This document shows positions 1 through 64,000 of a stretch of 64,000 nucleotides of DNA, piece by piece. The stretch spans positions 1,364,001-1,428,000 of the forward strand of contig NZ_CP109104.1 of assembly GCF_035917675.1 (NCBI RefSeq), in the 5' to 3' direction. The notes beneath the pieces were generated by a model. The model made no database searches. It was not told the origin of the DNA and saw only the letters and a list, made by a program, of their open reading frames with translations. Both the position numbers and the translations under genes were made by a program. Each line of letters begins with the position of its first letter. Within the stretch, counting starts at the first letter, position 1. The DNA comes from Streptomyces sp. NBC_01775 (GTDB taxonomy: Bacteria > Actinomycetota > Actinomycetes > Streptomycetales > Streptomycetaceae).

Positions 1-98
1 TCCAGGCTCTCCAGGTTGAGGTGCATCGCCCCCATCACGAGGCGGTTCGCGACCTTCAGCGAGCCGATCGCGCCGGGGCGCAGTACGTGGGCGAACAC
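1..98 (-). CDS. 2,4-dienoyl-CoA reductase-like NADH:flavin oxidoreductase (N-terminal fragment)
   Basis: Only the first 32 codons lie in the window; the gene continues past the left edge. It starts with GTG at 96-98, preceded by GAGGAG about 7 nt away. The peptide has the N-terminal signature of Old-Yellow-Enzyme/FadH-type reductases: an RPGxIGxLxxxNRLVMGAMH-like stretch, where the family usually has NRxVMxxMxTxxE. These enzymes reduce conjugated double bonds of CoA esters using FMN/FAD and an Fe-S cluster. It follows the ChcA-like gene on the same strand, with a strong hairpin between them. In CHC-CoA pathways a dienoyl-CoA-reductase homologue is one of the cassette members, which fits here by context. 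The family call is fairly secure for such a short piece; the substrate is inferred. Confidence 0.6.
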   Translation of the reverse strand, partial: MFAHVLRPGAIGSLKVANRLVMGAMHLNLESL

Positions 99-127
99 GC
101 GGGACTCCTCACTGTGTGCGGGCCGGT

Positions 128-169
128 GCCGGACCCGCCCGCCCGGCAGCGGAGGCGGGCGGGTCCGGC
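128..169 (-). terminator. Perfect 16-bp-stem hairpin between chcA-like gene and the dienoyl-reductase-like gene
   Basis: Arms at 128-143 and 154-169 pair perfectly (GCCGGACCCGCCCGCC and its complement) around a 10-nt loop. It lies in the 77-bp gap after the ChcA-like stop codon. There is no T-tract, as usual for actinomycete terminators, so it may terminate or only attenuate the operon before its last gene. Confidence 0.55.
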
Positions 170-175
170 AGGCCG

Positions 176-1057
176 TCATGCGGGCCGCTGAGGGCGTGGC
201 GGGAGCTGGAGTCCGGGTCCCGCGTCGGCGAAGAACGGGGGCGCGACGGCGCTGAGCCCGCCGTCGACGACCAGCGTCTGGCCGGTGACGTACTCCGACT
301 CGGGGGCGAGCAGGAAGGCGAGCACGTCGGCGATCTCCCGTACCGTGCCGGGGCGGCCCTTGGGGATGCGGTCGAGCACCGTCCGCATGTCGGGCATGCC
401 CTGGACGTTGTAGAAGAACTCCAGCGAGTCGGAGTCGATCAGGCCGCCGTTGACCGCGTTGACGTTGACGCCGTAGGGCGCGAACTCCAGTGCCATGTAG
501 CGCACCCAAGCCTCGATGGCCGCCTTCATGGCGCCGAGCGTGGAGTAGGTGGGGTAGGCGCGCACGGAGCCGTAGGAGGAGAGCGTGACGATCCTGCCGC
601 CCTGGTCCATGAGCTTGACCGCCTCTTGCGCGCCGAGCACGAAGGGGCGCAGGTTCATGGCGTAGGAGCGGTCGAGGTGGTGGGGTTTGAGATCGACGAT
701 GTTCTTGAAGGCGCTGGCCGCGGCGTTGGAGACGAACCAGTCCAGTCGCCCGCAGCGTCTGGCGACCTCGTCGAAGAGCGCGGTGACACCCTCGGGAGTC
801 TCGATATCCGCCTGTACGGCGAACCCGCTGCCGCCCAGCGCCTCGATGTCGGCGACGGTCTTCTCGGCGAGGTCGGCGTTCTTCTTGTAGTTGACGGCGA
901 CGGTCGCCCGGTCGCGGCGGGCCAGGGTCAAGGCCAGCTCCCTGCCGATGCCGCGCGAGGCCCCGGTGATCAGCGCGACCTTTCCGGTCCTGTTGCCACT
1001 GGTCTTCCCGGTGTCGCTCGTCTTCCCGGTGCCACTCGTCTTCCCGGTGTCACTCAT
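176..1057 (-). CDS. chcA: ChcA/FabL-type SDR enoyl reductase (putative 1-cyclohexenylcarbonyl-CoA reductase)
   Basis: A 293-residue short-chain dehydrogenase/reductase. A TGASRGIG nucleotide-binding turn lies near residues 32-39. An SNAA motif is followed by the enoyl-reductase arrangement Tyr-x6-Lys (YSTLGAMK) rather than the YxxxK of ordinary SDRs. The FabL/ChcA hallmarks NAVNGGxIDSD and VTGQTxxVDGG are also present. ChcA reduces 1-cyclohexenylcarbonyl-CoA to cyclohexanecarboxyl-CoA in ansatrienin-type CHC-CoA biosynthesis, and the company of an EPSPS-like/ligase fusion and an acyl-CoA dehydrogenase supports that role here. The ATG overlaps the stop of the upstream dehydrogenase (ATGA) and has GGAGGAG in front. 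The first ~22 residues are an odd TGKTS-repeat extension encoded by an 18-bp tandem repeat. FabL-type fatty-acid synthesis is the alternative role. Confidence 0.75.
   Translation of the reverse strand: MSDTGKTSGTGKTSDTGKTSGNRTGKVALITGASRGIGRELALTLARRDRATVAVNYKKNADLAEKTVADIEALGGSGFAVQADIETPEGVTALFDEVARRCGRLDWFVSNAAASAFKNIVDLKPHHLDRSYAMNLRPFVLGAQEAVKLMDQGGRIVTLSSYGSVRAYPTYSTLGAMKAAIEAWVRYMALEFAPYGVNVNAVNGGLIDSDSLEFFYNVQGMPDMRTVLDRIPKGRPGTVREIADVLAFLLAPESEYVTGQTLVVDGGLSAVAPPFFADAGPGLQLPPRPQRPA
1002..1055. repeat. Three 18-bp tandem repeats encoding the SDR N-terminal extension
   Basis: Units at 1002-1019, 1020-1037 and 1038-1055 (GTCTTCCCGGTGTCGCTC and variants) keep the reading frame and encode a repeated S-D/G-T-G-K-T peptide ahead of the Rossmann fold. 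The array ends inside the start-codon region, so copy number would change only the N-terminal tail. Confidence 0.85.
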
Positions 1058-2159
1058 CGGGCTCCTCCCCGGGCGGTCCGGCGCAGCAGTTCACGGAAGA
1101 CGACGGTCTTCTGGATCTCGTTGGTGCCCTCTTCGAAGCGCTGGGCGCGTGCGTCGCGGTAGACGCGCTCGATGGGGCTGGTCTTCCAGTAGCCGAGCCC
1201 GCCGTGCACCTGGAGCGCCTTGTCGGTGACGCGGGTGAGCATGGACACGGCGGTCATCTTGGCCATGGACCACAGCATGGAGGCGTCCTCGCCGCCCGCC
1301 TCGAAGGCGCGCGCCGCGTGCAGGACGAGCTGCTTGGCGGCCTCGATGTCGGCGGCGTTCTCGGCGAGCATGAACTGGACGGCCTGCCGCTCGCTGAGCT
1401 TCTTGCCGAAGGTGACGCGGCGTTCGGCGTAGTCGAGCGCGAGCTCCTGGGCGCGCTCGGCCAGCCCGACACAGCTCATTCCGACGGAGATGCGCGAGGG
1501 CGTCAGAAAGCCGCCGAGCGCCACGTCCAGGCCCTGGCCCTCCTTGCCGAGGCGGTTGGCCACGGGCACGGGGGCGCGCGAGAAGTGGAGGGAGGCGTGG
1601 TCGGTGCCGGTGACCCCCATGGTCCGGGAGGTGTCCTCGACCCGCACGCCCTCGGCGTCCCTGGGCACGAGCAGCGAGACGGTGCCCTCGTGCCCTGTGG
1701 TGCCCTCGACGCGGCGGCGAGCAGGTAGTAGTCGCAGCTGACACCGAAGGTGATCAGGTGCTTGTCGCCGGTGAGGTAGTAGGTGTCGCCTTCCCGGACG
1801 ACGGAGGCGGTGATGTCGGCGCCGGTGCCGTTGCCCGGCTCGGTCAGGGTGAAGGCGATCTTGATGTCGCCCTCGATGGCGGGCAGGACGAACTTCTTGC
1901 GCTGCTCCTCGGTGGCGAAGGGGTCCATGGCGCGCCAGATGCCGTTGACGACGTGCACGACCATCCGGAGGGAGCCGTGGGACCGGGAGAAGATCTCCAT
2001 GAGGCCCATCCACTGGGTGAACGAGAGCCCGTGGCCGCCGTATGCGCGCGGGGCCGCCATCCGCAGGAAGCCCCGCTCGCGCAGTTCGGCCCACAGTTGT
2101 CCGGGCACCTGCCCGGTGGCCTCGATCCGCCCGGCCCACTCCTCACCGGGCCCGGTCAC
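1054..2159 (-). pseudogene. Acyl-CoA dehydrogenase of the CHC-CoA cassette, frameshifted
   Basis: Joined across frames, this is a normal acyl-CoA dehydrogenase: an N-terminal helical part, the FTLTEPGNGTGADI core with the flavin-contacting strand, and a C-terminal domain with YAERRVTFGKKL, QVHGGLGYW and RDARAQRFEEGTNEIQ. The first half reads in one frame from a GTG at 2159. Near 1711-1719 (a GCGGCGGC run) the sequence slips, and the C-terminal half continues in another frame to 1054. A second problem may lie upstream: codons matching the usual YERLREQ-type N-terminus lie 5' of 2159 but are cut off by an in-frame stop. In CHC-CoA pathways this enzyme introduces a double bond in the ring. It sits between the ligase fusion and chcA, overlapping the latter by 4 nt. 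A sequencing error is the main alternative to a true pseudogene. Confidence 0.7.
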
Positions 2160-2220
2160 CCAGGAGATGACCTGCTCCCGCAGCCGCTCGTACTGTGCGG
2201 GCCGACACCTTGCTGCTCAC

Positions 2221-5196
2221 TCACTTGATGTTCTCCGTTTCGGTGCTGGAGCCGAGCCCGGCGGTGCTGGAGCCGAGCCCGGTGGTGCTGGAACCGAGCC
2301 CGGAGCCGAGCCCGGCGGTGCTGGGGTCCAGCGCCCGGTCTGTCTCCTGGCGCTGCGGGCGCAGGCCGCGTGCCCGCTCCCGCAGCCGGAACTTCTGGAT
2401 CTTTCCGGCCTCGTTGCGGGGCAGCGCTCCCGCGAGGATCTCCAGGCGCTCGGGCCAGTACTGCTTGGCCACCTGATGGGCGTCGAGATACTTCTGCATT
2501 TCCTCGAACTCCAGCCCGGCGCCGTCGTCTTCGAGAACGACGAAGGCGCAGGCGCGTTCACCGAGCCGCTCGTCCGGCATGGCGACGACGGCCACGTCGG
2601 CGACAGCCGGGTGGTCGTGCAGCAGCTGTTCGACCTCGGCGACGGGGATCTTCTCGCCGCCCCTGTTGATGACGTCCTTGACCCGTCCGGTGATCCGCAG
2701 GAAGCCGGCGGCGTCGATGGCCGCCAGGCAAGTCTCGGTGGAGCCGAAGGCGCCCAGCACGGTGGTGCCCAGCACCCGGCCGGCGCGCTCGGCCGGCCCG
2801 CGCGGCACGGTGGCGCCGGTGGCCACGAAGATCCGCAGGTCCTGGGGCGCCCGCTCGCCGTCCTCGACGGCGCGTAGGAGGTCCGTCAGGAAGGGTGTGG
2901 CGGCCTGGACGAAGGTCGCCCGGTGCTCGCGCAGCGACTTCAGTGCCAGGCCCGCGTGCCACTCGGCCTGCACGATCTGCGGGACGCCGAGGACGAGCGC
3001 GAGCCACATGCCGTAGAGGAAGCCGGTCTGGTGGGCGAGCGGTGAGGGGATCCAGACGGTGTCGGCGCCGGTGAGCCCGAGGTGGCGGATCTCCATGGAC
3101 GCGGCGCGGGTGAGCGCTTCGGAGCGCTGGAGGACGCCCTTGGGCTCGCCGGTGGTACCAGAGGTGAACAGGAGCTGGGTGAGGTCTTCAGAGCTGGGAA
3201 CGCGGGACGTGAGCGCTTCCTCGTCCAGGGGCGTGGCGGCGAGTGCGGACTCCCAGTCGTGCCACTGGATGCGGTCCGCGGTCCCGGCGGTGGCGGGCAC
3301 CTCGGCGGGCCCGCTCTCCCTGGGCAGGACCACGACGTGTTCGAGCCTGCCGGTGTCCCTCCCGGCGCTGTCCGCGAAGCCCTCGGCGGCCAGCGCGGCG
3401 ATCTCGGCGGCGTGCCGTCTGCCGCGGAACTCCCCGGGCAGCGGCAGCACTCGGGCGCCGGAGCGGCGCAGTATGAACGCCGTCTCGCGCTCGCGGAAGA
3501 TCGGCATGATGGGGCAGCACAGGGCCCGCACCCGCACGCAGGCCAGGGCGATGGCGGTGAACTCCGCGCGGTTGGGCAGTTGGAAGGCGACGGCCTCGCC
3601 GGGCTGGACCCCGAGCCGCAGCAACAGCGCGGCGATGTGCTCGCCGCGCTCGTGGAGCGCGGACCAGGTGAGCGAGGTGCTGCCGCAGGCCCGTACGTCG
3701 ACGAGCGCGGTGCCGTCGGGGTCGGACCCGGCACGGCGGGCGACCAGTTCGGGCAGCGTGTGGGTGGCGGCCTCGTCGGGCCGGGATACGTCCGGGGCCT
3801 GCCGAGCACGTCCGGTAGCGCGCTTGCCCTCGGCGGCTGTACGTCTGCCGCCCTCGGCGACCATGGGCCCGCCGCCTTCGGCGACCGCACCTCTGCCGCC
3901 CTCGACGGTCATGGGGATGCCGAGGGTGTTCATCGATTCCAGGAAGGCCGGGTAGGAGATCCGGTACGCGTGGGGGTAGGTGAGCGTGGTGCGGCCGGAG
4001 GCGCGGGAGGCGGCCACGGCCAGGGACATCAGCACCCGGTGGTCGTTGAAGGAGGACAGCCGGGTGCCGACGAGCCGCTTGGCCCCGCCGGCGACCCGCA
4101 ACGTCTCGCCCTCCAGCTCCAGTTCGCCACCCATGGAGTTGAGCTGGAGCATGGCGGCGGCGCGGTCGGACTCCTTGAGGCGGGTGTGGGCGACGTGCCG
4201 GAAGACGGTCTCGCCCTGCGCGAAGGTGCCGAGCGCGGCCAGCACCGGCAGCATGTCGGGCACCTCGCGGCAGTCGACCTCGACGCCCTTGAGGTCGATA
4301 CCGTCGTGCCGGATGCGGACGCCGCGCCCGGCCGGGTCCAGCTCCAGGGGGATGCCCATGGCCTGGACGAGGTCGAGGAAGTGCGCCTCGGGATGGTCGG
4401 CGGGGCTGCCGTGCAGCCTGTTCATGCCGCGCAGCAGCAGGTCGGAGGGGTGGAGCGCGGCGGCGGCGATCCCGAAGGCGGCCGAGCCGATGTCGGGCGG
4501 CATCGTCAGCTCGGCCGGGGTTGCCCGCTGGCCGCCCTCGGTCTCGAAGCGCCGCCAGTCCTCGGAGACGTCCACGGCCAGCCCGAACTGCCGCATCATG
4601 GCGACGGTCAGCTCCAGGTAGGGCCGTTCGTTCAGCTCGCCCTCGACCTCGATGACGGTGGACCCTGTCGCGAACGGCGCGAGCAGGATCAGCCCGGAGA
4701 TCCACTGTGAGAGAGTGCCGGCGATGCGGACGTGCCCGCCGGTGGGCCGCTCGGGCCGGACATGGACGGGGGGACAGCCGTCGGCCGACTCCAGTCCGAC
4801 ACCCATGCCGCGCAGCGCGTCCAGCAGGGGGCCGACGGGGCGGCGCTTGAAGTACTTCTGCCCCGTCACGGTCACCGGCCGCTCGGCGAGCGAGGCCAGC
4901 CCGATCATGAAGTACAAGGTGGTGCCCGAGCTGCCCGCGGAGACGGCGGAGCGGCGGGGCCGATAGGGGCCGCCGTGTACGACGAAGGAGTCGCCGTCAA
5001 CCTCGACGCGCGTGCCGAGCCCGCGCAGGAACCGCACCGTGTACTGCACATGCCGGGCGTCGGACAGGCCACGTACCACGCTGGTGCCCTCGGCGAGAGA
5101 GGCGAGGATCAGGGCGCGGTGCGCGTGGTACTTGGAGTTGGGGACGCGGACCTCACCGGTCAGCGGCCGGCGGGCCCCTTTGACAAGAAGGTGCAT
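2221..5196 (-). CDS. EPSP synthase-like / acyl-CoA ligase fusion (PlmJK/AnsJK type), ligase domain internally deleted
   Basis: A 991-residue two-domain protein. Residues ~1-430 have the EPSP-synthase fold: NSKYHAHRAL where AroA has GSKSxxxRAL, SGTT, RLKESDR and FNDHR. The Arg normally following the NxGT motif is replaced (SSGTTLYF), so it is not an ordinary AroA. A repetitive Gly/Glu/Arg linker joins a class-I adenylating ligase (~470-960) with LLFTSGTTGEPKG, GSTET, ITGRVKDVINRGGEKIP and a C-terminal GKIQKF lysine. This fused pair is characteristic of CHC-CoA biosynthesis from shikimate, where shikimate is dehydrated and activated as a CoA ester. GSTET is followed after only ~11 residues by GFLRITGR. 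The ~60-70 residues that normally lie between, including the YRTGD aspartate, are missing in frame, so ligase activity is doubtful. ATG at 5196 was chosen as the start of the AroA homology. Confidence 0.75.
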   Translation of the reverse strand: MHLLVKGARRPLTGEVRVPNSKYHAHRALILASLAEGTSVVRGLSDARHVQYTVRFLRGLGTRVEVDGDSFVVHGGPYRPRRSAVSAGSSGTTLYFMIGLASLAERPVTVTGQKYFKRRPVGPLLDALRGMGVGLESADGCPPVHVRPERPTGGHVRIAGTLSQWISGLILLAPFATGSTVIEVEGELNERPYLELTVAMMRQFGLAVDVSEDWRRFETEGGQRATPAELTMPPDIGSAAFGIAAAALHPSDLLLRGMNRLHGSPADHPEAHFLDLVQAMGIPLELDPAGRGVRIRHDGIDLKGVEVDCREVPDMLPVLAALGTFAQGETVFRHVAHTRLKESDRAAAMLQLNSMGGELELEGETLRVAGGAKRLVGTRLSSFNDHRVLMSLAVAASRASGRTTLTYPHAYRISYPAFLESMNTLGIPMTVEGGRGAVAEGGGPMVAEGGRRTAAEGKRATGRARQAPDVSRPDEAATHTLPELVARRAGSDPDGTALVDVRACGSTSLTWSALHERGEHIAALLLRLGVQPGEAVAFQLPNRAEFTAIALACVRVRALCCPIMPIFRERETAFILRRSGARVLPLPGEFRGRRHAAEIAALAAEGFADSAGRDTGRLEHVVVLPRESGPAEVPATAGTADRIQWHDWESALAATPLDEEALTSRVPSSEDLTQLLFTSGTTGEPKGVLQRSEALTRAASMEIRHLGLTGADTVWIPSPLAHQTGFLYGMWLALVLGVPQIVQAEWHAGLALKSLREHRATFVQAATPFLTDLLRAVEDGERAPQDLRIFVATGATVPRGPAERAGRVLGTTVLGAFGSTETCLAAIDAAGFLRITGRVKDVINRGGEKIPVAEVEQLLHDHPAVADVAVVAMPDERLGERACAFVVLEDDGAGLEFEEMQKYLDAHQVAKQYWPERLEILAGALPRNEAGKIQKFRLRERARGLRPQRQETDRALDPSTAGLGSGLGSSTTGLGSSTAGLGSSTETENIK
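2242..2324. repeat. 21-bp tandem repeats at the 3' end of the fusion gene
   Basis: Near-identical 21-bp units (GGTGCTGGAGCCGAGCCCGGC and variants) start at 2242, 2263 and 2284, followed by a partial fourth. In frame they encode a repeated S-T-A/T-G-L-G-S tail of the ligase, beyond its catalytic C-terminal domain. Confidence 0.85.
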
Positions 5197-5600
5197 ATGT
5201 GGCGCTTCCCATACCCGGGTTACGGCACGGCGGGGCGTGCCATGGGCGGATGAAGGACGGTGTACTTCTGGATACTTTGGGCTGATATATGCCGTGCCGA
5301 TCCTTACGACCGCCCCCGCGGTACGCGCGGAGCCGTGCCGTCCGATCCCCGGACCGCAACCTCACGGAGTAACGCGCGACGAGCCGCTCGCACCGGCCTG
5401 ACACGGCCTGACGCGGCCTCGCACCGGCCTCGCACGGCGCCGTGCGAGCGACGGAGGGCCGGGAGACGGGACACATGCGGGCAGCACGCGGCGCCCCGCC
5501 GTATGTGAGAGGCAGCGGGGCGGCCGGATGGCGGGGGTGGAGTCAGGCGGGTGGAGCCGGGGGGAGCCTGGGGCGGTGGAGCCGGGGTGAAGTGAGGGGC
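5197..5600. other. Intergenic region upstream of the CHC-CoA operon
   Basis: No gene is supported here. A locally AT-richer stretch at about 5255-5300 (around GGATACTTTGGGCTGATATATG) precedes the minus-strand fusion gene and is the likely promoter region, though no clear -35/-10 pair can be defended. At 5385-5440 degenerate copies of CGGCCTGACACGG occur, and at 5533-5590 G-rich copies of GGTGGAGCCGGGG. Both are non-coding minisatellite-like tracts just after the YchJ-like gene. Confidence 0.4.
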
Positions 5601-6071
5601 TCAGTTCCCGTCGACGTAGACCCAGGCGCCCTCGTGGCGTACGAAGCGGCTGTGCTCGCTCTGGGTGCCGGACTCCCCGTCAGCCCCGGCGTAGTGGGCC
5701 CGGAAGGTGACGGTGCCCTCGCCGTGGAACGCGCTGCCGCCGGACGTGGCAAGGATCTCCAGCCCCGTCCATCGCAGCCCGTCGGCGAGGTCGAGCCGCG
5801 CGGGGCGGGTGTCCGGATGCCAGGTGCGCAGCAGATAGGCCGGGTCGCCCAGCGCGAAGGCGGCGTAGCGGGAGCGCATCAGCTCCTCAGCGGTGCCTGC
5901 CGCCGCGCCTCCCCCGTGGAACCGTCCGCAGCACTGCCCGTAGGCGGTGCGGCCACAGGGGCAGGGAGCCGCCGGATCGGGGGCGCCGCCGACCCTGCCG
6001 CCGCCTTGTCGCGGGGCGCGCCGGGCCCCGCTGTCGGCTCGGGCTGCGCGGGAGGGCTTGCGTCGGGACAT
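5601..6071 (-). CDS. YchJ-family (UPF0225) SEC-C motif protein
   Basis: 156 residues from the ATG at 6071, which has a GGGGG ribosome-binding site. After a basic, low-complexity N-terminus comes a SEC-C-type zinc motif (CPCGRTAYGQCCGRFH), then the conserved AEELMRSRYAAFALGDPAYLLRTWHP segment and a small beta-rich C-terminal domain. YchJ proteins are widespread small cytoplasmic proteins of unknown biochemical role; the C-terminal part resembles a SnoaL/NTF2-like fold. Longer upstream starts are possible but add only low-complexity sequence. It stands alone between the CHC-CoA operon and the TOMM cluster and is probably unrelated to either. Confidence 0.8.
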   Translation of the reverse strand: MSRRKPSRAARADSGARRAPRQGGGRVGGAPDPAAPCPCGRTAYGQCCGRFHGGGAAAGTAEELMRSRYAAFALGDPAYLLRTWHPDTRPARLDLADGLRWTGLEILATSGGSAFHGEGTVTFRAHYAGADGESGTQSEHSRFVRHEGAWVYVDGN

Positions 6072-6605
6072 GCCCCCATGGTGCCGGACGAGCGTGGAGC
6101 GGTGCGGCGGGGCTCCGGTGTACCCGGCCGCCGCGGGGGCACCGTCGGATTCTGCTGCTGGCCGTACAGGGATTCCAGTCCCCTGCCGTACCAGGACCCC
6201 AGCACGGCACCCGCGTGCTGTTCCATGGCCGAACGCAGGGGCGAGGGCGGCGCGTTGCAGAGCAGACACACGGCGCTCATCACGGTGACGACAGCCACCA
6301 GAGGGGCCCAGACGAGGAGTAACCCTCGGGTGCCGAGCACCGCCGGGACGGCCTGTCCCGCGTGCTCTTGATGCGCGTCAGCGCTGGTCGTTCGCCACAT
6401 GGCCCGATTCCTGGGCGGTGCGCCGACCTCCGACACCACCCGTCTCGCAAGATCACTCATTGCGGCGAATCAGCGGAGGCCGGCGCATGGCAGGCGACCT
6501 GCGGGGCCAGTCACGCGGGGACGGCGGAGGCGGGGAGGCCGGGTGGCACACGCCCACAGGCATACGCGAGGGCGCGCCCCCACACGACACGAGGGGGTAC
6601 GACGC
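6072..6605. other. Region upstream of the TOMM genes; weak candidate for a small membrane protein
   Basis: This 530-bp gap contains the TOMM operon promoter region but no certain gene. On the minus strand an open frame beginning at ATG 6400 encodes one hydrophobic helix (GLLLVWAPLVAVVTVMSAVC) and then a Pro/Gly/Ala-rich tail that overlaps the YchJ-like gene. An AGGAAT precedes the ATG at a long distance. I regard it as possible but not supported. Confidence 0.25.
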
Positions 6606-8591
6606 ATGCGGCCACGGTTGCGGGATCACGTGCTGTTCACGGAGCGGCCGGACGGCACCTACGTGCACGCCCCGCACGGCGGCACGCTCCTCCGGGGCCC
6701 CGGGCTGCACCCGTGGCTGACCCGCCTCGCGCCCTTTCTCACGGGCGAGCACACCCTCGCCGAGCTGGTCGGAGAGCTGCCGCCGGACCGCCGCGACATG
6801 GTCGAAAACCTGGTCGAGGAGCTCGCACGCGGCGGATACGTACGCGACCACACTCCCGGGCGCCCACCGCCCCGTCCCCGTCCTACGGCGGACGAACCGC
6901 ACGCGCCCGCCGAGCAGCTCGCCTTCCTCGGCTACACCGCCGACCACCCCGAAGACCGCCTCCAGCGCCTGCGCGAGGCCCGCATCGTGGTCTCCGGGAG
7001 CGCCCCGGCCCTGCCGCTGCTGACGGAAGTGATGCGCCTGGGCCTGCACTCGGGTTGGCGCTCGGTGCGAACGGTCGTGCGGGAAGGGGCGGGACCGCCG
7101 GGCGCTGCCGTGGCCGTGCCCACTGATACCTCGGGAGCCGCCACCGCACGGCCTGTCAGCGCATGGGCCGCCAGCGCAGGGGCTGTCACCGCAGAAAGCG
7201 ATCTGCTGATCTGGGTGACCGGCCGGGGCGAGGCTCCTCCGGAGGGGGGCCGGGGGGCGTGGTGTCCGGTCCGGCTCTCCGAGGCGGCGGCGTGGGTGGG
7301 GCCGGTGATGGCGGCGGAGGACCGTACGGCCGGTGACGTCGGGGAGGGCGACGGCGCGCTCGACGCCGGCGCCGTCTCCGTGGTGGCCGCTCAGGTGGTG
7401 CTGATGTGCACGCGGCAGCTGGCGGGCCTGGAGGGCGGCCCAGGCGACGAGGCATCCGGGCGCGGCCCGTCAGGGACCACAGCCGTCCCGTCAGGGACCA
7501 CAGCCGTGCGGGTGGACCTGCCGGAACTGACAACCTCGGAGCATCCGGTCACACACAGCACGCCGCAGCATCCGGTCATACACCGCGCAGCGCCCCGGCA
7601 TCCGGTCACATTCCGCGCGACGGCCCGGCATCCGGTCGCCCTCTGTCCCACAGCCGAGGCGGTCACGGCGTGGTGGGCCTCGCCCGCGCTCCCCATGTCC
7701 GAGCTGTGGAGCCGCGTCGCCCCCTTGGTGGACCCGTACACCGGCATCCTGCGCGAGGTCTCCGCCGGCTCCTGGCATCAGCACCCGTGGTGGACCTGCC
7801 GCGCCGTGCTCGAAGACGGCACGCTCATCGGCGCCCACGGCCCCACCCGCGAGTCGGCGCGCTCCCTGGCGGCTCTACGAGCCCTCGCCACGGCGAACTC
7901 CCCCGAAGGGCCCGTCTGGGGCTGGGATCTCACCGACGGCAGGCCCCGCCTGCTGACGGCCCACGAAGGCGCTGAAGCCCATACAGCCGCGGGGCTCAGC
8001 CCGGCAGAGGCGGCACTGGAAGGAGTGCGGGAACTGGCCGAGCGCGAGGTCGCCGCACGGCTGGCGCACCATCAATGCGCGCCGGTCGGCATCCCGGGTG
8101 GAGGGGAACGGGAGCTGCTACGGGCCACGGGGTGTGATGTGCGGGCCTTTGATCTGTCCGCTGTGCTGTGCGGGGTGCCCTCCTACGCCGTGACGCTCGA
8201 CGGTGCGGCCGTCGTGCTGCGTTGCGGGCAGGAGCCCGGCGCGACGCTCGCCGAGGCCCTCGGTCTGGCGCTGCTGGCCTGGCAGGCGGCGCACGACGGG
8301 GGCGCCGCCTACGCACCACGCCCGCCACGCCCCCTCCCCCAACTCCCCGACGCCGCACCCCCCTCCGGCCCCGTACCCCACTCCGGCGCCGCCCTTTCCG
8401 GGAACGAAGCCACCGCACGTCCTGTCGGCCTCCTCGAAGGGCTGACCACGGCGGGACTTCGCCCGGTGGCCGTTCCCCTGCCCGCCGGCGGCCCCTACGT
8501 GGCGAAGGTGATCCTCCTGAACGAAGACGAAGGTGAAGGTGAAGGAGAAGGACCGGCTCCCGTCGGTGCGGGACGGAGGGAGGAGGCGTGA
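6606..8591 (+). CDS. TOMM precursor leader-binding protein (ocin_ThiF-like, TbtF type)
   Basis: 661 residues from ATG 6606 (GAGGGGG before it). Residues ~8-85 resemble a RiPP recognition element: a winged-helix segment ending in LAELVGELPPDRRDM and GGYVRD. A degenerate E1/ThiF-like domain follows (LREARIVVSGSAPAL) without the ATP and adenylation residues. The C-terminal third (VDPYTGILREV to a LLAWQAAHDGG region) matches the tail of actinomycete ocin_ThiF-like partners of YcaO enzymes. Its expected role is to bind the precursor leader and present the core to the cyclodehydratase. The stop overlaps the next gene's GTG (GTGA), indicating translational coupling. A repeat-rich linker with HPVTxR units lies near residues 310-350, and an EGEGEGEG run near the C-terminus. 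Confidence 0.8.
   Translation: MRPRLRDHVLFTERPDGTYVHAPHGGTLLRGPGLHPWLTRLAPFLTGEHTLAELVGELPPDRRDMVENLVEELARGGYVRDHTPGRPPPRPRPTADEPHAPAEQLAFLGYTADHPEDRLQRLREARIVVSGSAPALPLLTEVMRLGLHSGWRSVRTVVREGAGPPGAAVAVPTDTSGAATARPVSAWAASAGAVTAESDLLIWVTGRGEAPPEGGRGAWCPVRLSEAAAWVGPVMAAEDRTAGDVGEGDGALDAGAVSVVAAQVVLMCTRQLAGLEGGPGDEASGRGPSGTTAVPSGTTAVRVDLPELTTSEHPVTHSTPQHPVIHRAAPRHPVTFRATARHPVALCPTAEAVTAWWASPALPMSELWSRVAPLVDPYTGILREVSAGSWHQHPWWTCRAVLEDGTLIGAHGPTRESARSLAALRALATANSPEGPVWGWDLTDGRPRLLTAHEGAEAHTAAGLSPAEAALEGVRELAEREVAARLAHHQCAPVGIPGGGERELLRATGCDVRAFDLSAVLCGVPSYAVTLDGAAVVLRCGQEPGATLAEALGLALLAWQAAHDGGAAYAPRPPRPLPQLPDAAPPSGPVPHSGAALSGNEATARPVGLLEGLTTAGLRPVAVPLPAGGPYVAKVILLNEDEGEGEGEGPAPVGAGRREEA
7543..7640. 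repeat. In-frame CATCCGGTC repeats in the leader-binding gene
   Basis: Four copies of CATCCGGTC spaced about 27-33 bp apart encode repeated HPV tripeptides in the linker between the ThiF-like and C-terminal parts. Just upstream (about 7470-7510) a PSGTTAV-encoding unit is duplicated. Confidence 0.7.
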
Positions 8592-10645
8592 CCGCGACCG
8601 GCGAGTCAGCCAGGGAGGGCGTTCTCCCGGCAACAGGCGGGGACTTCGAGGCGCCATCCAGCCTCCGCGTCCGCTCCGAGGTAGTACGGCTGTGCGGGGA
8701 CGTGCCACTCGGCCGCTGGGCGCTGGGGCGGCTCGGGGAAGCGCCTTGCCCCGGCGCGCACGCCCGTCGCTGGCTGGCGTGTGTGCGCGAGGACCTGTCA
8801 CGACCGGGTGAAATGGCCGACGCCTTCGCGGAGGCCGAGGCGGGCGCCACCGCTTCGGACGGCGTCTGGCTGTCCCTCGTGTGGGAGCCGGGTGCCCTGC
8901 TGGTGGGTCCCGTCGGGCAGCCGGGCCGGCCCGGCTGCCCCCGCTGCGCGCGGCTGCGGCGGCACCGCAACCTCCCCCGCCCCGAGGGGACGAGCGCGGG
9001 CCCGGGTCCCTACCCGCTCGCGCCTCCGGCCCCCGCCGTGGCGGCACTGACCGGCGCCCTCCTCGCCGAGGAGTTGGCGGCACTGGAGGGGTCGGCACTG
9101 GAGGAGCCCGCGCTGGAGGAGCCGGCGGCGCCGGCCACCCCGCGCGAGCGCCCCCGCACGCGGGGCGCCCTGCTGCGGATCGGCACCGAGCGGGGCGGTA
9201 TCACCCGGCATCCGGTGTTGCCCGACCCCGAGTGCCCCCACTGCGGACCGCTGCTGCCGGAAGCGGAGAGGGCCCCGGTCCTGGCGCCGGTCCCCCTCGG
9301 CACGCCGGGCCGGCTGCGCGAGCTGTCGGGCGAGGAGGTGGCCCGGGTGGCGGCCGGGTACGTGGACCCGTGCACCGGCGTGGTGCACGAGGTGGTGGAG
9401 CGGTCCGGAGGCGGGCGGCCGGTGGCGGTTGCGGTGCGTGATCCGGCGAGGGCAATGCCCGTCACGTATCACGGGTACGGCCACGGGGACGACTTCCGTG
9501 TGGCCTCCTCCGCCGCCGTCCTGGAGGCCCTGGAGCGGCTCGGCGGTCTGCCGACCCCGCACGGGCGGGAGCACAGGGGGCCGACCGCCTCCTATCGGGA
9601 GGTGGCGGGCAGCGCGGTGTATCCGCCGTCCCTCGGGCTGCATCCGGACGCGTCCTACGACCGGCCGGGCTTCCCGTATGTGCGCTGGTCGGCCTCCCGC
9701 CGCATCGACTGGACGTGGGGCCGCTCGCTCACCCTGGACCGCCCCGTACTGGTGCCCGCTTCGCTGGTGCACTACGCGGACCCGTCACCGGCCGGACCCC
9801 GCTTCGTGCAGGAGGTCTCCAACGGGTGTGCGCTGGGGGCGAGTACGACGGAGGCGGCGTTGCACGCGCTGTTGGAGGTGGCCGAGCGGGACGCGTTCCT
9901 GGCCGCCTGGTACGCGCGCCTGCCGCTGGCCCGTATCGACCTCGGCTCGGCGGCCGACCGCCGGATTCCGCTGCTGGCCGCCTGGGCGCGCGAGCGGGCC
10001 GGGTGCGAGCTGATGGCGTTCGACGCGACGCTGGAGCAGGGGATTCCGGCGGTGTGGGTGATGTCGGTCGCGGGTCCCGGGGCCGTGGGGCAGCCCGCGG
10101 TGGTGTGCGGGGCCGCGGCACGGCCGTGCGTGGAGGACGCGCTGGTGGCGGCCCTCGACGAGCTGGTGTGCACGCTGCTGGCACCGCCCGCGTTCGCCGT
10201 GGACCGGGCCGCAGCGATGCTGGAGGATCCCTACGCGGTGCGATCGATGGGCGACCACGAACTGCTGTACTCCCACCCCGTGGCCCGGGAGCGGCTCTCG
10301 TTCCTGCGGGTGGACGGGGAACGTGCGGCGCTGCCCGCACTGGCGGCGGCGCATCCGTGGCCGGGACACACCGATCTGGCGGCGCAGGTGGCCGAGTTGG
10401 TGCGCAGGTACGAGGCGGATGGCATGGAGGTGATCGTGGTGGACCAGACCCGCCCCGAGCACCGGGCCGGCGGGCTGCGCTGTGTGAAGGTGCTGGTGCC
10501 GGGGACGCTGCCGATGACGTTCGGCCACGCGGCGCGGCGTGTTGAGGGGCTCTCGCGGGTCCGGACGCTGCCCCGCACGCTCGGGCTGCGCGCGGACGCG
10601 CTGGCGGAGGAGGAGATCAACCCCCATCCGCACCCCTTCCCCTGA
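8588..10645 (+). CDS. YcaO-domain azoline cyclodehydratase with N-terminal zinc E1-like region
   Basis: 685 residues. The N-terminal part (~60-230) resembles the zinc-binding end of TOMM C proteins, with LLVGPVGQPGRPGCPRC near residue 117 and CPHC near 216. The YcaO domain (~255-685) carries the ATP/Mg signatures: SSAAVLEALER, TTEAALHALLEVAERDAF and a final acidic/basic block. It ends in PHPHPFP, the proline-rich C-terminus typical of azoline-forming YcaOs. The enzyme uses ATP to cyclodehydrate Cys/Ser/Thr to (ox)azolines in a RiPP core. Start GTG 8588 overlaps the upstream stop, so it should work with the leader-binding protein. The linker at ~165-180 contains repeated ALEE(P/G) units. It is convergent with the precursor gene across a strong hairpin. 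Confidence 0.85.
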   Translation: MTATGESAREGVLPATGGDFEAPSSLRVRSEVVRLCGDVPLGRWALGRLGEAPCPGAHARRWLACVREDLSRPGEMADAFAEAEAGATASDGVWLSLVWEPGALLVGPVGQPGRPGCPRCARLRRHRNLPRPEGTSAGPGPYPLAPPAPAVAALTGALLAEELAALEGSALEEPALEEPAAPATPRERPRTRGALLRIGTERGGITRHPVLPDPECPHCGPLLPEAERAPVLAPVPLGTPGRLRELSGEEVARVAAGYVDPCTGVVHEVVERSGGGRPVAVAVRDPARAMPVTYHGYGHGDDFRVASSAAVLEALERLGGLPTPHGREHRGPTASYREVAGSAVYPPSLGLHPDASYDRPGFPYVRWSASRRIDWTWGRSLTLDRPVLVPASLVHYADPSPAGPRFVQEVSNGCALGASTTEAALHALLEVAERDAFLAAWYARLPLARIDLGSAADRRIPLLAAWARERAGCELMAFDATLEQGIPAVWVMSVAGPGAVGQPAVVCGAAARPCVEDALVAALDELVCTLLAPPAFAVDRAAAMLEDPYAVRSMGDHELLYSHPVARERLSFLRVDGERAALPALAAAHPWPGHTDLAAQVAELVRRYEADGMEVIVVDQTRPEHRAGGLRCVKVLVPGTLPMTFGHAARRVEGLSRVRTLPRTLGLRADALAEEEINPHPHPFP

Positions 10646-10680
10646 CGGGCGCCCCCCTGGCGGGGTCCTGCCCGGACGGG

Positions 10681-10716
10681 CCGGGCCCCGGGGCGGTGAA
10701 CCGCCCCGGGGCCCGG
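10681..10716. terminator. Perfect 16-bp-stem bidirectional terminator between YcaO and precursor genes
   Basis: Arms 10681-10696 and 10701-10716 are exact complements (CCGGGCCCCGGGGCGG) around a TGAA tetraloop. It sits between the convergent YcaO gene (+) and precursor gene (-), so it can serve both. Confidence 0.8.
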
Positions 10717-10734
10717 TGGTGTGCGTGGCGCCGG

Positions 10735-10857
10735 TCAGGCGTCCGTGTCCGCCGCGTAGCAGCCGCAGCGCGGCACGGCCTCGCCCTCGTCGCCCTCGTC
10801 CTCGGCATGGATTTCGAGGTCGGCCAGCGCCGCGGCGAGCTGTGTGGAAGCACTCAT
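10735..10857 (-). CDS. TOMM/LAP precursor peptide, 40 residues, core ending RCGCYAADTDA
   Basis: ATG 10857 is preceded by AAGGGA. The first ~26 residues form an acidic, Leu/Ile-containing leader (LADLEIHAEDEGDEGE). The C-terminal part AVPRCGCYAADTDA holds Cys31, Cys33, Tyr34 and Thr38 as candidate modification sites. It lies directly downstream of the methyltransferase and convergent with the YcaO gene, in the position expected for the substrate of the flanking enzymes. Two Cys and one Thr allow at most three azol(in)es, an unusually small and tail-bearing core. The acidic AADTDA tail suggests trimming or an unmodified follower. The cleavage site cannot be read from the sequence; VP|R or GE|A are guesses. 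I do not recognise this precursor family. Confidence 0.75.
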   Translation of the reverse strand: MSASTQLAAALADLEIHAEDEGDEGEAVPRCGCYAADTDA

Positions 10858-10963
10858 GTCGAGTCCCTTCGAGCGGACGTATGGGGGTCGGCGCCGGTCC
10901 GCTTCCGGCACCGCTCCATGGCTTGCCTGACGGGTGCCCATCAAATCATGATATAAAGCTCCA

Positions 10964-10993
10964 TCACCTTTACGGGTGAACGCGCCCTGTCAA
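10964..10993 (-). promoter_or_regulatory. Candidate promoter and operator of the precursor gene
   Basis: On the minus strand TTGACA (10993-10988) overlaps the methyltransferase stop codon. It is followed by a TCACC-N6-GGTGA inverted repeat (10964-10979) containing TAAAGG, which could be the -10. An AT-rich TTTATATCATGATTTGATG stretch follows (10943-10960). This suggests separate, regulated transcription of the precursor. Confidence 0.45.
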
Positions 10994-11802
10994 ACCATCA
11001 GTTGCAGTGTCACGAGGTAGAAGACCCCGTCGCTCTCCACGCTCCGCACCCCCCACCCGGTCCCGTCCACCAGCCCGGTGAACTCCTCGGCCGAGCAGTA
11101 CAGGTAGTCGAACCACGGCGTCGACAACTCCCGGTAGCGGCTCCTGATGCGCAGGGTCCCCGGCAGCCGGCCCCGCGCGCGATTACGTTCCAGCCGGGGC
11201 CCGCGGAAGGCGGGGAACGCCTGATAGGGGTCCAGCCCCTCGTAGAGCAGTACGGCACCCGGGGCCGCGACCCCGGCGAGATTGCGCAGGGCTTCGGGTG
11301 CCAGCGCCGCGTTGCCGAGGACGCCCTGCCCCTCACCGGCGAGCACGACGGTGTCGAACGGGCCCACCCCGGCGGGCAGTTCGAGGATGCTGCCCAGGTA
11401 CGCGGCGACGCCCCTCTCGCGCGCCAGTTTCACGGCGCCGGGCGAGAATTCGACGCCGGTAACGGCGTCGACGGTCTCCTGGCCGGCCAGCCAGACGGCC
11501 CTGCTGCCCGCCCGGCAGGCGGCGTCCAGGACACGGCCCGTGGCACGTAGGCACACCTGCCGCTCCAACTCGGGCACCTCGGCCGGGTCGGGGAAGTAGA
11601 ACGTGGCCACGTCCCCGACGTGCACATCGCCGTCGTCGACCTCCATGACCTCGAATGTGCGGCCGGGCGCCGCGCCGGTGCGCCAGCAGTCGGCCACCGC
11701 CCGGCCGAAGGCGTCGCCGGTCGTGGGGTCGCCCGCGTGCGGGTCCTCGGCCGCCGCGGGCAGCAGCCAGCCGCGCGGGCGGGGTACGCCGAGGGCCGTC
11801 AC
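10990..11802 (-). CDS. SAM-dependent methyltransferase of the TOMM cluster
   Basis: 270 residues from GTG 11802, which overlaps the upstream oxidase stop (GTGA). A class-I methyltransferase fold is visible: a motif-I-like VLDAACRAGSRAV (a weak match to the usual GxGxG), an acidic motif II (VTGVEFSPGAVKLARERG) and the FDTVVLAGEGQG strand. Next comes a GAVLLYEGLDPYQAFP segment and a C-terminal region with aromatic residues (WFDYLYCSAEEFTGLV). Context says it modifies the TOMM peptide, for example N-terminal or side-chain methylation, but the target is unknown. The GxG motif is atypical, so binding of SAM is inferred from the overall pattern. Confidence 0.65.
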   Translation of the reverse strand: MTALGVPRPRGWLLPAAAEDPHAGDPTTGDAFGRAVADCWRTGAAPGRTFEVMEVDDGDVHVGDVATFYFPDPAEVPELERQVCLRATGRVLDAACRAGSRAVWLAGQETVDAVTGVEFSPGAVKLARERGVAAYLGSILELPAGVGPFDTVVLAGEGQGVLGNAALAPEALRNLAGVAAPGAVLLYEGLDPYQAFPAFRGPRLERNRARGRLPGTLRIRSRYRELSTPWFDYLYCSAEEFTGLVDGTGWGVRSVESDGVFYLVTLQLMV

Positions 11803-13280
11803 GGGCGGTGCCCTTCGGACGGGGACGCGGGCGCCGTGGCGGTGCCCCGGACGAGGGGCGGGGGCTCGGGCAGCGCCGGGGGCGGTGCGGGGAAGGGGAC
11901 GCGGAAGAGCCCGTGCGGATCGTAGTGCTCCCGTACGGCCGCGAGGCGCGGGTAGTTGGCGCCGTAGTAGGTACGCCGCCAGTCGGCACGGTCGGCCTCG
12001 GCGTAGTTCTGGTAGGCGTACCCGGAGGCCCAGGGGGCGACGAGGGTGTGCAGCCCGTCCAGTGCCGCGGTGGCGGCGCGCCGGTTGGGCCGCCCCTTGC
12101 CGGGCCTGAACTGCGAGAGCATGCCGAACAGATGGCTCCGGTGCACCATGGCGGTGGCGTGCTCGGGAACGCGGTTGTAGGCGCCGCCCAGGGCCTCGAA
12201 GTCGCAGTTGCGGCTCTCGCCGGGGCGCAGGTCGCGCTCCAGCACGGCGATCAGCTCGCGTGCGGTGCTGCCGGGCAGGGTGCGCGCGAAGAAGTCGTGG
12301 CGGCGCAGGATCAGCGGCAGCCTGCCCCGGGGCGAGCCGCCCCAGAAGCGCAGCGAGGCGCGCTGTCCGTGGCTCGCCGTCGTGTAGGTGTCCGGACCGC
12401 GCCCGACGGCGGCGACGAGCGCGGACAACTGGTGCTCCAGGTCGGCGCACTCCCCCAGCCAGGAGCCGCCGACGGCCGCGGGCGGGAGGCCGTCCCAGGT
12501 CTCGCCCGCGGTGATACCGGCCATGCTGGAGAGCCGGTCGGGCGCCCCGGGTGCCCACTCCTGCCAGGCGGTGAGCACTCTGGCGCGGCACTCCGCGGGC
12601 CAGCCGAGCAGGAAATCGGTGACGGGCTCCTCGGCTCGGGTGCGGAAGCTGAGCGAGGCGACAACACCGGGGAAGAGCGGGCCGCCGCCGCGCAGCGCCC
12701 AGAACAGCCCGGGGTGGCGCTCGGTGTCGCACGTGACGGTGTGCCCGTCGGCGAGGACGACGCGGGCCGAGGTGAGGCTGTCGAGGGCGTAACCGTAGCG
12801 GCGTCCGGTGGTGCCCATGCCGCCGCCGAGGGTGAGCCCGGTGACGCCGACGGTGGGGCACAGCCCGGTGGGTACGGCCCTGTCGTGGGCGTCGAGCGCC
12901 TCGGCGAACGCCCCGGTGCGCAGCCCCGCGCCGCAGTGCACGCGCGCGCCGGGGACGTCCACCTCGACGTCGTTCAGCGGGGAGACGTCGAGGACCAGTC
13001 CCGGGCCCGTGGAGAAGCCGGCGAAGCAGTGGCCGCCCGCGCGGGTGTGGACACGGGCGCCGTACCTGCGGGCGAAACGGAGCGACTCGGCGATGTCGTG
13101 CTCGGAGGCGCATCGCACCACGGCGGCGGGGCGTGCCGCGTCGTGACGGGCGTCGGCCGTGCGGCGCGCGGCGCCGTATCCGCTCTCCTCGGGGAGCAGC
13201 AACTCCCCCGCCAGGCCGTGCCGCAGAGCCGTCCAGGAGGCGGCCGGGGGCACAGCTGACAACGTTCCGTATCCGTTCAC
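11799..13280 (-). CDS. BBE-type FAD-dependent oxidase with bicovalent-flavin residues
   Basis: 493 residues, a berberine-bridge-enzyme-like PCMH/VAO-family oxidase. His84 (RAGGHCF) and Cys141 (GLCPTVGVTG) are at the positions used for 8-alpha-histidyl and 6-S-cysteinyl FAD attachment. GLTLGGGMG follows, and the C-terminal BBE motif (YQNYAEAD, then YYGANYPRLAAVREHYDPHGLFR-like sequence) is complete. Such enzymes oxidise hydroxyl, amine or C-H groups using O2. It heads the oxidase-methyltransferase-precursor array and is divergent from the GNAT gene. The cluster has no SagB-like FMN azoline dehydrogenase, so this enzyme is the best candidate to oxidise azolines to azoles, or to act on the Tyr; that is inference. 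No secretion signal is seen. Confidence 0.8.
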   Translation of the reverse strand: MNGYGTLSAVPPAASWTALRHGLAGELLLPEESGYGAARRTADARHDAARPAAVVRCASEHDIAESLRFARRYGARVHTRAGGHCFAGFSTGPGLVLDVSPLNDVEVDVPGARVHCGAGLRTGAFAEALDAHDRAVPTGLCPTVGVTGLTLGGGMGTTGRRYGYALDSLTSARVVLADGHTVTCDTERHPGLFWALRGGGPLFPGVVASLSFRTRAEEPVTDFLLGWPAECRARVLTAWQEWAPGAPDRLSSMAGITAGETWDGLPPAAVGGSWLGECADLEHQLSALVAAVGRGPDTYTTASHGQRASLRFWGGSPRGRLPLILRRHDFFARTLPGSTARELIAVLERDLRPGESRNCDFEALGGAYNRVPEHATAMVHRSHLFGMLSQFRPGKGRPNRRAATAALDGLHTLVAPWASGYAYQNYAEADRADWRRTYYGANYPRLAAVREHYDPHGLFRVPFPAPPPALPEPPPLVRGTATAPASPSEGHRP

Positions 13281-13338
13281 CTACTCAAAGTATCCACTTC
13301 TCTGCGAGCCAACACCGGGGCGACTAAGGTCGCTTAAC
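13281..13338. promoter_or_regulatory. Divergent promoter region, oxidase / GNAT
   Basis: This 58-bp gap of lower GC content separates two divergent TOMM genes. GCGAC-TAAG-GTCGC (13319-13332) is a small perfect dyad that includes the AAGG ribosome-binding site of the GNAT gene, so it could occlude translation or bind a regulator. Confidence 0.35.
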
Positions 13339-14193
13339 GTGACCAGAAAGCGACTCACGGTAATTGAACCGGCACGGCTCGTACACCTGCTGTCCACCAG
13401 CTCCTGCGAGGTCGCGCTCCCGTCCGAGGCGCCCCGGCTCGCGGCGCAGGTCTCCTACGAGCCGCTGTGGCCCCGCTTCCTGTTCGCCGCGCCCAGCATG
13501 CGGCTCTACCGTCCGCTCGGCGAACTGTGGCCCTATTCCCAACTCCTGCTCGCCGAGCCGGGGTCCGGGCGGCTGCTGGGGTGGCTGGATACGGCACCCG
13601 TCTTCACGGACGGCGGCGCGGACGGGCTGCCGGGCATCGCAAGGGGGCTGCCGGGCGGCGGACGGGGGCTGCCGGGCGGCTGGGACGATCTGATGCGGCG
13701 TGCCGTCGAGGGGCTGCGTGCGGGGCACGCCCCGGACACGCTGGCCATGATGTCGCTGAGCCTGCTGCCCGCCGCGCGCGGCATCGGTCTGGGCGCCGCC
13801 GCCATCGCGCTCGCGCGCGCCCTCGCCTCCCTGCTGGAGCTGCGGGCCGTTCTCGCACCGGTGCGGCCCACGCTCAAGGCCGCCTGCCCGCAGGTGCCGA
13901 TGGGCGAGTACATGCGCCGGGTGCGGACCGACGGACTCCCGGCCGACCCCTGGCTGCGCGCCCATGTGCGGGCCGGGGGCCGGGTGGCGGGCGTCGCGAC
14001 GGCCTCCACGGTGATGGAGGCGCCGCTGGAGGACTGGGCCGCGTGGGGGGCCTCGCTTCCCCCGGCGGGCGACGGGACGATCGAGGGCGCGCTCTCCCCG
14101 CTGGAGTTGCTGCCCGACGGCAGAACGGCCCGCTACACCGAGCCCAACGTGTGGGTGATCCACTCCGCGGAACGCTTCCCCGCACACCCTTGA
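13339..14193 (+). CDS. GNAT-family N-acyltransferase of the TOMM cluster
   Basis: 284 residues from GTG 13339 with AAGG upstream. The acetyl-CoA-binding motif A is visible as LLPAARGIGLGAAAIALARAL (R/Q-x-x-G-x-G/A type). It is followed by the PTLKAACP, PWLRAHVRAGGRVAG and YTEPNVWVIH segments common in larger actinomycete GNAT proteins. A LPGG-rich insert (about residues 94-115) is encoded by short repeats. It is the last gene before the Tn3-like element and is divergent from the oxidase. Goadsporin-type LAP clusters also carry an N-acetyltransferase, so N-terminal acylation of the TOMM product or self-protection is plausible. Substrate and acyl donor are not visible. Confidence 0.65.
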   Translation: MTRKRLTVIEPARLVHLLSTSSCEVALPSEAPRLAAQVSYEPLWPRFLFAAPSMRLYRPLGELWPYSQLLLAEPGSGRLLGWLDTAPVFTDGGADGLPGIARGLPGGGRGLPGGWDDLMRRAVEGLRAGHAPDTLAMMSLSLLPAARGIGLGAAAIALARALASLLELRAVLAPVRPTLKAACPQVPMGEYMRRVRTDGLPADPWLRAHVRAGGRVAGVATASTVMEAPLEDWAAWGASLPPAGDGTIEGALSPLELLPDGRTARYTEPNVWVIHSAERFPAHP

Positions 14194-14259
14194 AGCCGGG
14201 CGGTCGCCTCAGCCGGGCGGCCATCTCAGGGGCAGAGCGGCCACCGCAGAGCGGGGTTG

Positions 14260-14302
14260 GGGGTTGAGGAACATCCGTGTCAGATCGTGCGCTAAGCCTT
14301 CG
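14260..14302 (+). repeat. Left terminal inverted repeat
   Basis: Starts GGGGTTGAGGAACATCCG and ends CTAAGCCTTCG; it is identical on the opposite strand to the right end. The match extends to 14310 with one inserted base. Confidence 0.95.
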
Positions 14303-14359
14303 TCGGCCCTGGTGGACGGCTGACGGAGCGTCGGTGAACGGACCGGTCTGAAGTCGCCC

Positions 14360-14450
14360 CACAGATAACACCCTATTATCTGTGCCATCACTGATCGCGG
14401 CCTGCGGCGACGTCTGCGGGGCCGTGCACGAAGCGACCCTGTTATCTGTG
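14360..14450. promoter_or_regulatory. Candidate internal recombination site (IRS) for the TnpI-like recombinase
   Basis: CACAGATAA (14360-14368) and TTATCTGTG (14376-14384) form a perfect 9-bp dyad with a 7-bp spacer. A third copy, TTATCTGTG, lies in direct orientation at 14442-14450. A core dyad plus an accessory direct motif immediately upstream of the recombinase gene is the layout of TnpI/IRS resolution sites in Tn4430-like transposons. Confidence 0.6.
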
Positions 14451-14464
14451 GCAAGGGGGAAGCG

Positions 14465-15442
14465 GTGCCCACCGTCGTACGACTGCCCGCCGGGAAGGCG
14501 CTGACCGTACGGATCGCCGCAGACACGTTCCTCGACTCGCTCGACAACCCGAACACCCTCCGCAGCTACAGCACCGGGATCGGCAAGACCGCCGAACGCC
14601 TCGGCGAGAACCGGCCGCTCGCGACGATCGCGGATGACGAGATCGGCGAGGCCCTGGAACAGTTGTGGGGCAGCGCGGCGGTCAACACCTGGAACGCCCG
14701 TCGCGCGGCGGTGCTTTCCTGGCTGGGCTGGTGCGCCGAACGCGGCTACGACGGCCCTGTGGTCCCGGCCTGGACGAAGCGGCTGCCCCCACCGGACTCC
14801 GATACCCCGGCCAGGTCAAAGATGGCGATCGACCGGCTGATCGCCCGCCGTGACGTCCATCTTCGGGAGAAGACTCTGTGGCGGATGCTGTATGAGACGT
14901 GTGCGCGGGCGGAGGAGGTCCTCGGCGTCAACATTGAGGAGCTGGACCTGGCCGGCCGCCGAGCCCCGGTGAAGCCGAAGGGCGCCCGGCCTCGCACCCG
15001 GCGCCGGGGCGCCCCGCGCGAGGACTTCGTGCTGGAGACTGTGTTCTGGGACGCTGGCGCCGCCCGTCTTCTGCCCCGCCTGATCAAGGGCCGCACCCGC
15101 GCGCCGGTGTTCGTCACCCACCGCAAGCCGGGCCCCGGCAAGGTCGTCAGGCCGCGCGACGTCTGCCCGGACACCGGACTCGCGCGGCTGTCGTACGGGC
15201 AGGCTCGCGCCATGCTCGACGCTCATACGGCACTCGCCGGCGTGCAGGGCGCGGGCTGGGACCTGCACGAATGGCGCCACTCCGGGCTCACTCATCTCGG
15301 CGAGGCCGGAGCCAGCCTGCCGATGCTTATGGCCAAGTCACGGCACAAGAAGCCGGAGAACGTACGGCGCTATTTCCACCCCTCGGCGGAGGCAATCGCC
15401 GAGGTCACCAGCTTGCTTGCCCCTGGAGACAGTCGGCGCTGA
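14465..15442 (+). CDS. Tyrosine recombinase (TnpI-like resolvase/integrase)
   Basis: 325 residues from GTG 14465 (AGGGGGAAGC upstream). The N-terminal ~100 residues form a core-binding/SAM-like domain. The catalytic domain shows Arg I in [13 protein letters not shown], the box [13 protein letters not shown] with His-x-x-Arg, and the last block [14 protein letters not shown] with His and the nucleophilic Tyr. All five expected catalytic positions appear present, so it should be active. It lies about 160 bp inside the left inverted repeat, directly after three TTATCTGTG motifs. This suggests it resolves cointegrates of the transposon as TnpI does, rather than integrating a phage. It is convergent with the DUF1330 gene. 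Confidence 0.8.
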
Positions 15443-15495
15443 CCTCGTCAGCGGCAGTCAAGTTGAGCTTCAGTGAAGATCCGACTGGACCTCGG

Positions 15496-15792
15496 TCAGT
15501 CGAGGCCTTCGATGATGCGGAAGTCGCGCTCGAAGCCGTCGGGGAGTTCGGCGAGCGCCTCCTGGTAGGCCGCGCTCGCGCGTGCGGCGACGGCCTGTTC
15601 GAAGCTGTCGAACTCGATCAGGACGACGCGCTCGGCGATTCCGGCTTCGTGTGCGTCGACCCGGCTGCCGATGCTGGCGAGCACCCGCCCGCCCGCTGCC
15701 GCGACGGCTAGACCTGCCAGTTCGTTGTAGACATCAAGCCTCTCGGGGTCCTCGATGGTGGGGTAGACGCTGACCCAGTAGCCCTTGGGCAT
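15496..15792 (-). CDS. DUF1330 small protein
   Basis: 98 residues, starting at ATG 15792 with a GGAGG site. It begins MPKGYWVSVYPTIEDPERL and continues as a dimeric alpha/beta-barrel (ferredoxin-like) protein, with VLIEFDSFEQAVAA and RDFRIIEGLD at the end, typical for DUF1330. The family's function is not defined. It follows the MFS gene by 33 bp and is probably the last gene of the MarR-MFS operon carried as transposon cargo. Nothing suggests an enzymatic site. Confidence 0.8.
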   Translation of the reverse strand: MPKGYWVSVYPTIEDPERLDVYNELAGLAVAAAGGRVLASIGSRVDAHEAGIAERVVLIEFDSFEQAVAARASAAYQEALAELPDGFERDFRIIEGLD

Positions 15793-15825
15793 GGAACCTC
15801 CAGTGTTGGAATGAGTGCATGTGAC

Positions 15826-17259
15826 TTACGGGTTGGTCTCGGGTGGGCGTCGGCGGGCGAGGGCGAGGCTTGTCAGCGTTGTGATCGCCATCGCGGCGAC
15901 GCCGACCAGGGCCGCGGTGGTGTAGGCGCTGTCGTCGGGGAAGAGGTGGCCGGGGCCGGTGCCCGCGGCGAGGATCAGGCCGCCGATGGCGCTGCCCAGG
16001 GAGTACCCGACGCTGCGGACGACGTAGTTGAAGCTCATGGCGCTCGACGTCTCGCTCTTGGGGGTGACGGCCAGGATGACGCCAGGCATCGTGGCCGAGA
16101 AGCCGCCGACGCCGAAGCCGAGCACGCCCATCGCCACGAACAGTTCGGCCAGGTCCGACCGGGCCGCCGCGAACAGGGCGAACCCGCCGCCGACCACGAC
16201 GGCGCTGCCGGCCAGGAGCAGGGGGTCGGCGATCCGCGTCCGGACCCGCGGCGTGAGCTTGCCGGCGACGAACCCCAGCACCGAGAACGGGATGAGGACC
16301 AGCCCGGCGACGAAGGTCGTCAGCCCGAAGCCGTAGCCGGCGCCGTGCGGCGTCTGCGCGTACCGGGTGATGAGCGTGAGCAGGAGGTACATGCCGATCC
16401 CGCCGACGAACATGGCGAGGTTCGCCCCGGCGACCGCCGGGTGCCGCACCGCCCGCACATCGACCAGGGGCGTCGTGCTGCGCAGCTCGATGACGGCCCA
16501 GACGCAGAGCAGCACCACCGCGACGCCGGCGAGGCCCGCCGCCACGGCGAGGTGCCGGCTCCACAGATTCCGTTCGCCGGCGAGGAACAGCACCAGGAGC
16601 AGCGCAGCGGCCAGGACGACCGCGCCTGACACGTCCACGTGGGCGCAGCGGCCTTCGGGGGCTTCGGGCATGGAGCGCCACGCGGTCAGGAGGGCGGCGG
16701 CGGTGATGACCAGGCCGAGGCCGTAGGCGGCCCGCACCCCGCCGAGTTCGGCGAGCAGTGCGGCCAGCGGGTAGCCGACGCCGGCCCCGATGATCGAGAC
16801 CACCGAGATCAGGGCGATCACGGCCGCGCTGCGCTCCTCGGGGAGGTGGTCCCGGGCCACGCCCATCATCAGCGCCGTCAGCCCGAGCCCGACACCCTGG
16901 GCCGCCCTGCCGGCCAGCAGCCACGCGAACGGCAGCGGCAGCACGGTGAGCGCGCTGCCGGCGACGACGACCGCCAGCGTGGCGAGGATCGTGGCCCGAC
17001 GGTGCGGGCCGGCTCCGAGCCGGCCCAGGACCGGCGTGGCGACGGCGCCACTGAGCAGCGCGACGGTCAGCGTCCACTGCGCGCTGCCCAGCGAAACGTG
17101 GAACGAGGTCGCCACGCTGGTGATGAGCGGCGCCCCGAGGCTGGCGACCGCCGCCACGACCAGAGCGATGAACATCAGGGCGGGGACCAGCAGCCGCGCC
17201 TCGGAACGTGCCACCGGGAACGCCTTCACCGCGACCCCGCCGACCGGCTGCCCGGTCAC
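15826..17259 (-). CDS. MFS drug-efflux-type transporter
   Basis: 477 residues with about 12-14 hydrophobic segments. A GRLGAGPHRR loop between helices 2 and 3 corresponds to MFS motif A, and the WTLTVALLSGAVATPVLG helix resembles DHA-type efflux pumps. Start GTG 17259 overlaps the stop of the MarR gene (GTGA), so the two are translationally coupled. Together with the DUF1330 gene they form a regulator-pump cargo operon in the Tn3-like element, presumably exporting a toxic compound sensed by the MarR protein. The substrate is unknown. The helix count places it in the H+-antiporter group, but I cannot separate DHA1 from DHA2 reliably. Confidence 0.85.
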   Translation of the reverse strand: MTGQPVGGVAVKAFPVARSEARLLVPALMFIALVVAAVASLGAPLITSVATSFHVSLGSAQWTLTVALLSGAVATPVLGRLGAGPHRRATILATLAVVVAGSALTVLPLPFAWLLAGRAAQGVGLGLTALMMGVARDHLPEERSAAVIALISVVSIIGAGVGYPLAALLAELGGVRAAYGLGLVITAAALLTAWRSMPEAPEGRCAHVDVSGAVVLAAALLLVLFLAGERNLWSRHLAVAAGLAGVAVVLLCVWAVIELRSTTPLVDVRAVRHPAVAGANLAMFVGGIGMYLLLTLITRYAQTPHGAGYGFGLTTFVAGLVLIPFSVLGFVAGKLTPRVRTRIADPLLLAGSAVVVGGGFALFAAARSDLAELFVAMGVLGFGVGGFSATMPGVILAVTPKSETSSAMSFNYVVRSVGYSLGSAIGGLILAAGTGPGHLFPDDSAYTTAALVGVAAMAITTLTSLALARRRPPETNP

Positions 17260-17714
17260 TGCTTCGGCCCTTCGCGGTCCTGGCTTTCGAGCTCTGCCAG
17301 ATGCTTCAGCGCCGGAAGGGCCGCCACCAGCGCCTCGACCTCGTCGCCGGTGAGCTCACCGATCAACCGCTCGAACGCGTGGACGCCCGCCTGGCGCCGC
17401 GTCCGGACATAGGAGGCGCCGGCCTCGGTCAGGCATACCAGCGTGACCCGCTTGTCGGACGCGTCGCCCCGCCGCTCGACCAGGCCGGACTCCTCCATCA
17501 CTCGGACCAGGGCGGTCATCGCGGGCTGGGTGACGCCCTCGACCGCGGCCAGATCGGTGATGCGCCGCGGGCCGGTCCGGTCCAGGGTGGCCAGGGTGGC
17601 GGCGGACGTCAGGCTCATGTCCCGGGGCAGGCGTCTCGCGGCCCCGGTGGCCAGGCCGTAGAGGGCTGCCCCGATGGCGGCGGACGCGCCAGGAGCGGTG
17701 TCTTGACGACTCAT
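17256..17714 (-). CDS. MarR-family transcriptional regulator
   Basis: 152 residues with the MarR winged helix: TSAATLATLDRTGPRRITDLA, then the recognition helix region VTQPAMTALVRVMEESGLVERR and the wing DKRVTLVCLTEAG. A C-terminal dimerisation helix follows. ATG 17714 is only ~10 bp from an AT-rich promoter with a CATAG-T-CTATG palindrome, so autorepression of the MarR-MFS-DUF1330 operon is likely. There is no strong ribosome-binding site, and the leader may be very short. The ligand is unknown. Confidence 0.85.
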   Translation of the reverse strand: MSRQDTAPGASAAIGAALYGLATGAARRLPRDMSLTSAATLATLDRTGPRRITDLAAVEGVTQPAMTALVRVMEESGLVERRGDASDKRVTLVCLTEAGASYVRTRRQAGVHAFERLIGELTGDEVEALVAALPALKHLAELESQDREGPKQ

Positions 17715-17755
17715 GCGCGAAGCATAGCAATTTTATATTCATAGTCTATGGAAAT
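17715..17755 (-). promoter_or_regulatory. MarR operon promoter and operator
   Basis: An AT-rich segment with the perfect palindrome CATAGTCTATG at 17740-17750 and another CATAG half-site at 17723-17727, separated by ATTTTATATT. On the minus strand TATAAAAT can act as the -10. The site lies directly in front of the MarR start. Confidence 0.55.
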
Positions 17756-17763
17756 GGTCGACT

Positions 17764-17889
17764 GTCGCCGGCTGGCTCTACGGGCAGCGCTCGGGGGCCG
17801 AGGGCAGCATCGAGGAGTTCGTGGACGGCCACCGCGGACGCCGGTGCCGCTACCGCGGCCTCGCGAAGACGCACGTCCAGCACGCCTGA
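17764..17889 (+). pseudogene. IS1182-type transposase C-terminal remnant
   Basis: About 42 codons ending at a TGA encode RSGAEGSIEEFVDGH, GRRCRYRGLAKTHVQH, which matches the conserved C-terminal end of IS1182-family (and related) transposases, usually YAVRSGxEGTxxEFxHGHG and CRYRGxxKxHxQHxLTA. No upstream part of the gene exists in the window because the MarR operon abuts it. It marks an older insertion that was truncated. Confidence 0.6.
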
Positions 17890-18027
17890 CCCGGCCTCGG
17901 GGAACAATGGAGCAGCCATTAGCGCTAAGCACTTGATCTTGATCGCGCCACCCCGGACGTCTGGTCGGATACTGCGCCCCACGACGCGTCCCTTACAGCC
18001 GCTCACAGAGAGTGCGAACATGCGTGG

Positions 18028-18552
18028 GTGACGGCAAGACAAGCGAGACAGGCCAAGGCGCCAAACGAGTGCTGGTGCGGATACGTGGGCACGGGCGTCA
18101 TCGTCAGGCACCAGAACCATGCGTGCGCATCCTGTTGGCACCTCCCCAACGCTCATCAGGGCTCCTGCACCAAGTGCGACTGCTCCAAATTCGTTGAGCA
18201 GGACAAGGGAAGGTCGGTCTCCGCTACCCCTACCGCAACCGAGTCAAAGAGGCGAAAGCACTGCCCCTCGGACCGTAGCGCGGAACCCGGCTGCGGCAAC
18301 AAGCTCGTCAGGCATGCGGCTTCGCCGACGGTGTGGCTGCGCCGGGATCACTCGGCGTTTCCTCGTCACGGGCCTGTGCCAGCAGTTGGAGCCGTGTCCC
18401 CGTTGAGGGCTTGCCGGGTGAGGCGTTCCATCAGCTCGGGGTCGGTTCCGCTGCCGGGACCGGTGAGGTCCACCCGGTTCGGCCGGCGTGGGGCGATGAT
18501 GTCCGGCCCGGCTGGTGCGTCGGTCTCCTCGGCTTCGGCGAGTGCGCGGTAG
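18028..18552 (+). CDS. Cys-rich hypothetical protein (zinc-ribbon-like N-terminus), doubtful 3' part
   Basis: From GTG 18028 the frame encodes ECWCGYVGTGVI, HACASCWHL and SCTKCDCSKF, eight Cys and two His in ~35 residues, which looks like a small zinc-binding module. After about residue 65 the sequence becomes Ser/Arg/Pro-rich and overlaps the minus-strand recombinase remnant, so the true protein probably ended earlier or was truncated there. I do not recognise a family. It sits between two broken mobile genes. Confidence 0.3.
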   Translation: MTARQARQAKAPNECWCGYVGTGVIVRHQNHACASCWHLPNAHQGSCTKCDCSKFVEQDKGRSVSATPTATESKRRKHCPSDRSAEPGCGNKLVRHAASPTVWLRRDHSAFPRHGPVPAVGAVSPLRACRVRRSISSGSVPLPGPVRSTRFGRRGAMMSGPAGASVSSASASAR

Positions 18553-19179
18553 ACGGAGGCGACGGAGGGGTGTTGTCCGGCGTTCTTCCCGGTCTTGATC
18601 GTCAGCTTTTTGGCGATCGACGGGACGGGCACACCCTTGTCCTTGAGCGCGCGGGCGAACAGCAGCATGTCGTCGTCGATGACCTTCGGCCGTCCGCCGT
18701 GGTTGCCCTTGTTCGCGGCGGCGTGCTGGCCCTCCAGGGTCTTCTCCCTGATGTAGTTGCGGTCGAGCTGGGCCGCGACGGCGAAGACGGCGAAGAACAT
18801 GGCGCCCATGCCGTTGGGGTCGTAGATGCCGGTGAGGGGGCCGGTGAGGAGTTCGAGCTGGACGCCGGCGGTCTGGAGCTGATTTGACAGGGTCATCAGC
18901 TCGGCAGCGTTGCGGGCCAGGCGCTTGAGTTCGTGGACGCGGCGGCCGGCGCCGCCTCGACGGGCGGGCCCGGTTTCCACGGCCGCCCCGGCCCACGGTC
19001 CTCGGACACGAGGACGTCGAGCTCCTCGCGGAGCGCGGGCACGAGGATGAAGCGGGCCGTGTGGTACTTCTCGCGGTCTTCCCGCCGCGGGTGCGGCAGG
19101 GACTGCCGACCGGGGCTTCGCACTTCGGACAGTCGTTTCGTTCTGCCACGATTGCGGCTTGATCGGGCGTCAGATCCAC
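18366..19179 (-). pseudogene. Serine recombinase, catalytic segment deleted and frameshifted
   Basis: The start region (ATG 19179) encodes MDLTPDQAAIVAERNDCPKC and SPCRTRGGKTA, the zinc-finger N-terminus of a Streptomyces resolvase family. A slip near 19077 moves to another frame (KYHTARFILVPALREEL). At about 18945 the sequence jumps directly to VHELKRLARNAAELMTL, which continues normally through LTGPLTGIYDPNGMGAMFF, REKTLEGQ, GRPKVIDDD and a helix-turn-helix region. The part that should carry the nucleophilic serine (a GYARCST-like motif and ~70 residues) is absent. It was probably the transposon's resolvase and cannot be active. Confidence 0.75.
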
Positions 19180-19199
19180 CCCGGCAGCCTGTCAGAACT

Positions 19200-19320
19200 A
19201 TCTCGCACAACACGCAGGTTTTGAGAGGACTTCTGCGAATGGCGACCTGCGAAAACGTGATCGACTCCGGGCCGTGCTCAGAACTCTCGCAACTGGTCAT
19301 TTGTGAGAGGGCGAGACGGG
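19200..19320. other. Possible former res site upstream of the serine recombinase remnant
   Basis: Several TGCGA-type half sites in both orientations (CTCGCACAAC, TTCTGCGAATGG, CCTGCGAAAACG, CTCGCAACTGG) and a CGCAGGT/ACCTGCG dyad cluster in this 120-bp non-coding stretch. Position upstream of a resolvase gene fits a res site; the motif match is weak. Confidence 0.25.
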
Positions 19321-19381
19321 GACGTTGGGCATTGCCCGAGTCCCCATCCCAACCGTGATCTTGGCCTTGAAGGCGCGCGGG

Positions 19382-20272
19382 TCACACCTTGACCGACGTG
19401 AGCTTCTCCGGGTTGCGGACGCAGTAGACGGCCGTCACGACACCGCGGCGGATCTCGAACGAGGTCACCTGATCCAGTTCGCCGTCGATGATCACCACGA
19501 CGGAGTGCATCCCGTTGAAGGCGCCGATACGGACGTCGAGTTCGCCCATGCGGGCGCCCTTGTCCAGGAGCCCGAGAAGCAGCCTGGCCACCTTGTCCGG
19601 CCCGACCACAGGGCGCCGCACCGCGTTCACGACCCCGCCGCCGTCAGCCAGGAACACCACATCGGGTGCAAGCAGGTCCATGAGGCCCTGGACGTCACCG
19701 GTCGCGGCCGCCGCCAGGAACCGCTCGGCGACCGGCCATGCCTCAGCAGGGGTGGCGACCGCGGTGTGTCGCCTCGCGCGCACGCTGTCGCGGGCGCGCT
19801 GGTTCAACTGCCGCACCGCGGCCTCGGACTTGCCCACCGCGGCGGCGATCTCCGCATAGTCGAAGCCGAACACCTCGCGCAACACGAACACCGCGCGCTG
19901 GGTAGGGGTCAGGGCCTCCAGAACCAGCAGCATCGCGGTGGTCACGGCCTCGCCCGTGAGCACATGGTCAATGCCATCGGGCGCGTCGTCGGCAGCGTCG
20001 GTCACCAGCGGCTCGGGCAGCCACGGCCCCACGTACTCCTCCCGGCGGCGGACGGCCGACCGCAGTACGCCGAGCGCCTGCCGGGTGACGATCTGCGCCA
20101 GATAGGCCCGCGCGTTCTCCACCGAGGTGTGGTTCACCGACTGCCACCGCAGGTAGCTGTCCTGCAGGACGTCTTCGGCGTCGGCCACCGACCCGAGGAT
20201 CTCGTAGGCGATCGAGAACAGCAGAGCTTTGTGCGTGGTGAACTCGTCCGCGGGATCCGGCTGCTCGGTCAC
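19382..20272 (-). CDS. ECF41-type sigma factor (SigJ-like) with SnoaL-like C-terminal domain
   Basis: 296 residues. Sigma region 2 is visible (FSIAYEILGSVADAEDVLQDSYLRW), as is region 4 (LTPTQRAVFVLREVFGFDYAEIAAAVGKSEAAVRQLNQRAR). An extended C-terminal NTF2/SnoaL-like domain (~165-296) ends with RNPEKL, corresponding to the conserved NPxKL motif of ECF41 factors. In this group the C-terminal domain takes the place of an anti-sigma factor. The gene overlaps the upstream flavin oxidoreductase by 4 nt (ATGA); ECF41 genes are typically next to an oxidoreductase, decarboxylase or epimerase gene, which they activate. A matching ECF41 promoter lies before the oxidoreductase. It is carried inside the Tn3-like element. 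Confidence 0.85.
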   Translation of the reverse strand: MTEQPDPADEFTTHKALLFSIAYEILGSVADAEDVLQDSYLRWQSVNHTSVENARAYLAQIVTRQALGVLRSAVRRREEYVGPWLPEPLVTDAADDAPDGIDHVLTGEAVTTAMLLVLEALTPTQRAVFVLREVFGFDYAEIAAAVGKSEAAVRQLNQRARDSVRARRHTAVATPAEAWPVAERFLAAAATGDVQGLMDLLAPDVVFLADGGGVVNAVRRPVVGPDKVARLLLGLLDKGARMGELDVRIGAFNGMHSVVVIIDGELDQVTSFEIRRGVVTAVYCVRNPEKLTSVKV

Positions 20273-21366
20273 TTCGAGCCCCGCAGCCAGGCGTAGGTGG
20301 CGGTGCGGGCGCCGAACTTCGCGTAGCGACAGACTCGCTCTTTGGTCACGGCCGCGGTGCGCCCGGCGAAGTAGAGCCGGCGCACGGTGTCGTTCCTGCG
20401 ATTGACCTGCAGCAGTCCGTCGCGCCGGCCCAGGCTCAACGCCTGTCCGGTGTACCCCATGGAGTAGGGCCTGGGCTTACGGCCTTGGATCATCCGTGCC
20501 AGCGTATCCGCTGCGTGTGCGCCCTGGGGCATGGCCGTTGCGCAGGCCGCTCGAGAGCCGGGAACCGCCGCGCAGTCGCCGACGACGAAGATCCGTGGGT
20601 CGGTCACGCTGCGCAGATGCTCGTCGACCACCGCACGCCCGTCGGCATCCACCTCAAGTCCACTGCGGGCGGCCAGGTCGGGCACGCTGCCGATGATCGC
20701 CCACAGCGTGAGGCCGGAGGTGAAGTGCCGGCGCGAGTGGAGACGCACTATGTCACCTCCTCCTTCCCCGGCGCCGGGGTCGATCCGCGCCACGGAGTCC
20801 TCCACGACCTCCACGTTCAAGCGGTCCAGGCCGGTGCGCACACGCTTCTGCCCTCCTGCCGACAGGCTCGCGGCGATTGTCTGTCCCACGATCCGCACGC
20901 GGAGGTCGGGTCGGCTGAAGGCGATCTCGGATGCCGTCTCGATGCCCGTCAGCCCGCCACCGATGACGGTGACCGCCCTTCCGCCGGGCAGCCCGGCCAG
21001 CGCGGTCCGCGCCTCCTCCGCGCCCTCCCAGGTCCCTACCGGGACGGTGCCCGGCAGCGGTGCGGCCGTGCTGCCCACCCCGAGGAACAGGTAGTCGAAG
21101 CCGAGACCCGCCCCGTCGCCGAGAGTGACCTGGCCGTCGCCGATCTTGTCGACGGTGCCCATCCGCGTTGCTACCCCTTCGCTCAGCATCGACGTCAGCG
21201 GGGTCGCCGCGGCTCCGGTCCCGGCGATCTGCTCGTGCAGCCGCACCCGCTCGACGAAGTCCGGACGGGGGTTGATCACCGTGATCTCCGCTGCCTTCAC
21301 CTTCTTGGCCAGCCGGTTCGCCGCGATCGTCCCCGCGTAGCCGGCTCCCACCACCAGGACCCTCAT
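20269..21366 (-). CDS. NDH-2-like FAD/NAD(P)H oxidoreductase
   Basis: 365 residues from ATG 21366 with GGGAGG before it. The N-terminal FAD-binding GxGxxG motif (VLVVGAGYAGTIAANRL), the NAD(P)H-binding motif (VTVIGGGLTGIETASEI) and the C-terminal FAD motif (RIFVVGDCAAVP) are all present. The family includes type-II NADH dehydrogenases and related pyridine-nucleotide disulfide oxidoreductases without redox cysteines. It is the first gene of a two-gene operon with the ECF41 sigma factor and is probably the sigma factor's direct target. The electron acceptor is unknown; the C-terminal amphipathic region could contact membrane quinones. Confidence 0.85.
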   Translation of the reverse strand: MRVLVVGAGYAGTIAANRLAKKVKAAEITVINPRPDFVERVRLHEQIAGTGAAATPLTSMLSEGVATRMGTVDKIGDGQVTLGDGAGLGFDYLFLGVGSTAAPLPGTVPVGTWEGAEEARTALAGLPGGRAVTVIGGGLTGIETASEIAFSRPDLRVRIVGQTIAASLSAGGQKRVRTGLDRLNVEVVEDSVARIDPGAGEGGGDIVRLHSRRHFTSGLTLWAIIGSVPDLAARSGLEVDADGRAVVDEHLRSVTDPRIFVVGDCAAVPGSRAACATAMPQGAHAADTLARMIQGRKPRPYSMGYTGQALSLGRRDGLLQVNRRNDTVRRLYFAGRTAAVTKERVCRYAKFGARTATYAWLRGSK

Positions 21367-21401
21367 GTGTGCCTCCCGTTGTGCAAGCAGTTCACACACG
21401 G

Positions 21402-21428
21402 GATGCAGCCCGCCTCGCGGTTGTGACG
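21402..21428 (-). promoter_or_regulatory. Candidate ECF41-dependent promoter
   Basis: On the minus strand CGTCACA (21428-21422), 16 bp, then CATC (21405-21402), 36 bp before the oxidoreductase ATG. The published ECF41 consensus is TGTCACA-N16-CGTC, so each box has one mismatch and the spacer is exact. Confidence 0.6.
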
Positions 21429-21606
21429 GGCAATTCGAGTGACCTGCATCACTCACGAAGCTTCCGCCTCGCCGACGAACACACCAACCGTCCACCAAAG
21501 CCCTCACCAGGCTGGATACGCCCTCACAGCCGTCGGATCCGCCCAGGCGTGTACCGTGCCGGCCTCCGCCTGGATGCCTGGCCATTCCGCGGCTGGTGGT
21601 CCCGGC

Positions 21607-24600
21607 TCAGTCTTCTGTGCCGTCGACCTCTTCGATGTCGACGGCGGCCGGGTCGCGCAGCGGGCGCAGGCCCCCGCCGGCCGGGACGGTGGCGCGGAAG
21701 CTGTAGCGGCCCAGGCAGTTGAGGTTGGCGTGCTTGAGCGGGGAGAGCCGGGCGACGTCCTCGTCCAGGACGTAGTGCTCGCGCTGGTCGGCGGGCAGCG
21801 CCCGCAACTGCTCGACGGCGGCGTCCAGGTAGCGGATCGTCCACAGCACGGCGGCGTTCAGGACCGGACCGAGCGCGCCGAGCTGGTCCTCCTGGCCCTC
21901 GCGGTACGCCTGCATGATCTGACCGCGCTTGCCGTGGCAGATGTCCCGGGCGAGCTTGTGGCGGGACTCCTGCACGGTGAGCTGCCGGTTCATCTGACGC
22001 CGGTAGGTGTCGTCGACCGGGTCGACCACGCGCAGCAGGTGCAGCGTCTTGGCGATCCGCCCGTACTCCGCGAACGCCTGCCCCATCGGCGTGGGCCGTC
22101 CCTCTCGACCGAACATCCGCAGCAGGTCGTACGCGCGGACCTGCCCCGTCACCAGGGAGCCGGCCACCCGCAGCATGTCCGGCCAGTGCGTGACCACCTT
22201 GTTCAGGTTCACCCGGTTCCGGGCCAGGGCCTCCAGCGGCCCGTAGCCACCGGTGGCGACGCCGGGCATCTCCGCACGCCAGAACCGCTGGTCCGCCAGG
22301 TCACGGAAGCGGGGAGAGAAGTTGTAGCCGAGCATGGAGAACAGGCCGAACACCATGTCGGAGTACGAGGCGTTGTCCGTGGCGACCATCTCCGGCTTCA
22401 CCCCGGCGTCCAGGTTCAGCAGGGTGTCCAGGATGTGCAGGGAGTCGCGCGGGGTACCGGGCACGACCATCTGCCCGATGCCCGCGACCTGGTCGTTCAC
22501 GGCGTTCAGCCAGGTGATGCCGCGTTTGAAGTGGTAGTACTTCGGCGAGGGACCGGCGTTGATGGTCCGCTTCGGTACGACGAACCGCAGCCCGTCGACG
22601 GAAGCGAGCAGGCCCTCACTCCAGTGCTCCACGATCGGAACCCGGGCCTGGTCCTCGATCAGGCGGGCGTTCGCCTCGGCGATGGTGTCCGCCCGCAGGT
22701 AGTACTGGTCGACGTGCACCAGTCGGCCCCGGGTCAACGCCTCGTCGTTCGCGTCGATAACGGGGGTGAAACCGATGTTGCACGCCTCGGCGACCAGCAG
22801 CGCCACCAGGGAAGGTCTTCAGATTCTCCATGCGGGTGCGCCCGTCGCCCAAGTGCACGAAGGCGTCCAGGAACCCGGTCCAGGAATCGACCTCGAACAG
22901 CAGGTCCGGTAGGTCGATCTTCGGGAGCATCGCCGCGGTGGTCTGGCGCAGCCAGCGCAGCGACTTGGATTCGCCCACCGCGCCCAGGCGGTCCACGTTC
23001 AGCTTCAGCCGCCCGTTGGGCTGGATCTCGAAGCTGAGCTTCGCGTCTTGCCCGGCCTCCTCCAGCCGCTCGGCCATCAGCTGCCATGCCGCGTCCAAAG
23101 CGCGGCACCCGCCCGGCGAGGTGCTCCTCGACCGGCTCGTCCAGGCTCAGACCGTGCAGGACGTCCTCGGCTACGGCCTCCCACTGCCTGCCGTCCAGCA
23201 GCCGCGCCCTCGGGTCCGACCAGCGGTTCGACGGCGCTGCGAACACGTCCCGCCGGTTCAGCGCCCGGTACAACTGCTCCAGCACGCACACCACGTACGC
23301 GTCGCGGTCCACCGCCCCCTCGGGCAGCTCCGGGTTGGAGTACACCGCCCGCTTCCACGCGGCCGGCACCAGCTTCTGGTCGATCTCGCGCGGCAGCAAC
23401 GGCTTGACCTTCCCCTTCCGCCGCGCGAGCGCCGGCAGCCGCTTCACCCCCTCCAGGACCCGCTTGCCGCCGGAGGCCGCCCCCAGCGCCGACGACTCCC
23501 CGAGCAGGGACAGGAACGGGCGGACAGTGTTGTAACGGGTGGCCAGCAGGCGCCGCATCTCCACCTCGGTCTCGTCGGCGCCCGGCGGCAGCAGCTCATC
23601 CAGCAGCGCCGCGGCGGTCTCGACCTCCTCGCGTGGACCGATCTCCGTCTCCAACGCCCGCCACATCGCCCCCGCATCGAAGTCGGTGCCGTGCTCGGCG
23701 ATCAGGTCCAGCTGCTCGCTCCACAGCCGGAACACGCCGTTGACCATGCGGGATGCCTTCGCCACCCGGGGCCGGACCGCCACCCAGTCCTTGTCCGTCG
23801 CCCGGAACTGGTGCGGCTCGAAGTCGATGCCGGTGCGGCGGCGCAGCCGTTCCACCAGGTCATAGACCGCGGAGTAGGTGAGTGGACGGCCGTGCGGGCG
23901 GCCCCAGAGGTTGACGAACACGTAGTCCGAGTCGAGGGCACCGTACTCGCGGTTGAGGTAGTCGGCATACAGCCGCATCAGCTCCGCGCTGGCCGGGACC
24001 TCCCGTGAGCGGCCCGACTTCGCCCGCACCCGATTCGCGTTCGGCCGCGGGATGACGCTCACCTGCCGCTCGGCCAGCGCGATGTCCTCGTGCCGCAGGC
24101 CCAGGGCCTCGCCGATCCGCAGCCCGGTGTCCAGCAGCAGCGCGAACAGCAGCCGGTCCCGCAGATGCTCGCACCCGTCCAGCACCGCCTGGGCGTCCCC
24201 GGCAGAGAGCACGACCGGTCGCCGCGGCGGCTGCCGCAGCCGGATCGTGCGGGCCTTCTGCGGACGGCTCTTGGCGATGTGCTCCAGGAACGGCTTGTAG
24301 GAACTGCCACGGCCACGGCGGCCGGCGGGCCGCATCGTCACCATCAGGTCGCCGAGCGGCACCCCGTGGCGGGTGTGGAACTCGCAGAACGACGAGAGCG
24401 CGGCGAGCTTGCGGTTCACGCTGGACTCCGCGCAGTGGTGGTCTGCCGTGGGCAGCACCGTGACCTTTCCGTCCCGGGCCTGCGGCGGCAGCCGCAGCCA
24501 GCCCACGAACCCTGCGACGTCCTCCAGCGTCACCGACTGCCAGTCCAGCCCGCAGCCGGTCAGGTAGACGAACCAGTCCTTCAGATCGTGGGCGTACGCC

Positions 24601-24740
24601 TTGACCGTGTTCGGTGACTTCTCGCCCCAGGCCAGGTAGGCCAGGTAGCGCTCGATCGGCGCGACGGCCACGTGGTCGTCTCCGAGCACGGTCCACGACT
24701 CGGTCTCCGAGTCCGGCATCAGCACGCGCTGTACCCGCAT
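21607..24740 (-). pseudogene. Chimera: tyrosine recombinase N-terminus fused to a truncated, frameshifted Tn3-family TnpA
   Basis: From ATG 24740 residues ~1-300 are a tyrosine recombinase (core-binding domain, TGLRIGEALGLRHEDI with Arg I, PHQFR with His-x-x-Arg). At ~23.8 kb, before the final His and nucleophilic Tyr, it passes into Tn4556-type TnpA (VNGVFRLWSEQLDLIAEHGTDFD and LLPREIDQKLVP). Two single-base slips break TnpA: one near 23097 (an AAA run), one near 22809 (a GGG run). The rest, with VDQYYLRADTI, ATDNASYSDMVF, NRQLTVQESRHKLARDIC and LSPLKHANLNCLGRY, runs to 21607. Neither enzyme should work as encoded. The natural TnpA N-terminus survives separately at 24842-25018. Confidence 0.8.
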
Positions 24741-24841
24741 GGAACCTCCCGTTCATCCGTGGTGGATGACGGAAGGTAATCCCATCCAGGACGGGGCAGA
24801 GGGGGCTTCACCCGTACGTGCTGGACGTGATGGACAGGGCC

Positions 24842-25018
24842 TCAGCGACTCCAGATAACGAACCCGAGCCGGTTGTGCGCACGCCGCTTGGCCTGCACCT
24901 TCTCCAGATCCGAGTCATCCAGGAAGAAATACCGCTCCAGCTCCGCACGAGACGGCACTCCGTTGAACGCCGCGTACTGGGCTGCCTGTTGATCCGGCAA
25001 GAACTCGACCGCCACCAT
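24842..25018 (-). pseudogene. TnpA N-terminal fragment (DUF4158 start)
   Basis: ATG 25018 with CGGAGG starts MVAVEFLPDQQAAQY, then PSRAELERYFFLDDSDLEKVQAKRRAHNRLGF, the canonical beginning of actinobacterial Tn3-family transposases. It stops after 58 codons where homology ends. The next part of TnpA resumes only within the chimera about 1 kb downstream, so a recombinase-containing segment has replaced roughly 250 residues. Confidence 0.75.
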
Positions 25019-25097
25019 GGCCTCCGAAGATCGACAACATCGACCCACGAAGGCTCCGCCGTACGATCAGCCCAGGTCAAAGCGCCGATCAGGGCCG

Positions 25098-25140
25098 CGA
25101 AGGCTTAGCGCACGATCTGACACGGATGTTCCTCAACCCC
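25098..25140 (-). repeat. Right terminal inverted repeat
   Basis: Exact inverted copy of the left end. The tnpA N-terminal fragment starts only 80 bp inside it. Confidence 0.95.
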
Positions 25141-25152
25141 TGGGTTGCCACC

Positions 25153-26103
25153 TCACAGCGGGGTGGCCGCCTTCAGGACGAGGAAGAGCGCCAGGGCCGC
25201 GTTGAGGGAGGAGGCGGCCGAGACCGTGGTGCCCGCCGCCGCCAGATACGCGGCGAGCCCCGCCCTGCTGGCGGCCGGTGGCCAGCCCCGGGACGGCGGC
25301 ACCGGCTCCAGCAGCGCGGCGACCCGGCGCGGCACCGGACCGGCGGCGAACGCGGGGACCCCCGGCAGGGGCGGACCCTCCGGGGTGAGCAGCGCGGCCC
25401 TGGCGACGGCGCGGGCCGTCAGCCTGCGGTCGCCGACGGCCCGCGCCGCCTCCTCGTCCGCCCACCGCTCGGCGTTGTAGGCGACGGCCTCGCGCAGCGG
25501 GAGCAGCAGCGGATTGGCACAGCCCGCGAGCCGGGTGGCCAGCAGACAGCGGTGGTGACGGCCCCTCAGATGCGCGCGTTCGTGCGCCAGCAGAGCCGCA
25601 CCCTCGTCCTCGTCGAGCGCGCCCAGCATGCCCGTCGAGGCCACCACGCGGCCGGGTGCGCGCGAGGTACCGGGCAGCGCGTAGGCATACGGCTCGGCGT
25701 CCGGGAGGACCGTCAGGTCCCCGTCGTCGGGCCCGGCGGGGAGCCCGGCCAGCGCCTCGTGCACGCGGGCCCGTACCCGCCGGTGGCGGTGGACGGTCAG
25801 CCAGCAGACGGCCACGACCAGGGCCAGCGCCGCGATGGCGGTGGTGCCGGTGACGCCGGCGTACGGCACCACGGCGCGCACCTCCGGGTCGGCCCAGCCG
25901 TCCGGGAGCGGGTTGCCCGGCAGCTGCGCCGTGCCGACGACCATCAGCAGCACCAGGCACAGTGTGCTGCACAGCGCCAGGACGCAGCCGAGCGCGGTCA
26001 GCAGCCGGGTGGCGCTGCGGGGGTGGAGGTGCTGCGCGGCCACGCGCACGATCGGGAGCGCGGACAGCGGCAGGACGAGCGGCAGGAAGACGAAGACCCC
26101 CAT
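25153..26103 (-). CDS. M56-family (BlaR1/MecR1-like) membrane metalloprotease
   Basis: 316 residues with several hydrophobic segments at the N-terminus, a periplasm-facing stretch, the zinc motif HERAH in LLAHERAHLRGRHH with the downstream ERWADEEA acidic residues, and C-terminal hydrophobic helices. It lacks the extracellular penicillin-sensor domain of BlaR1, like most Streptomyces M56 proteins. The BlaI-like repressor gene lies 4 bp upstream, so the pair likely forms a protease-relieved repression switch. The Tn3-like element ends 12 bp beyond its stop codon, possibly separating it from former downstream sequence. The inducing signal is unknown. Confidence 0.85.
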   Translation of the reverse strand: MGVFVFLPLVLPLSALPIVRVAAQHLHPRSATRLLTALGCVLALCSTLCLVLLMVVGTAQLPGNPLPDGWADPEVRAVVPYAGVTGTTAIAALALVVAVCWLTVHRHRRVRARVHEALAGLPAGPDDGDLTVLPDAEPYAYALPGTSRAPGRVVASTGMLGALDEDEGAALLAHERAHLRGRHHRCLLATRLAGCANPLLLPLREAVAYNAERWADEEAARAVGDRRLTARAVARAALLTPEGPPLPGVPAFAAGPVPRRVAALLEPVPPSRGWPPAASRAGLAAYLAAAGTTVSAASSLNAALALFLVLKAATPL

Positions 26104-26107
26104 TTGC

Positions 26108-26536
26108 TCAGCCCTCCCCGCCCTCCGGCGGCGCCTGCTCGTCCTCGGCGGCTCTCAGCAGCTCCCTCATCAGCCGCTCGTCATCAGGGCTGAGGGAGGA
26201 GACGAAGCTGGCGAGCACCGCGTCCCTGTCCGTCTCGCTGTCCAGGACCCGGCGCATGCGCAGCGCGGCCAGCCCGGCCTCGTCGGCGACCGGGCTCCAG
26301 ACGTACGAACGGCCCTCACGGGTACGGGTGACGGCCTGCTTGGCGTGCAGTCTGGTCAAGATGGTGACGACCGTGGTGTAGGCCAGATCGCCGCCGAGCC
26401 GCTGCTGGACCCAGGTGGCCGTCACCGGGCCGGATGCCGTGCCCAGCACGGTCAGCACCTGGGCCTCCAGCTGGCCCTGGCCCCGCCGGCGCCCGCCGGC
26501 CCTGCGCTCGTGGTGGTCCGCACCGCTGCCCGCCAC
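26108..26536 (-). CDS. BlaI/MecI-family repressor
   Basis: 142 residues from GTG 26536, chosen because GGAGGGAGG lies ~8 nt upstream. The winged-helix domain contains LEAQVLTVLGTASGPVTATWVQQRL and YTTVVTILTRLHAKQAVTRTREGRSYVWSPV, with a C-terminal dimerisation part SFVSSLSPDDERLMRELL. BlaI proteins repress their own operon until cleaved after signalling by the M56 partner, whose gene follows here. A perfect TCACCG-C-CGGTGA dyad 57 bp upstream is a candidate operator. Confidence 0.85.
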   Translation of the reverse strand: MAGSGADHHERRAGGRRRGQGQLEAQVLTVLGTASGPVTATWVQQRLGGDLAYTTVVTILTRLHAKQAVTRTREGRSYVWSPVADEAGLAALRMRRVLDSETDRDAVLASFVSSLSPDDERLMRELLRAAEDEQAPPEGGEG

Positions 26537-26592
26537 GGCCGTCGCCTCCCTCCATGGTTCACCTGCGCCGTTCACGCCGGTGCCGATCCTAC

Positions 26593-26605
26593 TCACCGCC
26601 GGTGA
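26593..26605. promoter_or_regulatory. Candidate BlaI operator
   Basis: TCACCGCCGGTGA is a perfect 6-bp-arm palindrome with a central C, 57 bp upstream of the BlaI start and preceded by TAC. It differs from the TACTACA-type BlaI boxes, so the assignment rests on position and symmetry. Confidence 0.35.
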
Positions 26606-26747
26606 CAGAGCCGCACGTGAAGTGGGTCGTGCACACCCCCTTTGCACGCCGCGCCACGCCCCTTGCGGAACGATCAGTTCGGGCGTTCCGGTGTCCGGAA
26701 CGCCTCCGCAGCGAAAGCGTCCGGCACCGCCCTGCCCGTGGCGTTCC

Positions 26748-27596
26748 CTATCCGTGGTCCCGGTGCGGACCGGCGCCGAGGGCGGCGAACACGATGTCCG
26801 CCATGGCGGCGGCCATGCGCTGGTGGAACCGCCACAGGAAGGGGTCGCGGGGGCTGGGTGCGCCGAAGTAGCCCTGGGGCGTGACCCGGCGGGCGTGCCT
26901 TCCACCCTTCCGCCATTCCTCCAGATCCTCGGCGCTCAGCCCCGTCGGCTTGAGTTGTGCCATGGCGTCGTAGTCGACGACCTCGGGGAACCAGCGCATC
27001 ATCAGCGCGCTCTCGATCTCTTCGGCGTGGACACCGAGTTCGCCGGTCATCTCCAATCCCTCGAACAGCGGCTGCATGGCGAAGGAGGCCAGAGCGGAGG
27101 TGGGGATCTCGTCGCCCAGCCGGTCGGCGATGAAGTCGGGTTCCATGAGGACGACTCCGGTGTTGCCCTTCTCGTGCTGGCTCCGCACGACCTCCAGCAG
27201 CATCCGGTTGTGTGCGATGTCGCCCTGGTGGTTGATCACGAAGATACGGCGGAACCCGTCGGTGGCCAGGGAATCCAGGATGTCGGTGTGCAGCGCCACG
27301 GCGGTCTCGTATCTGGTGCGGAACGTTCCTCCGAAGGCCGCCGACACCTGGTTGATCCCCCAGTACACCGGCGGTGCGATCAGCGCCTCCACCTCGTGCT
27401 GCTCAAGCTCGCTCTTCACGAGTCTGCACAACTGATAGGCACCGTAGGCATCCGTGCCCAGCGGGAGGTGGGGGCCGTGCTGCTCGATGACGCCGGTGGG
27501 CAACAGGACACACGCCCCACGACCGGCTGCTGCCTCCACCTCTGGGTACGTAAGGTCAGCCATCGTCCCGGCGAAGACTGAATACCCGCCCTGCAT
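26748..27596 (-). CDS. Creatininase-family amidohydrolase
   Basis: 282 residues from ATG 27596 with GGGGAGAG upstream. The metal-binding signature is clear: LPTGVIEQHGPHLPLGTDAYGA (Glu, His, Asp ligands), then VINHQGDIAHN and HAEEIESALMM (His, Glu). The family includes creatininase, MftE of the mycofactocin pathway, and deformylase-type amide hydrolases in cofactor synthesis. No mycofactocin or creatine genes are nearby, so the substrate cannot be named. It is probably monocistronic: relics of other genes lie upstream and the BlaI gene starts 210 bp downstream. Two nested direct repeats precede it. Confidence 0.8.
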   Translation of the reverse strand: MQGGYSVFAGTMADLTYPEVEAAAGRGACVLLPTGVIEQHGPHLPLGTDAYGAYQLCRLVKSELEQHEVEALIAPPVYWGINQVSAAFGGTFRTRYETAVALHTDILDSLATDGFRRIFVINHQGDIAHNRMLLEVVRSQHEKGNTGVVLMEPDFIADRLGDEIPTSALASFAMQPLFEGLEMTGELGVHAEEIESALMMRWFPEVVDYDAMAQLKPTGLSAEDLEEWRKGGRHARRVTPQGYFGAPSPRDPFLWRFHQRMAAAMADIVFAALGAGPHRDHG

Positions 27597-27615
27597 AAGA
27601 CTCTCCCCGTGATTG

Positions 27616-27700
27616 GTGTTCCGGTGGTGTTCCGGTCGGCCTGATGTGCCGGTCAGCATGTGATCTTCGCGTGCACAGGTGCGATCTTCGCGTGCACAGG
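27616..27700. repeat. Two direct-repeat pairs in the creatininase upstream region
   Basis: GGTGTTCCGGT is duplicated at about 27616-27638. GATCTTCGCGTGCACAGG occurs at 27662-27679 and 27683-27700, two 18-bp copies with a 21-bp (two helical turns) period. Position about 20-105 bp before the start codon suggests tandem regulator sites. Confidence 0.5.
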
Positions 27701-27775
27701 AGACCGCGCACGACCACGGGCACCGACGGAGACCCAGGCGGCGCTTTGTAGGAAGGCCACAGGCCCAACCGTGTG

Positions 27776-27961
27776 TCAGGTGCGGGGGCCGACCGTGGCC
27801 ATGGCGCGGTCGACGGCGTCGGCGAGGGAGCTCTTCGCGCCGGAGGGGAGCCAGGAGTGCTGCGCGGCCACGAGGCATCCAAACGCCGCTTCGGTCAGTG
27901 CGCGGGGCGTCGGGTCGTCGGCGGCGCGGGGTGTGCCGACTGCCTCGGCACGTTCGAGCAG
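27776..27961 (-). pseudogene. TetR-type regulator C-terminal relic
   Basis: 62 codons ending in TGA encode LLERAEAVGTPRAADDP, ALTEAAFGCLVAAQHSWL and SLADAVDRAMATVGPRT, the pattern of the last helices of actinomycete TetR-family repressors. The sequence upstream shifts frame and no DNA-binding domain is present. Confidence 0.5.
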
Positions 27962-27998
27962 CGGCGACGACGGCGTCCTGCCGCTGCTGGAGCTTCTG

Positions 27999-28110
27999 GA
28001 GGTAACCGGCGAGCGGCGCGGGGGTCAGGGCACCTACACCGCCGCCTTCCACCCGGGCAACGTCGCGACGAGCGTCGCCGCCCAGTCCGACAGCGTCCCC
28101 GCGGGATCAA
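27999..28110 (+). pseudogene. SDR C-terminal relic
   Basis: The plus strand encodes GTYTAAFHPGNVATSVAAQSDS, resembling the AFHPGNVATNF block of short-chain dehydrogenases. There is no Rossmann N-terminus and no natural end. Next to a TetR relic, it suggests a decayed TetR-SDR pair. Confidence 0.4.
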
Positions 28111-28123
28111 GTCCACCATTCAT

Positions 28124-28161
28124 CCGGTGCCCGCACCCCCGACCGGAGGTGCGGGCACCGG
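28124..28161. terminator. Perfect 14-bp-stem hairpin
   Basis: CCGGTGCCCGCACC (28124-28137) pairs exactly with 28148-28161 around a 10-nt loop. It follows the SDR relic and was probably its terminator. Confidence 0.6.
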
Positions 28162-28178
28162 AGAGGCGGCGGGGCGGT

Positions 28179-28479
28179 CCTAGTGCCGTGACCGGCAGTG
28201 TTTGCCCGGAAGGAGCGTCGTCGTGGGGGCACCGCCCGCGCGAGCGGGGCCGAGCGTGGGGGAGCGTGCGATCGCACGGCGTCCGGAAGTCCTTGACCGG
28301 GGTCTCCCCTGCTCTGGGGGCACCTCCCGGCCGAAGGCCGGGGGAGAAGCTGAGAGCTTGGGGAAGGAGCCACCAGGGCTTTTGGCCAACGCCGCTGGGG
28401 GCACCCCCTGCTCGGAGAGCTCGGGGGAGTGCGTGCCGGACGACGCGACAGGGCAGAGCTTGCCGGGAGGGGCACTAGG
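28179..28479. mobile_element. 301-bp MITE-like intergenic repeat element
   Basis: The ends are inverted: CCTAGTGCC-N4-CCGGCA at 28179-28197 and TGCCGG-N4-GGCACTAGG at 28461-28479. Inside are GC-rich imperfect palindromes with the recurring CTGGGGGCACC(T/C)CC motif at about 28315 and 28398, and no open reading frame of substance. Its right end overlaps the GH16 gene: the TAG stop (28477-28475) is part of the terminal repeat. Non-autonomous elements of this build are known in Streptomyces intergenic regions; mobility here is inferred from structure. Confidence 0.6.
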
Positions 28480-29347
28480 TGGTGACCCGCACGTAATCAA
28501 CGGTCAACTGCTGCGGGAAGCTTGTGGAGCCGTCCGGGTCTCCGGGCCAGTAGCCGCCTACGGCGAGGTTGAGGATCAGGAAGAAGGGCTTGTCGAAGAC
28601 CCACGGGTTGCCTCCGACGTCGGCGGGCGTACGCGTCTGGTAGACGTTTCCGTCCACCGACCATTTGACGGAGCCCGGGGACCAGTCGATGGCGAAGGTG
28701 TGGAAGTCGTCGGCGAAGGCCGCGCCGCCCGGCAGGGTGTACCCGGCGCCGATGCCGCCCGAGCCGGAGTAGCCGGGGCCGTGCAGGGTGCCGTGCACCG
28801 TGCTGGGCTCGAAGCCGACGTTCTCCATCACATCGATCTCGCCGCAGGCGGGCCAGCCGGCGCTTCCGATGTCGTCACCGAGCATCCAGAAGGCCGGCCA
28901 CATGCCCTGGCCGCGCGGCACTTTGATGCGCGCCTCGACATGCCCGTGGGTCTGGGTGAACTTGCCCGCCGTGTTCAGCCGTGCCGAGGTGTACTCGCAT
29001 TTGCCGTACCAGCACTGGTAGTTGCCGGGGTTCTCCTTGCGGGCGGTGATGACGAGATTGCCGTTGCCGTCGAGCGCGGCGTTGTTGGCGCCCGGAGTGT
29101 AGTACTGCCGTTCGTGGTTGTTGACGTTGTCGCCGGTCTCGGTCTGCCACTTGGCGCCGTCGGCCGGAGTGCCGGCCGGACCGTTGAAGTCGTCGGAGAA
29201 GACGACCGCTCTGGTGCCGCTGCCGGAGCTCTTGGCGTCTTTTCCGACGTCGTCGGCCGATGCCGTGGCGGGCAGCAGCGCGGCGGCAACGCAGCACAAC
29301 AGGGACACACCGCACATCGCGGTGCGGCTTCGCCTGGAAAGTCTCAC
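28475..29347 (-). CDS. Secreted GH16 endo-beta-glucanase (laminarinase-like)
   Basis: 290 residues from GTG 29347 (AAAGGA upstream). The signal peptide runs RRSRTAMCGVSLLCCVAAALLP to an ASA site. The mature part is a GH16 jelly roll with WQTETGDNVNNHERQYYTP, the catalytic ExDxxE in GEIDVMEN (about residue 168), WPAFWMLG, and FFLILNLAVGGYWPGDPDGST. This composition is typical of beta-1,3(-1,4)-glucanases acting on fungal or plant wall glucans. A DasR-type palindrome lies about 145 bp upstream. The TAG stop sits within a MITE-like repeat, so the original C-terminus may have differed by a few residues; no carbohydrate-binding module remains. Confidence 0.9.
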   Translation of the reverse strand: MRLSRRSRTAMCGVSLLCCVAAALLPATASADDVGKDAKSSGSGTRAVVFSDDFNGPAGTPADGAKWQTETGDNVNNHERQYYTPGANNAALDGNGNLVITARKENPGNYQCWYGKCEYTSARLNTAGKFTQTHGHVEARIKVPRGQGMWPAFWMLGDDIGSAGWPACGEIDVMENVGFEPSTVHGTLHGPGYSGSGGIGAGYTLPGGAAFADDFHTFAIDWSPGSVKWSVDGNVYQTRTPADVGGNPWVFDKPFFLILNLAVGGYWPGDPDGSTSFPQQLTVDYVRVTT

Positions 29348-29491
29348 GTCGGCCCGTCCTTTCGTGGGGGAAGTGGACGTAGGGCGCGCACATGACAAGA
29401 TGTCGACGGAGAATGCACGCAACCAGCGCGGCAGACCCGGGACTTCCTTCACGACTTGTTGTAAGCGCGCCAGATCAAGTCGTCAAGACTT

Positions 29492-29503
29492 TGGTCCAGA
29501 CCA
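29492..29503. promoter_or_regulatory. Candidate DasR site (dre) upstream of GH16
   Basis: TGGTCCAGACCA is a near-perfect palindrome matching the core of dre elements (TGGTCTAGACCA), as found at chitinase and glucanase promoters controlled by N-acetylglucosamine through DasR. An AAGTC-GTCAA-GACTT dyad overlaps its left side (29477-29491). Confidence 0.5.
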
Positions 29504-29685
29504 GAATGAGTTCAAGGAGAAACGGCACACGTCGCCCCGCACTCGTCGTCTCCGGCGCCGGGGGCTGATCACGGAGGACTCGCCCCGCGATCAGTGGGCC
29601 ATCGTGGGCATCCTCCCGGCAAGGGCGACAAGGGGCCGGGCAGACCTTCGAGAAGGCAGATCCGCCCGGCCGCAGGGACGTCGGC

Positions 29686-30522
29686 TCACTTGTAGGCGAT
29701 GTCCGATGCCGCGTACTTGCAGTAAGTGCCGTCGGGGCCGGAGCCGTTCGTGGGCGGCTCGTCACCGTTGTCGTTGCCGATGTACTTCTGGCAGGGGACG
29801 ATCTTCTTGCTGCTGTCACCGATGACGGTGATCTTGCGCAGCGTGGCCGAGTCGCCGTAGTTGGTGTTGATGCCGGCGATCTTGCCGCCCTTCCAGTTCA
29901 CCTCGATGGTGTTGAGGTTGATCGTCCGCTTGTACTGCTTGGAGCAGTTGCCGCACGAGCGGATGAAGGTGCCGAAGTTCTGCACCGCGAAGTTGGAGAT
30001 GTTCAGCGTCCCCGCGCCGTTGAACTGGAACACCTTGTCGCTGGCTTCCTTCGCGCCACCGCCGGAGACGGTGTACGTCGCCGACGACGACGTGCCCTTG
30101 AAGGTGGCGGCGTCCTCGCCGACGTCCTCCCACCAGACGTTCTGGAGCGTGCAGCTGCCCTTGCAGTGGATGCCGTCGGCGGCGGGCTTGCCGAGGATGA
30201 CGTTCTTCAGCACCGCGCCGTCCGCGAGTTCCAGGATCGGTCCCTGGTCTTCGCCCTGGCCGTCGCCGCCCAGGTCCCCGGTGCCGTAGAGGCGCTTCAT
30301 CCCGTAGTCCTTGCTGCCGGAGACCGGGATGGTCCTGGAGACCCCTTCGCTGCCGTTCGGGGTCGGCCAGGTGGCCGCGTCGGCCGTGGGCAGAGCATGA
30401 GCTGTCGTGATCATGCCAATCATAAGACCGAGGGCGCCGAGCCCGCCGATCAGCGTGTGCCGTGCGGGAATCCGGCGGCGCCGCGGCTGCGACTGCCGCT
30501 GTACCTGTCCTTGTGATGTCAT
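29686..30522 (-). CDS. Secreted PL3-family pectate lyase
   Basis: 278 residues. A twin-Arg-rich N-terminus (PRRRRIPARHTLIGGLGALGL) leads a signal peptide with cleavage near AHA. The mature protein is a compact right-handed beta-helix with PL3 motifs: ILELADGAVLKNVILG, ADGIHCKGSCTLQNVWWEDVGEDA-type sequence, FGTFIRSCGNCS and an end at GTYCKYAASDIAYK. PL3 enzymes cleave polygalacturonate by beta-elimination with Ca2+. It follows the PL1 gene by 32 bp on the same strand, so the two lyases probably form an operon for pectin breakdown. Confidence 0.9.
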   Translation of the reverse strand: MTSQGQVQRQSQPRRRRIPARHTLIGGLGALGLMIGMITTAHALPTADAATWPTPNGSEGVSRTIPVSGSKDYGMKRLYGTGDLGGDGQGEDQGPILELADGAVLKNVILGKPAADGIHCKGSCTLQNVWWEDVGEDAATFKGTSSSATYTVSGGGAKEASDKVFQFNGAGTLNISNFAVQNFGTFIRSCGNCSKQYKRTINLNTIEVNWKGGKIAGINTNYGDSATLRKITVIGDSSKKIVPCQKYIGNDNGDEPPTNGSGPDGTYCKYAASDIAYK

Positions 30523-30554
30523 GTTCGGTTTTTCCCTTCTCCTGCTGGTGGAGG

Positions 30555-31535
30555 TCAGAGCTTTCCGGCGCCCGCCTGGGCCGTCACCGAGGCGACGACC
30601 GAAGAGGCGGGTTCGGCGGAATAGCCGTAGGGCGGGTCGGTGAACGTGCCCGTGCGGGAGATCTCGGTGGCGGCTCCCCCGAGGTCGTTACCGCGCAGAT
30701 TGGCGTAGCCGTCCACGTCGCTGCTCCGGCTGGTCGTCACCGCGATCTTCGTCGTACGGAAGACGTTGTTCTCGACGAGCAGCTGGGCGCCCATGCGGGA
30801 GTGCACGGCGGTATCGGCGCCCTCGACGTAGTTGTCGTAGAAGTGGCCGGTGCCGAACCGCAGGCTGGGGATGCGCGAGTAGACGTTGCTGAAGTGGTTG
30901 TGGTGGTACGTGACCCTCAAGTGCCCCGTGTCCTCGTCGGCGTTCTTGTCGCTGTGACCGACGAGCGAGCCCTTGAAGTGGTCCTTGAAGGTGTTCCAGG
31001 ACACCGTCACGCCGTCGGAGCCGTGGTTGATGTCGAGCAGACCGTCGTAGTAGTCCTTGTCGTGGTCGCGGTCAGCCGAGAAGGAGTTGTGGTCGATCCA
31101 CACCTTCGTCGACTCCTGGACGGTGATGCCGTCCGCGGGTTTGCGTGGCTTGCTGATGTTCAGGTTGCGGACGACGACGTTGGTCGCCTCCTTGACACGC
31201 AGCCCGCCACCGGTGAATCCGGAGGACGAACCGACGCCCAGGACCGTGGTGTTGGAGCCGATGTCGACCTGTCCGGTGAGCGGGATCAGACCGCTCACCC
31301 TGACGACCTTGGCGGCCTCACCGGTGACGGCCGCCTCGAACTCGGCGAGCGAGGAGACGGTGACGGGGCTCACGTCACCGCCGCCTGTGGTGCCGGCCCC
31401 GAAGCCGACGGGAGAGGTTTCGGCCGCGCCTGCGGGCTGCGGCAGTACGACGGCGGTGGTGATCGCGAGAACTGCTGCCACGCCCGTGGAGAGGACCAGC
31501 CTCCTGGGGAGAGCGCGGGGCGGGCGAGTGCGCAT
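30555..31535 (-). CDS. Secreted PL1-family pectate lyase
   Basis: 326 residues from the ATG at 31535. The signal peptide is RRLVLSTGVAAVLAITTAVV with cleavage near AGA. The PL1 beta-helix shows NVVVRNLNISKPRKPADGI, VWIDHNSF, DGLLDINHGSDGVTVSWN (Ca-binding Asp residues), HHNHFSNVYSRIPSLRFG with the catalytic Arg, and NNVFRTTKIAV. It acts on polygalacturonic acid outside the cell. It is the first gene of the two-lyase operon; an AT-richer segment (about 31560-31600) ahead of it is the probable promoter region. Confidence 0.9.
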   Translation of the reverse strand: MRTRPPRALPRRLVLSTGVAAVLAITTAVVLPQPAGAAETSPVGFGAGTTGGGDVSPVTVSSLAEFEAAVTGEAAKVVRVSGLIPLTGQVDIGSNTTVLGVGSSSGFTGGGLRVKEATNVVVRNLNISKPRKPADGITVQESTKVWIDHNSFSADRDHDKDYYDGLLDINHGSDGVTVSWNTFKDHFKGSLVGHSDKNADEDTGHLRVTYHHNHFSNVYSRIPSLRFGTGHFYDNYVEGADTAVHSRMGAQLLVENNVFRTTKIAVTTSRSSDVDGYANLRGNDLGGAATEISRTGTFTDPPYGYSAEPASSVVASVTAQAGAGKL

Positions 31536-32285
31536 GCGGGGGTGTCCCTTCGAGAGCATCCGTTTATCAGATACGTGAACGACGTACATCATTTGGATCG
31601 CCCTGCGAGTGCAGTGCCGCATCGGGCACCTCCTGGCGGCTTCTTGAGCGTGTGTGCCTCCAGGCCAGCGCCTCCGGCGTCCGTCGCTCCTGTTCGAAAT
31701 GACGGACACGAGTCACGCTGCTGAACCGGAACGTAGGGGGCGAGCGTTTCGCAGTCAACGCTTCGCGTAGGCCGCATCCAGCCAACTCCCGCACCGGCCC
31801 AGCTCCCGCGCCGCGCCGGCCCAGCGCCCGCATCGAGCCAGGACGGGCACGCCCCCGGGCCCGGCCCCGGACCCGGGGCACGCGGACGTCGGCCGCTCTG
31901 CGTGCTCGCCTCACGCTGCGCCGTCACCACGCCGACGCTCCGGCGGCGCTCCGGCGGTGAGGATTCTCTCTCCTGGCGACAACACCGCCCGCTTCCGTCC
32001 CGGAACGGCCGTGCGCCACGTAGGCTCGCGCGTCAGCCAGGGGTTTGGCGATCGCGTATCCGAGCGGGCCGGTCACGGTCCGTGGTCCGGGGAACCGCGC
32101 CCCAGTTGGCGAGGGTGGCGTGCGTCGGAGCTCGCCCCCCTGCCCCGGGACCGTCGCCGCTCCCCTACGTGGGCAGCGGCATCGCCGGCACCGGCACACA
32201 GCCTGCGGTCCGGCAACGCCCGGCTCATATGTCACCGAGCACGCCCAGTCGCGTCCGTAACCGAGCACCGAACGGGGAGACCCGC
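31536..32285. other. 750-bp divergent intergenic region (PL1 / beta-lactamase-like)
   Basis: No gene is supported here. The left part (31560-31610) is AT-rich and should hold the pectate lyase promoter. From 31770 to 31880 it is very GC-rich with runs of CCCGGGCCCGGCCCCGG. The right part carries the leader of the beta-lactamase-like gene with GGGGAG at 32274-32279. Open frames in this region are codon-bias artefacts. Confidence 0.4.
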
Positions 32286-33257
32286 ATGAGGAAGAGCAGG
32301 GGGCTGACGGAAGCCCGCCCGAACGGGACCTCCGACGGCGCGGGGCCCGGCATACCCCACGCCACGTCCCGGCTGAGCGTCCGCGCCCGGCCCCGCCACA
32401 AGCGGCGCGCCCTCGGCCTGGTGGCCGCCGTCCTGGTCTGCGGAACGGCCGCCGGGACACCGGCCACGGCGCACGGTGCCGCGGCCACCACCGCCCGCTC
32501 CCGGGCCGGCAACGCCCAGGTGACGTGCACATCGGACCACGGCGCTCTCGCACATCGGCTGGCCCGCAGGGTGGCCGGGGCGCTGTGGGAGCGCCACAGC
32601 ACGGCAGCGGTCGCGCTCTACGACCGTTCGTCCGGCACCTCGTGCGCGTACCACGCGCGTACCGCGTACGACTCGGCGAGCGTGGTGAAGGCCACCTTGC
32701 TCGGTGCGCTGCTGCGGCAGGCGAAGGAAGACCACCGCAAGCTCACCTCGCGGGAGAAGAAGCTCGCCACCGCCATGATCACCACCTCGGACAACGACGC
32801 CACCAGCACTCTCTGGCGCGAGGTCGGCCGCAAGGATGTGCAGCACTTCCTCGACCTGGCCGGCATGCGGGACACCGAGCCGGGCCGACGGGGCTACTGG
32901 GGCCTCACCCAGGTCACGGCCTGGGACCAGCTGAAACTGCTCAAGCTCCTCACCTCCGGCAACCACGTGCTGGACGCCGGATCCCGCGCGTACGAGCTCG
33001 GCCTGATGAACAAGGTCACCGGCAGCCAGCGCTGGGGCGTGCCCGCCGGCGCCCCGAAGGACTCCACCGTGCACGTGAAGAACGGCTGGCTGTCGCGCGA
33101 CGCGCACGGCTGGCGCGTCAACAGCGTCGGGGCGTTCACCGGAGGGGGCCACGACTACGGGATCGCGGTTCTCTCCCAGGACAACAAGACGATGGCCTAC
33201 GGCGTCCATACGGTCGAGGCCGCGTCCCGCGCGGTCCACCGCGAACTGGCCCGCTGA
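32286..33257 (+). CDS. Secreted class A beta-lactamase-like serine hydrolase
   Basis: 323 residues from ATG 32286 (GGGGAG before it). A long basic N-terminus precedes a hydrophobic signal (LGLVAAVLVCGTAAGTPATA). The fold motifs are those of class A enzymes: SVVK as the Ser-x-x-Lys active site, SDN in ITTSDNDATSTLW, and VKNGW in place of K(T/S)G. The Glu166-containing omega-loop motif is not obvious (EPGRRGYWG), so true beta-lactamase activity is uncertain and D,D-peptidase-like or esterase activity is possible. It is convergent with MbtH and is not clearly part of either neighbouring operon; a role in self-protection is conceivable but unsupported. Confidence 0.75.
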   Translation: MRKSRGLTEARPNGTSDGAGPGIPHATSRLSVRARPRHKRRALGLVAAVLVCGTAAGTPATAHGAAATTARSRAGNAQVTCTSDHGALAHRLARRVAGALWERHSTAAVALYDRSSGTSCAYHARTAYDSASVVKATLLGALLRQAKEDHRKLTSREKKLATAMITTSDNDATSTLWREVGRKDVQHFLDLAGMRDTEPGRRGYWGLTQVTAWDQLKLLKLLTSGNHVLDAGSRAYELGLMNKVTGSQRWGVPAGAPKDSTVHVKNGWLSRDAHGWRVNSVGAFTGGGHDYGIAVLSQDNKTMAYGVHTVEAASRAVHRELAR

Positions 33258-33311
33258 CAGCACCCGCTGAGAGAGCCGGCCCGCACAAGTCGTCCTGGTC
33301 GGCCCCCTCGC

Positions 33312-33521
33312 TCAGACGTCGCTGCGCTCAGCCAGGCTGCGCGGGCGCATATCCGTCCAGGCGTGCTCCACATAGTCGAGACAGGTGGCACGATCGGCCT
33401 CGGGGTGGGCCACGGTCCAGCCTGCCGGCACGTCGGCCCAGGCGGGCCAGAGGGAGTGCTGGTCCTCGTCGTTCACAACCACCAGGTAGCTGGCTTCTTC
33501 GTCCTCGAACGGGTTGGTCAT
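33312..33521 (-). CDS. MbtH-like protein
   Basis: 69 residues, MTNPFEDEEASYLVVVNDEDQHSLWP, then WADVPAGWTV and CLDYVEHAWTDMRP. All conserved MbtH tryptophans and the NDExQxSLWP signature are present. MbtH proteins bind adenylation domains of NRPSs and are needed for their activity or solubility. It lies 55 bp after the NRPS stop on the same strand and should serve that enzyme, especially the Tyr- and Thr-type A domains that often depend on MbtH. Confidence 0.95.
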   Translation of the reverse strand: MTNPFEDEEASYLVVVNDEDQHSLWPAWADVPAGWTVAHPEADRATCLDYVEHAWTDMRPRSLAERSDV

Positions 33522-33576
33522 GGGTGATCATTTCCTTTGTTCGGACTGCGGGGGCTCGCACGGGATGGGTGTCCCG

Positions 33577-48249
<14,673 letters not shown>

Positions 48250-48371
48250 ACAACCTCCAAGAGACCGTACGAGTGAGGGCAAGGCGAGAGGACGGAAAGG
48301 TGTTCCCCAAAGCTCCGGGGCCCCTTGGTCCGGGGCTCCTTGGGGTGTGGGGACGTACGGGCCCTCCGGCG

Positions 48372-49637
48372 TCACCAGGTGATGGGCAGCTTGTCCAGGC
48401 CGTAGATGTAGTGCTTGTCGCGGAAGGGCAGTTCGGCGGCCTCGCCGCGCAGCCGCAGCGTGGGAAGGCGCTCGGCGATCCTGCGCAGCCCGGTCTCCAG
48501 TTCGAGCCTGGCGAGAGGCTCGCCGAGACAGCGGTGCGCCCCGTACCCGAAGGCCAGATTGGCGCGAGGCTCACGGCCCGGGTCGAACGCGTCGGGGTCG
48601 TCGAAGACCTCGGGGTCCCGGTGGGCGGTGGCGACGGCGACGATGACGCCCTGCCCCGCGCGGATCGTCCGCCCGTGCACCTCGACGTCCTCGGCGGCGG
48701 TGCGGTACAGGCCCTGATGCGAGATCGTCCAGAACCGCAACAGCTCTTCCACCGCCGGGGCGGCGAACCCGGCGTCCTTCCCCAGCCGGTCCAGGAGTCC
48801 GGGCCGCTGGGTCATGGAGACGAGGGCGAGGGCCAGCATGTGTCCGGTGGTCTCGTATCCGGCGATCAGGAGGGACATCGCGGTCGCACACAGTTGCTCG
48901 GCGTCCAGCTGCCCGGTGCCGACCTGCTCCTCGATGAGACGGCTGAGCAGATCGTCTCCGGGGCGCACCCGCTTCTCGGCGATGACGTCGGCGAGGTAGG
49001 AGCTGAACTCTCCGGCGGCGCGGATGCGTTCTTCCGGCTCCCGTTCGGGATCCATGGCGATGCCGCTCTTCTCCTGGAAGACGTCGGCGCCGGTGCAGTC
49101 GATGCCGAGCAGCTCGCACATCACCCGGGACGGCAGCGGAAGCGCGAACGCTTCGACGAAGTCGGCCTCCTGGCCCTGTGCGGTCATCCGGTCGAGCAGC
49201 TCGTCGACCATGGCCTCGACCCGGGGCCGGAAGGTCTCCGTACGACGGGCGCCGAACTCCGGTATGAGCATGCGCCGGTAGCGCCCGTGCTCGGGCTCGT
49301 CCATCGTGAGGAACGCGCGGGCGCGGCGCTTGGCCGGATCGGGCGCGGGGCGCGGGGTGGTGGAGCCGCTCGGGAATCCCTCGCGGGCGGGGTCGGTGCT
49401 GAAGCGCGGATCGCGCAGAACCTGCTTGGCCGCCTCGTAGGAGGTGACCAGCCACAGCGGCTGCTCCTTGAACCGCACCCACGCGACGGGCTCTTCGGCC
49501 TGCAACTGCCCGTACCGGGCGGGCGGGTGGAAGGGGCACTCCCGGGCCACCGGATATGACAGAAGGCCGGAGTCCTCCTCGGCAGCCGGACCCGCCGGAC
49601 TGCCGGACTCCTCGGATTGCTGCCGGGAAGCTGTCAT
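48372..49637 (-). CDS. Cytochrome P450
   Basis: 421 residues from ATG 49637 with GAAGGA upstream. The oxygen-binding I-helix motif AGYETTG, the EELLR ExxR pair and the haem loop [15 protein letters not shown] with the Cys ligand are intact, so it should be functional as a soluble bacterial P450. It is the first gene of the P450-NRPS-MbtH operon and its stop overlaps a possible NRPS start. Likely substrates are a carrier-bound residue (for example beta-hydroxylation) or the released peptide, with aryl cross-linking possible given two aromatic residues; these are inferences. No ferredoxin gene is nearby. Confidence 0.9.
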
Positions 49638-49657
49638 CACTTGTCCTTCTGAGCGAG

Positions 49658-49686
49658 GCGTCCGGTCAAGGAGCGTCCGGTCAAGG
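49658..49686. repeat. Duplicated 14-bp motif in the P450 leader
   Basis: GCGTCCGGTCAAGG occurs at 49658-49671 and 49673-49686, between the candidate promoter and the P450 start. It could be a regulator site or a simple duplication. Confidence 0.6.
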
Positions 49687-49743
49687 CGAGGAACCCCCCG
49701 AGCGCCGGTGGGCAGTTGCGGGGGTGAAGCGAAAATCGTGAGA

Positions 49744-49773
49744 ACTATAGGCACGCTTTTGACGGCGCAGCAA
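49744..49773 (-). promoter_or_regulatory. Candidate promoter of the P450-NRPS-MbtH operon
   Basis: On the minus strand TTGCTG (49773-49768), an 18-bp spacer, then TATAGT (49749-49744), about 105 bp before the P450 ATG. This supports transcription of the NRPS operon separately from the lan genes. Confidence 0.5.
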
Positions 49774-49903
49774 CGGATATCTCTGCGGTGGCAGCCGGAC
49801 CAGCCCTGACCTGGATGCACCCGCTGCCGGCCACGGTGTCGAGCTCGAGTCGTCCGTTGTGGGCGCGGGCGTTCGCGGTGGCGACGGCAAGGACGAGTCC
49901 ACC
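49745..49903 (-). pseudogene. Histidine-kinase C-terminal relic (HATPase G2 box)
   Basis: 52 codons encode GGLVLAVATANARAHNGRLELDTVAGSGC, close to the GLGLAIVxAxARAHGGxxELxSxxGxGxTF end of actinobacterial sensor kinases, followed by an Ala-rich tail and a TAG whose bases lie in the P450 -10 box. The rest of the kinase is missing, replaced by the lanC end. Confidence 0.55.
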
Positions 49904-49936
49904 GCCGTCTGCCGCCTGCCACCTGAGAGCGCGAGG

Positions 49937-51253
49937 CTAGGCCACCAGCAGGGCCATGTCCCAGTCGGTCGTGGCGCGGCCGTCCGCGTAGGCGTCCAGG
50001 GCGAGGGCCGTGCCGGTGGCGCCTTCCAGGAACGCGGGGACGTCGGTGCCCTGCGGGGCGCTCGTGAGGAAGGCCCGGAACCCGAACCGGTACTCGGGAC
50101 GGAACTGGGCCAGGGTGCGGGCCGCCATGTCGTCGACGAGGTCGGTCAGGCGCTTGTCGCCGATGGACTCGTTCAGGACGGCGAACAGGTGCATCAGCCC
50201 GCCCGACCCGTGGCACAGGTGGGGTTCGTCGAAGCGCCAGCTCTCCGGACCTGCGGTCAGGAACGGCAGCAGCGAGCGGTGGGCCAGTCCGAGCCACTCG
50301 GCGCGGCCGAGCGCGAGCCCCGCGAGCTGTACCGCGCGGGAGACCCCCGGGGCGCCGTAACACCAGGACGGGCGCTGGCGCGGCGGCGCGACGCCCGGCC
50401 CGGCCGCCCAGCCTTCGAGGGTCAGATGCGGAGGCCAGTACGGTCCGCTCTCGCTCTCATACGCCCACTGCTGGAGAAGGCCGGCCAGCCGCTCGATGGC
50501 CTCGCGCTGCCCGTCGACGACCACGCCCTGCCGCCAGGCCAGCGAGAGCAGGGCGAGCGGGCCCGCGACGCCGTGGGAGAGCCCGAGGTTCAGGTGTCCG
50601 TCGGGCATCTCGACCTCCTGCCCCAGCTTGGGCGCTGCCCACGTCCACCAGCGGGGCACTTGATGGCCCCGGTGGCTGATCTCGCCGTGCGCCATGCGTG
50701 TCAGGTAGGTGAGGACGAGCCGCAGCTCCTCCTCGCAATTTTCCTGGCGCGCCAGCAGGTAGCGGCCGATGCCGCTCATGCCACGCACCACCTCGAACTC
50801 GCCGTTGGTCGTCGCCGGGGTGTCACGGACTTCGGGAAGCGCACGGTGGACCAGGCGGCGCTGATACTCGTCGAGCCGGCCGAGAGCGGAGCGGTAGCCG
50901 CCGGTGGCGCGGTGGGCGACGAGGACGGCGAAGGCGACGGCGCCCGGACCGGTGTAGATGCCGCCCGGGGCGTGGGCGGTGGCGGCGGTGGCCCGCATCG
51001 CCCGGACGAGGTAGGCCTGCGCTCGCGCGGCGTCATCGGGGCCGGGGGTGCCGCGGCCGGTGAACGCCAGGGACACTCCCGGATAGCCGCTGGAGAGGGC
51101 AAGGTCCTGCCAGAGGGGCTCGAGCAAGGTGATGTGCGAGGCGTCGCCCGGGATGCGGGTGTCGGCAGCGGTGGCGTCCGGGTCGGCGAGCCGGTCGAAG
51201 ACCTGCGCGGCGACATCCCGGGCCTCGTCCGCGTAACGCGGCGCTGTCATCAC
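49937..51253 (-). CDS. lanC: LanC-like lanthionine cyclase
   Basis: 438 residues. The double-alpha-barrel LanC repeats are visible, with GMSGIGRYLLAR, GLSHGVAGPLALLSLA, the zinc Cys in SWCYGAPGVSRA and the Cys-His pair in HLCHGSGG. All three zinc ligands are present, so it should catalyse Michael-type addition of Cys thiols to dehydrated Ser/Thr. Its ATG overlaps the lanB stop (ATGA). Together with LanB it completes a class I lanthipeptide synthetase for the adjacent 55-residue precursor. Confidence 0.9.
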   Translation of the reverse strand: MMTAPRYADEARDVAAQVFDRLADPDATAADTRIPGDASHITLLEPLWQDLALSSGYPGVSLAFTGRGTPGPDDAARAQAYLVRAMRATAATAHAPGGIYTGPGAVAFAVLVAHRATGGYRSALGRLDEYQRRLVHRALPEVRDTPATTNGEFEVVRGMSGIGRYLLARQENCEEELRLVLTYLTRMAHGEISHRGHQVPRWWTWAAPKLGQEVEMPDGHLNLGLSHGVAGPLALLSLAWRQGVVVDGQREAIERLAGLLQQWAYESESGPYWPPHLTLEGWAAGPGVAPPRQRPSWCYGAPGVSRAVQLAGLALGRAEWLGLAHRSLLPFLTAGPESWRFDEPHLCHGSGGLMHLFAVLNESIGDKRLTDLVDDMAARTLAQFRPEYRFGFRAFLTSAPQGTDVPAFLEGATGTALALDAYADGRATTDWDMALLVA

Positions 51254-54200
51254 GTCTCCTTCCCGCCCTGGGCGTGGGCCAGGCGGCCCTGGTGGTCACG
51301 GGCGACGCCGCGCAGCACGGCGTAGCCGGTGTCCTCGCCGGTTCTGTCGATGCCGAACAGGCGGTTGTGCTGCATGTGCAGCACAGCCATGACGGCTTCG
51401 GCGTGCTGTTCGGTACCGGGCGCCCGTCCCCCGCCGGACAGCAGCAGCGCGCCGTACTTCCCGGTCTCCGGCGTGGTGCTCCACAGGGCCGCGAGGGGGG
51501 CGCCCAGCACGGGGGCCGCGCTCTGGGCGGTATGTCCGGGCACGATCAGCGACCTGGCCTGTTCCTGGTACTTCCGGTAGGCCGCGTGGGCGGGCCCCTT
51601 GGGCAGCGCACGGCTGATCCAGGCCGACCAGTCCCAGTCGCCGAGTGATTCCAGCAGCAGCGCGTGGTTGACGGCCGCGAGCACGGGGGCTGCCAGGGCC
51701 AGAGCGCCCCGCGCCCGCATGCCGAGCTGGGCCAGCGCCGACTGGCTGTCCACGCAGAACATCCGCTCCGCGTGGGCGAGTGCGTCGGGCCCGCCGTAGC
51801 GGTCGGTTTCGGGCCGGTAGGTGTCGAGGACCATGCCCTTGATCAACCCTGTCTCCTGCCAGTCGCGGCTCACCGCGGCGAGCCGGGGCAGTGCCGTGGC
51901 CCGCAGGGCCTCGGCCTCGCCGTGCAGACGGACGCGGATGTGGGGCTCGGGATCGCGGTACCGGATGTAGTGCCAGCTGTGCAGCTTGTCTCCGACCTCG
52001 CGCACGAGCGTGGGCAGGCCGGCGTGCAGCAACTCGTCGTGCGTGTCCTCAGCCGCGTAGAACTTCGCGTAGAGCCACTCCTCACCGGGCAGGTGCGCAG
52101 CGCTGTGGTCCGTGGGCCGGGGCACGAGCACCGGGCGGCGCGGTCGGCGGGCTCTGCCTTGATGCTGATCCGGTGCGGTGGTCCGGGCGAGCGGGATGAC
52201 GACTTCGGCGCTGTGTCCGCCGGACCAGCCCAGTCCGCGTCCCCCGTCCGTGAGGTCCTCCATGATCGCCAGGGAGCCGCCGCCGCGGACTTCCTGCCGG
52301 AACACCTCCCGGCGCCAGGGGTCCGTGAGGTCCACCCGGTACGTACGGTCCCACCTCGCGAGGTTCACCTCGTCAGGGACGCGGTAGCGATCCCGCCATG
52401 CAGCGACCGCCTCCTCCCACCCGGAGGTGCCGTCCGCAGCCTCGCGCAGGTACCGGTCGGGCACCCAACGCCGGGGGAAGATCGTGACGCGGCCGTACGT
52501 GATTCGGGGGAGATAGGGCAGCCCTTCCAGCCCGCACCAGTTCCAGCCCGTCCACGTCCTGGCCATGCCGGAGGCGAGTTCCACCAGCAGCCGGGCGACC
52601 GGCGGCGCCTCCCGGTCGAGAGCCAGCACGTGCGGCACGACGGGCAGGACCTCACGTCCGTCATCCGGCAGTATGAGCCGTAGTCCGAAAGGCCCTGGCG
52701 TGACGAGGAGTTGCCGCCAGTCCAGTGTGCCGGGAGCGCTCCGGTCGGCGTACACGCCCACCGGTATCCGGTGCGGCAACAGCTCCGGAACCTGGGCCAT
52801 GTTGAGCCCGCGCACGGTATGCGGTCGGTACACCACCTGTGCCGGCACCGTCCCGGCATCGCCGAGACCGGCCAGGAGTGACGCCAGTTCGCCTTCCATC
52901 CCGACGAGTTCGGCGAATCGTCCGACGGTCGCCCCGGCGACCCAGGAACCCGGGTACGCCGGGGACAGGAGCCTGAAGTCGCCCCGGTCGATGGCCTGTT
53001 CGCTCTCGGCCAGCAGTTGGAAACACAGCTCCAGCGATCTCGGCGGGGGTACGGCCGCGTCGGCCGTCCGGCCGACGGCCAGCCGGTCGACGAGGCCGGG
53101 GGTGAGCCGGACCTCGTCGTCACCGCTCAGCAGAGCCTCCTGCACCAGGTCATGGGTGAGGAGACGGCGTTCCTTGGGCAGCTGCTCCGGTTGCTGGTGC
53201 CCCGCGGTCTTTCCGCCCGCGCGCTCGCCGTAGCCGGAGGGGAAGCCGATGCTCCGGTGCCGGTCGACGAGTTGGCCCAGTGGAACCACGCCGGTGGTGC
53301 CGTACGCCTCCAGGAACCGGTCCCGGTACGTACGCATGTGGGCATGGGTCTGCCACTCCCCGGAGAGGTCCCACATGGCGGAGGCGTAGCGGGCGGCCTC
53401 ATCGGTCACCGCTCGCGAGATCCGCAGATCGGCGTCCATCCGCAGGTCGACGTGGACGGGCGGCCTGGCGGCGGTGGCCTCGGGATCGGTCAGCCGCATG
53501 AGCCCGCGCCACGCCGCGCGGCCCTCGCCGGGTCCTGTCGCGGCGTAGGCGTCCAACGCCGCGCGTACGGAAGCGAGTTCCGCGGCCACCCCCGGCACGG
53601 GCGCGACCGCCGCCGCGATGCGGTCGTACAGCGCGTCGTCGAGGTCCTGCGGGGTGATGGAGGTCAGCAGGAAGCCGTGCCGTACGAGTTGGAACAGCGC
53701 GGCGTCCACCTGGGCGGTGGTGAGGCGGGGGAAGGAGCCGCACGCCTGCTCAAGGAGCACGGCGTAGCCGACGGGCTGCGCCGTCCGCTCGCACACCCAG
53801 GTCACCAGCGCCGTGTCGCGGGCGGAGACCTCGCTCCCGTTGCCCGGGACGACGATCCGCTCGCCCCGTGTCCGGCACAGGTCGCTCAGCACGACGTCGA
53901 CGCCGTGCCGTACCGCGGGCAGTTCGAGCCATTCGGTGACGCGCCGCGTCAGCCAGTCGGCGTCCAGCCGTACCTTCTTCTCGCCGGGACCAGACACTCG
54001 CACCTGTGTGGTGTCCGCCGCCCGTGCGGGTGCGACACCGGCGAAGAGCCCGAAGGGCGTCGGCCTGGTCTCAGCTCGCAGCGCGTACCGGGAGAGGGCA
54101 AGCGCCGTACGGCGCAGCCGCTTGGCCCCCAGATCGGCCCCCGCGTCGAGCCGGTCGAGGGAGTCGGCGAGGCTGCCGCTGGCGACGTGCAACGCCTCGC

Positions 54201-54336
54201 GCAACAGCGGGTCGGCAGCGACCTCGCGCACCTGCGCGGCCGAGTCGCCCAGGGGACGGCCACCTGATCCGGTGCGGGGAGTCGCCGTGAGGCGTACGAA
54301 CAGACAGTCCTGCGGCGTGTAGTGATCATCCCGCAC
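51250..54336 (-). CDS. lanB: LanB-type lanthipeptide dehydratase (full length)
   Basis: 1028 residues from GTG 54336 (GGGGGAG upstream), chosen because homology begins at once with YTPQDCLFVRLT. The N-terminal glutamylation domain (~1-720) contains RRTALALSRYALRAETRPTPFGLFAG and further LanB blocks. The C-terminal elimination domain (SpaB_C, ~750-1028) starts WLYAKFYAAEDTHDEL and includes WHYIRYRDPEPHIRVRL and VLDTYRPETDRYGGP. It transfers Glu from tRNA-Glu to Ser/Thr of the precursor and eliminates it to give Dha/Dhb. Fusion of both domains marks class I lanthipeptides rather than thiopeptides. It follows the precursor after a strong hairpin and overlaps lanC. Confidence 0.92.
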   Translation of the reverse strand: MRDDHYTPQDCLFVRLTATPRTGSGGRPLGDSAAQVREVAADPLLREALHVASGSLADSLDRLDAGADLGAKRLRRTALALSRYALRAETRPTPFGLFAGVAPARAADTTQVRVSGPGEKKVRLDADWLTRRVTEWLELPAVRHGVDVVLSDLCRTRGERIVVPGNGSEVSARDTALVTWVCERTAQPVGYAVLLEQACGSFPRLTTAQVDAALFQLVRHGFLLTSITPQDLDDALYDRIAAAVAPVPGVAAELASVRAALDAYAATGPGEGRAAWRGLMRLTDPEATAARPPVHVDLRMDADLRISRAVTDEAARYASAMWDLSGEWQTHAHMRTYRDRFLEAYGTTGVVPLGQLVDRHRSIGFPSGYGERAGGKTAGHQQPEQLPKERRLLTHDLVQEALLSGDDEVRLTPGLVDRLAVGRTADAAVPPPRSLELCFQLLAESEQAIDRGDFRLLSPAYPGSWVAGATVGRFAELVGMEGELASLLAGLGDAGTVPAQVVYRPHTVRGLNMAQVPELLPHRIPVGVYADRSAPGTLDWRQLLVTPGPFGLRLILPDDGREVLPVVPHVLALDREAPPVARLLVELASGMARTWTGWNWCGLEGLPYLPRITYGRVTIFPRRWVPDRYLREAADGTSGWEEAVAAWRDRYRVPDEVNLARWDRTYRVDLTDPWRREVFRQEVRGGGSLAIMEDLTDGGRGLGWSGGHSAEVVIPLARTTAPDQHQGRARRPRRPVLVPRPTDHSAAHLPGEEWLYAKFYAAEDTHDELLHAGLPTLVREVGDKLHSWHYIRYRDPEPHIRVRLHGEAEALRATALPRLAAVSRDWQETGLIKGMVLDTYRPETDRYGGPDALAHAERMFCVDSQSALAQLGMRARGALALAAPVLAAVNHALLLESLGDWDWSAWISRALPKGPAHAAYRKYQEQARSLIVPGHTAQSAAPVLGAPLAALWSTTPETGKYGALLLSGGGRAPGTEQHAEAVMAVLHMQHNRLFGIDRTGEDTGYAVLRGVARDHQGRLAHAQGGKET

Positions 54337-54375
54337 GTGTTCCGGCTCCCCCCTCGTTCCCGAGCACTGGCTTGA

Positions 54376-54413
54376 CCCGCGTGGGGCGGGGACCCGGCCC
54401 CGCCCCACGCGGG
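54376..54413 (-). terminator. Perfect 16-bp-stem hairpin between lanA and lanB
   Basis: CCCGCGTGGGGCGGGG (54376-54391) and its exact complement (54398-54413) enclose a 6-nt loop. Placed 12 bp after the lanA stop, it should act as a partial terminator or mRNA-stabilising structure that makes precursor transcripts exceed those for the enzymes. Confidence 0.75.
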
Positions 54414-54424
54414 CGCTGATGCGT

Positions 54425-54592
54425 TTACGCGCAGCAGATGTTGCAGGGCGACGGCCCGGGCGAATACGTGCTGGGCGAGGTGAAGCCGCCCGACGCGAAC
54501 GCGGGGCCCTCGTCTTCGGTCTCGGAGATCTGGATGTCGAGATCCAGCTCGGCGAGGTCGGTGGTGTCTTCCAGCAGAAGGTTGGTGCTCAT
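54425..54592 (-). CDS. lanA: Class I lanthipeptide precursor, 55 residues
   Basis: ATG 54592 with GGAGGAG. The leader carries LAELDLDIQISE, an FxLD/FNLD-like LanB-binding box, followed by an acidic stretch and GPAFASGG. The core FTSPSTYSPGPSPCNICCA has Cys50, Cys53 and Cys54 against Thr38, Ser39, Ser41, Thr42, Ser44 and Ser48 (Ser34 lies just upstream). With three Cys, at most three rings can form, leaving several Dha/Dhb. All Cys are at the C-terminus and the usual TPGC ring B of gallidermin-like peptides appears as YSPGP without Cys. The C-terminal Ala rules out AviCys formation. The proline-rich spacing is unusual. Leader cleavage site unknown; no protease gene is nearby. Confidence 0.85.
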   Translation of the reverse strand: MSTNLLLEDTTDLAELDLDIQISETEDEGPAFASGGFTSPSTYSPGPSPCNICCA

Positions 54593-55011
54593 GAGACTCC
54601 TCCCGTTCAGTGGCTCGCCGACGTCGGCTGGACGTCGGCGAAACGTGTGGTCCTGTTCGAACCAGACGGGAGCATATGCACGACGAATGCCCAACACCGC
54701 ATGCAGGGCGGCAAGTTGACCAGAATTGGCGTTCCCTCATGCCGATACGGAGACACTCCCTCCGACTCCACTCTCTATGTGATGACTGGGCGCCCTGGTG
54801 TGAAAAATGAGCTTCGTGAGCTTCTGATCCAACGGCGATTTCGCGCCATGATCACAGAGGCTCGGCAGCGCGATGACGCTCCGGAGCGGGCAGAGGCCGA
54901 TTTCATCGCCGCTGTTCTCCCTCTTGCCCCATCCGTACCCGCCAGGGACTCTTAGACCGTCATCGACGCAGGTCAGGCGAACGAGATTCCCGGAGTAGGT
55001 GAAACACGGAC
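54593..55011. other. lanA upstream region with a lower-GC coding-like remnant
   Basis: The minus-strand lanA promoter must lie here; two GCCGACGTC copies (about 54617-54640) precede the lanA start, but no convincing -35/-10 was found. On the plus strand at about 54778-54955 an open frame (TGRPGVKNELRELLIQRR, then ITEARQRDD and FIAAVLPLAP) ends at TAG 54955. It has noticeably lower third-position GC than its neighbours and no start with a ribosome-binding site. It may be a fragment of a transferred gene. Confidence 0.35.
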
Positions 55012-56748
55012 ATGTACCGTCCCGATCTCTCTCCCGTGGCCGACAGCCTCGCGCTGTCCTCCCTCGTGGGGGCGCTGCCGCTGCTGACGCTCTTCGTGCT
55101 GCTGGGCGGGCTGCGGCTCAAAGCACACTGGGCGGGGCTGGCCGCGCTGGGTGTCTCCGTCGTGGTGGCGGTGACGGCGTACGGAATGCCGCTGGACCTG
55201 GCCCTGTTGGCGGGCACCGAGGGCGCGGCCTTCGGGCTCTTCCCGATCATGTGGATCGTGCTGGCGGCGCTGTGGGTCTACCAGCTCACCGTGGTCAGCG
55301 GCAGGTTCGAGGATCTGCGCCGCTCCTTCAACCTGGTCAGCGGCGACCCCCGCGTGCAGGCGCTCATCATCGCCTTCTGCTTCGGCGCGCTGCTGGAGGC
55401 GCTGGCCGGGTTCGGCGCTCCGGTCGCGATCACTGGCGTGATGCTGATGGCGCTCGGCTTCTCACCGGTACGTGCCGCGGTGACGGTGCTGGTGGCGAAC
55501 ACCGCACCGGTGGCGTTCGGCGCGATCGCCACCCCGATCATCACCGCCGGGAGCCTCACCAAGATCGACTACGAGGAGATCGGTGCGTACGTCGGCCGAC
55601 AGACCCCGGTGCTCGCGCTGTTCGTACCGTTGCTGCTCGTCGCGCTGGTGGACGGGGTGCGCGGGATACGGCAGACGTGGCCGGTCGCGCTGGTGTGCGG
55701 GGCCGTGTTCGCGGCGGCGCAGTTCGTGAGCGCCACCTGGATCTCCGTCGAACTGACCGACATCATCGCCTCGTTGGCCGCGCTGGCCGCCGTGGTCGGG
55801 TTCTTGCGGGTGTGGCGGCCGGTCGACGGGGAGCGGGTGCGCGAGGATCTGCGGCGCGCGGCGGAGCAAGAGCGGCGGGAGGCGGGCGACGAGGCACACG
55901 GTGAGCCGGCCGGTGAGACGCGCGACGAGGCGACCCATGAAGCCCGTGGCGGTGCGGACGGTGGGACGGACACGGGCGGGGACAGGGACGGCCGGAGGAT
56001 CGCGGGGCCCCGGGTGCTGATGGCCTTCGTGCCGTACCTGATCGTGATCGCGGTCTTCTCCGTGGCCAAACTCTGGGACCCCGCCAAGGAGTTCCTGGCC
56101 GACAGCGATGTGGAGGTGAGCTGGCCGGGGCTGGACGGCGAGGTGCTCAACGCCGCCGGCGAGCGGTCCACCACAACCGTCTATGTCTTCCCGTGGCTCT
56201 CCTCGCCCGGCTCGCTGCTCCTGCTGTGCGGGCTGCTGGTGGCCGCGGTCTACCGGGTGCGCGCGCTCGATGCCGTACGGGAGTTCGGGCGTACGGTGGC
56301 GACGCTGCGCTGGGCGCTGCTGACGGTCGGCTCGGTGCTGGCGCTGGCGTACGTGATGAACCTGTCGGGCCAGACGATCACCATCGGCACCTGGATCGCG
56401 GGGGCGGGCGCCGCCTTCGCCTTCTTCTCCCCGCTCCTGGGCTGGCTCGGCACGGCCGTCACCGGCTCGGACACCTCGGCCAACGCGCTGTTCGCCACGC
56501 TCCAGCAGACGGCGGCCGGCAAGGCGGGGCTGGACCCTACGCTGCTGGTCGCCGCGAACACCTCGGGCGGCGTAGTGGGCAAGATGATCAGCCCGCAGAA
56601 CCTCACCATCGCCGCCACGGCCGTCGGACTGGTCGGCAAGGAGGCGGTGCTCTTCCGCCGCGCGATCGCCTGGAGTCTGCTGCTCCTGCTCGTCATGTGC
56701 GTGCTGGTGTTCCTCCAGTCGCACATGCTCGCGTGGATGCTGCCGTAG
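55012..56748 (+). CDS. L-lactate permease family transporter
   Basis: 578 residues from ATG 55012 (GGAGTAGGTGA upstream) with about 13-14 membrane helices. LctP-type signatures include FGLFPIMWIVLAALWVYQL, LLEALAGFGAPVAITGVML, ANTAPVAFGAIATPIITAG and, at the end, TGSDTSANALFATLQ and NTSGGVVGKMISPQNL. It imports lactate or glycolate with protons. A long charged cytoplasmic loop (about residues 285-330, Glu/Gly/Asp-rich) separates the two halves. It stands alone, convergent with the helicase gene, and has no visible lactate-utilisation genes beside it. Confidence 0.92.
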   Translation: MYRPDLSPVADSLALSSLVGALPLLTLFVLLGGLRLKAHWAGLAALGVSVVVAVTAYGMPLDLALLAGTEGAAFGLFPIMWIVLAALWVYQLTVVSGRFEDLRRSFNLVSGDPRVQALIIAFCFGALLEALAGFGAPVAITGVMLMALGFSPVRAAVTVLVANTAPVAFGAIATPIITAGSLTKIDYEEIGAYVGRQTPVLALFVPLLLVALVDGVRGIRQTWPVALVCGAVFAAAQFVSATWISVELTDIIASLAALAAVVGFLRVWRPVDGERVREDLRRAAEQERREAGDEAHGEPAGETRDEATHEARGGADGGTDTGGDRDGRRIAGPRVLMAFVPYLIVIAVFSVAKLWDPAKEFLADSDVEVSWPGLDGEVLNAAGERSTTTVYVFPWLSSPGSLLLLCGLLVAAVYRVRALDAVREFGRTVATLRWALLTVGSVLALAYVMNLSGQTITIGTWIAGAGAAFAFFSPLLGWLGTAVTGSDTSANALFATLQQTAAGKAGLDPTLLVAANTSGGVVGKMISPQNLTIAATAVGLVGKEAVLFRRAIAWSLLLLLVMCVLVFLQSHMLAWMLP

Positions 56749-56784
56749 CCCGAGGGGTCGGGCGCGAAGCCGCCACGGCAGGGG

Positions 56785-58302
56785 TCAGGCGGCCTTCTTC
56801 CGAGACTGCGGGTTCCGCGAGCGGCGGCTGCGCCCGCGCGCCGCAGTGGTGCTCTTGCTGCCGGTGCCGTTGCCACCGGTGCTGCCCTTCCCGCCGTTCC
56901 GTCCGCGTCCCGCGCGGGAGGAGGAGGCCGCCTTCTGCGGGGTGGCCGGCGCGGCGGTCGGGAGGGCGACCGGTATCCCGGAGGGGGTCCGGGCGCCGGT
57001 GAGGCGGGCCAGTTCGTCGTCGCCGGGGCGCGCACGCAGGGCTGTCGCGTCGACCCTGGCCTGCTTCAGGAGGCGGTCCATGTCGCGCCGCTCCTCGGGC
57101 AGGACGAGCGTGACGACGCTGCCCGAGGCCCCGGCACGGGCGGTGCGCCCGCCACGGTGCACATAGTCCTTGGGGTCGGTCGGCGGGTCGACGTTGACGA
57201 CCAGGTCGAGGTCGTCGATGTGGATGCCGCGCGCCGCGATGTTGGTGGCGACCAGGACGGTGGCCTCGCCGGACCGGAAGTGGTCCAGCGCGCGGTTGCG
57301 CTGAGGCTGGGTCCTGCCGCCGTGGAGGGCGACCGCGCGGACCCCGTTGTTCAGCAGCGACTTGGTGAGCCGGTCCACGGAGCGCTTGGTGTCGCGGAAC
57401 ATCAGGACGCGCCCCTCCCGTGCGCCGATGTGCGCGGCGACGGCGAGCTTGTCGTCCGAGGCGACGTGCAGGAGGTGGTGGTGCATATCGGTCACGACAC
57501 CGGCCGAGGGGTCGACGGAGTGCACGACGGGGTCGGTCAGGAAGCGCCGCACCAGGCGGTCGACCTCGGCGTCCAGCGTCGCGGAGAACAGCATGCGCTG
57601 CCCGTCCGGCTCCACCTGCTTCAACAGTGCGGTGACCTGCGGCAGGAAGCCCATGTCGGCCATCTGGTCGGCCTCGTCGAGCACCGCGACGCGCACGTCC
57701 CCCAGCTCACAGTCGCCACGCTCTATCAGGTCCTTGAGCCGCCCCGGTGTGGCCACGAGGATCTCGGCGCCGGCCCGGAGCACATGGATCTGACGGGAGA
57801 GCGAGACGCCGCCGACGACGGTGGCGGTACGCAGCCGCAGCGCGCGGGCGTGGGGGGTGAGCGCGTCCGTGACCTGCTGCGCCAGCTCTCTCGTCGGCAC
57901 GAGCACCAGCGCGAGCGGGCGGCGGGGTGCGGCGACGTGGCCCGCCGTCCTGGCCAGCAGCGCCAGGCCGAAGGCCAGGGTCTTCCCGGAGCCGGTGCGT
58001 CCGCGTCCCAGCACATCGCGTCCGGCCAGCGCGTTGGGCAAGGTGGCGGCCTGGATCGGGAAGGGGACGGTCACGCCCTGCCGGGTCAGCGTGTCCAGCA
58101 GCGGCGCGGGCAGGTCCATGTCGGCGAAGGCGTGGACGGCCGGGAGCGCGGGGGTACCGCTGGTCGGCACCGCGAACTCACCCGCGGTGCGGGGCTGCGG
58201 GGCCGCCTTCTGGCCGCCGGAGCGGGCCGGGCGCTGGGCGCGTGCGGGACGGTCGCGCTGAGGGCGCGGGGAGCGGCGGGTGCTCGGCGAGCGTTGGGTC
58301 AC
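56785..58302 (-). CDS. DEAD-box RNA helicase (RhlE/CsdA type)
   Basis: 505 residues from GTG 58302 with GGAAGG. Motifs in order: Q-motif region with VTVPFPIQ, GRTGSGKT (Walker A), PTRELAQQ, TPGRL, VLDEADQM (DEAD), LFSAT, ATNIAARGIHID and YVHRGGRTARAG. Both ends are basic and low in complexity (Arg/Gly/Ser-rich), likely for RNA contact. The cold-shock protein gene lies just upstream on the same strand with a terminator between them; DEAD-box helicases and Csp proteins are commonly linked in cold adaptation. Assignment to a subgroup is not possible by eye. Confidence 0.92.
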   Translation of the reverse strand: MTQRSPSTRRSPRPQRDRPARAQRPARSGGQKAAPQPRTAGEFAVPTSGTPALPAVHAFADMDLPAPLLDTLTRQGVTVPFPIQAATLPNALAGRDVLGRGRTGSGKTLAFGLALLARTAGHVAAPRRPLALVLVPTRELAQQVTDALTPHARALRLRTATVVGGVSLSRQIHVLRAGAEILVATPGRLKDLIERGDCELGDVRVAVLDEADQMADMGFLPQVTALLKQVEPDGQRMLFSATLDAEVDRLVRRFLTDPVVHSVDPSAGVVTDMHHHLLHVASDDKLAVAAHIGAREGRVLMFRDTKRSVDRLTKSLLNNGVRAVALHGGRTQPQRNRALDHFRSGEATVLVATNIAARGIHIDDLDLVVNVDPPTDPKDYVHRGGRTARAGASGSVVTLVLPEERRDMDRLLKQARVDATALRARPGDDELARLTGARTPSGIPVALPTAAPATPQKAASSSRAGRGRNGGKGSTGGNGTGSKSTTAARGRSRRSRNPQSRKKAA

Positions 58303-58431
58303 GTGGACTGCCTTCCTCGGTGCGGCGCGTCGGGGCCGTCGCGAGGGCCCACGCTGCCCGTACGGGGGGAGCGGGTGGGGTGAACAGGGAGCGAAAAGAG
58401 GTGAACAGAACTGCGGGAGCCCAAAGCACGG

Positions 58432-58468
58432 CGCTGGGGCCCGCACCTGGACGGTGCGGGCCCCAGCG
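58432..58468 (-). terminator. Perfect 16-bp-stem terminator after cspA
   Basis: CGCTGGGGCCCGCACC (58432-58447) pairs exactly with 58453-58468 around TGGAC, 14 bp after the csp stop codon. Confidence 0.75.
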
Positions 58469-58481
58469 TTACGACGCGCGA

Positions 58482-58685
58482 TCAGGCAGGAGTGATGTTC
58501 TCCGCCTGCGGGCCCTTCTGGCCCTGCGTGACGTCGAAGTTGACCTTCTGGCCCTCGTGCAGCTCACGGAAACCCTGGGCTGCGATGTTCGAGTAGTGGG
58601 CGAAGACGTCAGCGCCGCCACCGTCCTGCTCGATGAAGCCGAAGCCCTTTTCCGAGTTGAACCACTTCACGGTGCCAGTTGCCAT
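58482..58685 (-). CDS. CspA-family cold-shock protein
   Basis: 67 residues, [23 protein letters not shown], with RNP1 (KGFGFI) and RNP2 (DVFAHYS) motifs and a GPQAENI end. It is a single cold-shock domain that binds single-stranded nucleic acid and melts RNA structure. The leader is long (over 100 nt) and contains a terminator-like hairpin, consistent with control at the RNA level. Confidence 0.95.
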
Positions 58686-58770
58686 GTTTTTCTCCTTCAG
58701 GGTGGCTGGGAGCCGCGCACTTCGCGGGCCCCACGTCGCCGCGTTGACCCCATCCAGAAAGAACTCCGGA

Positions 58771-58804
58771 AAACAAAAGCGCCCGAGCTACGAAGCTCGG
58801 GCGC
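58771..58804 (-). promoter_or_regulatory. Terminator-like hairpin in the cspA leader (candidate attenuator)
   Basis: An 11-bp perfect stem (GCGCCCGAGCT and complement, 58779-58804) with a 4-nt loop is followed on the minus strand by TTTTGTTTTCC. This intrinsic-terminator form is rare in GC-rich genomes. It lies about 85-120 nt upstream of the cspA ATG, so it could terminate early transcription or end a short leader RNA. Confidence 0.6.
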
Positions 58805-58928
58805 ACATAAGTCATGGGTACCAAAACTGCAACAGGTCAAACGTACCACGCTCCCGCCGGGAACGGAATCGGTGTCGATCACCGAAGCTGATCACCGGAG
58901 CGGCGCCGGCCCACGGCACGAGCCACGA

Positions 58929-58977
58929 CCACCGGCCACCGGCCACCGGCCACCGGCCACCGGCCACCGGCCACCAG
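58929..58977. repeat. 7-bp tandem repeat (CCACCGG) between cspA and the laccase gene
   Basis: Six exact copies of CCACCGG plus one degenerate copy, non-coding, ending 17 bp before the laccase stop. Confidence 0.9.
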
Positions 58978-58993
58978 AGCAGCGTCGTCACCC

Positions 58994-59977
58994 TCAGTGG
59001 TGGTCACCGTGACCGGGGACCGTGCCGTCCGGCTTGGCGATCAGCAGCAGGCCCGCCATCCCCATGTCGGAGTGGCTCTGGACGTGGCAGTGGTACATCC
59101 ACGCGCCCGCGCCCACGCCCTCCCCGGCGATCAGCTGGAAGCCGAAGGAGTCGGCCGGGCCGGTGATCTTGGTGTCGATCACCGCACTGTGGTCGTCAGG
59201 GCCCTGGAGCAGCCCGGTGCGGTTGTCGGCCCAGCGGTGACCGTGCACATGGAACGTGTGGTAGTACTCACCGTGCGTGATCATGATGATCTCGATGCGG
59301 TCGCCGACCGTGGCCTTGAAGTCGGGCGCCTTCTTGAGATTGTTGGTGGTCATGTCGTTGAAGACGACGGTGAACTGCCGGTCGGGGTCCGGGAGGATGT
59401 CGCCTTCGCGGCGCACGATCGCTGGCCCGTACAGGCCGTTGCGGATGCCTCCGGTGCCGTGTTCCGTCCCCACCACGTGATCGTGGTAGTGCCAGTACCC
59501 GGCACTCCCGGGGCGCCAGCTGCCGTCCTTGCGCCGGCCCGGCGCGTGGGTGCGCCAGGTGTAGGTGCGGGTCTCGCCGGGCTCGACGTGGCCGTTGTTC
59601 ATCTTGGTGCCGTCGTTGGCGATGTCGTAGTCGACGCCGTGGGGGTGGAGGCTGGCGGCGACGTCCATGGTGTTCTCGAACTCGATGTGCAGGGTGTCGC
59701 CCTCGATCAGCTCGATCAGGGGGCCGGGAATAGTCGCCTTGCCCTTCTCCAGGCCGTATCCCATCTGCCCGTCGGCGAGCTTCTCCGCGTACATCTTGAT
59801 GCGCCGCGTGGCGCCGCCCTTGCCCGCGCGGCGCGGCTCGGCGGCGGCCGACGGGGCGGCCTGCGAGGACTGGGAGGCGGCAGTCAGTGCGCTGCCGCCG
59901 ACCGCGGCGACGGCCCCCGAGGCGAGGAGGCGCCTGCTGAAGGCGCGTCGGGTGTGGTTGCTGGCGGTTCCGGTCAT
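58994..59977 (-). CDS. Small two-domain laccase (SLAC-type multicopper oxidase)
   Basis: 327 residues from ATG 59977 (GGGGGAG upstream). A Tat signal peptide is present ([20 protein letters not shown]). Copper ligands appear in order: [32 protein letters not shown] and [15 protein letters not shown], giving the trinuclear cluster and a type-1 site with Cys, two His and Met as axial ligand. Length and layout match the trimeric two-domain laccases of Streptomyces, which oxidise phenols outside the cell and have been linked to aerial development and copper handling. It is divergent from the ThuA/dehydrogenase gene. Confidence 0.93.
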
Positions 59978-60173
59978 CGTTCTCCCCCGGGCGAGGCCAA
60001 TGGTGCGCAGCGTGAGGCGAGTTGAGCGGATCACCTGGGACCGTAGCGCCCGTCTCCCTGTTTATCCACACTCAGGACAAAGTTCGTTGAGTTGCGGTCA
60101 TAGCTCTTGGCGAAGTGCCAAAAGAGGTCTAGCTTCAGCCACGTTTCTGTGACAGAAGAGGGGTGGATCGCTC
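59978..60173. promoter_or_regulatory. Divergent promoter region, laccase / ThuA-dehydrogenase
   Basis: A 196-bp gap with AT-richer sequence at 60055-60130. AGAGGGG lies before the ATG at 60174. No defined operator was recognised. Confidence 0.35.
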
Positions 60174-62708
60174 ATGCGGCACGAACCGCGTCAAAGACCC
60201 TCACAACGGCGAGGGCTGAGCATGTTCAGGCCGGGCCCCGCACGGCGGAGATCCCGGCGCAGACGAGTCGCCGTACTCCTGGCCGGGGCGCTGGCCGCCG
60301 GTCTGCTCAGCGCACCCGCGCTCGCGGGCCAGGCACCCGACCGGTCCGTGCCCAAGCTGGATCTGCCGAGCCCGCCGGGCGGCGAGGACGTGCGCGTCCT
60401 GGTCTTCCACGGCGCCACGGGCGAGGAGTCCCCCACCGTCAACGCCGGGATCGAGGCCATCGAGAAGATCGGGCAGCAGGGCCCGGCGCAGGAGCGGTTC
60501 ACCATCAAGGCCACCGGTGACCCCGCCATCTTCACCCAGCCCAAGCTGGGCAAGTTCAACGCCGTGGTCTTCCTGGCCGGGGACGGCGACGCGCTCGATC
60601 CCGAGCAGGAGGCGGGTCTGGAGAGCTACCTGGAGGCGGGCGGCGGCTTCCTGGGCGTCCATGACGCGGCGCGCGCCGAGCCGTACTCGGACTGGTTCAC
60701 CGGCCTGATCGGCGCCCGGCCCGCCGCGAACAGCCCCGAGAAGACGCAGCGCGCCACCGTCGAGGTCGGCGACCGCCAGCACCCGGCGACCAAGGACCTG
60801 CCCGTCGAGTGGAAGCGCCCCGACAAGTGGCTCAACTGGAAGGAGAACCCCTCCGGTTCCGTCCACACGGTCGCCCGGGTGCGCACCAACACCTACGACC
60901 CCGGCGAGAACTCCGGCGGCTGGGACCACCCGGTCTCCTGGTGCCGTGACTACGACGGCGGGCGGTCCTTCTACACCGCCATGGGCGGCACGGCCGCCAG
61001 CTACGAGGAGACCGACTTCCGCAGCCATCTGCGCGGCGCCCTGATGTGGACGACGCGGCTGGAGCGCGCCGACTGCCAGGCGGCGATCTCCTCGAACTAC
61101 GAGGCCAAGCGCGTCACCCAGCCCAACCAGCCGGGCAAGAACGACCAGATCGGCGAGCCGCACGGCGCGGTCACCGCCAAGGACGGCCGGGTCTTCCACA
61201 TCGGCAGGGGCGGCGCCGACGCGGACCAGCCGGTGGTCACCGACTGGAACAACCCCGACATCGGCAAGGGCAAGGGCCAGGTCCACATCTACGACCCCAA
61301 GACCGGCAAGTCCACGCTGGCCGGTGAGCTGACCGTCTTCGGCAACAAGGGCGGCGGCGACGAGCTGGTCAAGAACGAGGAGGGCCTGCTCGGCATCGAG
61401 CTGGACCCCGGCTTCGCCAGCAACGGCTGGGTCTATCTGCACTACACCCCGCACAGCGAGATCAACCGGGACACGCACATGGCCGAGCGCCGTGTCTCCC
61501 GCTTCACCCTGGACAAGGCCAACGACAAGCTGGTCATGGACTCGGAGAAGGTCCTGCTCAAGTGGCCCGTGCAGATCCACAGCTGCTGTCACGCGGGCGG
61601 CGGCATGGCCTGGGACTCCAAGGACAACCTCTACATCGCCACCGGGGACAACAACTCCTCGCAGTTCTCCGAGGGCTACTCGGGCAACAACCCCCAGCCC
61701 AACTTCAAGGGTGTCTCCTTCGCCGACGCGCGCCGCACCGCGGGCAACACCAACAACCTCAACGGCAAGATCCTGCGCATCCACCCCGAGGACGACGGCA
61801 CCTACACCCGGCCGGACGGCAACCTGTTCACCGGCAAGGAGACGGACGAAGGCGGCGGCAAGACCCGCGGGGAGATCTATGTGATGGGCGTGCGCAACCC
61901 CGCGCGCATCTCCGTCGACAAGAAGACCGACACCCTGTACGCGGGCTGGGTCGGCCCCGACGCCGCCGAGCCGAGCACCACCTGGGGGCCGGCGAAGTAC
62001 GACACGTTCGCCCGGATCAACAGCGCGGGCAACCAGGGCTGGCCGTACTGCATGGGCAACAAGCAGCCCTACCGCGACCGCAATCTGCCCGACCCGAGCA
62101 AGCCGCTGGGCTGGTACGACTGCGACCACCTCAAGAACGAGTCCCCCAACAACGACGGCCTCGTCAGCATCCCGCCCGCCCGGTCCAACAACATCTGGTA
62201 CTCCCCCCAGGGCGGCGGACCCGACTACCCGCGCGACGCCGACGGCGTGCCCAGCTACAAGATCTCCGAGCAGAAGCTCACCCTGCCCTGGCTCAAGGGC
62301 GGCGGCCAGGCCACGATGAACGGCCCGGTCTACCGCTACGACAAGGACAGCGCTTCCAAGGACAAGTGGCCCTCCTACTGGGAGGGCAAGTGGTTCGTCG
62401 GCGACTTCTACGACGCCGACCAGCCGCGCCACGCCGTGGTGATGCCCGAGGGCGACGCGGTGGGCGCACCACCCGTCCACGCGGAGAGCCTCAAGAAGAT
62501 CATCCCGGTCGGCGAGAAGGGCATCCGCAACCTGATGGACTGGAAGTTCGCCCCGGACGGCTCGCTGTACGTCCTCGACTACGGGCGCGGCTTCTTCACC
62601 TCCGACGACAAGTCGGCGCTGTGGCGTGTCACCTACAAGGGCGGCGAACCCACCCCCGCGGCCGGTGACATGGCCGAACCGGCGCTGCGGAAGGAAGCGG
62701 GCCGATGA
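60174..62708 (+). CDS. Secreted ThuA-domain / PQQ-type sugar dehydrogenase-like protein
   Basis: 844 residues; ATG 60174 or the internal ATG 60222 could start it. The signal peptide is RRRRVAVLLAGALAAGLLSAPALA. Residues ~70-300 are a ThuA-like (glutamine-amidotransferase-fold) domain with VLVFHGATGEESPTVNAGI, FNAVVFLAGDGD and GGGFLGVHDAA. Residues ~310-840 form a six-bladed propeller like soluble glucose/sorbosone dehydrogenases: GEPHGAVTAKDGRVF, GLLGIELDPGF, HAGGGMAWDSKDNLYIATGDN, GEIYVMGVRNPARI and LMDWKFAPDGSLYVLDYG. It probably oxidises a carbohydrate with PQQ outside the cell. Its stop overlaps the next gene's start (ATGA), so the cupredoxin protein downstream could accept its electrons. 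Confidence 0.85.
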   Translation: MRHEPRQRPSQRRGLSMFRPGPARRRSRRRRVAVLLAGALAAGLLSAPALAGQAPDRSVPKLDLPSPPGGEDVRVLVFHGATGEESPTVNAGIEAIEKIGQQGPAQERFTIKATGDPAIFTQPKLGKFNAVVFLAGDGDALDPEQEAGLESYLEAGGGFLGVHDAARAEPYSDWFTGLIGARPAANSPEKTQRATVEVGDRQHPATKDLPVEWKRPDKWLNWKENPSGSVHTVARVRTNTYDPGENSGGWDHPVSWCRDYDGGRSFYTAMGGTAASYEETDFRSHLRGALMWTTRLERADCQAAISSNYEAKRVTQPNQPGKNDQIGEPHGAVTAKDGRVFHIGRGGADADQPVVTDWNNPDIGKGKGQVHIYDPKTGKSTLAGELTVFGNKGGGDELVKNEEGLLGIELDPGFASNGWVYLHYTPHSEINRDTHMAERRVSRFTLDKANDKLVMDSEKVLLKWPVQIHSCCHAGGGMAWDSKDNLYIATGDNNSSQFSEGYSGNNPQPNFKGVSFADARRTAGNTNNLNGKILRIHPEDDGTYTRPDGNLFTGKETDEGGGKTRGEIYVMGVRNPARISVDKKTDTLYAGWVGPDAAEPSTTWGPAKYDTFARINSAGNQGWPYCMGNKQPYRDRNLPDPSKPLGWYDCDHLKNESPNNDGLVSIPPARSNNIWYSPQGGGPDYPRDADGVPSYKISEQKLTLPWLKGGGQATMNGPVYRYDKDSASKDKWPSYWEGKWFVGDFYDADQPRHAVVMPEGDAVGAPPVHAESLKKIIPVGEKGIRNLMDWKFAPDGSLYVLDYGRGFFTSDDKSALWRVTYKGGEPTPAAGDMAEPALRKEAGR

Positions 62709-64000
62709 GATTCAGACGGGCTGAACGGGTACGGAAACCGGGCCGCGCGAGGACACGGGGCCGAGTCATGACCCCCGCCTCGCGCGCGCGGCGGGAGCGG
62801 CGCAGGCTGCTGACCGCCATGCTGGCCGCGCTGCTGATGGTGCTGGGCCTCACCTCCGCCACCGCGTGGGGGCAGGGCTCGGACCAGGGCGCGAAGAAGG
62901 CGGCCGGTCCCGACACCAAGGCCGAGCAGGTGCTGACCTGGACGGCCAACGACGACATGACCAAGTACGCCTCGGCTCCCACCACGGCGGTGGCGGGCAA
63001 GGCGACCATCGTCTTCGAGAACAGCACCGCCACCGGCAACACGTCCGGGATGTCGCACACTCTCACCTTCGACACCTCCAACCCCGACTACAACCAGGAT
63101 GTCGACCTCAACATCCTCGCCAGCCCCGTGGACTCCAACGGCGGCAAGCACACCGCGGAGGTCACCCTCACCCCGGGCACCTACCGCTACCACTGCACCA
63201 TCCCGGGGCACCTCGCGATGCAGGGCACCCTGGTGGTCACGGGAGACCCCCCGGGGGACGACACCACGCCGCCGGAGACCTCGGCCAAGGTCGAGGGCGA
63301 GAAGGACTCCGCGGGCGACTACCTGGGCAGCGCCACCGTCACCGTGACCGCCTCGGACGCCGAATCGGGCGTGGACAAGATCGAATACGCCCTGGGCGAC
63401 GGCGCGTTCCAGACCTACACCGCGCCGGTGACGGTCAAGGACACCGGCAGTCACACCGTCCGCTACCGCGCGAGCGACAAGGCGGGCAATACGGCGGCGG
63501 AGAAATCGGTGACCTTCACGGTGGTCGAGCCACCGGACGAGGACACCACTCCCCCGGTCGCGAAGGGCAAGGCCGAGGGCAAGAAGAACTCGGACGGCCA
63601 CTTCGTGGGCAAGGCGACGGTCACGGTGACCGCGACGGACGACAAGTCGGGGGTCGCCAAGACCGAGTACTCCCTCGACGGCGGCCCGTACCTCACCTAC
63701 TCCGATCCGGTGGTCATCGACCGCGCCGGACATCACTCCGTCACCTACCGGGCGACGGACAAGGCGGGCAACACCTCCGAACCCGCCGAGCTGTCCTTCC
63801 GGGTGGTCGCGGGCGGCGGGGTGCCCTCGCCGGACTGCCCCGAGTACGACGAGCGGCTGACCGTCATCGTCGGAACGATCGACTCGGGCGTGCCCAACCG
63901 CATGACCCAGCGCCGCTGCACCATCAACGAACTGATCGAGGACGAGAAGGAGTGGACCTCACAGGCGCTGTTCCTCAAGCACGTGCGCGGGGTCACCGCG
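62705..64000 (+). CDS. Secreted cupredoxin protein with Ig-like repeats (partial)
   Basis: Starts at ATG 62705, overlapping the upstream stop, and is open to the window end (432 codons). After a basic N-terminus and a hydrophobic signal (LLTAMLAALLMVLGLTSATA) comes a plastocyanin/azurin-like domain (~85-175) with GMSHTLTF and YHCTIPGHLAM supplying His, Cys, His and Met for a type-1 copper. Two Thr-rich Ig-like/OmpL47-type repeats follow (TTPPETSAKVEG, VTVTASDAESGVDKIEYAL, YRASDKAGN; second copy TTPPVAKGKAEG, YRATDKAGN). A new region begins near PDCPEYDERLTVIVGTIDSGV. Such multi-repeat proteins accompany ThuA/PQQ dehydrogenases in actinomycetes. An inner ATG at 62768 is an alternative start. 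Confidence 0.85.
   Translation, partial: MRFRRAERVRKPGRARTRGRVMTPASRARRERRRLLTAMLAALLMVLGLTSATAWGQGSDQGAKKAAGPDTKAEQVLTWTANDDMTKYASAPTTAVAGKATIVFENSTATGNTSGMSHTLTFDTSNPDYNQDVDLNILASPVDSNGGKHTAEVTLTPGTYRYHCTIPGHLAMQGTLVVTGDPPGDDTTPPETSAKVEGEKDSAGDYLGSATVTVTASDAESGVDKIEYALGDGAFQTYTAPVTVKDTGSHTVRYRASDKAGNTAAEKSVTFTVVEPPDEDTTPPVAKGKAEGKKNSDGHFVGKATVTVTATDDKSGVAKTEYSLDGGPYLTYSDPVVIDRAGHHSVTYRATDKAGNTSEPAELSFRVVAGGGVPSPDCPEYDERLTVIVGTIDSGVPNRMTQRRCTINELIEDEKEWTSQALFLKHVRGVTA

Follow-up and report, generated by a model that had tools for sequence, protein, structure and literature searches.

A rare Streptomyces gene cluster for a probable azol(in)e peptide, in which a berberine-bridge-type oxidase accompanies the precursor and YcaO genes

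We analysed a 64,000-nt stretch (hereafter the window; C1:1364001-1428000) of the 9.3-Mb, two-contig genome of a Streptomyces sp. and found that positions 6606-14193 carry a member of a rare, real gene cluster family, in which a berberine-bridge-type (BBE-like) FAD oxidase accompanies a short precursor peptide and a YcaO cyclodehydratase. The product probably contains azol(in)e rings, as the gene content predicts a TOMM/LAP-class pathway. We give an even chance to the reading in which the D protein makes thiazolines at both cysteines of the core and the BBE serves this core as its own oxidase, aromatisation of the thiazolines being the likeliest reaction. All six cluster genes (F, D, precursor, methyltransferase, BBE and GNAT-like) were confirmed, with the following features in window coordinates:

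6606-8591, plus strand: F protein (Ocin-ThiF-like, leader-binding/scaffold), start ATG at 6606, TIGR03693
8588-10645, plus strand: D protein, fused E1-like/YcaO cyclodehydratase, TIGR03604 and TIGR03882, PHPHPFP tail
10735-10857, minus strand: precursor peptide of 40 aa, leader MSASTQLAAALADLE..., one core
10756-10776, minus strand: core motif VPRCGCY, precursor residues 28-34
10906-10924, minus strand: conserved element AAGCCATnsAGCGGTRCCG, upstream of the precursor in 3/3 loci
10990-11802, minus strand: class I methyltransferase, accessory, Methyltransf_25, not found in G097
11799-13280, minus strand: BBE-like FAD oxidase with His84 and Cys141, PF01565 and PF08031
13339-14193, plus strand: GNAT-like acyltransferase, divergent from the BBE gene, weak Pfam GNAT match

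The F and D genes overlap by 4 nt on the plus strand, and the BBE and methyltransferase genes overlap by 4 nt on the minus strand, with 132 nt between the methyltransferase stop and the precursor start on that same strand. This layout bears out the initial annotation, which had placed the oxidase in one operon with the methyltransferase, upstream of the precursor. No transporter or protease was found among the six cluster genes. The domain scan outside the cluster covered eight window ORFs. Three belong to an EPSPS-ligase run, three more encode an integrase, an MFS protein and a Pyr_redox protein, and the other two had no match. The phage-type integrase gene (14465-15442) borders the cluster on its right side. 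The EPSPS-ligase run (176-5196, minus strand) comprises a fused EPSP synthase/AMP-ligase gene with acyl-CoA dehydrogenase and short-chain dehydrogenase genes, a set that we take to resemble the cyclohexanecarboxyl-CoA pathway; the fusion gene also adjoins the S. iconiensis cluster (86 and 89% identity, two pieces).

The cluster type and its D and F proteins are of known kinds. The D protein scored 308 bits against TIGR03604 (cut-off 219), which places it in the SagD-family YcaO proteins, and 81 bits against TIGR03882 (cut-off 37), and its PDB matches include TruD (E 1.5e-26) and LynD (E 6.2e-25). It ends in INPHPHPFP, and a PHPFP ending occurs in 111 of the 120 D proteins among the matches listed (best 120 of 219), the window protein included. 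The F protein matched TIGR03693 (Ocin-ThiF-like) over an N-terminal stretch only (E 3.8e-9, 35 bits, cut-off 562); an Ocin-ThiF-like F beside a fused C-D protein is the make-up of an F-dependent TOMM, with F far below the full-length cut-off. In the C-terminal half of F, a stretch at window 7914-8246 (residues 506-616, counted in the frame starting at 6399) showed YcaO similarity of 24.3 bits, below the cut-off of 25.7, as if a decayed YcaO domain may lie inside. The same genome also carries a third SagD-type YcaO gene (G000:C1:7165081).

To characterise the precursor, we searched a protein collection with the window and S. iconiensis precursors and obtained six proteins at E≤1, both queries included, all at E 1.5e-10 or lower; adding the precursor of genome G097 gave a family of seven. 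These seven linked precursors share the leader M-S-x4-L-A-x-A-L-x-D-L and a heterocyclisable core. The same leader and core recur in five other protein clusters and at locus L020, so the window precursor is not a chance reading frame. The family holds 12 copies of VPRC-x(1,2)-C-[YH], of which 10 end in Tyr and 2 in His, with one copy in four precursors, two in one and three in two; one copy has two residues between the cysteines (CGTC). Within the core, invariance is confined to V, P, R and the two Cys, and all 24 precursor cysteines fall within these motifs. Because both Cys are invariant and none occurs outside the core, Cys-derived rings would be a constant oxidisable feature of the family. 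One precursor (P0006) has an N-terminal extension as annotated, and its C-terminal end resembles a third unit that has decayed and lacks Cys. The assignment to a TOMM/LAP locus, which had been based on the F protein, the YcaO D protein and the 40-aa precursor, was supported. Upstream of the precursor, the 19-nt element was the longest block conserved in an otherwise patchily similar region; its pattern was derived from these same three loci, so that the window match is by construction, and no second copy was found in the window at ≤3 mismatches. It is possibly an operator or leader RNA.

The BBE scored above cut-off against both FAD_binding_4 (99 bits) and the BBE domain (45.5 bits), and together with its His and Cys attachment residues this places it in the BBE family. 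The two covalent-flavin residues named by the initial annotation, His84 and Cys141, were present and identical in 9/9 aligned BBEs, and the protein is predicted to hold FAD bicovalently through them. Its nearest solved structure is EncM (E 1.3e-51), and it scored 133 bits against NF041226 (cut-off 800). PDB entries 9P1O and 9P1P are named in the available part of a paper on the Clz9/Tcz9 cannabinoid cyclases. A structure model of the BBE built with nine sequences had a mean pLDDT of 48.6 and was not used, and at that value we make no active-site argument.

We then compared the locus with its relatives. In S. iconiensis (L003), all six genes were found in the same order and orientation at 39-79% identity (F 39%, D 71%, precursor 50%, methyltransferase 78%, BBE 79%, GNAT-like 69%). 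The other relative, G097, is an assembly of 1140 contigs in which the local view comprises two contigs of 3.0 and 4.0 kb (C702 and C822); here F (43%), D (65%), precursor, BBE (70%) and GNAT-like (67%) genes are kept, the precursor directly follows the BBE, and the first bases of C822, immediately ahead of the precursor, read as PFP followed by a stop, resembling the D C-terminus. Its core is a single CACH, with His in place of Tyr, and from residue 31 onwards its BBE is identical to that of S. boncukensis (P0011). Repeated genome sampling returned no locus beyond those of the window, S. iconiensis and G097 (the last also drawn as G622). The precursor occurred in 2/392, 2/392 and 1/393 Streptomyces genomes and in 1/395 genomes of 86 genera (G476 match left out); these samples overlap, and the source genome is counted in each. 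The G476 match (E 9e-4) was rejected, as no match to a window cluster protein lay within 19 kb of it.

At the protein level, seven D proteins of at least 64% identity grouped as a single clade (support 1.0, 56-member tree). For six of these a BBE was found, either linked through the contig or within the same species. The S. albiaxialis D protein (P0019) lies inside the clade, yet no BBE was found for it; the S. axinellae D protein was not among the 120 of 219 listed and was perhaps clustered with P0014. The BBE search, which scored just the 7996 candidates sharing most words, found seven BBEs in the collection at E≤1e-110 (51-90% identity). Five of the seven are linked to a precursor and/or D protein: P0007, P0008, P0009 and P0010 indirectly, through contigs of equal length, and P0011 by linkage read in DNA (L020/L066, precursor adjoining). 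The remaining two, P0012 and P0013, are linked to neither. The S. iconiensis BBE was missing from the protein search though present in S. iconiensis DNA. Among plasmids, the BBE matched 290 records, none of which reached 60% identity. The tie of the BBE to precursor and YcaO holds across relatives, in 3/3 DNA loci and for six of the seven D proteins of the clade. Of YcaO, BBE, GNAT and methyltransferase, whose co-occurrence without SagB had been proposed as a check, the first three occur together with no local SagB seen in 3/3 DNA loci, and the methyltransferase was not found in G097.

The methyltransferase scored 30.3 bits against Methyltransf_25 (cut-off 27). No match to it was found in the G097 genome at E 1e-10, a query that does recover the gene in the window's genome and relatives of 39-44% identity in four other genomes, which weakens the view of this enzyme as a constant part of the cluster. 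Those four relatives were set aside, as their loci of about 19 kb hold no F, D or BBE match. Its best match is XhnM1, which its fold also matches; a search of the open-access literature for xinhaicarcin returned nothing. In motif I (SAM loop), two glycines are lost (DAACRAG) in the window and S. iconiensis proteins alike, possibly reflecting altered cofactor binding or a non-methylating role. The GNAT-like protein scored 12.2 bits against Pfam GNAT, below the cut-off of 20.7, and its R-G-x-G-L-G motif is kept in the window and both relatives (3/3).

To assess whether a conventional azoline dehydrogenase serves the cluster, we searched the whole genome with TIGR03605 (SagB, E≤0.001). The results showed no match in the window, as the initial annotation had stated for the cluster; the two matches in the genome belong to one 569-aa frame at C1:8.09 Mb, 6.7 Mb away, which is immediately preceded by a D gene with its F gene (L018). 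A SagB gene just outside the cluster in relatives, which would speak against the reading first proposed, was not seen on the precursor-bearing S. iconiensis contig (C48) or on the two G097 contigs. In a near control, SagB directly follows a D gene in L004, L005, L006 and L007; this control is not uniform, because the L004 D copy with the best match to the query lacks a SagB in the 1.8 kb left of the locus. A broader control used 30 Streptomyces YcaO loci, those returned out of 64 matching genomes (1.5-kb flanks, SagB at E≤1e-4, three queries): a SagB match lay within 1.5 kb of the YcaO domain in 5, and the cluster BBE matched in 1, the window's own, with no match within that distance in the other 29. 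SagB absence is therefore ordinary, whereas a precursor-tied BBE is not. The premise that azole LAPs normally encode SagB is weakened both by the 5/30 loci and by a TOMM survey (PMC4603692), whose available part puts the share of clusters encoding the FMN dehydrogenase at a "sizeable percentage". Since SagB-like proteins occur elsewhere in all three genomes, the azolines could be oxidised in trans by such an enzyme, here that of the F-D-SagB run, leaving the BBE another role. S. iconiensis would suit this arrangement, with five SagB matches outside contig C48, two of which exceed the cut-off. G097, however, offers only a weak partial match of 24.9 bits, in a frame cut by the contig end and beside another cluster's YcaO gene, and in the TclI-TclN case, according to the available part of the source, the SagB enzyme works with its own cluster's scaffold (PMC10634744). 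We regard oxidation in trans as rather improbable.

A SagB neighbour is lacking in 25/30 loci, so the azolines might also stay reduced, and the BBE could then tailor the core elsewhere: at the Tyr or His after the second Cys, at the invariant Pro or Arg, or by a cross-link or cyclisation. Alcohol, amine and amide oxidation are the commonest reactions of the BBE-like family. A review of such oxidases has, in its available part, sections on alcohol and on amine/amide oxidation (PMC11375781). The residue after CxC is Tyr or His in 12/12 cores, and V, P and R are invariant; judged from the motif, Pro and Arg, as invariant as Cys, could be the BBE target instead. Oxidation of the core Tyr, which had been suggested at the outset, is weakened by G097, whose only core has His for Tyr and where the BBE is kept at 70% identity, making Tyr the weaker target. 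Taken as a whole, we regard tailoring at such sites as somewhat unlikely. A very improbable reading would make the modified CxC[YH] cores metal-binding peptides, with the YcaO protein activating another residue or forming a thioamide and the BBE acting on a Cys side chain. Paired Cys beside Tyr or His may resemble a metal site; against this, D lies over the TIGR03604 cut-off and ends in PHPFP, and D with an F partner is the heterocycloanthracin/thiopeptide arrangement in the available parts of two sources (PMC4603692, PMC10634744).

For the preferred reading, in which the BBE is the core oxidase, we infer the following pathway. F would capture the precursor leader and present the precursor to the fused YcaO protein D, which would convert both Cys of every VPRC-x-C-[Y/H] core into thiazolines by cyclodehydration. 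The BBE would then most likely dehydrogenate these to thiazoles, its bicovalent FAD passing the electrons to O2 to form H2O2. The scheme assumes that a protease from outside the cluster cuts beside the invariant VPR; the GNAT may acylate the N-terminus released in this way, and the methyltransferase may be an optional decoration step, possibly on Tyr. With cores single or in tandems of two or three, a precursor could yield several short bis-heterocyclic peptides. The most specific form of this proposal, that a bicovalent-FAD BBE unrelated to SagB/McbC is an azoline-to-azole oxidase and gives a second, O2-driven thiazole route, with one to three bis-thiazole peptides per precursor from VPRC-x-C-[Y/H] cores, we hold tentatively, at somewhat under even chances. 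We know of no BBE-like enzyme that oxidises azolines. The available text of a 2024 review of BBE-like oxidases contains no word starting "thiazol", "azoline" or "ribosom" (PMC11375781), and among the papers listed by a search of the open-access literature, which leaves most subscription papers outside, neither titles nor abstract starts showed a BBE-like oxidase of azolines or a YcaO cluster with a BBE. One paper matching both query terms (PMC12402327) was set aside, its available part concerning fibrostatins.

The cluster resembles heterocycloanthracin/micrococcin-type systems (HcaF-HcaD-HcaB; TclI-TclJ-TclN) in pairing an Ocin-ThiF-like F with a fused E1-YcaO protein and a leader-bearing precursor, but differs in having a BBE-like FAD oxidase and no FMN B-type dehydrogenase, very short and sometimes tandem VPRCxC[YH] cores, and six genes without transporter or protease. 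Neither the dehydratase nor the pyridine-forming families expected of a thiopeptide cluster were matched by the six ORFs at 6606-14193. The plantazolicin core contains Arg-Cys-x-Cys, and a very short precursor, this core element and a methyltransferase are shared with our cluster, in which, unlike plantazolicin, Arg is followed by just two Cys and Tyr/His; the plantazolicin Arg-Thz N-methyltransferase was not among the eight sequence matches of the methyltransferase at E≤0.1. Goadsporin, whose host is a Streptomyces, is an azole RiPP of this genus. It carries six azoles, two dehydroalanines and an N-terminal acetyl group according to the available part of its source (PMC5303826); the acetylation is a possible precedent for the cluster GNAT, whereas the dehydroalanines set goadsporin apart, no dehydratase match being present among the six genes. 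The BBE belongs to the same flavoprotein family as EncM, 6-hydroxy-D-nicotine oxidase and BagK/FevA1, and differs from these in its linkage to a ribosomal precursor and YcaO and in having both the His and Cys attachment residues.

Should the BBE aromatise the rings, there would be a second enzymatic source of peptide azoles, and azole prediction based on SagB would fail for such clusters. To our knowledge, no earlier BBE-like oxidase acts on a ribosomal peptide, and the cluster BBE would be the first. Even if it acts on another residue, the cluster defines a compact family in which five genes are constant and the peptides are short, some of them with tandem cores.
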